The notes under the pieces were generated by a model. It was not told where the DNA came from, searched no databases, and saw only the letters and a program-made list of their open reading frames with translations. This document shows positions 1-64,000 of a stretch of 64,000 nt of DNA, in pieces. The position numbers and the translations under genes were made by a program. Position 1 is the stretch's first letter; every line of letters begins with the position of its first letter. Origin of the DNA: Lentinula raphanica (lineage: Eukaryota > Basidiomycota > Agaricomycetes > Agaricales > Omphalotaceae); contig JANVFP010000023.1 of NCBI GenBank assembly GCA_027919835.1, positions 124,001-188,000 on the forward strand, read 5' to 3'.

Positions 1-12
1 GCAAAAAAAAAA

Positions 13-102
13 TGTCCCTGGGGAGATTCGAGCTCCCGGCTTCGCGGAATTGCAGTTCGAAACAACCACAACACGATGATTTAACCACTAATCGACAGGG
101 AC
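13..102 (-). tRNA. tRNA-His (GUG anticodon), intron-containing
   Basis: Read on the minus strand, a 7-bp acceptor stem (GTCCCTG/CAGGGAC) is followed by a D arm (GATT/AATC), an anticodon stem TCGTG/CGCGA, loop bases T-T-GTG-G and a T arm GGGAG/CTCCC with loop CTCGAAT. The anticodon (plus-strand 69-67) is GTG. An 18-nt intron (65-48) sits right after position 37, the canonical eukaryotic place. CCA is not encoded, as expected for a nuclear tRNA. The discriminator base is A. Confidence 0.9.
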
Positions 103-182
103 TTGCTAACAATACCGGTTGACAAGCACATATAGCGTTCATCCGACTCTCATCTTTGCTGAAACCTGTCATGCAGGAATTC

Positions 183-2325
183 ATGGCTCTCTCTTCGTTC
201 CTACTTGCATCTGGAAGCAAAAACGCTGCCATAGATACTGAACTTGATTCTTTGTTCCAGAAAGCGACTACTGAACCTGTGAGTCACATTTTCTGTCTTT
301 GAATACGTCGACTCAACGGTCAATCAGCAAGTCAAAGCACCTCTTCCTTCGAGCTCTGGTAAACCGAAAAGAAAACACCAGGAACTTCTTCCACACACAG
401 CCGAGAAGACGAATAAAAAACACAAGGCAAAAGATAGTCATGATTTGCTGGTACCGACGAAGAAACCATCGAAATCCTTTAAAGCACCGAAAGCCCTCGC
501 GAAGAAGAATGGCAATGATGGATCAGAAGGAGAATCTGACGATGATTCCGAATTGGAACAAACATATCTTTCGAGGACGGTCAGGGTAAAAGGGAAAAAA
601 CTTTCCAAGTCAGACCACGACGACGGCAGCGAACGCGACTTGTCGGTAGAAGGAGAGAACTCTTCGAGTAACGAGGAAGACGAAGAAGACGAACCTCCTC
701 AGCACGAAACTCTCACTAAGAAACAATCTTCGAAGAGCTCCTCGAAGGTTCCTCGAAAATACACTCCTCCTGACGAGACACCCGAGCAAAGAAACGCCCG
801 AACACTCTTTGTTGGCAATCTCAGCGTCGAGGTTTCTCAAAAGAAGGTACATTTCATTTGCATCTCTTGTATTCTATTCTTCTCATTCAAAAACCTCCCC
901 TAGTCATTACTCAAATCACTGCAACGACATATCCTTTCCCTCATTCCTACACCCTCCGACTCGTCCAACATACGGCCCAAAATCGAATCAACTAGGTTCC
1001 GTTCAGTCCCATTCGCCGTACCGACTTCTACACTCGAACAGGTTGAAGAGGAACCTTCGTCTAAGAAGAAAAAGTCTAAATCATCGTCCAAAGCTCGTCA
1101 GCACGATCTCGACCGTACCCAATCTTGGAAGAAATCCACTTCCTCCGGCGATCAGGGAGCAGGAGACGCAGCCGAAAGCGAGAAAAATTTCCTCACTCCC
1201 GCACAAAAGAAGAAAATCGCATTCATCAATCAGGAGATACACGCTTCCGGCTCGAGCGTTAATGCCTATCTCGTCTTTGCGCATCCTCTTCCTACGTCCG
1301 ACGAGGTCACGAAGCGGAGACCGAACCTACCGCCGCTTCCGGAGGTGATGGATCCCTACAAAGCTGCTCGTCTGGCCCAAGAGGCTTGTGACGGGTCCGA
1401 GTTCATGGAGCGGACGTTGAGGGTCGACATCGTTTCTCAGAACCCGGACTCGGCTTTGGCAGAGACTCAGGGAAGGGTTCTTAGGACAGGTAGTGATGTT
1501 GATCCCAAGCGATGCATCTTCGTTGGGAATTTGGATTTTGAAAGTAAAGAGGAAGACGTGAGGGCATATTTCGAGTCTGTGGTCAGTGCCGAAAAGGGAC
1601 CCAGGATTGATGGTACAAATCGGGATAGTGATGATCAGGATAGCGACAGCGATGAGGACGAAGATGAGGATGAAGGACATGATGAAAAGAAGAAAACTTC
1701 GAAAGAAGGGGGTCGATCAAAAGGCTGGGTGACGCGCGTTCGAATCATCCGCGATAAAGACACGCAGCTTGGCAAAGGCTTTGCCTATGTCCAATTCGCA
1801 GAACGCGACTGCGTGGACGAAATCCTCGCCGCTGCCCTCGAGCCTGGCAAGCTCAAATTCGCCAAACGCAAGCTCAGAGTAGAACGATGCAAAACCATCC
1901 CAGGAGGCTCGTTCAAAGTCAAGGTCAAATCGACCCCTTCATCATCGAGAACAAACGACCCTACTTCCAAAGCCTCAGCCTCAGCCCACCCCAAATACCC
2001 CACCTCAGTCTCAGTTCCAAAAGGTGACCCAAATCTGGGTGCTAAACTTGCGAACCTCTCGAAAGAGGAAAGGAAGAATGCTAAAGCGACTGATGCCGAT
2101 CGTATAGCACGGAGGTTGGCGAAGAAAAAATCGAGGATGGCGATGGCTGTCGGTGCAGATGGAGTCAAGGTACAAGGCAAAGAACGTGGAAGAGAGAGGA
2201 AGCATCGAACGAACGGTGGTGGTGGTGGTGCGTCTGGCAAAGGACATGGCGTGGGGAGTGCTACGAAGAACAAGGGCAAAGCATTGAGTGAGAGGGCTTT
2301 GAAGAAGCGGAATACGAAAAAGTGA
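183..2325 (+). CDS. NOP12: Nucleolar RNA-binding protein NOP12 (two RRMs)
   Basis: Three exons: 183-278, 328-846 and 904-2325; 678 aa. The introns are 49 and 57 nt, phase 0, GTGAGT and GTACAT donors. NOP12 acts in the nucleolus in processing of 27S pre-rRNA and 60S subunit maturation. Residues 1-32 (MALSSFLLASG) match the family N-terminus, which fixes the start. A charged Ser/Glu/Lys-rich region (to about residue 180) precedes RRM1, which begins at TLFVGNLSVEV and is split by intron 2. RRM2 follows with RNP2-like RCIFVGNLDF and RNP1-like GKGFAYVQF, interrupted by an acidic DE-rich insert. The basic tail ends KNKGKALSERALKKRNTKK, the usual nucleolar C-terminus. No neighbour shares its pathway. 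The family call is firm; the role is inferred from yeast. Confidence 0.93.
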
Positions 2326-2703
2326 AGTCTTCTGTACTGTTTTCTCGCCTAGAAAGGAAGACATAGCACCAGCCTGCTCTCACTGTCGAGTACCGATAGT
2401 TTTCGCCAAGCCTTATCGATGTTATAATGGAAGAATTCATTCGTAAACTTCCAGAGGAAACCCCCTATGTACATGGTGTTCACATGTGTATTTGAGTGTG
2501 AGGCTCGACAATGAGTCGATGAGGTATATGTCAAGTCGCCCTGGTCGAGCTTGCTCTTAGTTCAATCCTCAGACAAAGCTCTCATCAGAGTATGTGGTAA
2601 TAGTAAGAAGACTTAGATTATGATTAAGATTTTACATGTTCCACTGATCAAAGATGGCGAAGAATTAAGCAAAACAAGACCCTGCTCACTACAACCTGCT
2701 AGT
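2326..2703. other. Intergenic, convergent 3' flanks
   Basis: Lies between the 3' ends of NOP12 and the minus-strand gene ending at 2704. It must hold both polyadenylation regions. I see no gene or repeat in it. Confidence 0.5.
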
Positions 2704-4973
2704 CTATTGGCGCCCTCTATCTAACCAAACCGATTTGGAAATCGGTGGAGAGACCGTGTGATAACCATCCCCGTCTTTCGCTGCAAAGAGAAACGGATAC
2801 CTCGGGGCGCACTGGTCTACAATCCTGGTCAACGTATATGGTAATGACCTTCTCTTCATATCACGGACCATCTCCTCGGCCTCAGCTCTGCGCTCTGGCG
2901 TGTCGTAATCGATGATTTCCAGCCTTCCATCACTGTGTTGTACGAGACGCTCGTAAGTTCGTCGAAGAGGGGCGGGTCTACGAGACTCAGTTGGTTGGCT
3001 TGACGTGCCAGCTGTTGATTGACTCGAGCCGGCGGCAGGTTGACTGGAACTACCAAGAGGGTCGGCGCTCGAGCTTGCTGTGGTTTGGTCCAAATTAGTT
3101 GTCGTTGGATTTTGGTCTGTTGACTTGCTCGAGCCAGCTGTCGGCTGACTGGTAGAAGTCGCTGTAGGAATACCATTCCCAGCCTCGGAGTTGATATTCG
3201 TAGAGTGATAATCGTTCTCGACTTCGTTGAATAGCTGCGAAGGTAATGCGAGGAGACCACTTGTACGAGTCATCCCAACAGGGTCTGACCTTGCCGCCCA
3301 TAGCCTGAACATTTCTCCTATACTATCCGATGGTGCGTCGGCAGAGCCGGAAGCTTGAGTCTGACTCTGATTGGAAGGAATGGGATCCTTATGTGCCCGT
3401 TTCCAAAGATGACTCGGCGTGGGTCCCCATAAATCAAAAGGCTGTTGTACCTGCTTTTTAGACGAAGAAGATACGTTTGTGGAGCTGGGAGCGGCGTGGA
3501 TATTGACAGGCGACGTAGATCTAGCTGTAGGAGGAGGAGGAGTCGGCGCGTTTTCATGTACAGATGGTTGTTGGACTTGCTGATTAGACGAAAAGGAAAC
3601 CCTTGTGGAAGTAGAGGCGACGTTAGAGTCAACAGGCGATGTAGATTCACCTGGTATAAGAGAAGGCGCATCACCAGAGGGGCGGTCTTGGGTAACAGGA
3701 TCAATGGCAATCGACGAGGAGGCCTTGCGACGTTTCGAGCGGAACGCTTGGAGGATGAGGGATTCGGATGAAGTTTCCATAGTGACTGGACGAGCACGTT
3801 TATTGCGATTACTCCTTCGTAAGAGTGGCTCAGAGCGTTCGCGTTCATCGTCCCTGCTTACCGTGGTGCGAGACACGGTATTACCAGATTCAGGTGCGGA
3901 CGGGTGAGGCTCGGATGTGGAAGAGGTTTCTTGAGGCCCAGTAGACGCTTCAACGAATGGTGCGTTCGAGGAGGATACGCGGATGCGGGAATCTGAGAGC
4001 TGGGAAGGGCTACATTCCTGTGTAGATGGCATCTCACGAGGAAGAACAGTTGAACCATTGGACTTGCTGAAAATTTGTTTGTCTTTTGCGGAGACTTTGC
4101 TTCGACTAGGGAAAAACGACGTGTAAGATGCGAGTCAGGATCAGGATCTCGAGATCGCTATTACGCACATTTGGCCGCCGTTGTCACCATCAGCATTTGG
4201 CAAGACTGTATCTGAGGGTAGGCCGGTGGCAGCTTGCTTACGATTGAACTCGAACCTTGTCGTGGCGTGGACGTCCCGTAGAATCTTGTTCAGAAATTCG
4301 CTTCCGCATATTTCCTTGATGGTGTCGAGCAGTCGCCAAGTGTCTGCTTGTTCTTTCCGGATCTTGGACATGACGCGGACGGTCTCGTATGACACTTTCT
4401 CGACTTCTTCGACAAGTTTCTGCAAGTTTGCGGCGACCGTTTCGTGATTTTCCTGATACTCTTCGAACATTTGCTGGAGCCAGTCATCCGGGACTGGCGT
4501 ATTGTCATGACCCATTGGCGGAAATACCAATGGTAAGCGCAAGGGACGTTCTCCAGCAGAGGCCGCAGATGACGGGGTTGGAGAGCGGGAATATGTGTCT
4601 TCTGGGGGCTCTGGGAACCCATCTCCTATCGAGGAATTGTTTGTCCGTGAAGCTTCGGAACGTTGCAACGAAGGAGGTTCCCTTCGCTCAGTGAGAGCGA
4701 TACGATCACCTTCCAAAGCCCAGGTATGGTTGGGCAAGACAGGAATGAATTCCGGTCTCGTTTCGAATATTTTTGTAACAATCTCTTCGACTGCGAGAGA
4801 CTTCGGGATATTGTAACGCTGTGTGCATGTCAGTGGTGGTTGTACACAAGAAGCTGAAAGGGGAAGCATACATTTGCATAATCTAATATGAACTTTGGGT
4901 CCTGCTGGACGAGTTCTTTCGCGTTGATTCGGCCGCGTTGGAAAAACTGGAAATTTGTGGTAGTGCTCATCAT
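2704..4973 (-). CDS. Hypothetical Ser/Thr/Pro-rich protein, three exons
   Basis: Exons 4973-4872, 4818-4169 and 4105-2704 splice in frame to 717 aa (introns of 53 and 63 nt). The start is chosen at tandem ATGs (MMSTTTNFQFFQRG) just before the first donor. The first ~115 residues are folded-looking (KELVQQDPKFILDY, VEEIVTKIFETRPEFIPVLP, WALEGDRIALTER). A helical stretch rich in Glu and Lys follows (residues ~170-250, DDWLQQMFEEYQENHETVAA and on), probably coiled coil. The last ~460 residues are mostly disordered, with Ser/Thr/Gln/Pro runs such as SSQPAAGSSQSTAG. The C-terminus (residues ~620-717) regains structure: PLRRTYERLVQHSDGRLEII, then YPFLFAAKDGDGYHTV. I do not recognise a domain. No signal peptide or membrane segment. 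The exon structure is well supported; the function is unknown. Confidence 0.75.
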
Positions 4974-5599
4974 GAACTAGGTGTTTAGGGCAAGGAAGGG
5001 GGGAGGTAAGAAAGATCAATTTGGAGAACAAGCGCAACCTCTATAAGAAATAAAATAGCCGTGCGGCTCGACTTGTTTCGTGGCTTGCATTGTTGTTTCA
5101 ATATGGAGAACAATAAGAAGCGGTCGGTTAAGGCAATAACGGGCGCTTTTCGAGAATACAAGGTAGTACATGATCATGCGGAACTAAATTGAATCGTGAA
5201 AACTTCGTCTTTGTAAATTGCGACGTTCTTTGAACTCAAACGAACTGCATCATCCTATTAATGGCTGTTCTGAAATGCCAGATGGCACAGATTTTCGTTC
5301 GGTATCCAGGTGCACAGACATACAGAACCAGGATGAAGTTGAGATTTGGTTCGAATAGCAATAACTGTCTCATATGTGAGAGACTCGTAGACGACGGTAT
5401 TAGTAGTACTGGCGATCGTAGACTGGAGCAGTAACACCGAGAACAGCGAGTGACTTGGAACCTCGGCTATTCCACCGCTCACCCTGCTAATAACAAGTCA
5501 CTGTCGTGCAGTTCAACCTTTCACTTGTTAGTCTGAGAGTGCAGATAGGAATGTGATGTTAGCGATATGACAGAGGTAGTATCTGGTGTCGAACTCACC
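4974..5599. other. Intergenic, no gene seen
   Basis: Holds the promoter of the minus-strand gene starting at 4973 and the 3' flank of the gene ending at 5600. A good donor (GTGAGT, at 5596 reading left on the minus strand) lies one base after the stop codon of that gene, so a 3' UTR intron is possible. A 74-codon minus-strand ORF at 5258-5482 has no recognisable features. Confidence 0.4.
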
Positions 5600-7096
5600 T
5601 TATTGATTCAGAACGAGATTGAAATATGGACCCTCGGGCAGCCTTTTGACCGAGGATTCAGTGCTAGGAGAATGGTTGATACCATGATCTTCAACACGAG
5701 CTGCAGGTCGTTGATCCAAATTGGCCGGGACCTTAGGAGCCAAGGGCCTGACCTTTGAGTTATAGAGGGGAGATGGTCTGGAAGTCGAGGGCGGAGCTAT
5801 GGCAACCTTCTTGGTGGGTCTGGTGCTAGCATCTTCCGGACCCGAGTCGAAGGGTCTCTTTTTGCTCTTTGCGTCGCCGTCCGCTGAAGGATCGATGAGA
5901 GCAATGCCTTTGATAAGGACTCTGAGAGATTGGCTTGGATTCGGTATCACCACTGGCCCGGGCTTCTTGCGGTCAAGGTGCTGGATCATCTCCCGCGACT
6001 TGGAGCCGAGAAACTTCAGCTGAGCACGAAGGTATGACGGTGCGGTCTCGATTGCGCTATTGGTAGCCTCCTCCAGCTTCGTTATGTTCCCCAAATCCGT
6101 CTTCAGTTGGACCAATGCCACATCTTCCAAATTCTTCCTTTGCACGATGCCTGTTAAGAGTTCCGATGTCTCATTGAGTCGAATAATCAAACTGGGATGA
6201 AAGTAAGAAGACATTCGGATGTCACCTAGAAAAGGCGAGGGGTGTGCAACTGAATATGCGGGATGGATCGGGGCAATTTGCTCGGATGGTGTATCAGAGT
6301 CAAAACCAAAGCAGCTGTCCAAGAGCGAGTAACAGAGGTAATTCGGTTCATCGTGTATTTTGTTTCCCCCGTAAATATTGAACATTCCCCACTGTCCGGT
6401 TCGGTCCCCGTTCCCGTAAGACGCCCTGCCTGTGTGGTATCCGTACGTTATCATCGACCATGCATGGAGTCCCTTATTTCTCTTTTCAGTCAAGTTATCC
6501 TCGATGCTCTTCTGTCCGTCATAGGTGCCCTTCAAAATCAGCGGAGTCGCATTGTCTTTCTGCACAAGTTGCATGAGTTGCATCATGGCACGAATCAACG
6601 AGTCCGGGTCCGAGATTTCCATCGAGTCGATGCCTTTATCTTTGAGCGCGGTTTGAAGCGTCGCGACGCTCGAAAATGCTTTGAACAGGTACTGTTTGTT
6701 GAGCTTGAACACGATCATGTCGATATCAGCACGCATTGTGCGATAAGAGCGTGATTGGATTCGCAATAGCTCAACTGTTTTGATAACCCCATTGTAATAC
6801 CCAAAACAACGCGACACTGGGCAAAGCATCTTGGATGCCTTTGCTTTCTCGGGGTTCTCTTCCACGGATTCGAGTAATCTCCAGTTTTGGTTTTCATAGT
6901 TACGATAGACGATTTTGAATTGGCCAGATTGGGGATCTGTAGCGCTCGGCTGCGAAAGCTGTTCCGACATGGACAGAGGAGCATTGGACGGAGCGGGTAA
7001 CGGAATGGAAGCGACAAGACTGAGATAAGTCATGGCCAATGATAGGAAAAACATCCGACGTGGGAGACTCGACTGAGACAGCGTTCGACAAAACAT
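5600..7096 (-). CDS. Orphan secreted protein (498 aa, intronless)
   Basis: Open without introns from ATG 7096; the frame is open further upstream, but this ATG gives a clean signal peptide (hydrophobic core MFFLSLAMTYLSLVAS, then IPLPAPSNAP). The mature part starts with a domain rich in aromatic residues (FKIVYRNYENQNWRLLES, RCFGYYNGVIKTVELLRIQS), then TYGYHTGRASYGNGDRTGQW and NIYGGNKIHDEPNYLCYSLL. The C-terminal ~110 residues are basic and Ser/Pro-rich, with a KSKKRPFDSG-type cluster. I do not recognise the family. The motif PLP just after the signal core recurs in the secreted orphans at 42.2 kb and 46.7 kb (see findings). Expression and secretion are inferred. Confidence 0.7.
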   Translation of the reverse strand: MFCRTLSQSSLPRRMFFLSLAMTYLSLVASIPLPAPSNAPLSMSEQLSQPSATDPQSGQFKIVYRNYENQNWRLLESVEENPEKAKASKMLCPVSRCFGYYNGVIKTVELLRIQSRSYRTMRADIDMIVFKLNKQYLFKAFSSVATLQTALKDKGIDSMEISDPDSLIRAMMQLMQLVQKDNATPLILKGTYDGQKSIEDNLTEKRNKGLHAWSMITYGYHTGRASYGNGDRTGQWGMFNIYGGNKIHDEPNYLCYSLLDSCFGFDSDTPSEQIAPIHPAYSVAHPSPFLGDIRMSSYFHPSLIIRLNETSELLTGIVQRKNLEDVALVQLKTDLGNITKLEEATNSAIETAPSYLRAQLKFLGSKSREMIQHLDRKKPGPVVIPNPSQSLRVLIKGIALIDPSADGDAKSKKRPFDSGPEDASTRPTKKVAIAPPSTSRPSPLYNSKVRPLAPKVPANLDQRPAARVEDHGINHSPSTESSVKRLPEGPYFNLVLNQ

Positions 7097-7961
7097 TGTT
7101 GGCGAAGGGCAGGAAAAACGTTCGCTAGCGTGGAGACGACGGCGAGGGCAAGACGGGGCAAAAATGACTCGGTACGACGTGCTTTTGAAAGCAGCAGAGA
7201 GCAGAAGGAGATGATCGGGGTACACGACCAGAAGCGATAGAAAGCACAATGTTGATTGAAGATGGATGGCTGATAAGGCCGCGAGTGAAGTTTGCTGAAG
7301 AATGAAAGAAACTTTCTTGAACCCTCGGCAAGAGTGTTTTACTGGAATGAAAGGGAAGACATACATGGAATAGACTAATTTTTGCCAGCAAAAACTGTCT
7401 ATCATAAAAGGTGTAAGATTACTGAAGGGATGGTGAGACAAAAGTACAGGATAACAGCCCGAGTTGGACGATAGCATACCGGACCAGCGTTGAACGACGT
7501 GAGAACTTGAAAGTGAGTAGCGAAGAAAAAAACCCATCGATGATTGCAGGGTTGCATATTTATGATGAAATAGCCAAGCCACACTGCCCCAGACTGCCCC
7601 ACATTGGCAGTGCCCCCTGCCGCAGCCTTATCTCGTCAATCAAGAAGTAGCCTGGCTAGCCGCAATAGTTCAAGAAGAAAAGTCGTTCTTGAATAATATC
7701 AAGAAGCATTTCAACATCACTGATCAGGTTGTGCTTGCGACTCAGCCGGCGGCGCCTCATCACAGCTGAAAGCCTGCATTCCTCAAGTTGCGAAATTGTC
7801 TAGCTCTTCTGCCAAACGAATTGTGAGTCGTGACAGTCATTTCATCTGCTTGTGATTCTGTCTTACTACTCACAGTATTTACAAGTCTCGAGCCCTGCAA
7901 CAGGTTTCCAGTAGTATCGAGGAATATCGTGCGACGTGCACTCCGTCAAAATCTGTATAGA
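7097..7961. other. Intergenic, no gene seen
   Basis: Between two minus-strand genes: promoter of the 498-aa secreted orphan and 3' flank of the MDR oxidoreductase. Some frames stay open upstream of 7096 but lack a plausible start. Nothing else seen. Confidence 0.4.
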
Positions 7962-9509
7962 CTACAGCTTGGCTTCCGTGTCCTGCTGGTTGTCTCCCAC
8001 CTCAATTACGATCTTTCCAAAGCGGGCTCCTGCTGCGACCGATCCAAACCCTTCCTCCACATTTTCCAAACCATGTATCACCTGCGACACAACAGGAACA
8101 ATTCTGTGTTTCGCTAAAAAGTCTGTAGCGTGCCGAAGGTCCTGGGTTGATCCCATTGTGGACCCTACAGTAGAGACGATATGTCGACAATTTTCTTAGC
8201 GAGTTGCATTCCAAAATGACACGTACCTATGAGTTTCTGGTTTCGCAATACTTCCCGCATCGTAAAAGTGATCTTTGGTTGAGCGGTCCTACTCTCTATG
8301 CGTCAGTGCTGCCATTGCAAAGAAGATTGTGCTTGTCGAACTCACATCCCATAACATACCACTTTCCCTCCACTCTTCAGAATTGACCCAATGGATGTCA
8401 TGATATCTCCACCGCCAGAGTCGATGACTGCGTCAAGGACACTAGGGAACCCAGCTGGACTATTCTTGATAATGATCTTGTGAAGTTCTTTAGGCCAGTT
8501 CGCTGGATGATCGAAAGGATTGAAGGATATAATGAACCCATACCTGTGAAGCTTGAAAGAAAGCGTTACTCACAATCCTTGTAATTCACTCCGCCCTTGG
8601 CTCCCAGCTCGATTGCTTTGTTGATTTTCTCTTGACTGCCGCTGGTGACATAGACGGATGCCCCTTGGGCGACTGCCAGTTGGAGACAGGTCAAAGCAAC
8701 GCCTCCCCCAATACCAGTAATCAGGATATTCTGGCCAGGCTGTACAGCAGCATTGATCATCGTCGCTCTACAGAAAAAAACAGAAAGACGAATGAACTTT
8801 TACGGTTACAATCCGACTGTTCATGTTTCGACCGACCTCCATGCAGTGACACCAGCCACGGGCCATGCTGCCATATGGACGTCGCTGAGATGTGAAGCAG
8901 AAGGTAGAACCTTGTCCTTCTCGATGATGACATATTCAGCAAAGGTACCCACGGCGGGCCAACGAACACCACCGATGACACCGAATCTCGAGAACCACAA
9001 ATAACATTAGTTAAATGTTCATGCTATGGAAGGATCGAACTAGAAGGGACGGACGGGAAGGGAATAGAGCATAGGAGATACACACTGAGACTGAGGAGCA
9101 TCAGGATGGTCATCCCATCCATGCGAGGGCAGGAGGAATACTCTTTGATTTATCATCCCATTGTCCTGAGAATCACCGGCAGCGACGACAACACCTGCTC
9201 CGTCCGCTCCGAAGACTGCCCCGTCCTGTATGGCGGGGTAAAGACCTCTTCTAATCCATACCTGTATTGTAATTTGTAGCGTTTCAGTCATTCAAATGAC
9301 AGTTATCATTCCATATGAACCGCCACACGCACATCTCGATGATTGAAAGCCACCGCATGCATTTTGACAAGAATTTCTCCTGGTTTGAGTTGGCGGAGAG
9401 GTATTTCTTCGAGACTAGCATCGTTGACGTATCCTTGAGTGGATTTTGCAGTTGATGTGCGGACAACTATTGCCTTGGTGGTAGAAGGAACATGACTTCC
9501 AGGCGCCAT
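7962..9509 (-). CDS. MDR-superfamily NAD(P)H-dependent oxidoreductase (quinone oxidoreductase / YogA-like)
   Basis: Seven exons (9509-9333, 9261-9086, 8986-8837, 8767-8574, 8502-8346, 8288-8227, 8164-7962) join without a break to 372 aa, the usual length for medium-chain dehydrogenases. The GroES-like N-terminal half has KPGEILVKMHAVAFNHRDV and VFGADGAGVV. The Rossmann fold has the glycine motif ILITGIGGGVALTCLQLA and SGGKVVCYG. The catalytic-zinc signature (GxxCHxD-type) is replaced by FNHRD, so this is probably a zinc-independent reductase of the quinone/enone type. No signal peptide, so probably cytosolic. The C-terminus (RFGKIVIEV) is typical. The substrate cannot be told from sequence. 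Confidence 0.9.
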
Positions 9510-10209
9510 TTTCTACGACCAGATTCGAATATGGACGACGTTGAGGAAGTGAGGCAGAATTCACATGGAAGACCGGTTCAAAGTTGTAAGTTGCCGGCAA
9601 CCGTCACCAGTCGTTCTTACCAGCGTAACTTTCACTTGGGCCCAGGCATAGGCATCCAACATCACAAAACTTTTTTTCGATATGTAAACCGCTCCAATCA
9701 CAAAGCGAACTATGTATGTATATGTCTAAAAGTAGGGAGAAGAAGAGAGAGAAGAGACGAATGCAGAAGTACATACAAGTTACTCTTTTTAAAAACCAAA
9801 AACACCCAAAGCCCCATGAAACAAGTCCAAGAGCGTATAATAACCTTACGTGTAAACTTGGAAGAAATCTATGATGATAACATACTGGAATGGCTTTAAA
9901 AGCCGATAAAAAATCGTGAACATGATGAAGACGATGATAGCACACACAAAAAGTCCCATCGAAGTCTACACTATGTGGGTCCCAAATCACCCACATGAAA
10001 CCCAAAACCCAGAGAGAGAGAACGAAAGCGAAGGAGTTGTGTACGCCGAAATGAAACCAAGGGAATAGAGAAAAGCGTCCAAAAGCTCGAACGAACCCAA
10101 AAGACACAGATTACCCCGGATGAGAATCGTAGAATAGTATACCTTTTATAACCTGAATTTCCTTCTCTAATTTCAATAAATAGCTTTGCTGCTTTTTTGT
10201 GCACCGCGT
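9510..10209. other. Intergenic, no gene seen
   Basis: Promoter of the MDR gene and 3' flank of the kinase gene, both on the minus strand. The plus strand is purine-rich (runs such as GAGAGAGAGAACGAAAGCG). No credible ORF or RNA gene. Confidence 0.4.
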
Positions 10210-11882
10210 CTACGCTCCCGCGACGCTGACACCGTCATGGACATCTTCCCAGAACGGATCATCTAACAGTTCTTCAGCGGAAGCCCGGTTTCGGGGATCT
10301 AGACGGAGACAGCGGTGAAGGAAGGATGCGGTGGTAGAGAGTTGCTCGGAGTCTAAGATGTTGAAGTTTGCCAGGATTTTGGACACGGTGTGGGAGAATA
10401 GAGGTGGTCGGGATTTGAGTTGGCCTGGATAGGAGAGGTGAAAAGAGTCCGCGATGTGAGAAGAGAATCGAGATGTTTTGAGGACAAAGGGAGGGAAGGG
10501 GGAGAAAAACGAGATGACATGGGAATGTTAGGGAAGGATGCGCAAGAAGGGTGATGGAGGAAGAGACAGAGGAAGAGAGAACGGGATTAGCCGGTTGCGA
10601 TAATCTGAAAGATATAGAAAAACGTACAGGAAGAATCAAAATAGGTGTAAGCTAACTCGCTGTTCTTCAGTTGTTCAGCATCAAATTTCTCATCGGTGAA
10701 ACACTGCATGCGCCAGAGGTGTCCACCAACAGTGTCAAGTAAATGCTCGGAGTAAGAGCGTTTCTTGAACAATTGACGGCCGCAGATGAATTCAAATGCC
10801 TGGATGTGGGGTAAATTCAATGAGTACGGGGTAAAGATAGATTCATGGGATTGGGAAAATGAGAAGCGCAGTAGTAGATCGACATACCAAACACCCGAAA
10901 GTCCAGATATCAACTTTCTCGTCCCATGGGCCTCGTAGCAACGTTTCCGGTGCTCGAAGTGCCTCGGCCGTGATCTCGTCGAACGTGGGTTTGCCAACAA
11001 ATTGGGCTAAAACGGTTATCAATGAGCGGCAGGACTCAATGATAGCTGATTAAATGCAGAACCACGAAATATATACTGACCATTGCCAAAGTCCGCTATC
11101 ACGAAGGTCCGATCTAGGGCCTCGTTCACAGAGGGAACGGGAAGAGGATCTACAGAACCAAAATCTGCATTCCCTCCATCAAACAAGATATTATCGTGTT
11201 TGAGATCGGTGTGAACGATTCCTTCTTGATGCATCGTCGCGAGGCCCATCAACGTATGGTGCAAGATACGTTTGGCGAGACTGAGAGGAAACCCGTTGCG
11301 GGCGTAGATCCGCTTGAGATGCTCTACATCACCGCCAAAGACATCGGTAACGAGGCATAGGTGAGGACCTGTGTCGGCTCGGCCGGGATGAATGAAATTG
11401 TCATGGAGAGAGAGGCAGTGGCCTTCCTTGGGCTCTGATCCATGAGGACTGGAAGAAAGCTTACGAAGGACGTCCAACTCAGGGGTAAGTCCTTCGTGTG
11501 CGAGTCGGGTTGCGAAACCTGTAAGAACCTTGACTGCTACATGTTTCTCATCTCTGCAAAGGAGCTCAGACGTTGTATTTGGGTGGTTAGGAGAGAAAGT
11601 CGACACTTACTGATGGTCTTTTGCCAACCAAGTACTCGAGTACATCCCCCATCCCAGTCGACGAACGATAGAGAACCTATCGTGTTGACCGAGAGTATCA
11701 CCTGCGTTGATTCGAGCGAAACCGTAGCCATCGTCAACGCCGAGGTGCAAAGGCTCCTCGGCGGGTTTGAGGCCATTGACGAGTGCAGCCAGAGATCGAC
11801 TCGAAGTCCTGGAAAACGAACGTCTAGAAAGAACGGACGCGCCTAAGAAGGCGCTGGTAGAAGGATAACGGATTGTGAACAT
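10210..11882 (-). CDS. SRPK-like serine/threonine protein kinase
   Basis: Five exons (11882-11611, 11553-11081, 11006-10888, 10799-10628, 10424-10210) give 416 aa. Kinase hallmarks: G-loop RRLGWGMYSSTWLA, ATP-binding lysine in VAVKVL, helix C region around TPELDVLRKL, catalytic loop HTDLKHDNILFD, metal-binding DFG in VIADFGNA, and the activation/substrate segment RAPETLLRGPWDEKVDIWTFG. HTDxKxDNIL and ADFGNA are signatures of the SRPK family, which phosphorylates RS-rich splicing factors. Mushrooms carry many short SRPK-like kinases, and this one lacks the long spacer of classical SRPK. The last intron (203 nt) is long, and a shorter splice inside it would create a stop. The N-terminus is basic and Ser-rich. 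The target is unknown. Confidence 0.9.
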
Positions 11883-13330
11883 GGTTAAGGAGTATTGAGG
11901 AGGAGGGGGATGCCTGGAAAAGCAAAAGCCCGTCTGGGGCTGAACTATAAGCAGTCAGGGAGTGGGAATAGGCGTTTTCCGGGGTATTTTCTTATCGAAA
12001 AGTCATGTGAGAACTCCAAAGCGGGACGTAATGAAACAACTTGGAAAAACAAGTTCGCTTGGATGTTTTGAATTCTCTTGCGAGGGGGAACTTGGAAGTT
12101 CAAAGATAAGTAAGAACCATGGCTGCAAATAAAATGTCAAGGAGCATCAATGAAAGGCACACAAAGTTCGTCGAAGTCGAGAACTTCTGAAAAACGTGCC
12201 GCGGGCCGTAGATACCCGTAAGCTTACGTAAGCCTTGGCTCCACGACTGCCAGTGCAGTGCAAGTCTGAGTCCTGACACTTGTGTTTGGCCTCAGCTCGG
12301 TTCAAAACCTCACTTGCGACCTCTTAGAAAGTTCGAGGCGTGCAACGCCTTCTGTATCTCTCTCAAGTCCAATTGGCGTATTCTTTCATGATATCAATCT
12401 CCGCTGACCGCCAGAGCTCAAGCATCTGCAAGTTCGGCGAATGATAGCAGTCACTCAAGTGGCACCATCTCTCTACTCGTTCAAGGCATTCTGGTTCAAC
12501 CTTGGCCTAGAAATCGGTGGCATTTTTGCCCTCGTATTCTGATTGCCTGTCACTCAATTATATCGTGTCCGATGGAGCAATCATGAGGCATAAAGCCTCA
12601 TAAAGCTAGCCCATTGAATGGCTACGTGTTCGATGAAGTGGTGTTCGATGAAGTGCACAAAGCCACTCTCGTTCGTTGCCGCTCATGCTCCTCACAAAAA
12701 CGTCTTTCTTTTCCTTTCGGTTCTCGCCATGGACTGAATCAAGGAACATATCAACTCCTTCCACAATTCCATGCTGATGCTTACCGTGCAACATCAGGCA
12801 ACATCACTCTGCTAAAGCCTCTTTCGTCTCTCTATCTAGGAACCAAAGCATGACGAATTGCGATGTCAACTTATCTCAGAAAACCACTCTATCTCAAGCC
12901 GTCAACTTGTCGATATCTGTATAGCACATACAGCTCGTTTCTTCTTGGTATAATTAATTATCTCTGAACAGCCTTATGGAAATATATTTGACGCTTTTCG
13001 TCTCTGTAATACGACAACAACATATAAAACACCCTCCAACTATTCCTGGATCAGATCTTTGATTCTCCCCACTCCCAACGCTTCTTCTCCTTCAGTTGCT
13101 GCTGTCCCCTCACTACCGAAGCCAGCACAGCCCAAGCGCAAGAATATCGTGATAGTATAAATACCGCAGTCTCCCATCGTTAGGACACGTTGGTTGGCTG
13201 GCCTTTCCTTTCCTCTCATTTCTCCCGCCCTTTCGTTTTTACATGTCGTTCTGACCCTACTGTGCAACCTTCTCAAACATATCCGTGCCAGAAACCTTTT
13301 TCGAGTTCAACCTCAATTCTTATCACCAAA
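11883..13330. other. Divergent intergenic region between kinase and STE3 genes
   Basis: About 1.4 kb between two divergently transcribed genes; it must hold both promoters. I looked for short ORFs ending in a CaaX box, as expected of a pheromone precursor beside a STE3 receptor, and saw none. Small ORFs at 12606-12853 and 13040-13276 look random. Confidence 0.45.
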
Positions 13331-15795
13331 ATGGTTGCAGTTAATACGGACACTCTTTTCTTCGGACTTTCTCTCTCTGCTTTCGTTTTAGTATTTATCC
13401 CTTTTTATTGGCATTTAAAAGGTGAGCTCTTCGTACTGGAAGGAAGGATAGATGGAGGATAGATGGAATTGTGTTATACACGGCCAGTCTAAGAAAGAGT
13501 ATCTGACACGGTATCAGCTACGAGCACTGGTCCTCGTTTTCGCCGAGTTATTTCTGCCCGGGATGATGGATTGAACCGAATTCATGGATTGACACGTACT
13601 CAATGTCTCCTCGCTTTCCTCATTCTGCTTCATCTCATCTTTTTTGGCTGACCTCCTCTTTCTCTACTCCACAGCGAGGAACACGGGAACTTGCCTATTC
13701 ATGGCTTGGATAGGCCTCGCATGCATTATTCTTTCTATTAACTCGTTTTTATGGAAGGACACCATCTCTAACCTTGCGCCGGTTTGGTGTGATATCTGTG
13801 AGTAGCAGACACTTCTACTCTTTCGGCAATCTCATTCTCTATATTAGCTTCGAAGTTATTAGTCGGATCGAACGCTGCTATCGCGTCAGTTGCGTCATGC
13901 ATCAATATCCGTCTTTGGCTGGTCGCTTCGGATCGTGTCAGAACTCTGGAGGTATGTGCTGTTTGTTCAAGAGTTCAGTTTGAGGATTCTGAGTTATTGG
14001 TAGAGGAAAAATGTATTCCGAATCGAGCTACTATTGGGTTTAGGTTTCCCAATTTTGGAGATGATTTTTCGTGAGTTTCTGTATCATTCGTACCGGCATG
14101 AAAGTTCATCCGTCTATATCAGAGTATCTTGTTCAAAGTGAGTCTTGCTACCCAGACGACATTCCATGTAAACTAAATCATTGCCCTAGATCGACGTTTC
14201 GACATCTACGAAGGTTTTGGTTGTCGTGCAGTGTCTGATAATGTACTTCTAATGTATCTCCTCCTCCTGGCACCGCAATTTCTTCTTGGCATAGCGTCTA
14301 CGACTTTCTTTGGTGCGCACGTTCTTGGCTACATTCATACTCTCCTAACTGTTCACCAGTTTTGGCTTCAGCTAACTATCGCCGCGTTTACAAGTACATG
14401 CTGGAAACACAATATTCCCCAGCATTTCATCAAAGGACAACACTCTCCGCGTCCTTTCTAGGGTTTCTCATCCTCGGAGGTTTATCTATTGTGTGCAGCG
14501 TTGCTTATACCACATTCGTTGTATACTTTAGCGCAACTGCCGACGGCTCTCTTGGCTCTTTCACCCTCTGGCAATCCTGGGATCTGACTCACCGTAACAT
14601 CAGCGCAGTCAACGTATACACCGAAGAAGAATGGCGCGGAGATACAATGACGGAAGTTCTATTGGAGGCCAATCGATGGATTTTCGTGGGGCTGGCGTAC
14701 TTGTTCTTCTTGGTCTTTGGCCTCACGAGTGAAGTTAGGAGGAGGTATAGGAGGCTCATAGGGTGCGGCGGAAGAGGAGAATCCTGGTTTGAAGCGGAGA
14801 AGACGGTAGTCGACAGGGGGATTGTTCATTATGCCGACAGAGATGCTGAAAATGCTGAAATGTACGTTGTCATTCCTATTATGTGCACGATATAGTCCTA
14901 ATGCTGGGTTTTCGTCAGGCTTACCAACAAGTCCGAAAGTACCTTGATTGCAGCGGCTATCTTGAACGCTCCCTTAGCGAAACCCCTAGTTGTCGACGAA
15001 CCAACTGTCAATGAAATCCCTAAAGACCCATTCACGCTTGATAACCCCTACCCCAGACATACGCACGACAAAAAGCCCGATAACAAATCGGCAGAGATGC
15101 TCACGACATCTGCCGCGAACGCTGACATTCAGGCAGAAGATGATGACGATGCTGTCATCACCGTTTCAAGAACACGACTCGAATCAATGTCGTTACTTCC
15201 CAATGATCCTTTCGCTGCTACACCACTGACTTCTCTTCCCATTGCCCCTAATGCCTCTACCACTTCGCTTCGTCTTCACCAACCTGCGCCAGAACCGACT
15301 TATGATTTCCCTTCACAAGCTCCGTCATCTTCTCATGACCCATATCGTCATCCTTCTGCACACGGACCAGCCCACTTTGTATCTGCGAACGAAGAAAACC
15401 GTAACTCCTTTACGACGTCCCCTCCTGCTTCGCTGACACGAGGAAGAAGCAACAGTCTAGGATCGTATACTGTTCAAGCGAAAAGGTCTTCCCGCAGACG
15501 CTCCCTATCGCGCAGTTTATCCGCCTCTGCGACATCTCCGCCTACAGGTCCCCTTCCTGATATTCCTCCAGACCTCCCGTATACCCCTCACAACTTCAGG
15601 AACTTCCCACTCGACCACACCATCTATCCAAATCAAAGGTTTAGCGGTTCCATGAGCACTCCTTCTCTTATCTCGAGCTATGCCGCTTCGTCTGTGATAG
15701 CTCCCAGTGAGGCTCTCAGCTATCAACTCAGTAGGAGACGTACAGAGAGACGCTCGATAGCCGGTGATCATTTGTCGGATGGAAGGGCGTTCTAG
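13331..15795 (+). CDS. STE3: STE3-type pheromone receptor (class D GPCR) with long cytoplasmic tail
   Basis: Eight exons: 13331-13421, 13675-13797, 13848-13951, 14004-14070, 14123-14137 (only 15 nt), 14190-14312, 14360-14861 and 14919-15795; 633 aa. The seven-helix core is unmistakable: N-terminal LSAFVLVFIPFYWHLK-ARNTGTCLFMAWIG, VWCDISSKLLVGSNAAIASV, GFPILEMIFQYLVQNRRFDI, FHQRTTLSASFLGFLILGGL and NRWIFVGLAYLFFLVFGLTS. In basidiomycetes these receptors bind farnesylated peptide pheromones and signal through a G protein. The tail after TM7 (~300 aa) is acidic, Ser/Pro-rich and probably disordered. Intron 1 is long (253 nt). No CaaX pheromone gene is seen nearby, so this may be a non-mating-type STE3-like paralogue rather than a B-locus receptor. 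Confidence 0.95.
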
Positions 15796-16040
15796 ATAGA
15801 TTTTCGTATGTACTACACAAGAGCATAATCTATTGCAACTCGTTGCTAAAATGAAAGAGTGCAGGGTTACACCCCAACTGTCTCAAGTTCCTAGTTTTGG
15901 TGTAATTTCATGAGTTGAATCGCTGACGCTAAAAGGCTCTCCGAGGAAGTGTCGAAGTGTACGATATGAGCTGATATAGCTTTAGAGTGACAGACCAAAA
16001 TAGTTTCCCCAATCATCTACTAAAAAGTCCAACCCATCAA

Positions 16041-16114
16041 TGATTCGACCCAGGCTCGAACTGAGGACCTTCTGTGTGTTAGACAGATGCGATAACCAAC
16101 TACGCCATCGAACC
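16041..16114 (-). tRNA. tRNA-Val (AAC anticodon)
   Basis: 74 nt on the minus strand. Acceptor GGTTCGA/TCGAATC, a standard D arm (GGCGTAGTTGGTTATCGC), anticodon stem TCTGT/ACAGA with loop CTAACAC (anticodon AAC), variable loop AGGTC and a T arm with TTCGAGC. No intron. Discriminator A; CCA not encoded. Confidence 0.93.
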
Positions 16115-17182
16115 ATACATTCTGTATTGTATGTTAAGCAATTCTCCGCTTGTCTTTATTGGTGCCTTGCAAGGTCAAAATTCAATTTACATCGCCAAAC
16201 CCCTACCCAATCCTGTCCTACATAGCATACACATGTACTCTATTTGTGGCGCCTCCTGTCATCCTCTGCTCACTCTGCAGTTTACAATCTCCTTGTGTGA
16301 TGAGCTCGACCAACTTGTGTTGACAATTGGGCCCAGCTGTTCCCCAGTGGGACCCCATCTTCAGGTGGAGCTGTGTACTTTCCTTCTTTCTTTCCTGTCT
16401 TTTCAATGTTAGCAATCACAAGGTATTTGCTCATTGCACTACAAAGTTAGCGATGACTTACTATCTGCATTCACTGTGGTTGTGATGGTGTCTGGATCTG
16501 TTGACGGCTGAATGAACAAATCTCAGTTTGTTCAGTGGCATGTTCGAGTAGGCGTTGTGGTGAACGATTCAGTGGTAAAGAACTCATAAACAATACCCAC
16601 AAGCCATTGATATTTCTCCCTGATGCTCGCATGAAAATCAAATCAAATTCCAACTCGACTTTCTTCAAATGTGAACTTGAAGTACTAGGAAGTATTACTC
16701 CTACTTTGATGGAAACGATCCAGGCTTCCCGCTTCCAATATACCAGAGTAGAAGTACATTCGATAGGCTGCAAGTCGAGTACTCTGGGTCCTGATTAATT
16801 GCGCATACAAACCGTATAAAAAGAGTGCAAACTGGCGAAGCAAACGCATCTCTGGTAGAACCCCTCCATAGTAACGCTGGTTCGGTATGTGCTCATTTAA
16901 ATGATCGCTGCTTCAGCCTTGATTTTATATTTTTCCTCACCTTGATTTCTCATTCTCGAGTCTCAATGCCTGACCACTTTGTCTTCTGCACAGTTACTGA
17001 AGAAGAACAAGATCTAGTGCACATTCTGGGGAACAATACTATATATCTGCTGGTCAGGCATATTGTTTACACTCAGTGGTGCAAATCTACTTATACCGTC
17101 AATGATGAAAGCCTGGCTGACGTGAAATTTTCAGTTATCTTCGAAATAGACATATATATATCCACTGCTATCACATATCCTC
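16115..17182. other. Intergenic, possible decayed coding fragment
   Basis: Between tRNA-Val and the 199-aa secreted orphan. Around 16471-16773 the minus strand reads like a fragment of an F-box/LRR-type protein (LPSTSSSHLKKVELEFDL) but lacks a start and clear splice sites. An overlapping plus-strand frame is also open. I could not support a gene. Confidence 0.3.
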
Positions 17183-17845
17183 ATGATCCTGTACTGCCCC
17201 TCACGCGCATTTGCCGTGTGCATTACTCTCTCTGCGGTATTCCTTGGAGTAGAATCTTCTCCCTTGGCTATAAGTCCCCTCAGCTACAACTCTTCAAGTA
17301 CACAGCTGGAGCAACGAGGCGAATGGGATCGTGAGTACTGATTCTTGACGATCGATATCGTTGTCACTACTACTATCTCAACACCATATTTAGGCCGAGT
17401 CTACAATCTCCCAATCAGGCTTATGCGGAAGGGTGAAAGTGGAGACATACTTGAGAAAGCCAAGGTCACTGCCAATGAGGACTGGGCCATATTCATCGGA
17501 ACCGATGGATTTCAGGCTCATCCTGGACCATCCGGCACGCTAGCGGCTTCCCGAGTACAAGCACCGAGGTCAACAGGAGGAACGCTCATCAAGCTTCAAG
17601 ACCTTGGCGAGAAAGCCTCATTCGGCTCACCAGAGGCAAAAGCCAAGGCCTTGCAAGGGCTCCTCACTGATATTCCAGCATTGCACAAGGGGAATGGGGT
17701 ACCACAAACAAATCTGGCGTACCTGAACGGAATATTTGCGTATCTAGCATCCTCTAAAATCAGGGTGGTGACATCTTCACAGCCGCCGGAGGAATGGATG
17801 AAATTGTACAATGAGATGCATGCGTTGAAGGGAGACGCAAGTTGA
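17183..17845 (+). CDS. Small secreted orphan protein (199 aa)
   Basis: Two exons, 17183-17330 and 17394-17845, joined across a 63-nt GTGAGT...TTTAG intron in phase 1. The ATG opens a signal peptide (MILYCPSRAFAVCITLSAVF, probable cleavage after LGVESS). The mature protein is ~175 aa: a short Ser-rich start (SYNSSSTQLEQRGEWD), then RRVYNLPIRLMRKGESGDIL, NEDWAIFIGTDGFQAHPGPS, an Ala/Gly/Lys-rich middle and LNGIFAYLASSKIRVVTSSQ. The first ~30 mature residues hold no Cys, so it is not a typical Cys-rich effector. I do not recognise the family. It is read on the same strand as the downstream gamma-glutamyltransferase, 1.1 kb away. Confidence 0.7.
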
Positions 17846-18933
17846 TGACAGATTGTCTTTGTGGGTCCTTGTATCTAATGCATACTTATTTTCCGTGCTG
17901 TCGACGGTCGTCTCCTGGTCGTCTCCCATGATCACGGGGCAATCAGTAAACACTTTCTTAAACCGGAAAATAGACGCCGTAGTAAGTTTCGCCGCGAACC
18001 ACAATCCGACAGACTTCGGAGCAGGCGGTAAGATAGATTGATATCTGCCAGTTGATTTTGGTAAGACACCATTCAGCTTGTAGTTGCAGTAGCTATATGT
18101 GGCATACCACTGGCATCTCTGACAGTGTTTATGGATTACCGCGATATGGCTTCGGCAGCCCAATTCCACCGGCGGCTCGAAGCCGCATTATAATAGTCTA
18201 TTAATGAATTCGATCCTGTACCTGGTGCTTGAATGAAAGTAAATCGTCGAGCTGAAGGAACAGACTGCCGGGCGTGCATTGACTGCCGCCCCGTACAGCC
18301 TCAGCTCATATTGGATTACTCCTCAAGTGGTAATAATAGTACTGCTAGTTGTTATATTCAAGACTCTCCGCTGGTTTCAGTATATCACGGGTTCCGTACC
18401 TTCAAGCTAGAAAGCATTGCTTATCGAAAATTCAATATTCTCTCTCTCTCTCAGTATAGGATTGAACCTACGCCAGGTTTCAAGGATTCCCTGTGGTTAC
18501 TGTATCGAGGCTGTGAAACAGTACAGAACTACTGACAGACGGCTTTAGATGGCAAGTCTGGCATGGCGCACAGTAAGAGGCGACCCAGACTGCCGAATAC
18601 TGAGGATTGTTTCATCTACTATTGGTGGCTTGTCGTATGGAAGAAAGACATGGCATGGTGCCTTGCACCTACTACAGGCAACATCAATAGTTGAGGTATC
18701 AAAATCGTCAAAATCCACACTGTCATCACGAAAACATATTGCCACCGATTGGTTCCTCACTGAATTAACCAGCGTACGCCGTACGGCCAGAATCAGAGTA
18801 CTAGCCCTCAATAGCTGCCCATTGATGCAACGAAGAGGTAACTCCGAGTCCGGACGGCTCAGGGGCAAAGCTTCCCAGTGTACATAAAGCGAATGAAAGT
18901 TCCTTCTTAATCCCGACATCCTCTAGCACAGAG
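17846..18933. other. Intergenic, no gene seen
   Basis: 3' flank of the 199-aa orphan and promoter of the gamma-glutamyltransferase gene. A 124-codon minus-strand ORF at 18545-18919 has no sequence features of a real protein. Nothing else seen. Confidence 0.4.
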
Positions 18934-21329
18934 ATGCTTGGACTCGCCGAATCTCTCAACTTTCTCCTGGGCACTCTGCTCACTTGGCATGTTTCGCGAA
19001 GTGCAGCCGCTTCTGCTAGGACTAGCGAAGACCGTATCTTGTCACGAGAGACAGCACCTCATGGAGGTATTGCGACTGAAGCTGGTGGGTTCGAGCTGGC
19101 TGTCACTAAAAATAACCTGCCCCTTATCTGATATCAACGGGTCCGAGCAGCACCATGTACAGAAATCGGGATCGATATTCTTCAGCAAGGAGGGAACGCA
19201 GCTGACGCAGTTCGTCGTTGGACCAGCCTTGCGAGGTTCTTCAAAGCTAATGTGCTGTAGATCATTGCTTCAGGTCTTTGTGTTGGGGTGATATCGGCTT
19301 ACCATTCCGTACGTGTTTTTCAGACATCATGAATCATGATCATCATTGTTGCTTGACCTGAACTTCCATAGGGTATCGGAGGTGGCGGGTTCATGCTCGT
19401 CCGGTTCAACAACGATGATGGCAGCCATGACTATGAGATGATCGACTTCAGAGAAACTATGCCAGCTGCTGGTACGGAATACATGTATGTCAACAACAGT
19501 GACCCAGACGCTTCATTCTTGGGCGGCCTTTCGGTTGGAGTTCCAGGGGATCTACGTGGCTGGGAGATGCTTCATCAGAGGTGAGCAGTTTTAAGAACGT
19601 AATACAGATTGATGCTGAAAGTAAAGTTTTGGTTGATAATTTAGGCACGGATCCTTGCCCTGGGAAAATCTGTTCGCGCCAGCTATCAATCTCGCACGCA
19701 ATGGATTTGAAGTCAACGTCGACCTTGCTGCTGCTTTGCAAGGCCTAGATTTCATCACCCAAAACGCTATTTGGGCAGAATCTTACGCTCCAAATGGCAC
19801 TGTTCTCGTGGAAGGAGATATCTGTTATCGCAAGGTAACGTCATTCAATATCTCGTTTGTCTAGAGAGCCTCAGAGTCGAACACGAATGTAGAGATACGC
19901 AGATACTTTGGAGAAAATTGCAAAAGAGGGTGCAGACGCATTCTATACGGGTGAAATCGCAATTAACACTGCTTCAACTGCATATCAAAGCAACGGAATC
20001 ATGACTACCAATGATTTGGCTGGCTACAAGGCAATCGTTCGTCAACCTCGAAATATAACCTATCGGAACACAAGAATCTTCTCTACTGTGGCACCATCCA
20101 GTGGTACAGTGGTGCTTAGCGCGCTCAAGATATTCGAAGGATTTAATGGGAACGCCTCTGACAGGTGGGTGTGTTTCACGAGGGTTTGTCTTCATTTCAA
20201 CCTTGACGCTGTCAGTTTATAGTGACTCTGCTATTAATCTAACCACTCATCGACTAGTTGAAGCCACCCGCTTTGCCTACGGACAGAGAACTGAATACGG
20301 TGATCCCGCTTTCACCCCGAACGTCACCGAACTTGAAGCGTATTTCCTCACTGAAGCCGTCGTGAATGAAACACGAAACAAGATTTCGGACAACCAGACA
20401 TTCCCTGTGACATACTACAACCCGGAGAACTATCAGGTACTCATTGATAATGGCACGTCACATATGGCAGTGATAGATAAGGATGGGATGGCCATCTCGC
20501 TGACAACCACTGTGTATGTCTTTCAGCCTCCATCTTCGGGAACTAGTTGCTTACCACAAATATCTACAGCAATAACTTTTGGGGTTCTTATCTGATGACA
20601 CCGAATGGAGTCATCCTCAACGATGAAATGGGGGACTTCTCATCTCCGGGACAAATCAATGATTTTGGATTCAGTGCTTCGCCCGCTAATTATATCGTGC
20701 GTACCCTTGACAAGTAGTTGATCGAGTCGTTCATCCTATCTTCTGTGCGGCTGTGTTCTGAAATCAGGCTGGCGGAAAACGACCACAATCCTCTATCTCT
20801 TCCTCCATTGCAGAGGATCTGGAAACCGGAGACATCATCATCGCAACAGGAAGTGCAGGTGGAAGTCGAAGTACGCTCTTTTTCAATCCTCTTTTTCCTG
20901 ATGTTCTCGCCCAGTCATGTAAACAACCTAACTTTCCTCTTGAATTTACTTTTTGAAGTCATTACTGCCACTCTCCAACACCTCTACCACCACATCGATC
21001 AAGGACTCAACTCGACTCTATGTGTTCATCATTCTCGTTGGCACGACCAGCTCGATGGCAATACCTACTTCGAAATCAAGTCGGAAAATGTTGGTATCCC
21101 TGGGTATGATAATTCCACGGTAGCATATTTCAGGCAGATGGGATATAACATCACCTACGAGGATACTTCGGGTTCAACGGCGCATGGTACGCGACTTCAA
21201 CTTTAAGAACTGCTTTCGAATACTGACATGTTTCTCTCCCAATCTGCAGTTGTTATTCGCCAACCGAATGGTACAATCGAAGCTGCTAATGACCCTCGAA
21301 AGGCCGCTGGCGCTGGTTTGGCTTATTAG
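18934..21329 (+). CDS. GGT: Gamma-glutamyltransferase (glutathione hydrolase)
   Basis: Eleven exons (18934-19084, 19163-19209, 19261-19308, 19372-19580, 19645-19834, 19893-20164, 20223-20513, 20570-20696, 20768-20870, 20959-21186, 21250-21329) splice in frame to 581 aa, the normal length. The enzyme removes the gamma-glutamyl group of glutathione and transfers it to amino acids or water. Landmarks: N-terminal hydrophobic signal (LNFLLGTLLTW), ILQQGGNAADA, AYHSGIGGGGFMLVR, GLSVGVPGDLRGWEMLH, the autocatalytic cleavage site with nucleophilic Thr in NGTSHMAVIDKDG, the small-subunit GEMGDF-equivalent NDEMGDFSSPG and ATGSAGGSR. Several N-glycosylation sites (NIT, NGT, NST) fit a secreted or vacuolar protein. 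It ends 167 bp from the end of a convergent amidohydrolase gene. Confidence 0.96.
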
Positions 21330-21495
21330 GTATCGATATTGTAGTACTACAAGTACTACGAAAATCACTATTTCCAGTCTACTATTATATCAGACGACCA
21401 TACTAATAGTCATAGCATCTTGTCCCATGAGAAGTTGCGCTCTGCCCTCTCTAATATGGCACACAAGACTGAAGCTGCGTTTCCTTGCCCAAGCC

Positions 21496-22803
21496 TCATA
21501 CCAAATCCTGACATGAAAACCTCTTCCCATCCGCAACTCCCTCAAACTCCACCCCTTGAATCCAAACCCTCTCGATATTTCTTGCATTCCGTATATCCAC
21601 CAACGGATTTCCATTGAGCAACACCAAATCAGCTCTCATACCCGGAACTATCATCCCCCGGTCCTCCAACCTATGCGACACGGCAGGTACCACAGTCGCC
21701 GACCGAAGAGCCTCGGCAGGTGACAATCCTACCCCAACGAGATTTTCTAGCTCACAATGTAGACTCGCACCGAAAGGCATAGAGGCGCCGGTAAGCGTAC
21801 GAAGGGCGTTACCGATAGCGTCAGTTCCTGCAAGAAGAGGGATACCGGCCGCGTGCAACCTTCGAACGTTTTCCTGGACATTGTTATACTGGGAACGTGA
21901 TTCGAATAGTCCGCTGAAGCCTCGAAGGAGGAAGATCAGACGCCAGTGGGAGTAGGTGATTCGGTACATCTCCATTGTCGGCGTGACGAACATGTTTTTG
22001 TTCTCTTTGATCTTCTCGACGGTGGATTCTTCGATGAAGTTATCAGCGAAGACATGTTGGATTCCGTCTGTACCAGATTCGATAGCTTCGAGGTAATGTT
22101 CGGGATGTGAAGCATGCGTCATTGTCTGTTTACCGAGCTTGTGGACCTCCCTTACGATCTCCTTCTGTCGTTCGACACTCGGCCCATTCTCCTCCGCGAC
22201 GATTTTGTAGAAATCTGCTCCGTTTCGAAAGGCGGTCTGGACTAGAGTCGGAATATCGGAATCAGGTTGTAGAAGGAGTTCTTTGGAGCCACTTGTCAGG
22301 AAGCTAGCCAACCTCGCATGGGCCGTCTTTGGACTGATTGCGGGGATCCCTGAGCTCAACAAGTCAGTCGTGAGCCCGCCCTGGTCCTTCATCCCTCCGC
22401 ATTTCTCTTGATCGTAACAAGCCATTAGCATCGCCGTTGTCACCCCGTAAGAGGCCAGAGCGTCCAGGTCCTCGCATGTCTCGGGGTGGACGTGGCTGTC
22501 CATGAGGCCTGGAATAAGGTACTTGTCGGTTCCGTCAATGATGGAGTCAATAGCGAAGGGGAATGCGAATGGGACAATGTGTGAGCCTTGGATCAGGATA
22601 GTTTGGGAGGGCTGGAAGGCATATCCATCAAATACGTTCACGTTGGTAATGGCGATCGTTTTGGGTTGTGGAGAGAGAACACGGGAAGTACATGAGTTGT
22701 TGTAGTGGGGGAGTCTGGTTTGAGCTAGGGGAATTTGTGAATGATCACCGGTGCATGAGTAGGAGGTGGTGATCAACGATGCAAGAATTAGAGTCTTTCT
22801 CAT
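21496..22803 (-). CDS. Secreted amidohydrolase (imidazolonepropionase-like)
   Basis: Single exon, 435 aa. A signal peptide (MRKTLILASLITTSYS) is followed by the amidohydrolase fold: a beta-sandwich start TIAITNVNVFDG, the first metal motif HxH in IPGLMDSHVHPE (residues 104-106), a middle metal/catalytic His in THASHPEHY, a second His in DGIQHVF and the late Asp in LLAGTDAIGN. The end has RADLVLLNGNPLVDI. Members of this group hydrolyse amide or imide bonds of cyclic and acylated substrates; the substrate here is unknown. The absence of introns contrasts with most neighbours. It is convergent with the gamma-glutamyltransferase gene. Confidence 0.92.
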   Translation of the reverse strand: MRKTLILASLITTSYSCTGDHSQIPLAQTRLPHYNNSCTSRVLSPQPKTIAITNVNVFDGYAFQPSQTILIQGSHIVPFAFPFAIDSIIDGTDKYLIPGLMDSHVHPETCEDLDALASYGVTTAMLMACYDQEKCGGMKDQGGLTTDLLSSGIPAISPKTAHARLASFLTSGSKELLLQPDSDIPTLVQTAFRNGADFYKIVAEENGPSVERQKEIVREVHKLGKQTMTHASHPEHYLEAIESGTDGIQHVFADNFIEESTVEKIKENKNMFVTPTMEMYRITYSHWRLIFLLRGFSGLFESRSQYNNVQENVRRLHAAGIPLLAGTDAIGNALRTLTGASMPFGASLHCELENLVGVGLSPAEALRSATVVPAVSHRLEDRGMIVPGMRADLVLLNGNPLVDIRNARNIERVWIQGVEFEGVADGKRFSCQDLV

Positions 22804-24289
22804 TGTTCCTACAGTCCGAACTCTAGTCTGGGGAAATGCGATTTGTCTCTTCCTTCATGTGGGCTCCTCGCTATTATAACTTCGACAACGTTGAAGATTA
22901 ACCTATTTGCCGGCCATTTTAGGAGCTATTCCGATGAATTCTGACGTGAAAAATTTTGACATATTCTACCGGGTGGTTGGCAGAGAGCATACTTGGCGCT
23001 CCAAGAATCCTGCGCATAGTGAGTGGACTGACCACCGTAAGGCCTTGGTGACTTACTGATCTTGAGGACAAGGGCTGGCAAGGATCCCCGGGTACCGTTT
23101 TATAAGCAAAGAGCGCGTCTACTGCCGCCTCATGATAAAAGAGAATTTGTTGTTTTACTTGACTTTGAGGCCTTTTGAGGCTCGTACTTCTTCTTTGCTC
23201 GTACCATCGGTAAATCGGAGATCGACGTCGAAGGGGTTACGGGGTAAGAGCGCTTAAGCGCCCACGCTGCCGCGTTCACAACGATAACTTTGTTTCTCAC
23301 ACCCACCTTGAACGCGATCCCTCATGACTCTGATGATAAGATTCAAAACTCGTGCAAGACTCATGCAGCTCCACTCAGTACGCGTTGTAGACAGTTAAGT
23401 CGCGGACAAAACTTCATTCAAGTCGGCTCGGAGTTTGCGTTTCTCGTTGCTCGAAAGGAGATATACACAGATACTACTCATACCGTATTCACTGCCAACG
23501 CGGTGGACCATGGTGGATCCAAACGTAAGCAAGGTGCTACACCCTCCTCTGTCACGGTCCTTCTGGCGACGATTTCGAGCTAGGCTCAAGACAAGGGAAG
23601 GTATGAAACCATCAGATCCTTAAAGTAGATCCGCTACTTTGTACCTAGGCAAATTCCTTGTCCCGCACGAATCCATTTCGCATCTAATCAAGGTTGAACA
23701 TTCAACAAGAAGCGCTGCCAGGTATCCTGCATGCTTACATTGACCACAGCGAGGAAATCAGTTACGGTCTCTACTGCGACATCCTTCGAGACGCTAATGA
23801 TGGAAGTATTTGGCACAGCATCTTGCACCCTAGAGCACCCCGAATTCTTGCAAATCAGAAGGCTGAGACTAGCTTCCGATATCAAACGACGACGTTCACT
23901 CATGGCAACCGGGCAGAGTGAAAGATCCCGTATTTCCTCAATGAAACGACCATCGCGAGCTTTCCCACCGCCTCATGAGACGCACTCAAGTGATACACTC
24001 TAAATTTCCGGTGAATGAGAGATGCATATGGCATTCGAAACTTTGTGTTCCGGACCGCTTGGTTGGAGACCCTTCCGATTCAGCAACCGAGGAATATCCT
24101 CCTCTGGCTCGCAATGAATTGCCCTACATAGTATGTGGATTCATGCTCTCCGCATTCGGAGAGGATTTCCTGTATCATTTCTCTCCCCGGACCGGCCTAT
24201 AGGTCCAATGGCACTGGGTAAGGGCGTCAGCAGCATGGTTAACCATGCTTAGTTGGGAGATGGTCAAGACGTCATGATTGGAAGTGGGA
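22804..24289. other. Intergenic, only weak ORFs
   Basis: About 1.5 kb upstream of two divergent genes (amidohydrolase and pectinesterase). Plus-strand ORFs between 23290 and 24003 (for example 23731-24003, 90 codons, ending PPPHETHSSDTL) have moderately protein-like composition and possible splice sites, but competing frames are equally open and no family is recognised. I do not call a gene. Confidence 0.35.
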
Positions 24290-24299
24290 TATATAAAAA
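24290..24299 (+). promoter_or_regulatory. TATA box of the pectinesterase gene
   Basis: TATATAAAAA starts 70 bp before the ATG at 24360, a usual distance for a strongly inducible fungal gene. The assignment rests on the motif and its position only. Confidence 0.55.
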
Positions 24300-24359
24300 T
24301 CCTTTCATTCAAAGGTAACATCGAGGCCAAAACCCCTTTCGTCTCAAATTTACAACGGT

Positions 24360-25872
24360 ATGGCTGCTCATCGCCCGTCCTTCATCCTCATCCTCGCGGT
24401 GCTCTTCGCCTGTGGAGCTCTCCTGACCTCTCACTCCGTTCAAGCAAAACCAGTCCAGCCCAAGACTGCTTTGCGTAAACGCACGGCTCGTAATACTGCC
24501 CCCGCCGGAGCGTTGGTAGTCAGCAAATCGCCTTCCAGCGGCCAGTTTAGCACTGTTCAAGCAGCTGTTAATGCTCTTCCTAACGATGGATCCGAACAGA
24601 CCATCTTCATCGAATCAGGTGGGTTTTGTTCACCGTTCTTCCAAGATAGAGTCGTAACACGGTGGCTTGAACACAGGAACGTACGATGAACAAGTGTATA
24701 TCGATAGAAGTGGAATGTTGACCGTAAGCCGCGTCTGAGGCTTACTATGGGCAAGGCCGCATCTAATCGTTTGTCCCCCACTTGGCAGATCATGGGAGAG
24801 ACCGCGGATACCTCGAACTATGAATCCAACGTTGTCACCATCAGTAACTCGCTCTCGGCCACTGCTGCTGGATCTGACGATCTTAGTGGAACCCTTCGGG
24901 TGCATAAGGACGACTTTGCGTTGTACAACGTGAACGTGAAGAATACTGTAAGGAAAATAGACATCATAAGGCTTTTTGGGTGTTTCTCATGATATCTCAT
25001 CCAATGCAGTTTGGACAAGGCTCGCAAGCCCTAGCTCTCAGTGCATATGGAACGAACCACGGTTACTATGGTTCAGGATTTTATAGGTGATTCTCCTCGA
25101 GCTCGCCCTCCTATAATTTTCATCAGTTGCTCACGAAAGGCTCGCCGTATACTAGCTATCAGGACACTGTTCTCGCCGAACAAGGGGCCCAATTCTATGG
25201 CTACTGTTACATCGAAGGCGCCGTAGATTTCATCTTCGGTCAACATGGTTTTGCCTTTTTCCAAAGAACCACGATCGCATCGATAGGTCCTGGAGCCATC
25301 ACCGCTGACGGTCCTGCTAGCAAGACAGATGGACTTTGTAAGTGAATAATCTTCTGGAGTCTGCATGGTTGAACATTGGCTGATTGATTGATAATCCGTT
25401 ATAGTCGTTATCAACGAGTCTACAATCGAGCAGAGTTCCGCTGCGACTGAAGATTTGACTGGTCTCGTCTTTCTGGGTCGTCCGTGGACGGAATTTGCAA
25501 CGTATGTTTTTTCATCATCAATACTAGAGCAAGCCCGAGCTCAGTCTTCACTCCATGTAGCGTCGCTTATACCTCCTGCACTCTGGGTTCAGTCATCAAC
25601 AGTGCAGGTTGGGAAGAGTGGTCCAGCACCGAACCCAACACTGAAGACGTCACATTCGCGGAATATGACAACGGTGGTAGATCGCAGTTTTCCAGCTGTC
25701 GCAGTCTCTCCGTATTGTGTCTGAATCTTGTTTTTCTCTCGTAGGTCCAGGATCAGAAGGGACTCGTGCTTCGTTCGCCACGAAGATCACTTCCAATGCG
25801 GATTATACCGCTGCAGCAGTTTTGGGTAGTGACTGGACTTCTTGGGTGGACCAAGGATACGTCGACCAGTGA
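24360..25872 (+). CDS. Pectinesterase (pectin methylesterase, CE8)
   Basis: Eight exons (24360-24618, 24677-24723, 24789-24947, 25010-25086, 25156-25337, 25405-25501, 25561-25676, 25745-25872) give 354 aa. It removes methyl esters from homogalacturonan outside the cell, opening pectin to lyases. A signal peptide (PSFILILAVLFACGALLTS) comes first. CE8 landmarks: QFSTVQAAVNALP, GTYDEQVYIDRSG, SYQDTVLAEQGAQFYGYCYI with the catalytic Gln and first Asp, EGAVDFIFGQ with the second catalytic Asp, and GRPWTEFA with the Arg. The splice at 25086/25156 uses the only acceptor that restores SYQDT. The C-terminal GSDWTSWVDQGYVDQ is typical. It suggests growth on plant pectin. Confidence 0.95.
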
Positions 25873-26163
25873 AGTCATTCAGTACCAATGTACATGGCTA
25901 TATGTATACCATTTCTACAACTTGAATCGAAGTCAAAAATATCAACGAGGAGCAACCTATTGGACGTACGGGAATTGTTCATTGGGAATAAAAGGAACAA
26001 TTGATTATTTGTATGAGTAACCTCCTAATCTACATCGCCGGAGGATAACCTGGAGTGTAAAAATACATGGATACAAGATGTTTGATACAGCGAGGAGAGT
26101 AAGTGATTGTTCGTGTCCCAGACATCATTCAATTACGAAGCCTAGAGGCCTAGAGGGAGATAT

Positions 26164-27210
26164 CTAAGCGCGAATACGGCGCCAGTTGGGGGATTCCGGA
26201 CCCAACAATACTGTGCCGCTACGTTTGCGTGTGTCTTTTCTGTTGGTCGTACGGAGGCCAGAGGATGTACCAGTCGGAGCTGGTTTGTCGGCATGAGAAG
26301 TTTTAAGAGACGATTTTCCTAGCATGACACCACCAGTCATGACACCCGTTTGTCCACCCTGGTAAATATACTGGCAAACAGACTTCTTGCTCTTGTCGAC
26401 CGTAACACGAGCGAGACGACGCTGAGATCGAGAGAGAAGACGATGGGAGGGGATAGACTCGGAGTCGGAATCCACCGCGGACGAAGTTGCGGTGAGCTTG
26501 TGGGGTGGAATATAAACCGAACTCTTTTTAATAACGGCCGATGCCACGTAGGGCAAGTCAGAAGCAGGAGTCATAGGTGAAGAAGAAGATGACACGGAAG
26601 TCATGGATTCAGCAGAGGACACCTCTGAGAAGCAGGAGGAGTTGATTGACTCGCTATCAGAGTCAGCATCAGACGAGGATTCATCAACATCCATCGTCGA
26701 GCTCGAAAGCGGAAAGAGAGTAGGAAGAGAGATAGGATGTGCCTCCAAGCTCGCAGTAGTGTTTCTAGGCACGTTTCGTCGTTTCCAAAGCAGAGGAAGA
26801 TCGATTCCTTGGGCTGTCTTTGAGATAGCAGGGATTTGGATAGGATCTTCTGACCAAACAGTCGTAGGTTTCCCAGATTCACCAATGCGGACTGTAAGAG
26901 AACCGTCCATGACAAGGATATATATCACTTGGTTGCCCAATGCACGAATCCACTCGGGCCACTCGACGCCCGATTGAAGGCAGGCCGCGTAAATGGGTGT
27001 CGGAGGAAGACTCGTAGGAGACAAAAGGATCGTGAAAGGGGAGATAGATTGTTGGGCTGAAACCATGGCAGTGAAATTGACATGTAAGAATGTTTGAAGC
27101 TGGGAGACAGCCTCAGCAGAGTAAAGCATAGCCAGCGGACGCGTCAATATAGCGACAAGCTGAGAGAAGGTGGCAGAAGAAGAGCTGTTCGATATAGGAG
27201 AGACAGGCAT
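26164..27210 (-). CDS. Fungal BTG/Tob (anti-proliferative domain) protein
   Basis: One exon, 348 aa from ATG 27210 (the frame stays open upstream, but this ATG begins a sensible N-terminus, MPVSPISNSSSSATFSQLVA). Residues ~10-130 resemble the BTG/Tob fold: an N-terminal helical part LTRPLAMLYSAEAVSQLQTF, the TPIYAACLQSGVEWPEWIRAL segment and the box-B-like strand pair VIYILVMDGSLTVRIGESGK. In animals this domain binds CCR4-NOT deadenylase subunits and promotes mRNA decay. The rest is Ser/Asp-rich and disordered (DVDESSSDADSDSES), with a basic C-terminus (NWRRIRA). The resemblance is by eye, not by search; the role is inferred. Confidence 0.65.
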   Translation of the reverse strand: MPVSPISNSSSSATFSQLVAILTRPLAMLYSAEAVSQLQTFLHVNFTAMVSAQQSISPFTILLSPTSLPPTPIYAACLQSGVEWPEWIRALGNQVIYILVMDGSLTVRIGESGKPTTVWSEDPIQIPAISKTAQGIDLPLLWKRRNVPRNTTASLEAHPISLPTLFPLSSSTMDVDESSSDADSDSESINSSCFSEVSSAESMTSVSSSSSPMTPASDLPYVASAVIKKSSVYIPPHKLTATSSAVDSDSESIPSHRLLSRSQRRLARVTVDKSKKSVCQYIYQGGQTGVMTGGVMLGKSSLKTSHADKPAPTGTSSGLRTTNRKDTRKRSGTVLLGPESPNWRRIRA

Positions 27211-27570
27211 TGTGTGGTTGACGTTCTGATATAGCGATGAAAGACGTATGAAATCGCTCTGCGATGGAGAATGCAAGGTCGTGAAGAAACTCTGGAAAAG
27301 GAGAATCAGCAGGAGCTTTATACAGGTTTCGGAGAAAGAGACTGACCGAAAGGAAGTCAGAAAAGGTTCGTAGATATGGATACAGACGGCGATGGTGATG
27401 AAGAAAGAGAGATGGTCGTACAGAACAAAGAAGATTGGAGCGTTGCAACTGCGAACAGTAGACGGAACTGGGCTGATGAGCGAAGGCATCTTCTACGAGG
27501 CCTTTATAATTATACGGGGAACAATACCAGGAATTACAATGGCAGAACATAAATCGTTCATTGTTCAAAG

Positions 27571-27741
27571 ATAATCTCGTACCCAGATGTTCTAGGGAAC
27601 TCCGGCATCCCAGTGCCGCGAAAATACAAATGTAAATAATCGAACAAACAAAAAAACAAACATCGGGTCGTTCCCTAGAACATCTGGTGCATTTCGTAAC
27701 CAGGGGGGCGCCTCGATACACAGCCACCGCCAGCGTGACAT
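27571..27741 (-). repeat. Hairpin element, copy A
   Basis: A perfect 18-bp inverted repeat (CCAGATGTTCTAGGGAAC at 27583-27600 and its complement at 27670-27687) encloses a 69-nt loop with an A/C-rich core. A 39-bp flank at 27688-27726 is shared with copy B (one mismatch). It lies 0.36 kb upstream of the BTG/Tob gene. See copy B and findings. Confidence 0.8.
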
Positions 27742-28114
27742 CCAGGCGCCCAACAGACGCCTGCTTCTTGAGTTATTTCGACCTCTATCACACAAAATCC
27801 AGCTATTGAGCCTGGCTATTCATGGTCTCTAGGTGGCTACTAGATAGTACAAGCTGTAAGGACATGAGAGGGACTATGAATTATCATAGAAAAGCTAGAC
27901 AACACTGTACTTGGAGTTTAAACAGAGATTATTGACATTTCAGACTCAATGCATGCCATATATTGCACTCAGTTTTTTCTTGGGCTACTGTACACTTGAA
28001 AAACATGACAGAGAGCCTTTTTGAATATGTATGAACTTCAGTAAGTATGCAACTTGGTGTTTTTATCACTACATATTGGATGGGAAAACCAGGGAAAACT
28101 GTCGAGTAACGCGA

Positions 28115-28283
28115 ATGTCACAGTGGCTGTGTATCGAGGCGCCCCCTTGGTTACGAAATGCACCAGATGTTTTACAACGCAACACGGTGTTTGTTTTTTT
28201 GTTTGTTCGAATGTTTACATTTGTATTTTTTTTCTGTACCGTGGTGTAGTACGCGTTGTAAAACATCTGGGAACGAGATTAGT
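28115..28283 (+). repeat. Hairpin element, copy B (opposite orientation to copy A)
   Basis: Same plan as copy A but inverted: 18-bp arms CCAGATGTTTTACAACGC (28163-28180) and the complement (28253-28270), a 72-nt loop, and the shared 39-bp flank at 28124-28162. The loop core is nearly identical to copy A in reverse complement, but six of the inner nine arm bases differ, and each difference is matched on the other arm. Confidence 0.8.
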
Positions 28284-28495
28284 TCAAAGAGCAATTCAAG
28301 AATCAAAGCACAATGGCAGGTTTGTTTGGCCACTACTTCAATGTACAAATAGATTGGTCATCAATTCAACGTAGTCCTGCCGAGTCCTGCCGACTCTGTC
28401 TCCCAGTGTTCACCTTCCAAAGTCTCCTGGTCCTGCAGGGTGTTTTCAATGGTAATCAAGTCGTTCTGGCGTTGTAAAGCTATACACTATACTAA

Positions 28496-29644
28496 CTACG
28501 AAGATATCTTACTCAAGAACTCGCGTAACATCCTCCCTTGCGCATCGTCCTCAGTTCCAATCGAACAAACATGCGAAATATGGTTGTGACCGGCTAGAAC
28601 CATGACTTCTGGTAAAACTCCTTGAGGGCTCCTTCTGCGATATTCGTCTATGAAGGAGAATGTAGAGTCCTGCACCACTTGCCTAGCATTCAGGAACCAA
28701 TTTGAACACATTCACAAGCACAAAAATGAAATTCATCCACGTACGGGTCATACTGCGCCAGAATTATCAAGCAAGGAATTCTCCTGGGATCGAAGATGGC
28801 CAAGTTCTTGGGCAATGTTTCCACTAATCCGAGCGGTGAACTGTCGTGTATTGCGTCGCCGTCATTGGTCTCATAGTATGCCCGCAGAGCCGTTTGAGCA
28901 TGGTTATGTTCTGGTATCGTGTCGAAGGAGAATGGCGTGGATATGTATACTACCCCAGCAAGAGGAGGGGAAGGCACCGCGTCGTTTTTGAGATTCGGTG
29001 ATCGATAGAGGTTGGTCGCGATATGCAAACCTCCCGCGCTCTGGCCTATCAACACCACCTTCCTGGGATCTCCGTTTCCGAACTCCGTCTTCGAAATGTT
29101 GTGGTAAACCCATTCCCTGGCCATCTGAACGTCGTCCCCTCCTCCCGGATAAGTGACGTTGGGAACTAAACGGTAATTCATGATGACCGTGATGATTCCG
29201 TAGGAAGCGAAGTAGTCACCTATAGTAGGTTCAGTGGTTGCCAGTAATCCATTTTCTGTCTTGCTATGATGTGAATGCAATACTTACCAATGTTGGCATA
29301 TAGGGATCCTTTGTACCACAATTTATCTCCTGCAACAAGTCCTCCTCCATGTACATATATTATAACAGGACTCGGTGAGATGGATTGATTTACAGGCATA
29401 TAGACGTCCAGGATGTTCCTGTCGTGAGGTCCGTATGAGATATTGTTTTTGACAAGGCCATGATACTTGGTCGCATTCAGCTCCTGGTGTTTCCTGCCGT
29501 AAATCTGGCGGAACGCCTTCGCAGGTGAACGAAGGTGAGTCAATGGCGGGTCGTTCGTTACAGCCAATGCTCACTTACCTCCGCTGCTGCAGGAGACCAG
29601 CTAGTGCCATTGCGCTGAACAGCCTCGAGAATTTCGCTTTCCAT
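28496..29644 (-). CDS. Alpha/beta hydrolase (HSL-type esterase/lipase)
   Basis: Four exons (29644-29579, 29516-29288, 29219-28745, 28682-28496) give 318 aa. The oxyanion-hole motif HGGG is in VIIYVHGGGLVAGD, the nucleophile elbow GQSAGG in KVVLIGQSAGGLHIATNLY, the acid likely in ILAQYDP and the catalytic His in MVLAGHNHISHV. HGGG plus GxSAGG marks the hormone-sensitive-lipase/carboxylesterase branch, which acts on short-chain esters or amides. The start at 29644 is chosen because it leads straight into the family N-terminus (residues ~20 on); an in-frame ATG lies upstream (MYLMRPLLGSS) and could add a hydrophobic leader. Substrate unknown. Confidence 0.88.
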
Positions 29645-30573
29645 CCCTTGTTTCTGGTATTCTCGTAGGATCAGGGGCGTTAAACAACAAGAGGATCCTA
29701 ACAAGGGTCTCATTAAGTACATAATCCCTTGCAATGGAAACACGCACCGCAAAACGCACTCTCGTGTGACCAGGCTGGAAAGGGAGCCCAGTGACAAGTT
29801 AGAAAAGACTTCAAGGACACATGATGAGAAACTAATTTTCCAGTGGTTCATTCGGAAAATATCTGGGCAAGTACAACCGAAAGGAGGAACGGTCTGGGAA
29901 CGGAGTCGGGGCGGGGCTGTTGAATTGCTTTCCATTGTTCAATACTCTTGAAGAAACCGATGTCAAGGATTTTTGGGGATTATCATTCTTTGGGCAGAAG
30001 GCTCTCGGTCGACGGTCAGTCGTTTGAATGTCTGTTTTGATATAGTACGCAGATAAACAGCCTTTGGACCAGGGACTCAATGCAACCAAGTTATCTGAGG
30101 GTGGACCCATCGTGGACCCTTTCCGCTTTGTTATAACAAGATACCTAGACATTCTGAGGACTCACGAAGCGCAAGGAACATAATTTCAATCTATGGAATC
30201 TTCGGGTTGTGGATTGGGACCTTAATTAGAACTGAGAGAGTAGGTAAAGGGAAAACATCGAGAGTGGGTAATTCAGCAAAGCTGCCGCATACGAGTTATG
30301 TTGAAACCTTAATTGTGGCTATAGAGCAAATTTCAATGGCTCAAGCCTCAACGGATTCTTCTCGACATTCATGAATGTCTTTCGGTAGGTCCATCCGATT
30401 CTTCAAGTTGTTGGCTTAACGGCATCTCTCTGATTTTCTGTGGACCGAATGGCTTCCACTATTTAGATTCTCGGAAACGATCGCGATACATAGTATGCAA
30501 GGCTTCCGAATACTCAAACGTCGCCCACAAGCCAAATTCCCGGAACCAAAAGAAACACAGGTATATTCTCGTT
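29645..30573. other. Intergenic, no gene seen
   Basis: Promoter of the hydrolase gene and 3' flank of the methyltransferase gene. In-frame open sequence runs upstream of 29644 to about 29935. Nothing else recognised. Confidence 0.4.
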
Positions 30574-31719
30574 TCACAAACGTGTGACGGTCCACCAGAT
30601 AGTTTCTCTCCTCTCACTGTCCCGTGAAATACCTGCCTCGACCCGAATCATGTTGGCCTTCCCACCGAACACCTCCTTCTCCCACATCTCTTTCCACGAA
30701 TCCGGACTGTGACGATAAAATAGAGTTCCCGAACCGTTCCTTACTCCTTCCATAGGTACATCCGCTCCGATCTGGGAGCCAAAGATGATTGATCCCGGAA
30801 GAGGAGAGAGAATAGAGGCAAGTTTCTTGGCTATCAAGATCTGTTCAGCTTGGTCGAAGAGGTGAAAAAAGGCAGAAGTATGGATCGCGGAGAGGTAGCC
30901 TCTAAGAGGATTTAGAGACTGGGGCTCGGGATAGGAATTTGAAGTGAGTGAGAGAAGTGATTGGAGAGAGAGGGAGGATAGATCCGAATCTGTCGATGCA
31001 TTTGACAAGTCATGCACTGAATTCAGTGGAGACTGGATGGTTATGAAGGAGTCGTCGAGAACGTTTCCCTGGACGAATGTAACTGGGAATGTGGATGGGT
31101 CCGAGTTGAATAGCTCGTGCCCGAAGTTCCAAAAGTCTAGAAATCGTTGTTCGATGCTATGGTTTGAGTGATCGTACGACCTTGGTGATAGCGAGATGCA
31201 CACACCTGCTCGAAGATCGGATGCGATAATGTTCTGAGGCGGGAAGCCATCCTCGATAGCCTTGCGTAGATCGTTTCCGACTGAGTACTAGTAAGTATTC
31301 ATTCACTCGAAGAAACGGCTCTGAACTCGAAGACCTACAGCAACAACCCAAGTCAAGGAAGAAAGCACGAGGCCGCGTTGATCCTAGCGTCAGGAGCTGC
31401 TTGTACCCAGATTGAGCGCGGAGGATACGGAAACTGCACCTATGATGAGAACATAGGGGTAGCGTTCAGTTTAGACTCACCGTAGAAATCCGAAAGTGCG
31501 AATGCAGTGGTAAGAGTAAATCTGGAACATTCGTTAAGCTTTTAGACATAAAAGCCTCTTAAACCCAAAAGTAACCTCGAGAGCTTTCTGCGCAATTTCT
31601 ATGATATGCTCCTTCAGTTTGATTTCATCTTGGATGCCTGTTTGCCTCTGATAGAATGCTAATTCGTCCTTGTTCAGAGCGAGTTGGTCGATTGAGATAG
31701 TTTTGTTCTGTAGTGCCAT
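30574..31719 (-). CDS. SAM-dependent methyltransferase
   Basis: Five exons (31719-31576, 31521-31481, 31433-31339, 31280-31206, 31136-30574) give 305 aa. The sequence starts MALQNKTISIDQLALNKDEL, then the SAM-binding motif I FFLDLGCCFGNDLRKAI, motif II-like NIIASDLRADFWNFGHELF and FVQGNVLDDSF. A Ser/Leu-rich insert (LSSLSLQSLLSLTSNSY) precedes LSAIHTSAFFHLFDQAEQIL and SIIFGSQIGADV. This is a common mushroom class of small-molecule methyltransferases, often in secondary-metabolite loci, but no biosynthetic partner lies next to it here. The first donor is GTTACT, a weaker match than usual. The exon that completes motif I starts at GTACTCAG, which restores the frame. Confidence 0.87.
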
Positions 31720-32002
31720 GGGGACAGTCGAGGGAAGTCAATCCGAGTGAGATGAGACCTAGATGAGACCTGATAAGACGAAACAAAAATAGCCCAGTGT
31801 CCCTCTCGGAGAATTTTGATCATGATCCAGTATGGGTCATCGGTTGCTTTCGCTATTGGTTCTAAAGGAATTATTCAGCAAGATAAAAAGTGAATGGTTT
31901 CTATATGATCAAGGTGACATGACTATGGTACAAATTCAGTAGCACATCTCTAAGTAACTTCAGCTGTAAATGTAATCCACCCGAAGGATGTGCAAAACTC
32001 CT

Positions 32003-33819
32003 TCAGTTAGCTCGCGTCGGTGAACCAGTTCCATCCTGTCCAATCAGACTTTTTCCGAAACGATTCAAGAAAGCGAACTGGAGGGAGATTGATTCGTCAG
32101 GACTCTTGTCAATTGACTCCCCTTCATCCTCAATGTCGGATGAAGGTTGCTCTTCCGGATCCGCTCTTTCCAGCCAGAAGCCACATCAACATAACAGGAA
32201 ACGAACTCACCCGGCGTACAGGCAGCATACGCTTGCCATTTTTGTGCAAGTGAGATTGGAAACTCCATGACAGGTATGTTCTTTGTCTTGCTGACAATGA
32301 CAGGGATGTTCTGTGTCCCGCTGACCGTAGTAGGCGTGTTCTCGTTCTTGGTGATCATTGATTTCAGTTTCGAGAATCGAGATGTCTTCTCCGTCTTCGT
32401 CGTGGTCTTCTCCGTCGCCGTCATTGTCTGCTCCGTCGCTGTCGTTGCCTGCTCCGCCTCCGTCGTTGTCTTTGCGGGTTGGCGATAGAAGAAGGTAACA
32501 AGATTTCGATTTTTGATATCAGCTGAACGATGAGGTTGGTAGTTCAAGTCTGGATTGAAGACCTGACAACACCGATGTAACCGCAATGCAACACAATGTG
32601 GTCCCAAGAATCAGTACCACTCGTATGACCAAGTTTGAGAGTAGAACTCACCAGACCGGGACTGCTGCCCTCTATCCGACCAAACACGGCACACTTTTAA
32701 TCAATTGCATGAGTACATGATAATACCTTGAATGTGGAGAAAAACAGGTACGAAATGGGTAGGGCTTATTTTCTACCAGTCTGAGACTTGAGTATAGATC
32801 TTGGAGGAAAGAACAGAAAGGGAAGAGACGTACATGAGCATCATGAGGCATTCCTCTTTCATTGCCATTGGCAATTTCCCACATCTCCAAGGCCCATTCG
32901 GGCTTTGGGCGCTCTTTGAGAAGATACAAAAAAGTATTTGCAAATGGGTATAGAGACAATCCAGGGATCTTTAGGTAATTCAGAAAGCTAGGCTCTACAT
33001 CCTTGGGCTTTCCATCCTCGGGCTTTTTATCTTGTATGTAGATGGAAATATGTTCACTCTGTGATGGAAAGAAAAACAGAGTAGACGAAAGTGCATGTAA
33101 GTCATAGAAGGGATTTTCAATTTGTGGCAACTTACTGGAGGATGAACGGAACCATACGCAAAGCCCAACAGCACATCACCCTCCTGTTTTGGCTCCTGGC
33201 GAGGCATTAGGTGAATCAGATGGTCTGAATGATTCGTAAAGTTGAGCTCGGGGTGAAGACTATCAGTGGAAGAAAGACTGTCGAGGACTCGACCGTGAGC
33301 ATGGGCACCGGCGTCGTATTCGGTTCGGGGAGGAAAACTCGAGCCACCGTCATCTTCGCGCAAGGGGTCATCAAGACTAAGTTCGATCTGGGTACTGGTA
33401 TCGATGTCGTCAACGTCGATACGATCTTGACCAGTGGGTACGGAATCGGTCTGGCCATGATCATGAGGAACCTGAACTGTTGCTGAAGGCAGAATTGGTG
33501 CGAGTGAAGAGAAAGAGGGCTCGAACAGACTCGGACTCGAAGTGTCCAAAGACGTTGGTGCAGAAGTCTGAGGAATAGGAGACGCAGCGACGGAATATCC
33601 AAGAGTTGTGGTCATGGCTCCCAGTAGAGCAAAACTCGTGGCAAGTACAACCACAACTCCAACTACAGATAATTGGGATCTGCCAAACGGACGACGACGA
33701 CGACGGGGAGAGGTCAGGTCTTGAGCTTGAGCTGTGGTCGGCCAAACGCGACTCGGAGTTTTTGAGGAAATAAATTCGGCAAGAGGGTCATAGAATGAAG
33801 AGCGAGATTGGGAAGACAT
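32003..33819 (-). CDS. Tandem orphan family, copy 1 (single-pass membrane or secreted)
   Basis: Six exons: 33819-33136, 33058-32834, 32772-32752 (21 nt), 32693-32652 (42 nt), 32562-32211 and 32121-32003; 480 aa. A Ser-rich cytoplasmic start (MSSQSRSSFYDPLAEFISS) and a basic cluster RRRRRPFG precede a ~25-residue hydrophobic segment (VVGVVVVLATSFALLGAMTT), the pattern of a type II membrane anchor or an uncleaved signal. The outer part has a Ser/Thr/Asp-rich stalk, then IPGLSLYPFANTFLYLLK and MPHDAH. The 21-nt exon encodes KISPTHF; the next begins CAVFGRI. The last large exon holds FFYRQP, a Thr/Glu repeat (TTATEQTMTATEKTTTKTEK) absent from the other copies, and AQKWQAYAACTP. Copy 1 has the longest tail. 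Function unknown. Confidence 0.8.
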
Positions 33820-34795
33820 TGCGAAGGATGTATTGAATTTTCAGAGACCAGCTCTGAATCCAATGAAAGCGAGCAAGTACAATAGACGGTGAAAGGAAGA
33901 AAGAAAGATCAGACGGGTGGGAAAAGATCGAAATCTGTTCAACGATGCTCAGCTGCAATGCGCGAATATTGCACGGGGACTCGCCCGAAATTCGGCGCTC
34001 GAAGATCGAAAGTGGGTCGAAGCAGCTTGGAGCCTCATATATCATAGGTCAGTGGATTATTGAGGCCCTTTGAGGCCTCAGGATATCAGTTACTTACTCG
34101 TAGTTCACATAAGTATCGCGATTAGCGTTTACTCCAAGACGCGTCCAGTGTGCCGGTGCATGGAATTTCTGGTTCATGAATGTCACTCGGTGGGCCATGC
34201 TGCTCGGAAAACCATGAGTGAGAGCTATGTACATCGTCAGATCTGAGTTTCGACAGAAGGTGGCAGGGGAAAGTTCAACTTGGGATGCCACTGCCAGTAA
34301 CCAACGCCGGGTCCAACGAGAACGAATGTACAAGACCCTGTTCGATGAGCCGTTGATATCTGCGCGAAAGTTGAATGGTTACAAACCCAGCTTCATCTGG
34401 CTGAGGATCAGACTGAGCGATGGCAAATTGCAATGAGTCTGTCCATCAATTGCAGCCCAGTGAATTTATTCAGTGCCACCGTTGAATCGTTCACGTTATG
34501 TAGTGCCAAACTCCGAAGGTCAAACTTGAACAACCTGATATCAATGGGCGAAGATTGTGCCAAACCAGCTCTCGATCATGAGTATGAGATTGGTATAGAT
34601 CATTCTATAGTCATCCGAAAAAGAAAATCCACATATCCTCCGATTCCTGAGTCTCTGCTTCAATCCACCCGGAGTAGCCCGGAGTATACATATGCATAAT
34701 CTCAAAATGAAGTCCGTTAAGTCATTTGAGCCAACCAATCCCATCCCTTCCAATTAGCCTTTTTCGGGAGTTTCGCAGGCGACGCAACTAGAGAT
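33820..34795. other. Between tandem copies 1 and 2
   Basis: Upstream region of copy 1 (shared promoter block to about 34130) and 3' flank of copy 2. Plus-strand ORFs at 34218-34699 are unsupported. No RNA gene seen. Confidence 0.45.
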
Positions 34796-36369
34796 TTATT
34801 CATCAGCACTTTTGTCGACTGCCTTACCTTCATCCTTCATCCTCAATGATGGACGAAGGTTGTTCAACGTCTGCTTTTTCCAGCCCAAAAGCCACGTCGA
34901 ACTTATGACAGGAAACACAAAAACTCACGCGGCTTACAATAAGCATATGCTTCCCATCTACCTGCAAGTCTCTGTGGAAATTCCACGACAGGTATCTTGG
35001 TGTTGGTGAACTTTGATATCAGTTTCGAGAGTACGTCCGTCTTCGTCTTCGTTTCTGCCTTTGGGGGTTGGCGATAGAAGAAGGTAACAAAGTTGGAATA
35101 CTGGATACTAGCCGAAGTATCGGGGTGATAGTTCAAGTCTCGATTGATAGCCTGATATCACCAATGTGATCAGTACAACTCGTATGACGGTTGACCAAGG
35201 CCGAGAGTAAAACTCACAAGACTGGGACTCTGGGAGTCCTCTGGGATCTTGGCATACACTCCACACTGTTATTAATTGCATAAGTACATAGTGTGAATAC
35301 CTTGCATGTGGAGGAAAACAGCCACTTACAATATGGCAAGGGGTTCTTTTCTGCAGGTAGGTATAAGACTAAGTCTAGATCTTCAACAAAAGAACGAAGA
35401 TAGAAGAGACATACATGAGCCTCTTGAGGCATTCCTGCCTCATTCTCATCACGATCCCACATCCCCAAGTCCGAGTTGGGCTCCGGTTGCATTTTCAGAA
35501 GATACAAAAAAGTATCCGCGAATGGCTCTAGAGACAATCCAGGGATCTTGAGATCCCTCAAACCAGGATGGATATCATTCGGTCCCAGTTCCTTCCTGCT
35601 AGATCCTACGTAGCCGGGTTTCTCCAAATCCTACAAACAGACGAACGAACGAACGAACGAATGAAAGAGGGATGTATATAAGTCATGGAGGGAATATGTT
35701 CTCGTTTGTTGGGCAACTTACTTTTTTTGCAACAGAAGTATGGTACGCAAAACCCAACAGCACATCACCCTCCTGCAATGGCTCCTGGCGAGGGTTGAGG
35801 TGAATCAGATGGTCCGAATGATTCAAATTGAGCTCAAGGTGAAGACCGTGAGCACGGTCACTGGCGTCGTATTCGGTTCGGGGAGGAAAACCATCATCTT
35901 CGTGGAACGGGTCGTCGTGAGTTTTGATCTGGGTAAGAGAAGCGGTATCGATGTCGTCAACGTCGATACGATCTTGACCAGTGGGTACGGAGTCAGTCTG
36001 GTCATGAGGAGCCCGAACTGCTGCTGAAGGCAGAATTGGTGCGAGTGAAGAGAAAGAGGGATCAAGCAGACCCGAACTCGAAGTGTCCAAAGACGTCGGT
36101 GCAGACGTCTGAGGAATAGGAGACGCAGCGACGGAGTATCCCAGAGTTGTGGTCATGGCTCCCAGTAGAGCAGAACTCGTGGCTAGTACAACCATAGCTC
36201 GAACTACCGAGAATTGGGATCTCATGCCAAACGGACGACGACGACGACGGGGAGAGGTCAGGTCTTGAGCTTGAGCTTGAGCTGTGGTCGGCCAGACGCG
36301 ACTCGGAGTTTTTGAGGAAATGAATCCGACATCAGGGTCATAGAATGAAGAGCGAGATTGGGAAGACAT
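34796..36369 (-). CDS. Tandem orphan family, copy 2
   Basis: Exons 36369-35722, 35630-35415, 35350-35330 (21 nt), 35265-35218 (48 nt), 35151-34929 and 34827-34796; 395 aa. Same plan as copy 1: basic RRRRRPFG, hydrophobic VVRAMVVLATSSALLGAMTT, acidic Ser/Asp stalk (QDRIDVDDIDTAS), then the conserved block IPGLSLEPFADTFLYLLK and MWDRDENEAGMPQEAH. The micro-exon encodes KRTPCHI; the next gives CGVYAKIPEDSQSPSL. The end is KFTNTKIPVVEFPQRLAG, CKPRKAVDKSADE. It lacks the Thr/Glu repeat and long tail of copy 1. Intron 1 contains a (GAAC)n microsatellite near 35640-35660. Function unknown. Confidence 0.8.
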
Positions 36370-37231
36370 ATTGAAATTTTAGAAAGATGGTTTGGACTCG
36401 AGAGACCAGCTCTGAAACCAATGGAAGTGAACAAGTATCGATAGATGTTGACGTGGAAGAAAGAAAGAAAGAAAGGGTAGGTAGGTGGGAAAAGACCGAA
36501 TTTGTTCGACGAGGCCCTGCAATGCGCGAATATTGCGCGGGGAGGTCCGAAATACGGCGCTCGAGGGTCGAGAGTGGGTTGAAACAGCTTGGAGCCTGAT
36601 GAGAAGCCACAAACAGGTCAGTGGATTATTGCGGCCTCTGGATATCAGTTACTCACTCGTACTAGCTCACATATCGCGATCGGGGTCTACTCCAAGACTA
36701 TGTAGTCTAGTTCTGAGTTCAGGGTCTGAACGTTAACCGTAGCTCGGCCATTTCCTTATTTGGTTTCACGTGCTTATCACGTTTACCGTGTTGACGTATG
36801 ACGTAGCTCTCCGACTGCCAATGAAAATGAATTTCTATGCGTCTCATTCACCTACGTTACCCTCATACGCGTGAAGAATCAGGAAGAATCGATGCCGACG
36901 TCAACTCATAAAGCAGTGCAAATGTTTTCATTCAATCCAAAAGTGACCGAGCATTACTATCTCAAATCATTCAGTTATATGTGCCGTTTCGACCTCCCGA
37001 CTACGTGCTTGAAGGAATTGTGGTTGTGCTAGATGGACAAGACCTGGTCGCAATTAACCCACAGGATCAGGCAAGACTGGTCATATTGCTTATACAGCAC
37101 TCGTGGTCCGTGAATTGAGCGTACACCCCGAAAAATACCTCGAAGTTGGAAACACAGCACAGAAGTTTCTGCAGAATCCACTCATGATAGCGATATGTCC
37201 AACAAACTACCTTGAGTATCAGCTGGTAAGC
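36370..37231. other. Upstream region of tandem copy 2; unique sequence beyond
   Basis: The first ~350 bp is the conserved upstream block. From about 36740 to the transposon the sequence has no match elsewhere in the window and no credible ORF. Confidence 0.4.
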
Positions 37232-37674
37232 CATCTTGCAGGACCTCGGAAGCTCCTGCAGAACCTCGGAAGCTCCTGCAGAACCCCGCCCAGCTGAAAG
37301 GTCTGAAGTACGCTACGTTTTCGCCCCAAAGTACGCTAATTCGGAGAGGGATAGTCACGTGGAAGCCAAAAATCGCTCCAAAATGGTCAAAAATTCGTAA
37401 AAAATCGCTGACAGCATTTTTGATGTGAATTCTAGCGCAAGAACTTGATTGGAGAATCGCTGGCCGGCTTGTCATCGGAGAACCCACATCCACATCTGGT
37501 ATAGACAGGCCTAGATTTGAGAAATTTTGGCCTTGAAGTATGCTAAATCGGACAAGGCCTGTCTCAAGTACGCTAATTTTTCCCATTTCCGGACAAGGAA
37601 AATGCCAAAATCGGGTCCTGAAGTACGCTAATTTGGGCGGGGTTCTGCAGGAGCTTCCGAGGTCCTCATCTTGC
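37232..37674. mobile_element. 427-bp MITE-like element with 8-bp target duplication
   Basis: The element runs 37240-37666. It is flanked by direct copies of CATCTTGC (37232-37239 and 37667-37674), an 8-bp target-site duplication as made by hAT-type transposases. The termini are inverted repeats beginning AGGACCTCGGAAGCTCCTGC and running ~33 bp to the CCCGCCC block; the left end carries an extra tandem copy of ~21 bp of the repeat. Inside are five direct copies of AAGTACGCTAAT or close variants (near 37306, 37329, 37536, 37566 and 37621). There is no coding capacity, so it is non-autonomous. Confidence 0.82.
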
Positions 37675-37977
37675 ATCAGAAAGTAAATAAAACTCACCAT
37701 TCCTATCATCAGGAAGAAAAGATGACAGCTATTGGTCTGACGATACTTGTAATCAATGATATTCAAAGCCGAAGCTCAACAGGCACAGGCTTCTCTCGGA
37801 TAAACATACAATTCCACATGATCTCCTCGGAATGTCTGCTGTGATCCACCTGGAGTAGCCTGGAGTGTATCCACATAATCTCAACATCAAGTCCGTCACC
37901 AAGCCAAATAACCCCATTCCTTCCAATTAGCCTTTTTCGGGAATTCTTGAAGCAAGTGGACTACATAGAGATAAAGT
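37675..37977. other. 3' flank of tandem copy 3
   Basis: Contains the unit-3 version of the 3' flank shared with unit 2 (CCTTCCAATTAGCC near 37918). No gene. Confidence 0.45.
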
Positions 37978-39569
37978 TTATTCATCAGCACTTTTTGTCG
38001 ATTGCCTCACTTTTATGCTCAATGATAGATGAAGACCATTCTTCTGCTCTTTCCAGCTCCAGAAGGCACATCGAACTTATGAGAGGAAACACGAAGAAAA
38101 AAAAACTCACGCGGCTTACAAACAGCATATGCTTCCCATTCACCTGCAAGTATCTCTGGAAATTCCACGACAGGTATCTTTGTGTTGGTGAACTTTGAGA
38201 TCAGTTTCGAGAATACGTTTGTCTTCGTCTCTCTCTTTGGGGGTCGGCGATAGAAGAATTTGACGCGACCTCGATCCTCGATCCTACTAGGTGGACTATC
38301 GCGGTGATAGTTCATGTCCGATCGGTGATCGACGATCTGATATCACCAATGTAATCAGTACTACTCGTATGACCAAGGCTGAGAGTGGAACTTACAAAAC
38401 CGCCGAGACTGAAGCCCTTTGGGATCTTGGCATACACTCCGCACTGTTATTGATGGCATGAGTACATAGAGTCAATACCTTGCATGTGGAGAAAGACAGT
38501 TACTTACAAGATGGCTAGGGTTTGTCTTCTGCCGGTATATAAGACTAAGTCCAGATCTTCAACAGACGAACAGATATAGAAAAAGACATACATGAGCCTC
38601 ATGAGGCATTCCTGCCTCATTCTCATCACGATCCCACATCCCCAAAGCCGAATTGGGCTCCGGTCGGTTTTCCAGAAGATACAAAAAAGTATCCTCGAAT
38701 GGCTCTAAAGATAATCCAGGGATCTTGAGATCCCTCAAACCAGGATGCATATCGTCCGGCCCCAGTCCCTCCCTGCTACGAAATCCTATGGTGCCGGATC
38801 TTTCTAAATCCTGCGAATGGACGGACGAACGAACGAACGAAAGAGGGATGCACATAAGTCATGGAGGGGAATTGGTATCGTTTAATGGTTGGAAACTTAC
38901 TGCCTCTGGAAGGGAAGTATGGTACGCAAAACCCAACAGCACAAGATACTTCTGCAATGGCTCCTGGCGAGGTTTGAGGTGAATCAGATGGTTCGAATGA
39001 TTCAAATTGAGCTCGAGGTGACGACTGTCAGTGGAAAAAAGATCGCCAAGGACTTGACCGTGAGCACGGTCACCGGCGTCGTATTTAGTTGTGGGAGGAA
39101 GGCTCGAGCCACCGTCATCTTCGCGGAACGGGTCATCACGACTAAGTCCAATCTGGATACTGGTATCGATGTCGTCAACGTCGATACGGTCTTCAAGACC
39201 AGTGGGTACGGAGTCAGTCTGGTCATGAGGAACTCGAACTGTTGCTGAAGGCAGAATTGGAGCGAGTGAAGAGAAAGAGGGATCAGGCAGACCCAAACTC
39301 GAAGTGTCCAAAGACGTCGGTGCAGAAGTCTGAGGAATAGGAGACGCAGCAACAGTATATCCCGTTGTGGTCATGGCTCCCAGTAGAGCAGAACTTGTGG
39401 CTAGTACAACCACAGCTCGAACGACCGAGAATTGGGATCTGCCAAACGGACGACGACAACGACGGGGAAAGGTCAGGTCTGTGATCGACCAGACGCGACT
39501 TTTTTTCAAGGAAATGAAATCTGACTCGGCAAGAGGGTCATAGAATGAAGAGCGAGACTGGGAAGACAT
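37978..39569 (-). CDS. Tandem orphan family, copy 3
   Basis: Exons 39569-38901, 38810-38592, 38528-38508 (21 nt), 38443-38396 (48 nt), 38336-38111 and 38009-37978; 404 aa. Anchor region RRCRRPFG then VVRAVVVLATSSALLGAMTT. The stalk has RIDVDDIDTSIQIGLSRDDP. The conserved block reads IPGLSLEPFEDTFLYLLE and MWDRDENEAGMPHEAH. The micro-exon encodes KTNPSHL; the next CGVYAKIPKGFSLGGF. The last exons give KFTNTKIPVVEFPEILAG, YAVCKPLRQSTKSADE. Compared with copy 2, an extra A in the last exon is offset by a different splice point, so the same KSADE end is kept. A (GAAC)n run lies in intron 1. Function unknown. Confidence 0.8.
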
Positions 39570-39965
39570 TGAGAAAGACGAATTGGATCTGGGAGACCAG
39601 CTCTGGATCCAATGAGTACAACAGATGGTGGAAGGAAGGAAGAAAGAACAGATGGGTGGGAAAAGGTTGAAATCTGTTCGACGAGTTTCTGCGATGCGCG
39701 AGTATTGCGCGGGGAGCCCCGAAATTCAGGGCTGGAAGGTCGACTCAGCAGCTGGGAGCCTGATAAGAAAAGGTAGGTCAGTAGATTATTGAGGCCTTTG
39801 AGGCCTTAGGATATCAATTACTTTACTCGTAGTTCACATATCGCGATGGTCTATTCCAAGACGCGTCTGGCGTGTTTACATAATTTGTCAACTCACATAT
39901 TCACGTTTTCGGTTTTCGGAGCCGAATCGCCAATGACGAACAGAATCTGATCTTGCAGTGCAACG
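39570..39965. other. Divergent promoter region (tandem copy 3 / methyltransferase)
   Basis: Contains the unit-3 copy of the shared upstream block, then short unique sequence before the plus-strand methyltransferase start. No other feature. Confidence 0.4.
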
Positions 39966-40960
39966 ATGACAGTCCATTCCATCGCCCAACGAGGATTTGG
40001 TGAAGGAACTAACGAAGTCTACGACCGGTCAGTGGATCAGATAAGCATTTATCGATATCCTTTGTCTACTTGACAGCTTCTACAGCGCGCGCCCGTCGTA
40101 CCAGCCTGCTGTGTTATCGTACATCGCCCAAAACATTCCAGCAACCAAAGATGCTAGACTGAACGTCGTCGAACTGGGCGCAGGCACAGGGATATTCACC
40201 CGAGCCCTGCTCACCTATTCTCAGCTCTCTTCGTCTGTTGCAGAAATCCGTGCGGTAGAACCCAGCAAGGGTATGAGGGATCAGTTCACGAAGACGGTCA
40301 TTGAACCTCAAGGGAATGATGATAGTGAGTTCAAGGCCAACGTTTCCAAAATGAGTCATCACTCACTATCAGGCTGTAGTCAAGATCACCATCCAAGACG
40401 GTTCGTTCACCTCGACCAACATCCCATCTGGATGGGCAGACGTCGTGTTCATCGCTCAAGCGTATCACTGGGCCCACCCATCTTACGACGCGGCGTCTGT
40501 TGAATTCGCCCGAATCCTCAAACCGTCTGGTGTCGTCGTGTACGTCTGGAATCTTGAGAACTCGGATATCTCGACAAACGGTGCCAAATGGGTCGGTTCT
40601 CTGCGTTCTTTATACGAGAAATACGAAGGAGAGTCGCCTCAGTTCCGGCTGGGCTTGTGGCGCGCGACGTTCGATCCCGAACAATGTCCAGAGTATTCAA
40701 AGTTGTTCAAGGGTCCGATTGAGGAGACGTTCACGTGGTGGATACCGACGACGGTGGAAGGTGTAGTGCAGAGGGTGAGGAGTAAGAGTTATATTGCGAT
40801 TCTGGAACGAGAGAGGAAGGAGGAGTATGAGGAGTTGGAGAGGAAAGTGAGGGAGATGTTGGGCAAAGAGGAAGTAGAGAAGAAGTGGATTGATATGGAG
40901 AAAGGTGTTTTTGAGTATCCGTATAAGACTACAGTGGTCATTGCGAGGAAGAAGGAGTAG
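39966..40960 (+). CDS. Class I SAM-dependent methyltransferase (type 11)
   Basis: Three exons, 39966-40027, 40077-40324 and 40380-40960; 296 aa. MTVHSIAQRGFGEGTNEVYD leads into RFYSARPSYQP, then SAM motif I LNVVELGAGTGIFTRALL, motif II AEIRAVEPSKGM, and motif III region GWADVVFIAQAYHWAHPSYD with the FARILKPSGVVVYVW strand. The form (YxxxRPxYP, AxAxHWF-like) matches the family that includes yeast trans-aconitate methyltransferase-like enzymes. Intron 2 ends at CTGTAG at 40379; an earlier AG would break the frame. Substrate unknown. It faces away from the tandem array. Confidence 0.9.
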
Positions 40961-42193
40961 ATGCTTGCTATGAACTAGAAGAAAGCACAGTGCAGCTATG
41001 TACAAGGTACGTACTCGTATGATTCAAACCGAGAATGAGACGTATTTACTCCTTCGACGCGAATAGTACCAAGTGGTCCATTGAATGAAACTTGTCATCA
41101 TAGAACCACTCTCAGCGGATGCATGATTTGGAGACTGAGAGGTTTCTCGCACCACAGCCTCCTACAACGTACCACATGAGCACTAAATCTGGTCCTATCC
41201 ATACGGTATGCCCTGCGGACTCCTATCGACTCAGTGATTGATCTATGAATACCACCCGAGAGGTTTTCTCAATCTTCTGCAGTGCACACGAACAACGAGC
41301 GCTGATTTGAGTTGGCTATCACTCGCTATCACACCTTATCTCACCCAACTCTCAGCATTTCGAGCGTTCTATCAGGCTTTTCCGTGCGGGCCAAGATATC
41401 CATATCAAGTCCATCAATCGATGGAAGACTATTGAACGTTGAACGCCAACTGAGAGGTTTACCGTTTTTCTGTTTTTTATTTTTGCTGTGCCATGATCCT
41501 GTGCCATCCCATGTTCCTACTAACCCGCTACCCTACGGCGTAACGGTATCATAGGGTATCATGCGGACTCGTATCAGCCTGATCAACTTGTGAATACAAA
41601 CTGAGCGATTTTTTGCTTGCACAGTATGCTACAGTATGCCATCAGTGGCGAGTGGCGCGCTCTGATTGGAGGCCACCATCCTCCGCCAGCCTCCGCCGTC
41701 TGATCCAACTCTCAAAAGCCCTCAAAGCTCCAAGGAATTCTATCCAGATCAGTCAATCGATTGATGTCTATGGATTCGGGGTGAGTGAATTCTGTGTTTT
41801 TGCAGTGCTTGAATGCGCCTTGACGACTGCTAATCTACTAATCCGCTTCCAGTGTTCTTATATCCTATCGAATCGTAGCAGATCGTAGCTCTCCTACCCA
41901 AAGCCTATCCATCTTTGCTCTCTCAACATCTGCATCAACAGTACGCTCTCTTTCGTCTTCGACGTCTTGCCATTTATTGATGATGATTCTGCGTTTCTTA
42001 CAGGACAGTAGACACAAGTTAACCGGCGGAAACATTTTTCCAACTATCCTTTTGCTGCCTCGCCTCGTCATCACGTCGAATCGTAACACCCTCCGTTATC
42101 ATTAGTGAAGATATTGCTGGTCAAATCTGTGCGTATCTTCTTTCTTTTCTCCAGTGCCCCAGAAACCACATCCTGAACGAATCTCAGACCACT
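40961..42193. other. Intergenic, no gene seen
   Basis: 1.2 kb between two plus-strand genes. Short phrases recur (GCGGACTC(C/G)TATC near 41216 and 41563, GAGAGGTTT near 41138, 41258 and 41452) but form no clear repeat unit. Promoter of the micro-exon gene lies at the right end. Confidence 0.35.
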
Positions 42194-43658
42194 ATGTTTA
42201 TCAACTCATTCAACTTCTCGACTCGACTACTTCTTCCTGTGCTTCTCTCCACTCTCTTAATCATGATGCGCCTTTCCGTGGTGACGGGTATACCGCTGCC
42301 CGCTGTAAACAATGGAAAGGCAAAGATTGCTGCCCGTACGTATGGTATTGTTTCGTCTGGGGTTGTACTAATCACATAGAATTTCTGCTCCCAAGACCTT
42401 GATCATGACCGATATGATAGTACGTTTGTTATCGATTGAGGTTCTTCGTACGATTCGATCTAACATTGCCCAAAATTCAACCACAGCCTACGGGCCTTCT
42501 TCCGAAACGGAGCATGATGATGGTAGGTGTACTATTGATGGAGGTTTTTCGTACGATTCGATCTAACATTGCCCAAGGTTCAACCACAGCCTACGGGCCT
42601 TCTTCCGAAACGGAGCAAGATGATGGTAGGTGTACTATTGATGGAGGTTTTTCGTACGATTTGATTCAAGATTTGCTCAACGTCCGTCTCCAGTTTACCT
42701 GCTTCCTATCATCAACGAAGAGAATGATAGTACGTTCCAGTCACTTCGATTGAACGAGTCAATCTAACATCGCTCAAGTTCCAGCTCTAGCTTACGCGCC
42801 TCCTACCACTGAACACAAACAAAATGATGGTACGTTGGGTATTCATTCGTTTGAGGTCCTTCGAACGATTGAATCTGATTTTGTACAAGGTCAAACTCCA
42901 GCTCAGCCGCCTTCCCACCACACCAAAGGCGGTACGTTTATAGTTGACTCGGCCGAGTTCTTGAATCTCATAATTGGGTCTCTACTATTTAAAATCCAGC
43001 TGTGTTCAGCAAAGATCGTTTATTCATACTGCGGATACAGGAGAAGGCGGAAGGGGTAGAAGGGCCCGTTCTCTACTACTCGGATACGCAAGGATTACGA
43101 CCGTGCATCAACGAAAATTCAGAATGGAAGTGGCCTGTCAACTGGCCTTGGGTCATCGAGGATGTAACGTCGCCTCGAGAGACGGTTCTACAGCTGAAAA
43201 TAGTCGCTGTCTTCGGTATCCGAGCTGGGAAGAACGTGGAAGAAGGAAGAGAGGCCCTAATCAACCAGCTGAAACTCACCATGTTTCAGGCCGAACATCA
43301 TTTTGTCCAGGCTGCGATCCAAAAGCTCTTGACCTATAACCAAAAAAGATTCCAGCTACTGTACCTAGACAGAAAATGGGAGAAGGAACTGGAGTCGCTG
43401 GTCATGAAAGATAGATTTAGGTGGAGAGACGGAGAGTACAAGAAGTTGTTGAAGAAGTATGTGGAAGATGCGGAGAGGAAGGTGAAAGCGCAGGAGCTAA
43501 ACGACCCAGAGGAGGATGAAATCTGGTGGAAATTGGAAAAGTTGATATGGAACAATTGCATGCAGGGTCATGGAATGCGCCCAAATATAGCCGGGCTGGC
43601 GAGGAAGGGAAGAGAATGTCTGTCGCTCCCGATCAGAGTCAGAATCCAGAGATGGTAG
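42194..43658 (+). CDS. Secreted orphan with serially duplicated micro-exons
   Basis: Eight exons: 42194-42335, 42396-42419 (24 nt), 42487-42522 (36), 42590-42625 (36), 42694-42729 (36), 42791-42829 (39), 42902-42931 (30) and 43000-43658; 333 aa. Exon 1 encodes a signal peptide (STRLLLPVLLSTLLIMM, then SVVTGIPLPAV). Six micro-exons, all multiples of 3 and all in phase 1, encode a linker of near repeats (TYGPSSETEHDD, AYGPSSETEQDD, VYLLPIINEEND). Exon 8 carries the conserved domain: RLFILRIQEK, GPVLYYSDTQGLRP, NWPWVIEDV, LQLKIVAVFGIRAG and LEKLIWNNCMQG. The intervening introns are themselves near copies. For exon 42791 an acceptor 6 nt upstream is also in frame. Paralogous to the gene ending at 45525. 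Family not recognised. Confidence 0.82.
42420..42901 (+). repeat. Tandem duplications of an intron plus micro-exon unit (~103 bp)
   Basis: The units 42487-42589 and 42590-42693 are near identical: their exons differ by one base and their introns share TTTTTCGTACGATT(C/T)GAT. The intron before them (42420-42486) and those after (42730-42790, 42830-42901) are more diverged copies of the same pattern. Confidence 0.85.
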
Positions 43659-43926
43659 ACCTTGGTAGACTCTGGTAGACTTCGAAGGAATTATATCTTA
43701 GATTGCCTCAATGTATGTCAGCGTGTTTCTTGCATCACTTCTCAAGTAATCTCTTGCCAACCACGGTGATATCCCGGATCATACAGGTGCATCTTCGTTG
43801 CGAGTTGTCTTCCTGCAGAACGATTGCGGCTACTAGCAGGTTTCACCCTTCGCGAGAAGCAAAGTGATGATTGACGAGGAACTTCAGCATCTAGCATTTG
43901 GAGACGAGTTTGTTTGGCCAGACGTA

Positions 43927-45093
43927 CTACAATTTACCGTACATATTCCTCAACCGACTCAATCTCGCCGTCCACTCGTCCTTGCCAACATACGCACCGC
44001 ACATTCTCCTCCTTCCTTCAAAAGCAGTCCGACCGTGAAGCACACGGTGATTGTCAATGATGAGGACAGTGCCTGGCTGGAGCTGGAGAGTATACTGTAA
44101 GCGAGGAGAAGAAAGTAGGGAGTGAAATTCAGCAAGGGATTGATAAAGGGCGGGAACTGTGGGCAAAACGCCTCTGTCGTAGTTGTTCCATCTGACTTGG
44201 ACCAGATCGGATAGGGAGTGGGTGAGGATTGGGAAAGAGGATTGGAAGATATACGTCGAGTCACCTGAGGCGTGAAACGGGATAGGAACTTGGGAAAGGA
44301 GGGAGTAGGAGGATGGCTCGAGTTTCGATGCAGCGTTAAAGCCATCGACGAGAATCGTTTGACCACCAATGCCAGTCTCTAACAAATGAAAGATCTGGAG
44401 CCCAGATGGATCAGTGAAATACGTGTTATCTGTGTGCACGTCCAGTCCCAAATTACTATATGCCGTGTCTCCCTTTTCCATGTCAGATGTGAACTCCCAG
44501 AAGGCGCCGTACTGTGTTTGGCGGATGTAGCCAATTCGACGGATGAGGGATTCGGTTGAGGTTGTGTTCACCGGTACACCATCTACAAACGAAAATCCGT
44601 AGGTCTCTACGTCGCTCAGAAGCCTAAGCAGTCCTTGTTCTCCATCGACTCCGTCTATGATCTTTCCATATGTATGCCTTGGAGCAGATTGCCCGATACT
44701 CGAGTCCCACAAAACCCGTTCCACTTTCCTACTCGTCTGTCCTTTGAGCCAATTCCATCCGTAAACCGACACATGTTCTTCACCAGATTCTTCAGGCCAA
44801 ACAACCATCACTCCTTCCTTCTCCCTTTCCTCTATCCGTACTGGTTTGATTCCCGTCGGTATCCTGGACGTGTCCACCATCCGTTGCTTCGTCACCGGAT
44901 GAACACATCTCTCGCATTCGCAGTGATCTCGAAGCCAGATATACTCCAGTCCCGGTTGGTCGTCGTCTATGCTCAACCTCGAACGACCATCATCCCTGCG
45001 TGTTCGGCCTGATAATGCTGTCAATCCCCTCGTAAGGATTGTTCCCGTGAGCGTTCGGCGGATAGGCCGTAACTGTGATCGTAGGCTGAGCAT
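43927..45093 (-). CDS. Trimethyllysine dioxygenase (carnitine biosynthesis)
   Basis: Single exon, 388 aa from ATG 45093; a longer in-frame start is possible (to ATG 45156), but this one begins a good mitochondrial presequence (MLSLRSQLRPIRRTLTGTIL). The enzyme hydroxylates N6-trimethyl-lysine with Fe(II), 2-oxoglutarate and O2, the first step to carnitine. An N-terminal part with the Cys-rich WLRDHCECERCVHP (zinc-site type) is followed by the catalytic double-stranded beta-helix: iron ligands His and Asp in DVHTDNTYFTDPSGLQIFH, TGIGGQTILVDGF, distal His in IIDNHRVLHGR and GRRRMCGAYVGKDEW. HTDNTYF and GGxTxLVDGF fit trimethyllysine dioxygenase better than gamma-butyrobetaine dioxygenase. The tRNA-Gly gene lies only 75 bp upstream on the same strand. 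Confidence 0.88.
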   Translation of the reverse strand: MLSLRSQLRPIRRTLTGTILTRGLTALSGRTRRDDGRSRLSIDDDQPGLEYIWLRDHCECERCVHPVTKQRMVDTSRIPTGIKPVRIEEREKEGVMVVWPEESGEEHVSVYGWNWLKGQTSRKVERVLWDSSIGQSAPRHTYGKIIDGVDGEQGLLRLLSDVETYGFSFVDGVPVNTTSTESLIRRIGYIRQTQYGAFWEFTSDMEKGDTAYSNLGLDVHTDNTYFTDPSGLQIFHLLETGIGGQTILVDGFNAASKLEPSSYSLLSQVPIPFHASGDSTYIFQSSFPILTHSLSDLVQVRWNNYDRGVLPTVPALYQSLAEFHSLLSSPRLQYTLQLQPGTVLIIDNHRVLHGRTAFEGRRRMCGAYVGKDEWTARLSRLRNMYGKL

Positions 45094-45168
45094 AAGGACG
45101 AGAGCGTGTGAATTTGGTGATTCCCACTGCCCAGTAATCACCAAAAAACATTTCATAACAATCAACTA

Positions 45169-45253
45169 TGCATTAAGGGGGAATCGAACCCCCGGCGGGT
45201 CGAAAAGCATCACTGCAGTGGCAACGACCCAGGTTACCACACCCCATTAATGC
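45169..45253 (-). tRNA. tRNA-Gly (GCC anticodon), intron-containing
   Basis: Minus strand: acceptor GCATTAA/TTAATGC, discriminator A, D stem GGGT/ACCT, anticodon stem GGTCG/CGACC, loop T-T-GCC-A, T stem GGGGG/CCCCC with loop TTCGATT. A 15-nt intron follows position 37. The acceptor end is typical of eukaryotic tRNA-Gly. Confidence 0.87.
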
Positions 45254-45524
45254 ATCAACAACTTATGGCTATGATCTATCTAGCACCAGAATATGTATCT
45301 TTCCAGCGGCACTGACACTACATCCACAATCGGTCTATCCCCGACTTTACCGCTCAGGCAACCGCCGCGATGTGGGGTCCAGTGGCAGTTTTTCAACTGG
45401 ATTTTTTTCTGCAAAGGACGACTCAGCAATGGACGGTGCCAGCCTGACAGGTGAGACGGCGGTCGCCGTTAAATATCATACATATTTAGCACACATACTA
45501 GACAGCTACTCCGTAATACCACAG

Positions 45525-46691
45525 CTAGTCCTTCCGAGGTCTGACTTTCATTGGAAGGTCTTTGCATCGTTGCGCCGTTTCCACCAGATGGCGCACACTA
45601 TTGCCGCCTTGGGTTGTCCCTTCGCAATTGTTCCACAACAACAACTCCAACCCCGACCAAAAGTTCGCTAACGGCGCTCTCCTAATGTGCGGGTGGTCCA
45701 AGTTCAGCATTGACGCAAATTCCAACATCCTCGTCAACCTCTCCTTGTACTGGATCTCCCAGCTCTCCAAACTCTCTTGTACACGGGGCTCCAATCCCGC
45801 GTACCAGTCTGGGTCTATTTTCTCCAAACCCTTAATCAGGCGTGAGTCGGACTGCAGGTACTCTATTACAAGCTGGACAAATGGCCATTGCCCCTGGAAG
45901 CCCTGGGAATAGAAGCGCAATATCAGCGAGAAAGGCAGCTCATTGATGAACGCTTGAGCACCGTGCTCGGTCGTAGCTCTGGTAACAAAAACGGCAACCG
46001 TCTGCAATTTGGAAACTATTTCTGCATCCGATCTGACTTCTTCCACTCCCCAAGGCCTGGTACATGCAGAAAAGGTGATCTCCGTGTCGAGTACTGGTTT
46101 ATATCCTTTCGTGTTTGTATAGTAGAGCACTGGGTCCATCCCATCGCTCCCTTCCTGTATCCGGATCCGAATCACACGAAACTCGTCAACTTTTTCTATA
46201 CGTATTTGGTTTTGAAAAAAATATCAGATAAAATCATGACATGAGAACTGCAAACGTACTTTTGGTTTTTGGATCTATCACATCCCCGCCAAGTGGTCCT
46301 GTAGTTTAAACAACATTAGATCAAGGCCCTCAGAGCAACTGTACACAAACGTACCAGCGTCAATAGGAGGCAATGATTCAGCCTTGATAAGAGGCGACGG
46401 TGATTCAGCGTTGATGCGAGACGATGGGGATTCAGCCTTGATGTGAGACGATGGGGATTCAGCCTCGACATGAGACGAAGGGGATTCAGCCTTGACGTGA
46501 AGCGGTGATTCGGCCTCAACGGGAGGCGACGGTGAACGGGCCAGGATGTGCGGCGATGGTGTACCAGCCTCAACAAGAGGTACTGGTAATGGTTTACTCG
46601 TCACCATCACACCCGGGTTATCAGAGAAGACAGTCGAGAGGAGGAGCACAATGAACAGTAGTCGAGTAGAGAATAATGAATAAAGAATCAT
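45525..46691 (-). CDS. Secreted orphan with tandem-repeat linker (paralogue of the micro-exon gene)
   Basis: Three exons, 46691-46355, 46298-46260 (39 nt) and 46189-45525; 346 aa. Exon 1: signal peptide (MILYSLFSTRLLFIVLLLST), PLPVPL just after it, then about seven copies of a 9-10-residue repeat (AESPSSHVE, AESPSSHIK, AESPSSRIN, AESPSPLIK). The 39-nt micro-exon encodes GPLGGDVIDPKTK. Exon 3 is the conserved domain: FRVIRIRIQEG, DPVLYYTNTKGYKP, RPWGVEEV, SKLQTVAVFVTRA, LELLLWNNCEG and a basic end LPMKVRPRKD. The phase-1 exon plan is the same as in the gene at 42194-43658, but there the linker is spread over six micro-exons. Family not recognised. Confidence 0.8.
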
Positions 46692-48290
46692 GGTGGTGTC
46701 TGAGTTCGACTCTGCTTTCAGGATGACCGGTGCGGGCAGAGTCAGAAAAAACACCCACCGATTTGACCAGCAAAATCTTGACCAAGAATGTCGGGGTGTG
46801 AGTAGTCGTGAGTTTCGTAAAAAAAAACGGAGGGCGAGACACAAAAGCTAGTAGGCTGATGTTTTTTTTTGTTACAGATAGTATATCCTGGACGAGTCAA
46901 AAATCACATTCAGTAAGCAAAGCCTCTTGAAGACGAGGAAGGGCAAGCATACCTTTGAAGCAGATAGTGGTAAGAGAGCAAGGGCTTGGGGTAGGAGGGC
47001 TGTTAGTTGAATGGATATAAAAACACCAATCTCGGAGTCACATAGATCAAGGCTCATCAGGGCTCATCATGGTACATGAGGGTGCATAGCACAGCAAAAC
47101 AGTATCCACTGTATTCATACGCATCAATCGAATGACTCTTTGATACGAGATATTCTTGGACCACACGACGGGACCCTTGAAACTGTAAGGGCTTGTAATG
47201 GTTGGGCAAAGGGTTGACTGGCGGTCCCCCAAACAGCGCGCGCCACCCGTGTGTCGTGCACACTGCCAAAGCAGAAAACCGCTCAGTTTGCATTCAGTGG
47301 ATTGATACGAGTCCGTAGGACAAGGTAGAACACCGTTACGCCGCAGGACAGGATCTTTGGTTCGCTCGGGTCATATCGAAACATAGGATTGCACTGCGAA
47401 AGACAGCAAAAACTCTCAGTCAATACATCGATGGAACTAGAAGAGAGTCAATTCAGCCCTCGTGCACATTGTAGAATAAATCCTCTCACTTGGCATTTAG
47501 ATGTAGATTGATTAGTTGAATTCATACGAGTTTTTCATTGGCTGTGAGGTAGGATCCGGAGGCTGGTCTGTAGCTGGAACCATCAGCAATCGTATGCTGA
47601 AAAGTTCAACCTCCAATGCAATGCTGTGATAGCAAGTTTCCCTGGACTGTTTAGTTCTTTTCAGCATTGGCGAGATATCGTAGATCATCTATCATCCGAC
47701 AACGTCACCAGTACTTCCCATTGCCCGCTTTGAATCATGCTAGTAGATATCTTCATGCTAGTTCATAACACACTAGATGAATAGTGCGGTAGCCAAAACT
47801 TGTGTCGCATACAGAAAGCGAAGCACATTATTTCGATCCAGGTAATAGGAATCCTGAATCGCAGTGAGAATGTCAGTGATACATGCGACAAAACCTGTAA
47901 ACGCTAGTTACTTGCTGGAATTAACAGGAGCCACTGCATATTGGACCGGTGAAGAGACTTGAACAGGCAAGTCGCGACTGGTGAACTGGTGGTCCAGTAA
48001 CAATTGGCCGAGGAGGTGGACAGCAGCAAAGTTCAGGCGAGGGCACATAGCGTCAGGAGAAGTGAGGGTCGAATAATACAGAAAGATTCAAACGAAGAAC
48101 GTTGACAGAAATACGCAGAGAGCGCGCGTTATCTAAGAGTTGAGGCCATCGATTGAACAGGGGTACTTTGCATGGGCGTCAACGCTGTGGTGGTCGTACC
48201 GTAAGGTAGTGCTGGTGCTGTGTATGGTGGTAATGCATTAAAAATATATGCGGATCACAGAATGCGTAGCTGTTCATGACGCGTCAACAA
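46692..48290. other. Intergenic, no gene seen
   Basis: 1.6 kb containing the promoter of the repeat-linker gene and the 3' flank of the CIA30 gene, both on the minus strand. Short ORFs (46872-47293) have no protein-like features. Nothing recognised. Confidence 0.35.
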
Positions 48291-49328
48291 TTATATCTTG
48301 ATATCTTCCCAAGCTTGACCGTTCTCCTTCTCCGATGCCACCCCCGAATCTAGGAAAGACCAAAAAACGCATGAGCGAGCCATATTGTAGGAAAAGTGCA
48401 TAATTCAAAACGAGCAAATTGCACATACCAAGATCAGAAACGGCATCTTCCTCATTGACTATTCGTATACTATCGATGTTAAGCTCATACTTGCCCGACA
48501 CACCAGAATTTCCACCAAGCAGGGATATACCTACACTCCGGAGTTTGTCGCTCATCTCCAGCTGTATTTCAGACATCTCGCCGTTGTTAGTCCGTACGAA
48601 ATTGCGAAATGGGATCTAAGAAGCCGCCAAGATTGACAAGTTCAGAAGACTAGTTGACTACCCAACGGTCAAACGCACGAAAATATCCTCCCAGTCGTTC
48701 TTCTTCTGGAAGTATAACCGATGTTGCCAGACATCGGTTGTTATTGGCCCGTTCGTTTGAAGGTTGACAAAATATGAGTTGTGTGTTATAGGATCTCCTG
48801 CGACTCTGAGTCGAAGGGCGAGATATTCGTGAAACTCGATATTGTCAAGAACGTCACCGAACAAACTTGGTCGCGGCTATGAGAACGAGAAACAACCAGT
48901 CAACAACAACAACTTCAAGTTGCAAAGAGCTTACCTTATTCCGAAATGCAGCATAACCACCTCGTACTCTTCCCTGATACTGTGGCCGTACATCCAACCG
49001 CATGTCTCCCCAGAACTTCGTAGTCGCAGGTTTATTGATTTTTGCATTTGTCGTGCTTGACTCGTCCAGTTCCAGATTCACAGTCGAGTTGCCACCTATG
49101 TCCCCATCACAACCAGTAGCATACATCCGTAGATCGTCTTTAGAATTGAACGTGAAGAGGGTGTGAGGTGCTCTGGACGGTGGGTCTGCTCCGCTCATTT
49201 TGACGACTGACACGAAGATTTAAGTGCTGCTTGAGGAAGTAAGGACTTTGTCGGTTCTCACTGTCAGCTAAGCCATCGAAAAGCTGTTTTCTGGTTCTGT
49301 TCCAGTAGATTTGTCGCCAGGATTGCAT
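48291..49328 (-). CDS. CIA30: CIA30-family complex I assembly factor (NDUFAF1-like)
   Basis: Five exons (49328-49262, 49206-48935, 48876-48679, 48615-48429, 48349-48291) give 260 aa. CIA30 binds assembly intermediates of mitochondrial NADH:ubiquinone oxidoreductase. The N-terminus MQSWRQIYWNRTRKQLFDGL is basic and Trp-containing. The CIA30 fold follows: LFTFNSKDDLRMYATGCDGD, DIGGNSTVNLELDE, GRVRGGYAAFRNK, YLALRLRVAGDPITHNSYFV, WEDIFIPFRNFVRTNNGEMS and KLRSVGISLLGGNSGVSGKY. The DIGG and GGYAA elements match the domain. The last exon encodes only a 19-residue polar tail ending EDIKI. Introns are 48-79 nt. Confidence 0.92.
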
Positions 49329-49855
49329 GTTGGAAGAGAGTGGTAAAGAAAGAGACCGCGGAGGTTTGCTCAGTCAGCTGTGATAGGCTGTGAATCGTGA
49401 TATCACCCTTGCACATGGTCAAACTTCGAGCGCTTCAATCAGATTCAAGATATCGTGTTATTTATTTCTTTCCGTCCCATCTGGGGCGAAGGCTTGTGAG
49501 GGCGAGTACGAGTATTCTAAAGCCTATAACAAGGAAAAAGAGGTACGCCGCACTTTAGAGGAGGCTCGGAGACAGGTACGAGCTAAGCTAGTGGATAAAA
49601 GAACAGGAGTCGATAACAAAACAAAACAGGACATGAAAACAGAGAAAGGCATGAACATGACACAACGAAGAGAATGATAGTAGTAGTGAGAACGGGGAAT
49701 AAAATCAAAACACGGGAGGATGTATTGGATTGGATGTGTGATACTGGACCTGGCAAGAGACATCTGATGAAACAGCAGCATGAAGGGAAACAGACGTGGT
49801 GATGAAAGATGCCTTAGTCAAGCGCGTTGTGAAGGATCGAAAGGGAAAGCATAGA
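49329..49855. other. Intergenic, no gene seen
   Basis: Promoter of the CIA30 gene and 3' flank of RAS. A plus-strand ORF at 49390-49677 rich in Lys/Glu is judged accidental. Confidence 0.4.
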
Positions 49856-50900
49856 TCAGAGGACTACACAACCGCCACAGCACCCGCCAGCACCTTCATC
49901 GTTGGGATCTTTGCCTGCGTAGGCTCCTGGTGGTCCTCCTCCGCCTCCGCCTGTCATCATTCGACCAGAGGTTTGTTGTTCCTGGACATCCCAAATCATT
50001 AGTGAATAGATGGATCCGCGAGGAATGATGATCAAGCAAACCTTGTTATATTTCCGAATCTCACGAACAAGGTCCTGGAAAGCCTGGTCTACGTTGATCC
50101 TGACCTTTGCAGAAGTCTCGATGAACTTGCAGTTGAACAGTTTAGCGAGATCGCGTCCCTCTGGAGAGTTGGTATGAAATGAGCGACGAACGCACAAAAG
50201 CAGAGAAAGACGAAACGCGCACCATTCGGCCCAACTTGTCGCTCATATTCTAGATCGCACTTATTTGCCACCACGACAACCGGGAATGTATCCTGATCCT
50301 TCACTCTTAGAATTTGTTGATGGAACGTGCTGATTTCCTCGAACGAGTTACGCGAGGTGATAGAATAGACAAGAAGGAACCCTTCGCCTGTACGCATATA
50401 CTGTTCACGCATGGCACTGTGAAACAAGATAAGCAAAAGCGTGACGTGCTGGTCGAGAACGCAGAGTGATGATCGTAGAACGTGCACTCGCCAAGAAACT
50501 CACCCATATTCTTCCTGGCCTGCAGTATCAAGGACGTCAAGTAAAGCCACCTCGTCGTCGATCACACATTGTTTCCGGTATGAATCTGTTACACGAGCAA
50601 AGATGAATATCGTTGGAGGAGTTGTCTCGGTGTGGCTGACCTTCAATGGTAGGGTCATATTCGTCCACGAAATGACTTTGGATAAATTGGATAGTCAATG
50701 CTGACTTTCCAACACCTGTGGTGGGCGAGACCGTTAACTCTATCGTCTTCAAGACACAGCGACCTATACTTACCACCACCTCCGACTACGACGAGCTTGT
50801 ACTCCCTCAAGAAAGTTGTCTGCGAATGTCCGAGGAAGATACCGCAGAATGTGAGAGACGTGCATTGTGTAGTGTGGTAAATATACGAACCCTTCCAGCC
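49856..50900 (-). CDS. RAS1: Ras GTPase (RAS1 orthologue)
   Basis: Seven exons (50900-50889, only 12 nt; 50819-50774; 50715-50641; 50585-50504; 50416-50223; 50160-50042; 49981-49856) give 217 aa. P-loop [11 protein letters not shown], switch I YDPTIEDSYRKQ, switch [26 protein letters not shown] and ETSAK are all intact, and position 12 (Ras numbering) is the normal Gly. The C-terminus is Gly-rich and ends CCGGCVVL: a palmitoylation-type Cys pair and a CaaX box (CVVL, Leu favouring geranylgeranylation). In basidiomycetes RAS1 controls filamentation, cAMP signalling and mating. The 12-nt first coding exon (MAGR) carries only the start. Confidence 0.96.
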
Positions 50901-52195
50901 ATTTCTTTTGAAACCTCCTACTTCTTTCGTGCACAGTTGAAGAAAAGGGTGTAATAGAGTAGCAAAGGAGAATAACGGTGGTTTCCCTGAAGTCTCCTGG
51001 GGAAAAAAGGGACTAAGCAAGGAATAGGGAGAGAAAAGATGGTGAAGCGGGTGAAACCCTAAAAGGGCGTTGAAATCCGAAATCTATTGCCGAAAACGGG
51101 TTCGCCTCACGTGCCCTACACGAGGACCACGGAAAACAAATCAGAAGTCATTTTTCCACCTATTTTCTCTTCAAGCACTGCTCAAGATCAATAATCCAGG
51201 CTATGCGCTTTTCCAGCAGAGGTTGCCTCACAGGTTCTGATTCCTGAAAGCTGTTCAAGTGATTTCCCTCAAATCGCGCCAGACTAGGCCAGACTCAGTT
51301 CGGCTGGTATACATCTCCAATTGTTCTTCCGCGGCCTGCCGTTCAAGTTCATGATGATTTGGAAATTCAACGTCCTGTCGCTCATCGAGACCAATCTGGG
51401 GTACATAGGCAGGACAAGAGTCGACACTCTTGAAAGTATGCAAGGCATGTAAGTATCAACGAATACTGAACACTACATATCTTGACGGGGAAGAGGATCT
51501 CATCCGACTGATCATTGAATGCCATTCACAGCAGCTGGATAAACCCTGATTTTTCGTTTGGCTAGTGATATTAGTACTCTTGATCAGAACGACAGCATGA
51601 TATTCATAATACCTCAGGCTAGCTAGCCTCAATAGTTCAAGAAGAAGACAGCGTATATCAAGCGTTCAACAGCTTCTGATATGAATTGAAAAGGTGTATT
51701 TTTCGACGCTCATCTTGTAACATACTGATATGATTTCCATGCAGATAGACCCCAGTTCGTCTGAGAAATCTGAAAAAGATCCAGTGTCATCTGTGTGTTC
51801 TGATGAGTAACAGCGTTTTGAGCTGTGAGATCGACAATGAGGCTCTGTTCATGCACCGCGCATGGACGTCGTTGGATTTTGGCATGTATCGATGGTATTT
51901 GTCGAACAAGAAGTCCTATTTTTCATTTTCAAACGAGACTCGAAGCCCTCGACGCATTCCGCAGTGAGTTCCTGGAACTCGGGAGCACCGAGTCAGTTGC
52001 ATAGTTCTGGCAGATCTTTGGTGTGTGTCTTCCCCGGACGCTGGCATGAGAGTTGACGCCGCACAGTTGTCCCTATCACTGACGGAATAATCAGCAGATG
52101 GGTCTTCGAGTTTGAAGGCAACTTAGACTTCAAATTCACTTCAAAAAGGGTATGTGTCCGGCCGAATACTTACCGTTGGTCTAGTATATATACGT
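50901..52195. other. Intergenic, no gene seen
   Basis: Promoter of RAS at the left end; a plus-strand ORF at 51862-52056 could precede the weak ORF at 52196, but no splice links them convincingly. Nothing else recognised. Confidence 0.35.
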
Positions 52196-52420
52196 ATGAA
52201 GTTCTCGTCCTTGAATGAGAGTTCGTTGAGGGACATAGAGGCGCTTCAAGCGTTGACAAAGAACTGGAGAAAGCCACTTGAGTACTTGGTCGATACTTTT
52301 GTCCAGGATGAGTACCGACTCATGTCCACTACTACTTTCGAGAAATCCGGAGAAGAGCAGGCTGAGCAGCTGCCGAGATCGGAACCACTGACTCTCGCGG
52401 AGATGTTGAATCTGGTTTAG
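52196..52420 (+). CDS. Weak candidate: small ORF of 74 aa
   Basis: ATG to TAG with protein-like composition: MKFSSLNESSLRDIEALQAL, then NWRKPLEYLVDTFVQDEYRL and LTLAEMLNLV, predicted mostly helical. It may be the last exon of a longer gene or a relic. No homologue is recognised and no upstream exon could be joined. Confidence 0.25.
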   Translation: MKFSSLNESSLRDIEALQALTKNWRKPLEYLVDTFVQDEYRLMSTTTFEKSGEEQAEQLPRSEPLTLAEMLNLV

Positions 52421-53104
52421 ATCTAGAGCTGGGTGAGTTAGCCTCTCTCAAGCTCTGTTAGCCTTAGATCCCATTGCACTTCACTGATTCTGCTCTGACC
52501 CGCAGGGTACAAGGCCCCGCGCCTTTAGTAACGAATCAAATTTGCCAGAAGTCGCTGCCTACACAGGTCTCTGTCGGAGGGCGAGATTGGCAGTTGCTCA
52601 AAAATGCCACATTCGTCGCTGTTTCTGGCGTGTATGGCGTGTATTAATCACTGTATGGTATTCCATTATGCATAGAGCCCACTCATAGAAGTCTACAAGA
52701 GTTTTCTCGTGATTCATCAATGAGACGAGGAGGAGGCACTGAGGAGAAGTACTACTCCGTATTATATATGAATGACAGAACCCTAATTTAAGGGCTCTCG
52801 CAGCTTCGAGCCTTATACCACCTTTACCCACGCGCTCACAACGTTGACCATTCTACTTGAACGGTAGCCTTCAATATTCAATATTCAATCCTTGTAGACC
52901 AGGTTGATTTGATTCGGTGAGCTCGATCCACAATGTATCATATGTGCTACTCACACCATTACAGAATAACTGACCCAGTCCATCGTTCCAGGCAAGAGAG
53001 TTAGCTCCACTGGGAACCGTCACCGATCCCCTCCTCTACAGCTGGGTCGAATCTTCGTAGTCGTAATCCGCATATAATCACAGAACGTTCAAAGCATTGA
53101 CAAT
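52421..53104. other. Intergenic, promoter region of the DUF1295 gene
   Basis: No gene or RNA seen. A short direct repeat (CAATATTCAATATTCAATCC) lies near 52872. Confidence 0.4.
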
Positions 53105-54538
53105 ATGGATACTCCGACTTCCCTCTCAGAATCACCTTTTGCATATCCTCTTTCCCTCTGCCTTTTCTCCACCCTTGCGACGTACATCGCGTCCGTCCTA
53201 ACATCCAACGTATCGCAGGTCGACCGACTCTGGACTTTCCTGCCCACGGTTTATACTACTTATTTCGCCTTGACACCTCTTTGGCCAAAGACTCCTACAA
53301 CAATCGGCGGTATTTGGATTCCCATCGTTCCTTTTGTCCCAGCAAACCTCGAAGCACAACTCCCGCGTGATGCTGCGGGTTCCATAACTTTTTCGCATCG
53401 TGCACTTCTCCTTCTCACACTCATAACTTTATGGATGTGCCGTCTGTCGTACAACACCTTCCGTCGAGGTCTCTTCTCGCTCGCAGACGAAGATTACCGC
53501 TGGGCTGTCCTCCGTCGCCAGTTCGATGAGCGGTTTGGCCCGAGTGGAGGGAAGGTTGTATTCCAAATCGTCAACTTGACCTTCATCGCCGCTACCCAGA
53601 ATGTGTTGCTGATGGCGCTAGGTTGGCCTGCCTATCTTGCCGTGACGCAAAGCAAGATGGACGGTAACAATTTGATCCAGACGGACTACCTTCTTGCAAC
53701 ATGGGCTCTCGGTATTCTCTTCATCGAGTTCACATCGGACAACCAACAATTCGTGTATCAGACGTACAAGCACACGTTTCTCGCACGAGTGAAAGAGAAT
53801 CCTGAGTCCGAAGCACACGCTTATGCTCTCCGCACTGCGTCTGCTGTGGCTTGGTCTTTTGCATCTCCCATCGATTACCTGAAGCTCAGTCCAGCAGATG
53901 CTCGCCGCGGTTTCGTTACTTCTGGTCTCTGGGGATTTTCTCGTCATCCAAACTTTGCTTGCGAGCAGACGTTTTGGTGGCTTATGTGTGCTGTGCCGGT
54001 GTATGCAGGAAGCTTGGGCACCGTAAAGGCGGCGGTTATTGGGACGCCCGACAATAAGGCCTTCTCGTGGGATGGTATAACCACTGCTGTTGCCGGATTC
54101 ATCGAGTGGCTATTCAATGTTATTAGAGCGTCTTCCCCCTCTCATGAACATACTTTCGCCTCCTCGGCCGACAGATTGGTCCATTTCATGCCTGCAATAG
54201 CCCTTTCCATTCTGTTCGTCTCTTCTACCGCATACACCGAAGCCATCTCGTCCTCCAAATACCCTGTACCTTACACTGCATATCAGAAACGCGTGGCGAT
54301 GTTTGGCTCAGTCCCCCTCCTGGGTCTATTCCCGATGTTGTTACCAGTGATGACATTCTTCGGATGGAGGCGCAGTTTGGAGATAGTTGATGAACCGGTG
54401 AAAGTCTTGTTGGAGTATTCGTCAATGAAGGGATTGTGGTGGAGATTTACGACGAACGATGTAGAAAAGAAACGAGTGGAGGGTTTGGTCTGGGGAGATC
54501 CAGTTGCGCCTGAAATGAAGGATGTTAATGGACAGTAG
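53105..54538 (+). CDS. DUF1295 integral membrane protein (steroid 5-alpha-reductase-like fold)
   Basis: Intronless, 477 aa. Many hydrophobic helices: YPLSLCLFSTLATYIASVLT, ALLLLTLITLWMCRLSYNTF, NLTFIAATQNVLLMALG, LLATWALGILFIEFTSDNQQ, FMPAIALSILFVSS and LLGLFPMLLPVMTFFG. Family signatures: VDRLWTFLPTVYT, EDYRWAVLRRQFDERFG, the DNQQFVYQ motif and the C-terminal GLWGFSRHPNFACEQTFWW, which matches the SRHPNY/FxxE NADPH-site element shared with steroid 5-alpha-reductases and ICMT-like enzymes. A long loop of ~60 residues separates the last helices. It is probably an ER membrane reductase; the substrate is unknown. Confidence 0.9.
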   Translation: MDTPTSLSESPFAYPLSLCLFSTLATYIASVLTSNVSQVDRLWTFLPTVYTTYFALTPLWPKTPTTIGGIWIPIVPFVPANLEAQLPRDAAGSITFSHRALLLLTLITLWMCRLSYNTFRRGLFSLADEDYRWAVLRRQFDERFGPSGGKVVFQIVNLTFIAATQNVLLMALGWPAYLAVTQSKMDGNNLIQTDYLLATWALGILFIEFTSDNQQFVYQTYKHTFLARVKENPESEAHAYALRTASAVAWSFASPIDYLKLSPADARRGFVTSGLWGFSRHPNFACEQTFWWLMCAVPVYAGSLGTVKAAVIGTPDNKAFSWDGITTAVAGFIEWLFNVIRASSPSHEHTFASSADRLVHFMPAIALSILFVSSTAYTEAISSSKYPVPYTAYQKRVAMFGSVPLLGLFPMLLPVMTFFGWRRSLEIVDEPVKVLLEYSSMKGLWWRFTTNDVEKKRVEGLVWGDPVAPEMKDVNGQ

Positions 54539-54744
54539 GGCGTGCAAACAAGATGTGGCGGGACGTATTGTGTCGAGTTAGCTCAGCCTTGTCACGATTG
54601 GATTTCTTGAAGTTAAAGCTCGTGTTCAGATAGTATTGTACAAACATATGTGGCGGTAAAGTTACCAAGAATCGAAGTTGTTGATCATTGTTGATTCAAA
54701 GCGTCTTGTGTGGCGACCACCAACATCTACCTTAGACTAGCACC

Positions 54745-56321
54745 ATGTCTACACTTTATCGCTCTGCTCTAAATGCTCGTTTCTCGAAAACATTACCAGA
54801 ATTACCCCCAGGCGACAATGATCACGACGACGAAGAAGAAGAATCCGGAGACTCATTAGGTTCGCTACCAGGCAGTGGCCTCGGTCCTCCTGCAATGCAA
54901 GTCTACGATCCATATCGATCCATCGCTCGATCCTCCTCTTATATCCCTCCGACTTTAAAGGCCCTCAACGCGCAGGCACACCACCAAAGTCAAGAAAGAA
55001 CCAAATCCAGCGTTCGCACCGATATCAGCTAAGAACTTCTTCGTTCAAGCCGTGCAAGTGTCTTTGCCAGAGAGGAATCTGGATTGTAGGGTGTATTATT
55101 CACCTCCGTTGGAGGCCAATGGGACTGTTATGGTGTGCCAACATGGAGCGGGGTACTCGGCGTTGAGTTTTGCGTGCATGGCTAAGGAAATTGGGCACAT
55201 AACCAACGGAGAATGTGGGATATTGGCTATAGATGCTCGTCGACATGGTAAGCTACTTTTGTTGGTCATCTCATTGGACTGGACTGATGCCCATGCTCGT
55301 GTTTATTCAAGGAAAGACCATGCCTACGTCGAACCAAACGGATGAGGATTTATCTATAGACGTACTGGTAGCGGATTTCGTGGCAGTGATACAGACGGTT
55401 TATCCAGATCCCGTAACGTCGCCGACACTGATCGTGTGTAGTATTGTCTCTACCTTTCTGTCGCCTCCTGCTAACGTATCCAAAGCTCATTGGTCATAGT
55501 ATGGGAGGTTCCATCGTCACTCGAGGCTGCCCCATTTTACTCGATGAGAAGTATAAGGTTGGTGGCGTGGCTGTTCTAGACGTCGTCGAAGGTATGCCTC
55601 CCAAGTCACTTGCTTCCTTAGCTCTCTTGTTAACCTGTGTTGCGAATCCAGGCTCCGCGATAGAAGCCCTCCCTCATATGAACAGCCTGCTTAACGCACG
55701 CCCGGACGGATTTGATAGCGTAGAGGAAGCTGTAGAATGGCAGTGAGTATATCATCGGTTCAATTCCTCACATGTGTGTTGATCATCTCTAGTGTAACGA
55801 CGAAGACCATCCGAAATCCAACTTCAGCTAGGATATCTATCCCCGCGGTCATCACGCCCTCCGAAAGTTCTTCTCCGAACGTACCACCGTTCATATGGCG
55901 AACACCTCTTCGTTCTACGGCTCCCTACTGGCAAAGTACGTATGATCAGCACCTTGCTCTCCTTATGATTGCCTAAATGTCCGACTATCGATCGTGCTAC
56001 AGGCTGGTTCGTAGGACTGTCTAATAAATTCCTCAACGTGCGCACAGCAAGATTGCTCGTCCTTGCTGGAACGGATCGGCTTGACAAGGAGCTGATGATT
56101 GGACAAATGCAAGGTAAATTCCAGATGATAGTTGTACCAGGGACTGGGCATATGTTACATGAAGTGCGTTCTCTTCTTCCTAACTTGATCTGTTCACCTG
56201 AGTCCTTTGTATCCACACTATCATACAGGACGACCCCACACGACTGGCACAGATTATGGTTGATTTCTGGAGAAGGAATGAACGATTAGTGGTTGGTATC
56301 AAGAAGGTTGGAGAGGTTTGA
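54745..56321 (+). CDS. PPE1: Protein phosphatase methylesterase 1 (PPE1), with a frame offset in exon 1
   Basis: Exons 54745-55247, 55312-55433, 55486-55591, 55652-55742, 55793-55935, 56003-56163 and 56229-56321. The enzyme removes the C-terminal methyl ester of PP2A. Alpha/beta hydrolase features: [30 protein letters not shown], nucleophile [12 protein letters not shown], acid region [10 protein letters not shown] and catalytic His in [13 protein letters not shown]. An N-terminal [11 protein letters not shown] and [13 protein letters not shown] are in frame 1, but [20 protein letters not shown] is one base later. The total is 3n+1: either a 1-nt insertion near 54990-55010, a sequencing error, or a 22-nt intron (GTCAAGAAAGAACCAAATCCAG read as GT...AG), which would restore the frame to 398 aa. 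Everything downstream is intact. Confidence 0.85.
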
Positions 56322-57489
56322 CTCTTCTGTTTGTCTACTTGCCTCCGTGTATTTTTTACCCCTGATTTGTTCGTCGAACAACGTCTTCTTGCTGTCTTCA
56401 CGAGCCCTTCGAAGTCTCGCCGCCAGATTGACAAGCCTGACATATGCACGGAAGGGGAAGAATGAAACCAGATGTTGATCCTTCTTGTTTACAGACTCAG
56501 TGTCCCGGCCCAAAATCTAGTCACAAGGAGTATTACTGGGTAATATCCAGTCCGAACGACAACATGACCATCATGTCCAGGTTCTGCAGAGTACAGACTC
56601 GGTGTATTCGTCAATCGGCAGTCGATCATCCGCGGCGCTGTTGCCAATCTTATTAGCTGCGGGGGCCATTCAGTAGGCGCCACTGGGCTGTATCAGGGTG
56701 TACCTCAACTACTTGATTTGCGGGTAACAAAGGTAAAGGAGAGTAGAATGGAGGACTCAAGGAGGCTAGCTGCTCGGATATCCCGTCGGGATCATTCATC
56801 GTATTCGTGCAGATTCGTGCTTGCTACGAGGAACCGGGTGTCGGGATGTGCCCAGAGTCGGGAATCTGACAGGTTCGTGGCATGCCTCGAGCGAGATGTA
56901 GACTGATGTGGAGTAAAGGCTGGTTAGATGGTTCGAGCCCGAGAATGTTCAACGGAGCGCGCTAAATACCAGAGAGGTCTACAACATTGTCAGCCATTCT
57001 GTCACTTATCCAGTTACCTCGTTTCGAAGACCTACGTATAAGTACTGGCAGTTCAACGATTGAAGATTGTACTTAACATAGATGATTATTGCAAAACGAC
57101 ATGATGTTCAGGATTCGTCTTGCTTTGTTGACTGAAACTTTCATGGTGATGTTCAGGTACATACCCAAAATTCAGAACAAGTTAATTCCTGTTGATTCAG
57201 CAAAGGCTTGAGATGAAATTCGGGAGCCCAGCTCCATATACGCTGGGGGAACTCCAGAATTGAATGCGAGGCTCTGCAGTTCATTGAAGTGGTTTGTTTT
57301 ATCCCAGGCGGCACATTTGGCGCGCAAGCACGCCATCCCCGAGCACTTATAACAAAATCAAGTCATGCCTCTTACCCCGAATTTTTTCTCTGTCCTACTC
57401 AGTACATACTCCTTGGTTTCTGCTTTTCTGTTCTTCCTATCACTACCAGGGCGTGTCCGTCCCATATTCTGCTCATCCACAGATCCAAA
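56322..57489. other. Intergenic, no gene seen
   Basis: 3' flank of PPE1 and promoter of the fusion gene. GGTTCGAGCCC near 56933 resembles a tRNA B box, but no cloverleaf forms around it. An in-frame upstream ATG at 57289 is judged 5' leader. Confidence 0.4.
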
Positions 57490-60400
57490 ATGGCCCCAAT
57501 AATCGATACAAAGGCCGCCGCCGTTCACCATGATTTACCCACCCCAGATCCAGAGACACCTATAAGGCCTCGTCAACCATACAAGCTGTCAACACTGTGT
57601 GTTGCAGTTGAGAATCCGTCGATGAAGGACCAATATGGCAGTAGCTCTGTGCCAATTTACCAGAGTGCAACGTTCAAAGGCGTTGGGAACGAGTACGATT
57701 ATTCTAGAAGTGGTAATCCCACACGAAGCCATCTAGGTGTGTATCTTTTCGTCCAGTTATGTCTTCAGCCTTTGACATGGTATACTCAATAGAACATCAT
57801 ATCGCAAAGATATCATCTGCTTCGCGCGCATTCGCCGTTTCCTCGGGAATGGCCGCTTTAGATGTCATCCTACGCTTGCTCAAACCCGGAGATGAAGTGA
57901 TTGCTGGCGACGATCTCTACGGTGGAACCAATCGACTACTCACCTTCATCCGCACCCATGTCGGTGTCACGGTCCATCATGTAGATACCACCGACCCCAA
58001 CGCTGTCATTCCCTTCATTCATCCGACCAAGACTGCCATGGTTCTCCTAGAGTCACCTACGAATCCGTTACTCAAGATCGCCGATCTCGCACTCATCAGT
58101 AAAGAGGTCAAGGAACGTGCACCGAATGCTATTGTCGTTGTTGACAACACGATGATGAGCCCGTATCTACAAAGACCTTTAGAACATGGAGCCGATATTG
58201 TATACGACAGTGCGACAAAATATCTGAGCGGACACCACGATCTCATGGCGGGTATGATTACCTGTAACAGAGACGATCTGGCCAAGGTTCGTTGCTCTTG
58301 ATTGAGGCCTTTCAGTCTATCCTCCTTACATGCCTTCTGTTTACAGCAAATAGCTTTCACCATCAACAGCGTTGGAAACGCGCTAACTCCAATTGACTGT
58401 TTCTTACTCCTCCGAGGGGTCAAAACGATGGCCGTGCGTATGGATCGCCAACAGACCACTTCCCAGCTCGTCGCCACCTACTTGTATTCTCTCGGGTTCA
58501 AAGTTCACTACCCCGGTCTTGCTGACCACCCTGGTCGTGAAATTCACCAGCGTATCTCAGACGGTAACGGTGCTGTGTTGAGCTTCGAAACAGGCGACAA
58601 AGAACTCAGTGAGAAAATCGTTGGTAGTACGAGACTCTGGGGAATCAGTGTGAGCTTTGGCTGCGTGAACAGCTTGATCAGTATGCCTTGTGTCATGTCG
58701 TACGTTGCCAGAATTTTCACCCGTTGGAAACGTGATACTAAGTGAGGCTTTTGTGTTCAGACACGCTTCCATTGATCCTGCTATTCGAGCTGCTCGTGGT
58801 CTGCCGGAGGATCTTATTCGTCTGTGTGTCGGAATAGAGGATCCATCGGACCTTCTAGATGATCTCGAACGCGCTCTCATCGATGCTGGAGCCATCGCGC
58901 TGAGTGCACAGCAAAACAAGTATGTCCGAGTCCCACCTGCTCATGCGGTCTTGAACAAGGCCGTGGAACAACTTGCTATCGGAAGCAGTAGTAGCAAGGG
59001 AGTAGTAGATCAGGAGTGGTTTGTTAGTGCACCTGGCAAGGTTATCTTGTTTGGTGAACATGCCGTTGTCCATGGCGTAGTAAGTCCCTTCAACCTAATT
59101 TTATCCTTGTTTATTTCACCGCCCCATTCTGACTCTTCCTTCAACCTTTTGTGTTTGTAGACCGCAATCGCAGCTTCGGTTGATCTTCGATGTTATGGCT
59201 TGGCCACACCAAGAAACGATGGAAAGCTGTCTACACGTTTCATCGATATAGACAATTTCGAAGCTGAATGGGATATTGACTCGCTGCCCTGGAGTGCGTC
59301 CGCACCACTGGGTCATAATGAGAGGCACCCAGAAGACCTGGATTCACACTTGATTGAGGCTATCCAAACTGGCCCACTCGGCAATCTAGATACGGATAAG
59401 AGCCAAGCACGCAACGCTGCACTGGCCTTCCTTTACATGTACATCAAACTGGCGAATGTTCATAGGTATGTAGATTGAGATATCCTACTGACTCCGACCC
59501 TCGTTCACCATTCTCAACTGACCTTATCTTCTTTCCACGATCAGACCCTCGGTGCATTTTGCTGTACGCGCGACACTTCCTGTAGGTGCAGGCCTCGGAT
59601 CTTCAGCATCCTTTTCTACCTGTGCGGCTACCTCGCTCCTATTGCTCTCCCAGCGTATTACCCTTCCTTCGATACCTCCACCCATATCCGCGGACCATCC
59701 TCATCTTCACCATCACGGCCGACACGCGCTCGAAAAGCACAGTGCTGAAGAGGCGAACCGATGGGCGTTCATCGCTGAGAAAATCTTGCACGGCAATCCG
59801 AGTGGGGTCGACAATAGTGTCGCCGTATTTGGCGGTGCGTTAACGTATAATAGACCTGGATTTGGGAAGCCAAGTGGGATGGAGAGTATTCAAGGGTGTG
59901 TTCATTTGTCTCATCGCGAAACTGGTTTGGAGGCCGAGTTTTCACATTTGGCTATTTCTAGATTTGGCTCATTGCGCTTCCTCTTAACCAACTCTAAGAT
60001 TCCTCGAAACACCAAGAAACTCGTGGCAGGCGTGGGCTTGATGAAGCAAGAGGTAATCCCTGGTCTTCCTCGTCGAATTTAGGAATAAATATTGATCACA
60101 TTTGTGCAGCAACCAGAATATGTCGGTTCCATCCTTGACGCGATTGAGAATATCAGTGCTCAAGCCAAGCGTTCATTGGCCGACTCATCCGAGTTTGGAC
60201 GCGATAATTTGCTACGTGATTTATCGGTTAGTTTATCGAGTCCTGAGATCCCGGTGTATTTGGTCCTAATACCTCTATTGACACCTTATGCTTCCAGGTC
60301 ATGATCAATGAGAACCATAAACACCTTGTTTCCCTCGGCGTTTCGCATCCTTCGTTGGAGACCATCAGAGAAAAGACGGCAGCTCCTCCGTATAACCTGA

Positions 60401-60852
60401 GCACGAAACTCACAGGTGCTGGAGGTGGTGGTTGTGCTGTCACTTTGATTCCTGATGGTAAGTATCCACATCTTAGTTTAGCACCCGGTGTTTGTCCTTT
60501 GCCCTTTCAACGTTTGAGTTACCCTTTGGTTGTGAAATTGACTATTCGGTTTCTGTTTTTAGATTTTAGCGAGGCCTTGATGACCGACTTACTCTCCGAA
60601 CTCGTCGAATGTGGCTTTGATCCTTACTTGACGTCAGTTGGAGGAAGCGGGCTGGGTATCTTGTCTCCATACCCAGAGCACAGGAACACGAATGTAACCG
60701 TGAATGCGCCCGGACAAGTGACACCTCCGGAAACACCAGATGAGACAGCGGATCGTATAGACGGAGGCTCGTTCCAGTCGTTGTTCGAAACCAAATCGTT
60801 GTCGGAGCTCACAGGCTGGGCCAATGACTTGGGCAAATGGCTCTATGTCTAA
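57490..60852 (+). CDS. Fusion protein: cystathionine beta-lyase-type PLP enzyme + mevalonate kinase
   Basis: Nine exons (57490-57736, 57793-58286, 58347-58699, 58761-59079, 59161-59465, 59545-60052, 60110-60226, 60298-60457, 60563-60852) splice in frame to 930 aa. Residues ~30-410 are a Cys/Met-metabolism PLP enzyme: YDYSRSGNPTRSHLEHHIAK, SSGMAALDVILRLLKPGDEV, DDLYGGTNRL, PLP lysine in YDSATKYLSGHHDLMAG, end RLCVGIEDPSDLLDDLERAL. After a ~40-residue linker (LSAQQNKYVRVPPAHAV, GSSSSKG), residues ~450-930 are mevalonate kinase: VSAPGKVILFGEHAVVHG, LPVGAGLGSSASFSTCA, NPSGVDNSVAVFGG and KLTGAGGGGCAVTLI. Exon 58761-59079 spans the junction, with no stop and no Met between the domains, so the kinase has no start of its own. 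Both active-site sets look complete. Confidence 0.88.
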
Positions 60853-61159
60853 AGAAGATCTAATGCTCTGTAAAATATACTCGGAAGTAATGCTATCTTC
60901 ATAATTAAATCACCATCAAATATTTCTTTTGCCCGTCCGCGAGGTGTAGGTTAAGTCTTATACTGTAAGATTTCTAGGACCAATCTCCTACACACGGTAG
61001 GTCAAAAAACAATAGGCTTCCTAAATTCTAGTTCGTTGAAAGTAAGTAGTTATCTTACTGGATAGTAGAACTTGGATGGCAAGTTACATGATGTATGTAT
61101 TCTGGTTATCGAAGGTATATAGGCAGTATCGAACAGGCTTTCGAATTTCATTGACTATA
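60853..61159. other. Convergent 3' flanks, no gene seen
   Basis: Separates the ends of the fusion gene and the terpene synthase gene. A/T-rich; no ORF. Confidence 0.45.
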
Positions 61160-62464
61160 TCAATCGCTTTCGGACCCAGTGTCCTTTATTGATTCTTTTG
61201 GCAAATAAGGACTGAGATGAACAACTCTTGTCTCTTTGACTTCCAGGAATTTAGCACCGAAATATCGCTGCGATTCAAAGCTCCAGCTGCAGTTGCATTC
61301 TCAATATGTATGTCGCATTGGGTTCATGGAATGCATGCCACTCACTCGAGATTACCCCGTACCCAACGAATTGTGGCGGCCAGCCAACGAGAAACGTCGA
61401 CGTCGATTTCAGGGCCCCATGATGGAAGACGTTCTCGAGCCTCCACATAACGATCCATGAGCTGCTTGAAGTGAGCACCAACATTATCGGAGGCAGCTTG
61501 TAGATTGATATTCTTCTCTTTCATGAGCACAGTAAGGATGTTGTTGCCGTCTAATCCTCTACTTTGCTCCATATCATATGAATATAGATCCTGGAAGGGT
61601 GGGAATAAGCATCATTAGGACATGTGAGAACACAGGACCTAGTACATTTGGCAACCAGACCATGTCAAGAGCGGCCCAGTACGCCTCCATGAAAGTTGAG
61701 TCATCGACAACTTCCTGTGGCAAATCGATGCCAAGTGCTTGTTCAATAAGCCCAAAGCACAATCGTACAGCGCTATTCCCTCGACGAACGATAATGTAGG
61801 AGGCGAGATCAAGAATTTCGTCTTGTTCGCGGAGCTCCGCTTCCTTCGAAACACATTCGATATAATCAGCAAAGTAGAGCAGAAACCTGCGTGCCGCATT
61901 AGGACCCATGGAGTTCATATGTCGTTCTCTGAAGCTACAAAACACCGCGTTAGAATGCGAGATGAATTATGAGTCTGTTCACATACTCTTTGGTAATCTT
62001 GCAAAGGGTCGATCCGTCGTCGAAATCTGGGTCCCGCATTGCATTGAGAGCTAGACAGATTTTCGATCCGTGTGGTCACATTGTTGAGAGCAACTCTACG
62101 CACAGATCTGCCCAGTGGTGCGAGCATCCTTGCCGTTCTGCGTGTCACTGATTTCATCAATAACAAACAGAACATTAATGAAATCACAACAAGTTCTGAA
62201 TTGCTTGTACCTGAAAGACAGTATTGAGGAGGTAGGGTGATACGTCCAGAGATTATCTTACCCAGCATAGGGATATACATGAGCCACTAACAGCTCGTTG
62301 CAACTTTGCTTGAAGAATGCCTTTTGGCGGTCGACGAAGACATCATAGCTGTTAATCCATTCTGCGGATTCTGCACCAGCTTCTTTATAGTGAGGATTTA
62401 TATCCCCCTCCAAAGGGCATACAGCAAAAAGGTCGGGAAGTGAGAATTGTCGGGTTTGAGACAT
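61160..62464 (-). CDS. Sesquiterpene synthase, class I (protoilludene-synthase-like clade)
   Basis: Six exons (62464-62262, 62210-62104, 62050-61987, 61934-61646, 61590-61346, 61286-61160) give 344 aa, the usual length. The enzyme ionises farnesyl diphosphate and cyclises it. Metal motifs: Asp-rich [14 protein letters not shown] (DExxD variant) and NSE triad [10 protein letters not shown]. Other family marks: [87 protein letters not shown] and [10 protein letters not shown]. The overall pattern resembles mushroom enzymes of the 1,11-cyclising (trans-humulyl, delta-6-protoilludene) clade; the product cannot be known from sequence. Two introns needed care: acceptors at 62051 and 61287 were chosen because only they give [11 protein letters not shown] and NLDWSFE. 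Confidence 0.93.
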
Positions 62465-63495
62465 TAATATTTAGGAATAGGTTGAAGGAAACCGCGAGTT
62501 CGCCAGTGATATCTCAGCTGGATCGACATACCTTTTATACGGTCTCAGCTGAGGCACTGGGATCAGTTCAAAACCAAACTCCCATCCACACATATTGGCC
62601 AGTACTAACGCTGGTATGAAGATGCTCCTGACTGCATAGGGAGCTCAAAGAATTGACGATAAGATTCGAGATGAATTATAGATGTGCAGTTAGTACTGTA
62701 ACACGAAGTTGGTAAATTTACCAAAAGACCTTTTGATTGCCTAGCTAGGCTAGCCGCGACAATCCAGATATGAACCTACCTTGTGGTGGTAGGGTGTTGA
62801 AAGAGGGCCCCTTACTAGTGTAAGCGCCGGGGTTGACCAAGTTTCCAGATTCCCAGGCTGCCCGTTCAAGCTCAAGCTCAAGACTAAGTGCACGAATGGC
62901 TCCAATTGGCATTATTGAATCAATCTTTCTTTGAGATATATTCGAATGAACTAGTAGGCTTGAAGATTTCTCTTGCATTCCTACTACTAGGCCACTTCCG
63001 ACTAGTAGCAAAGCCCCTCACGCAAGGAGCTACAGGATTTTGAAGACAACTTTTGATAATACTTATCGAAACAAATCGTTATCGGTATGAGACTTTCCGC
63101 CACAGTAATTTACATGTGCATGAGAAGGACATCGGCAGTAACACACACACCACGTCGTAAGCTCATTCGTTTCTTGATAAGTTCATTGACAGAATGAATC
63201 AGTGCCAAACTCTCCAATATACCACCTGCTATTACACTCCGAGTCCATCGTCATCGAAGTTTCTGGTAGCGGGGAATCACTCAGCAGTGAGCGCAGATAG
63301 ATGGTAGTCCCCGTCTCTTTCGGCTCTGGGTGTCATACCAGAAGATTGTAGATTGGTGCATCTCCAAGCTCCAATCATTGTGGCCGATATGGCATTACAT
63401 TCTAGTCCATCGAGTTCAAATGAAGGCCACTTACTCAAGTTTGCATGGATTGTAGTGTAGTGTTCAACGTCATAATGTAATGAGCAATGCCATCC
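62465..63495. other. Intergenic, terpene synthase promoter and beyond
   Basis: Holds the promoter of the terpene synthase, then sequence with no supported gene. A minus-strand ORF at 62745-63011 is not convincing. The decayed terpene synthase begins at the right. Confidence 0.4.
62531..62540 (-). promoter_or_regulatory. TATA box of the terpene synthase gene
   Basis: On the minus strand GTATAAAAGG, about 67-76 bp before the ATG at 62464. Motif and distance are right; no other evidence. Confidence 0.55.
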
Positions 63496-64000
63496 TCAAG
63501 TTCAGAGTGCGGGCCCATGATGGAAGACGTTCTCGAGCGTCCGATGGATGATGACTCATGGATTCAGAATGTTTGAAAACTTTGAATGGCAGGACTCACT
63601 CATGTAGTCGGATGCAGCCCGATACAGCTTGTTGATTTCCTGTTGTACATACTCAGTTTCCATTTTTTGGAAGCAGTGTGACAATGTTGCTGCCATCATC
63701 TAGAGACTTTTCAGTTTTGCTCCATATCGGAGTATCATACATCCTGGAAGGTGAGGGAAAATAAGAATTAAGATATGAGACCCACACCTTCTCAAAACAC
63801 CGAGGACTCAGTCAATGGCAGCCCAGTAGTATTAGCATACCGAGGCTCAGAGCGTATTCAGACTGAGAATGTCATGAAGCAAAGTCGTCCAGAGCTACTC
63901 GACGAGACTCATGAAGACGATAGTCACAATTTCCTTCAGCCCTCAAAGCACAATTGTTATATCGTGAACAACAAATTTTGAAATAGTACAATTTGAACCT
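63496..64000 (-). pseudogene. Decayed sesquiterpene synthase, truncated by the window edge
   Basis: Minus strand. Short stretches match the intact gene: TACTACTGGGCTGCCATTGA (YYWAAID, compare AYWAALDMV) near 63820, a degenerate NSE region near 63740 (DMEQ-like but frameshifted), NIVTLL, EYVQQEINKLYRAASDYM near 63620, and GAACGTCTTCCATCATGGGC (ERLPSW) near 63515, the last nearly identical at DNA level to the intact copy. Stop codons and frameshifts separate these pieces, so no product is possible. The 5' part lies beyond the window. Confidence 0.7.

Follow-up and report, generated by a model that had tools for sequence, protein, structure and literature searches.

Schistosome micro-exon genes (MEGs) encode proteins with a predicted signal peptide from runs of very short symmetric exons, which by the definition given in PMC4350168 make up most of the coding region. 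One exon duplication is mentioned there for the MEG-3 family (PMC4350168), and MEG introns are put at 0.1-5 kb in PMC10526429. The exons themselves are short, mostly multiples of 3 and up to 81 nt long. In a second described system, tandem exon duplication with intronic breakpoints, an exon and an intron are repeated head to tail with equal phase on both sides. Among fungal secreted proteins, the yeast flocculins have tandem-repeat regions. The SP7-like effectors of arbuscular mycorrhizal fungi have a signal peptide and a conserved intron preceding imperfect hydrophilic repeats, and are reported solely from Glomeromycotina (PMC11333574). A micro-exon whose inclusion alters the protein has been described in a filamentous fungus, in Xlr2 of Trichoderma virens (PMC11121469).

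Here we describe a predicted gene, M1, in a window of 64,000 nucleotides (bases 124001-188000 of the 838,391-base contig C23) from the 49-Mb genome of Lentinula raphanica. This mushroom is a wood-inhabiting relative of shiitake and is reportedly mentioned in a paper on the wild edible mushrooms of Brazil. Like the schistosome MEGs, M1 has a run of very short symmetric exons (24-39 nt, within the MEG size range), preceded by a hydrophobic N-terminus that may be a signal peptide, and exon duplication is a feature that it has in common with the MEG-3 family. M1 had been proposed to be a fungal analogue of these genes. The sequence and an independent public gene model support one part of this proposal, namely a fungal gene in which a predicted signal peptide is followed by symmetric micro-exons that have been duplicated. 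However, the micro-exons account for 20% of the M1 coding region (201/1002 nt) as opposed to most of it in the MEGs as defined in PMC4350168, and the M1 introns are 60-72 nt long as opposed to the 0.1-5 kb given in PMC10526429. In further contrast to the MEGs, most of the M1 protein consists of a folded domain, and its isoforms are putative. M1 has the adjacent units of common origin, the shared phase and the intronic breakpoints of a tandem exon duplication, but its unit is merely 103 bp and the array sits where two related L. raphanica genes (C11 and C23:651k) have a single intron. The parts of M1 come in an order similar to that of the SP7-like effectors (PMC11333574), but in M1 every repeat occupies a separate exon and the array is followed by a folded domain. 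Finally, Xlr2 is presented in PMC11121469 as a transcription factor with a single regulated micro-exon, whereas M1 has a duplicated array. No earlier fungal array of duplicated micro-exons was found among the matches listed in the literature searches, which covered titles and abstract openings mostly from outside the subscription literature.

A predicted array of frame-neutral micro-exons

Joining the eight M1 exons (Table 1) gives an open frame of 333 residues, in which all six internal exons are multiples of 3 and are flanked on either side by phase-1 introns. The coordinates, lengths and phases are as first proposed, and they agree with a deposited L. raphanica protein, C8R42DRAFT_725223 (P0001, 341 residues), which is 98% identical to our starting model over its full length. 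Splicing of the window reproduces P0001 at 341/341 residues with the same eight exons, except that the acceptors of exons 4 and 7 each lie 12 nt upstream. An independent gene caller therefore reached the same predicted structure. We conclude that M1 has a genuine and unusual anatomy: predicted micro-exons, duplicated and frame-neutral, arrayed in a fungal gene.

Table 1. Features of M1 and its inverted neighbour M2, in coordinates of the window
Feature	Position	Strand	Details
M1 exon 1, coding the predicted signal peptide and the first part of the tail	42194..42335	+	142 nt, phase-1 end; matched in P0001
M1 micro-exon 2, LDHDRYD	42396..42419	+	24 nt; copy relation to the other micro-exons unsupported in alignments
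M1 micro-exon 3, YGPSSETEHDD	42487..42522	+	36 nt; 35/36 identical with micro-exon 4
M1 micro-exon 4, YGPSSETEQDD	42590..42625	+	36 nt; in-frame acceptor 12 nt upstream gives 42578-42625 (choice of the public model)
M1 micro-exon 5, YLLPIINEEND	42694..42729	+	36 nt
M1 micro-exon 6, YAPPTTEHKQND	42791..42829	+	39 nt; in-frame AG also 6 and 12 nt upstream
M1 micro-exon 7	42902..42931	+	30 nt; in-frame alternative acceptor gives 42890-42931 (choice of the public model); marginal copy
M1 exon 8, coding the folded domain, which carries the NNC...C pair conserved in the family, and the stop	43000..43658	+	
M1 tandem duplication, period 103 bp	42438..42661	+	42438-42558 vs 42541-42661, 117/121 identical; intronic ends
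M2, inverted neighbour of M1	45525..46691	-	repeat-containing first exon 46691-46355; micro-exon 46298-46260 (39 nt, phase 1); domain exon 46195-45525
27-nt minisatellite coding the repeated tail of M2, inside one exon	46375..46532	-	

The region between exons 1 and 8 could instead be read as one ordinary phase-1 intron (42336-42999), with the apparent micro-exons being an intronic minisatellite. Consistent with this, exon 1 joined directly to exon 8 encodes an open protein of 266 residues, and the C11 and C23:651k genes have a single phase-1 intron at this place. Such an intron would be 664 nt long, however, about ten times as long as the remaining modelled introns (52-72 nt). Furthermore, the M1 exon lengths differ by multiples of 3 whereas the intron lengths (60, 67, 67, 68, 61, 72 and 68 nt for introns 1-7) do not, and the tail peptides are present in the public model and four deposited M1-like proteins. 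Chance was assessed with a splice model, chosen after the gene had been seen, that uses GTRNGT donors, AG acceptors, a branch-like motif, introns of 45-90 nt and exons of 15-60 nt, and that demands a chain that spans all 664 nt and leaves the reading frame open between exon 1 and the stop. Applied to M1 itself, the model gave chains of up to six micro-exons by 14 paths. With this post hoc model no such chain appeared in any of 3000 dinucleotide shuffles, in which 6 bases at the start and 13 at the end were kept fixed, or in any of 2065 other segments of the window, and the shuffle result further argues against a single intron. Overall, we consider the one-intron reading very unlikely.

A less stringent search for successive symmetric micro-exons, covering both strands of 143,997 bases, listed the six of M1 and three runs that had two each; no other run of three or more was present in those bases. 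Elsewhere in the window, three tandem gene copies occupy 32023-39867 on the minus strand. They are 73-77% identical over 1.6-2.1 kb and have a signal-peptide-like start, MSSQSRSSFYDP; two of the three (donors 38591 and 35414) permit a symmetric run of two micro-exons, 21 + 48 nt.

Origin and splicing of the array

The array contains a near-identical tandem repeat, as originally described, although its best tract is not the pair of units at 42487-42693 but the one listed in Table 1, whose first copy runs from intron 2 into intron 3. A whole exon was thus duplicated with intronic breakpoints; the most recent event copied a unit of 103 bp that begins and ends within introns. Introns 3 and 4 as wholes are identical at 56/68 positions, next to the exon 3 and 4 match given in Table 1. 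When aligned globally, every one of exons 3-6 and introns 2-6 matches some partner better than any of 300 shuffled pairs, and these are copies of one another. Exon 7 is barely above the shuffled maximum (best 23/39, against 0.58); for exon 2, as for introns 1 and 7, no partner exceeds the 300 shuffled pairs. The original prediction that the remaining micro-exons are all divergent copies therefore has partial support: it holds for exons 3-6, is marginal for exon 7 and finds no support for exon 2. An assembly artefact was also considered as the source of the duplication and is unlikely, the copies differing at 4/121 positions in the best tract and at more beyond it.

Any subset of the micro-exons had been predicted to be removable without loss of frame, and all 64 skip subsets are indeed open and in frame. 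This is what would be expected of a micro-exon gene design, in which varied skipping generates a pool of tail variants from one gene. Such a design could also draw on the in-frame twin acceptors at exons 4, 6 and 7, and on the 14 in-frame chains, found under a splice model whose intron limit leaves skipping no room. However, symmetry follows automatically once a phase-1 exon and its introns duplicate, so symmetry alone is no proof of skipping; the 64 open subsets exist because a phase-1 unit was duplicated, and hence are no sign of regulated skipping. The M1 introns are also short, which makes diversity by skipping in the schistosome manner less likely. For Schizophyllum commune, PMC5034255 assigns 1% of the called alternative-splicing events in coding regions to exon skipping and 43-44% to intron retention. 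This low share argues against skipping, while the junction-level count in the same source, 1,527 skipping events versus 7,851 alternative sites in coding regions, indicates that skipping is less rare than 1% and stands in favor of the design (PMC5034255). On balance, we regard skipping in varied combinations as an unlikely account of M1.

Retention of any single M1 intron introduces a premature stop, except for intron 6 (72 nt), which stays open. By eye, the deposited models choose differently between the twin acceptors, and the likeliest splice variants are therefore small changes in length at acceptors.

We favor, as the probable explanation, that the M1 tail has grown by exon-intron duplication, with mainly constitutive splicing and a tail length that varies between strains. 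Intron size is a general guide to intron definition. The short M1 introns would be excised singly by this means, so that the micro-exons would be mostly constitutive, an argument that draws on intron size and on a different species, S. commune. Each further duplication of an exon and its intron would add one in-frame unit, or about 12 residues of tail. Variation in tail length would then be mainly allelic, with minor in-frame variation arising from acceptors 12 nt apart. That strain-specific unit duplication and in-frame choice of exons and acceptors together set tail length, yielding a pool of secreted isoforms from one locus, seems to us unlikely.

The predicted protein

The N-terminus of M1 is hydrophobic, with a helix predicted at residues 6-27 at low confidence, and on this ground the protein is predicted to be secreted. 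The micro-exon-encoded segment is acidic and contains tyrosine as foreseen, with a net charge of -13 and five Tyr over 75 residues. It had been described as a linker between the signal peptide and a conserved domain. It is encoded between the two, but after cleavage it would form the N-terminal tail of the mature protein. In a full-length structure prediction (7 sequences), block means of pLDDT were 24-29 for residues 31-120 and 64-91 for residues 131-330, and the tail is likely to be disordered. The domain predicted alone gave a mean pLDDT of 82.4 and a pTM of 0.80, and had no match to a known domain or fold. Two cysteines, one in an NNC or KNC motif and one near the C-terminus, are kept in 6/6 members of the gene family, a pair that would suit a disulfide in a secreted protein. 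A KEX2-processed peptide precursor, with repeats set apart by dibasic KEX2 sites, was considered and rejected, the tails of 4/4 deposited M1-like proteins having no KR, RR, RK or KK.

The gene family and variation of the tail

Protein searches and tblastn identified at least six family genes in the same genome: M1, its inverted neighbour M2, C11, C23:651k and two genes on contig C31. The C11 and C23:651k genes consist of a signal-peptide-like exon, one 52-nt phase-1 intron and a domain exon, without an array. In one C31 gene, Tandem Repeats Finder detects a 42-nt/21-nt repeat (L017 1657-1739) within the predicted domain exon. Peptides repeated in a similar way occur in the other C31 gene, where the program lists no such repeat at score 30. 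M1 and M2 have a common upstream stretch, inverted and 73% identical over 98 nt. These arrangements probably go back to an ancestor with one phase-1 intron, after which M1 and M2 would have acquired repeats by two routes. Between M2 and a TauD-like dioxygenase gene lies a tRNA-like gene of uncertain anticodon (45168-45254, minus strand), and an inverted repeat elsewhere in the window (27621-27727 / 28123-28229) is 90% identical over 109 aligned columns. Searches of a protein collection, which reach only relatives sharing short exact words, returned six distinct proteins, all from L. raphanica (3/1329, 5/4781 and 1/550 candidates).

For two relatives, the orthologues in different L. raphanica records are nearly alike (263/269 and 257/263 identical). 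The M1 relatives vary much more: against P0001, the M1-like proteins P0002, P0003 and P0005 are identical at 255/316, 174/296 and 118/136 positions, respectively, although P0003 may represent a paralogue and not an allele. Counted by eye, there are six tail units in P0001 and P0005, four in P0002 and about four, of divergent sequence, in P0003, which suggests that the number of units differs between records. Because the counts come from deposited protein models and not from DNA, an absent unit may reflect a mistake in gene calling; P0002, for example, retains intron 1 as coding. P0001 and P0002 are identical over their last 79 residues and 60-80% identical in each of the five preceding 25-column blocks, a mosaic that suggests recombination between alleles or between copies.

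The high divergence between records, together with P0005, a truncated protein of 147 residues from the FB446DRAFT deposit with an apparently different last-exon acceptor, might be taken to indicate that M1 is a decaying or strain-specific pseudogene whose repeats are inconsequential. We find this highly improbable, given the open frame in the window and in 3/4 deposited M1-like proteins, the identical C-terminal residues of P0001 and P0002, and the cysteine pair retained throughout the family.

If the tail has grown by duplication as we propose, it may space a folded, probably disulfide-bonded domain from the wall or from a partner, or it may be a fast-changing exposed surface. M1 and M2 carry repeats in the same part of the protein, built in M1 as duplicated micro-exons with their introns and in M2 as an in-exon minisatellite. 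Together with the paralogues that have neither repeat, they form a small natural experiment on how a repeat region grows, and on whether several 24-39-nt exons in a row are tolerated, or put to use, by splicing in fungi.
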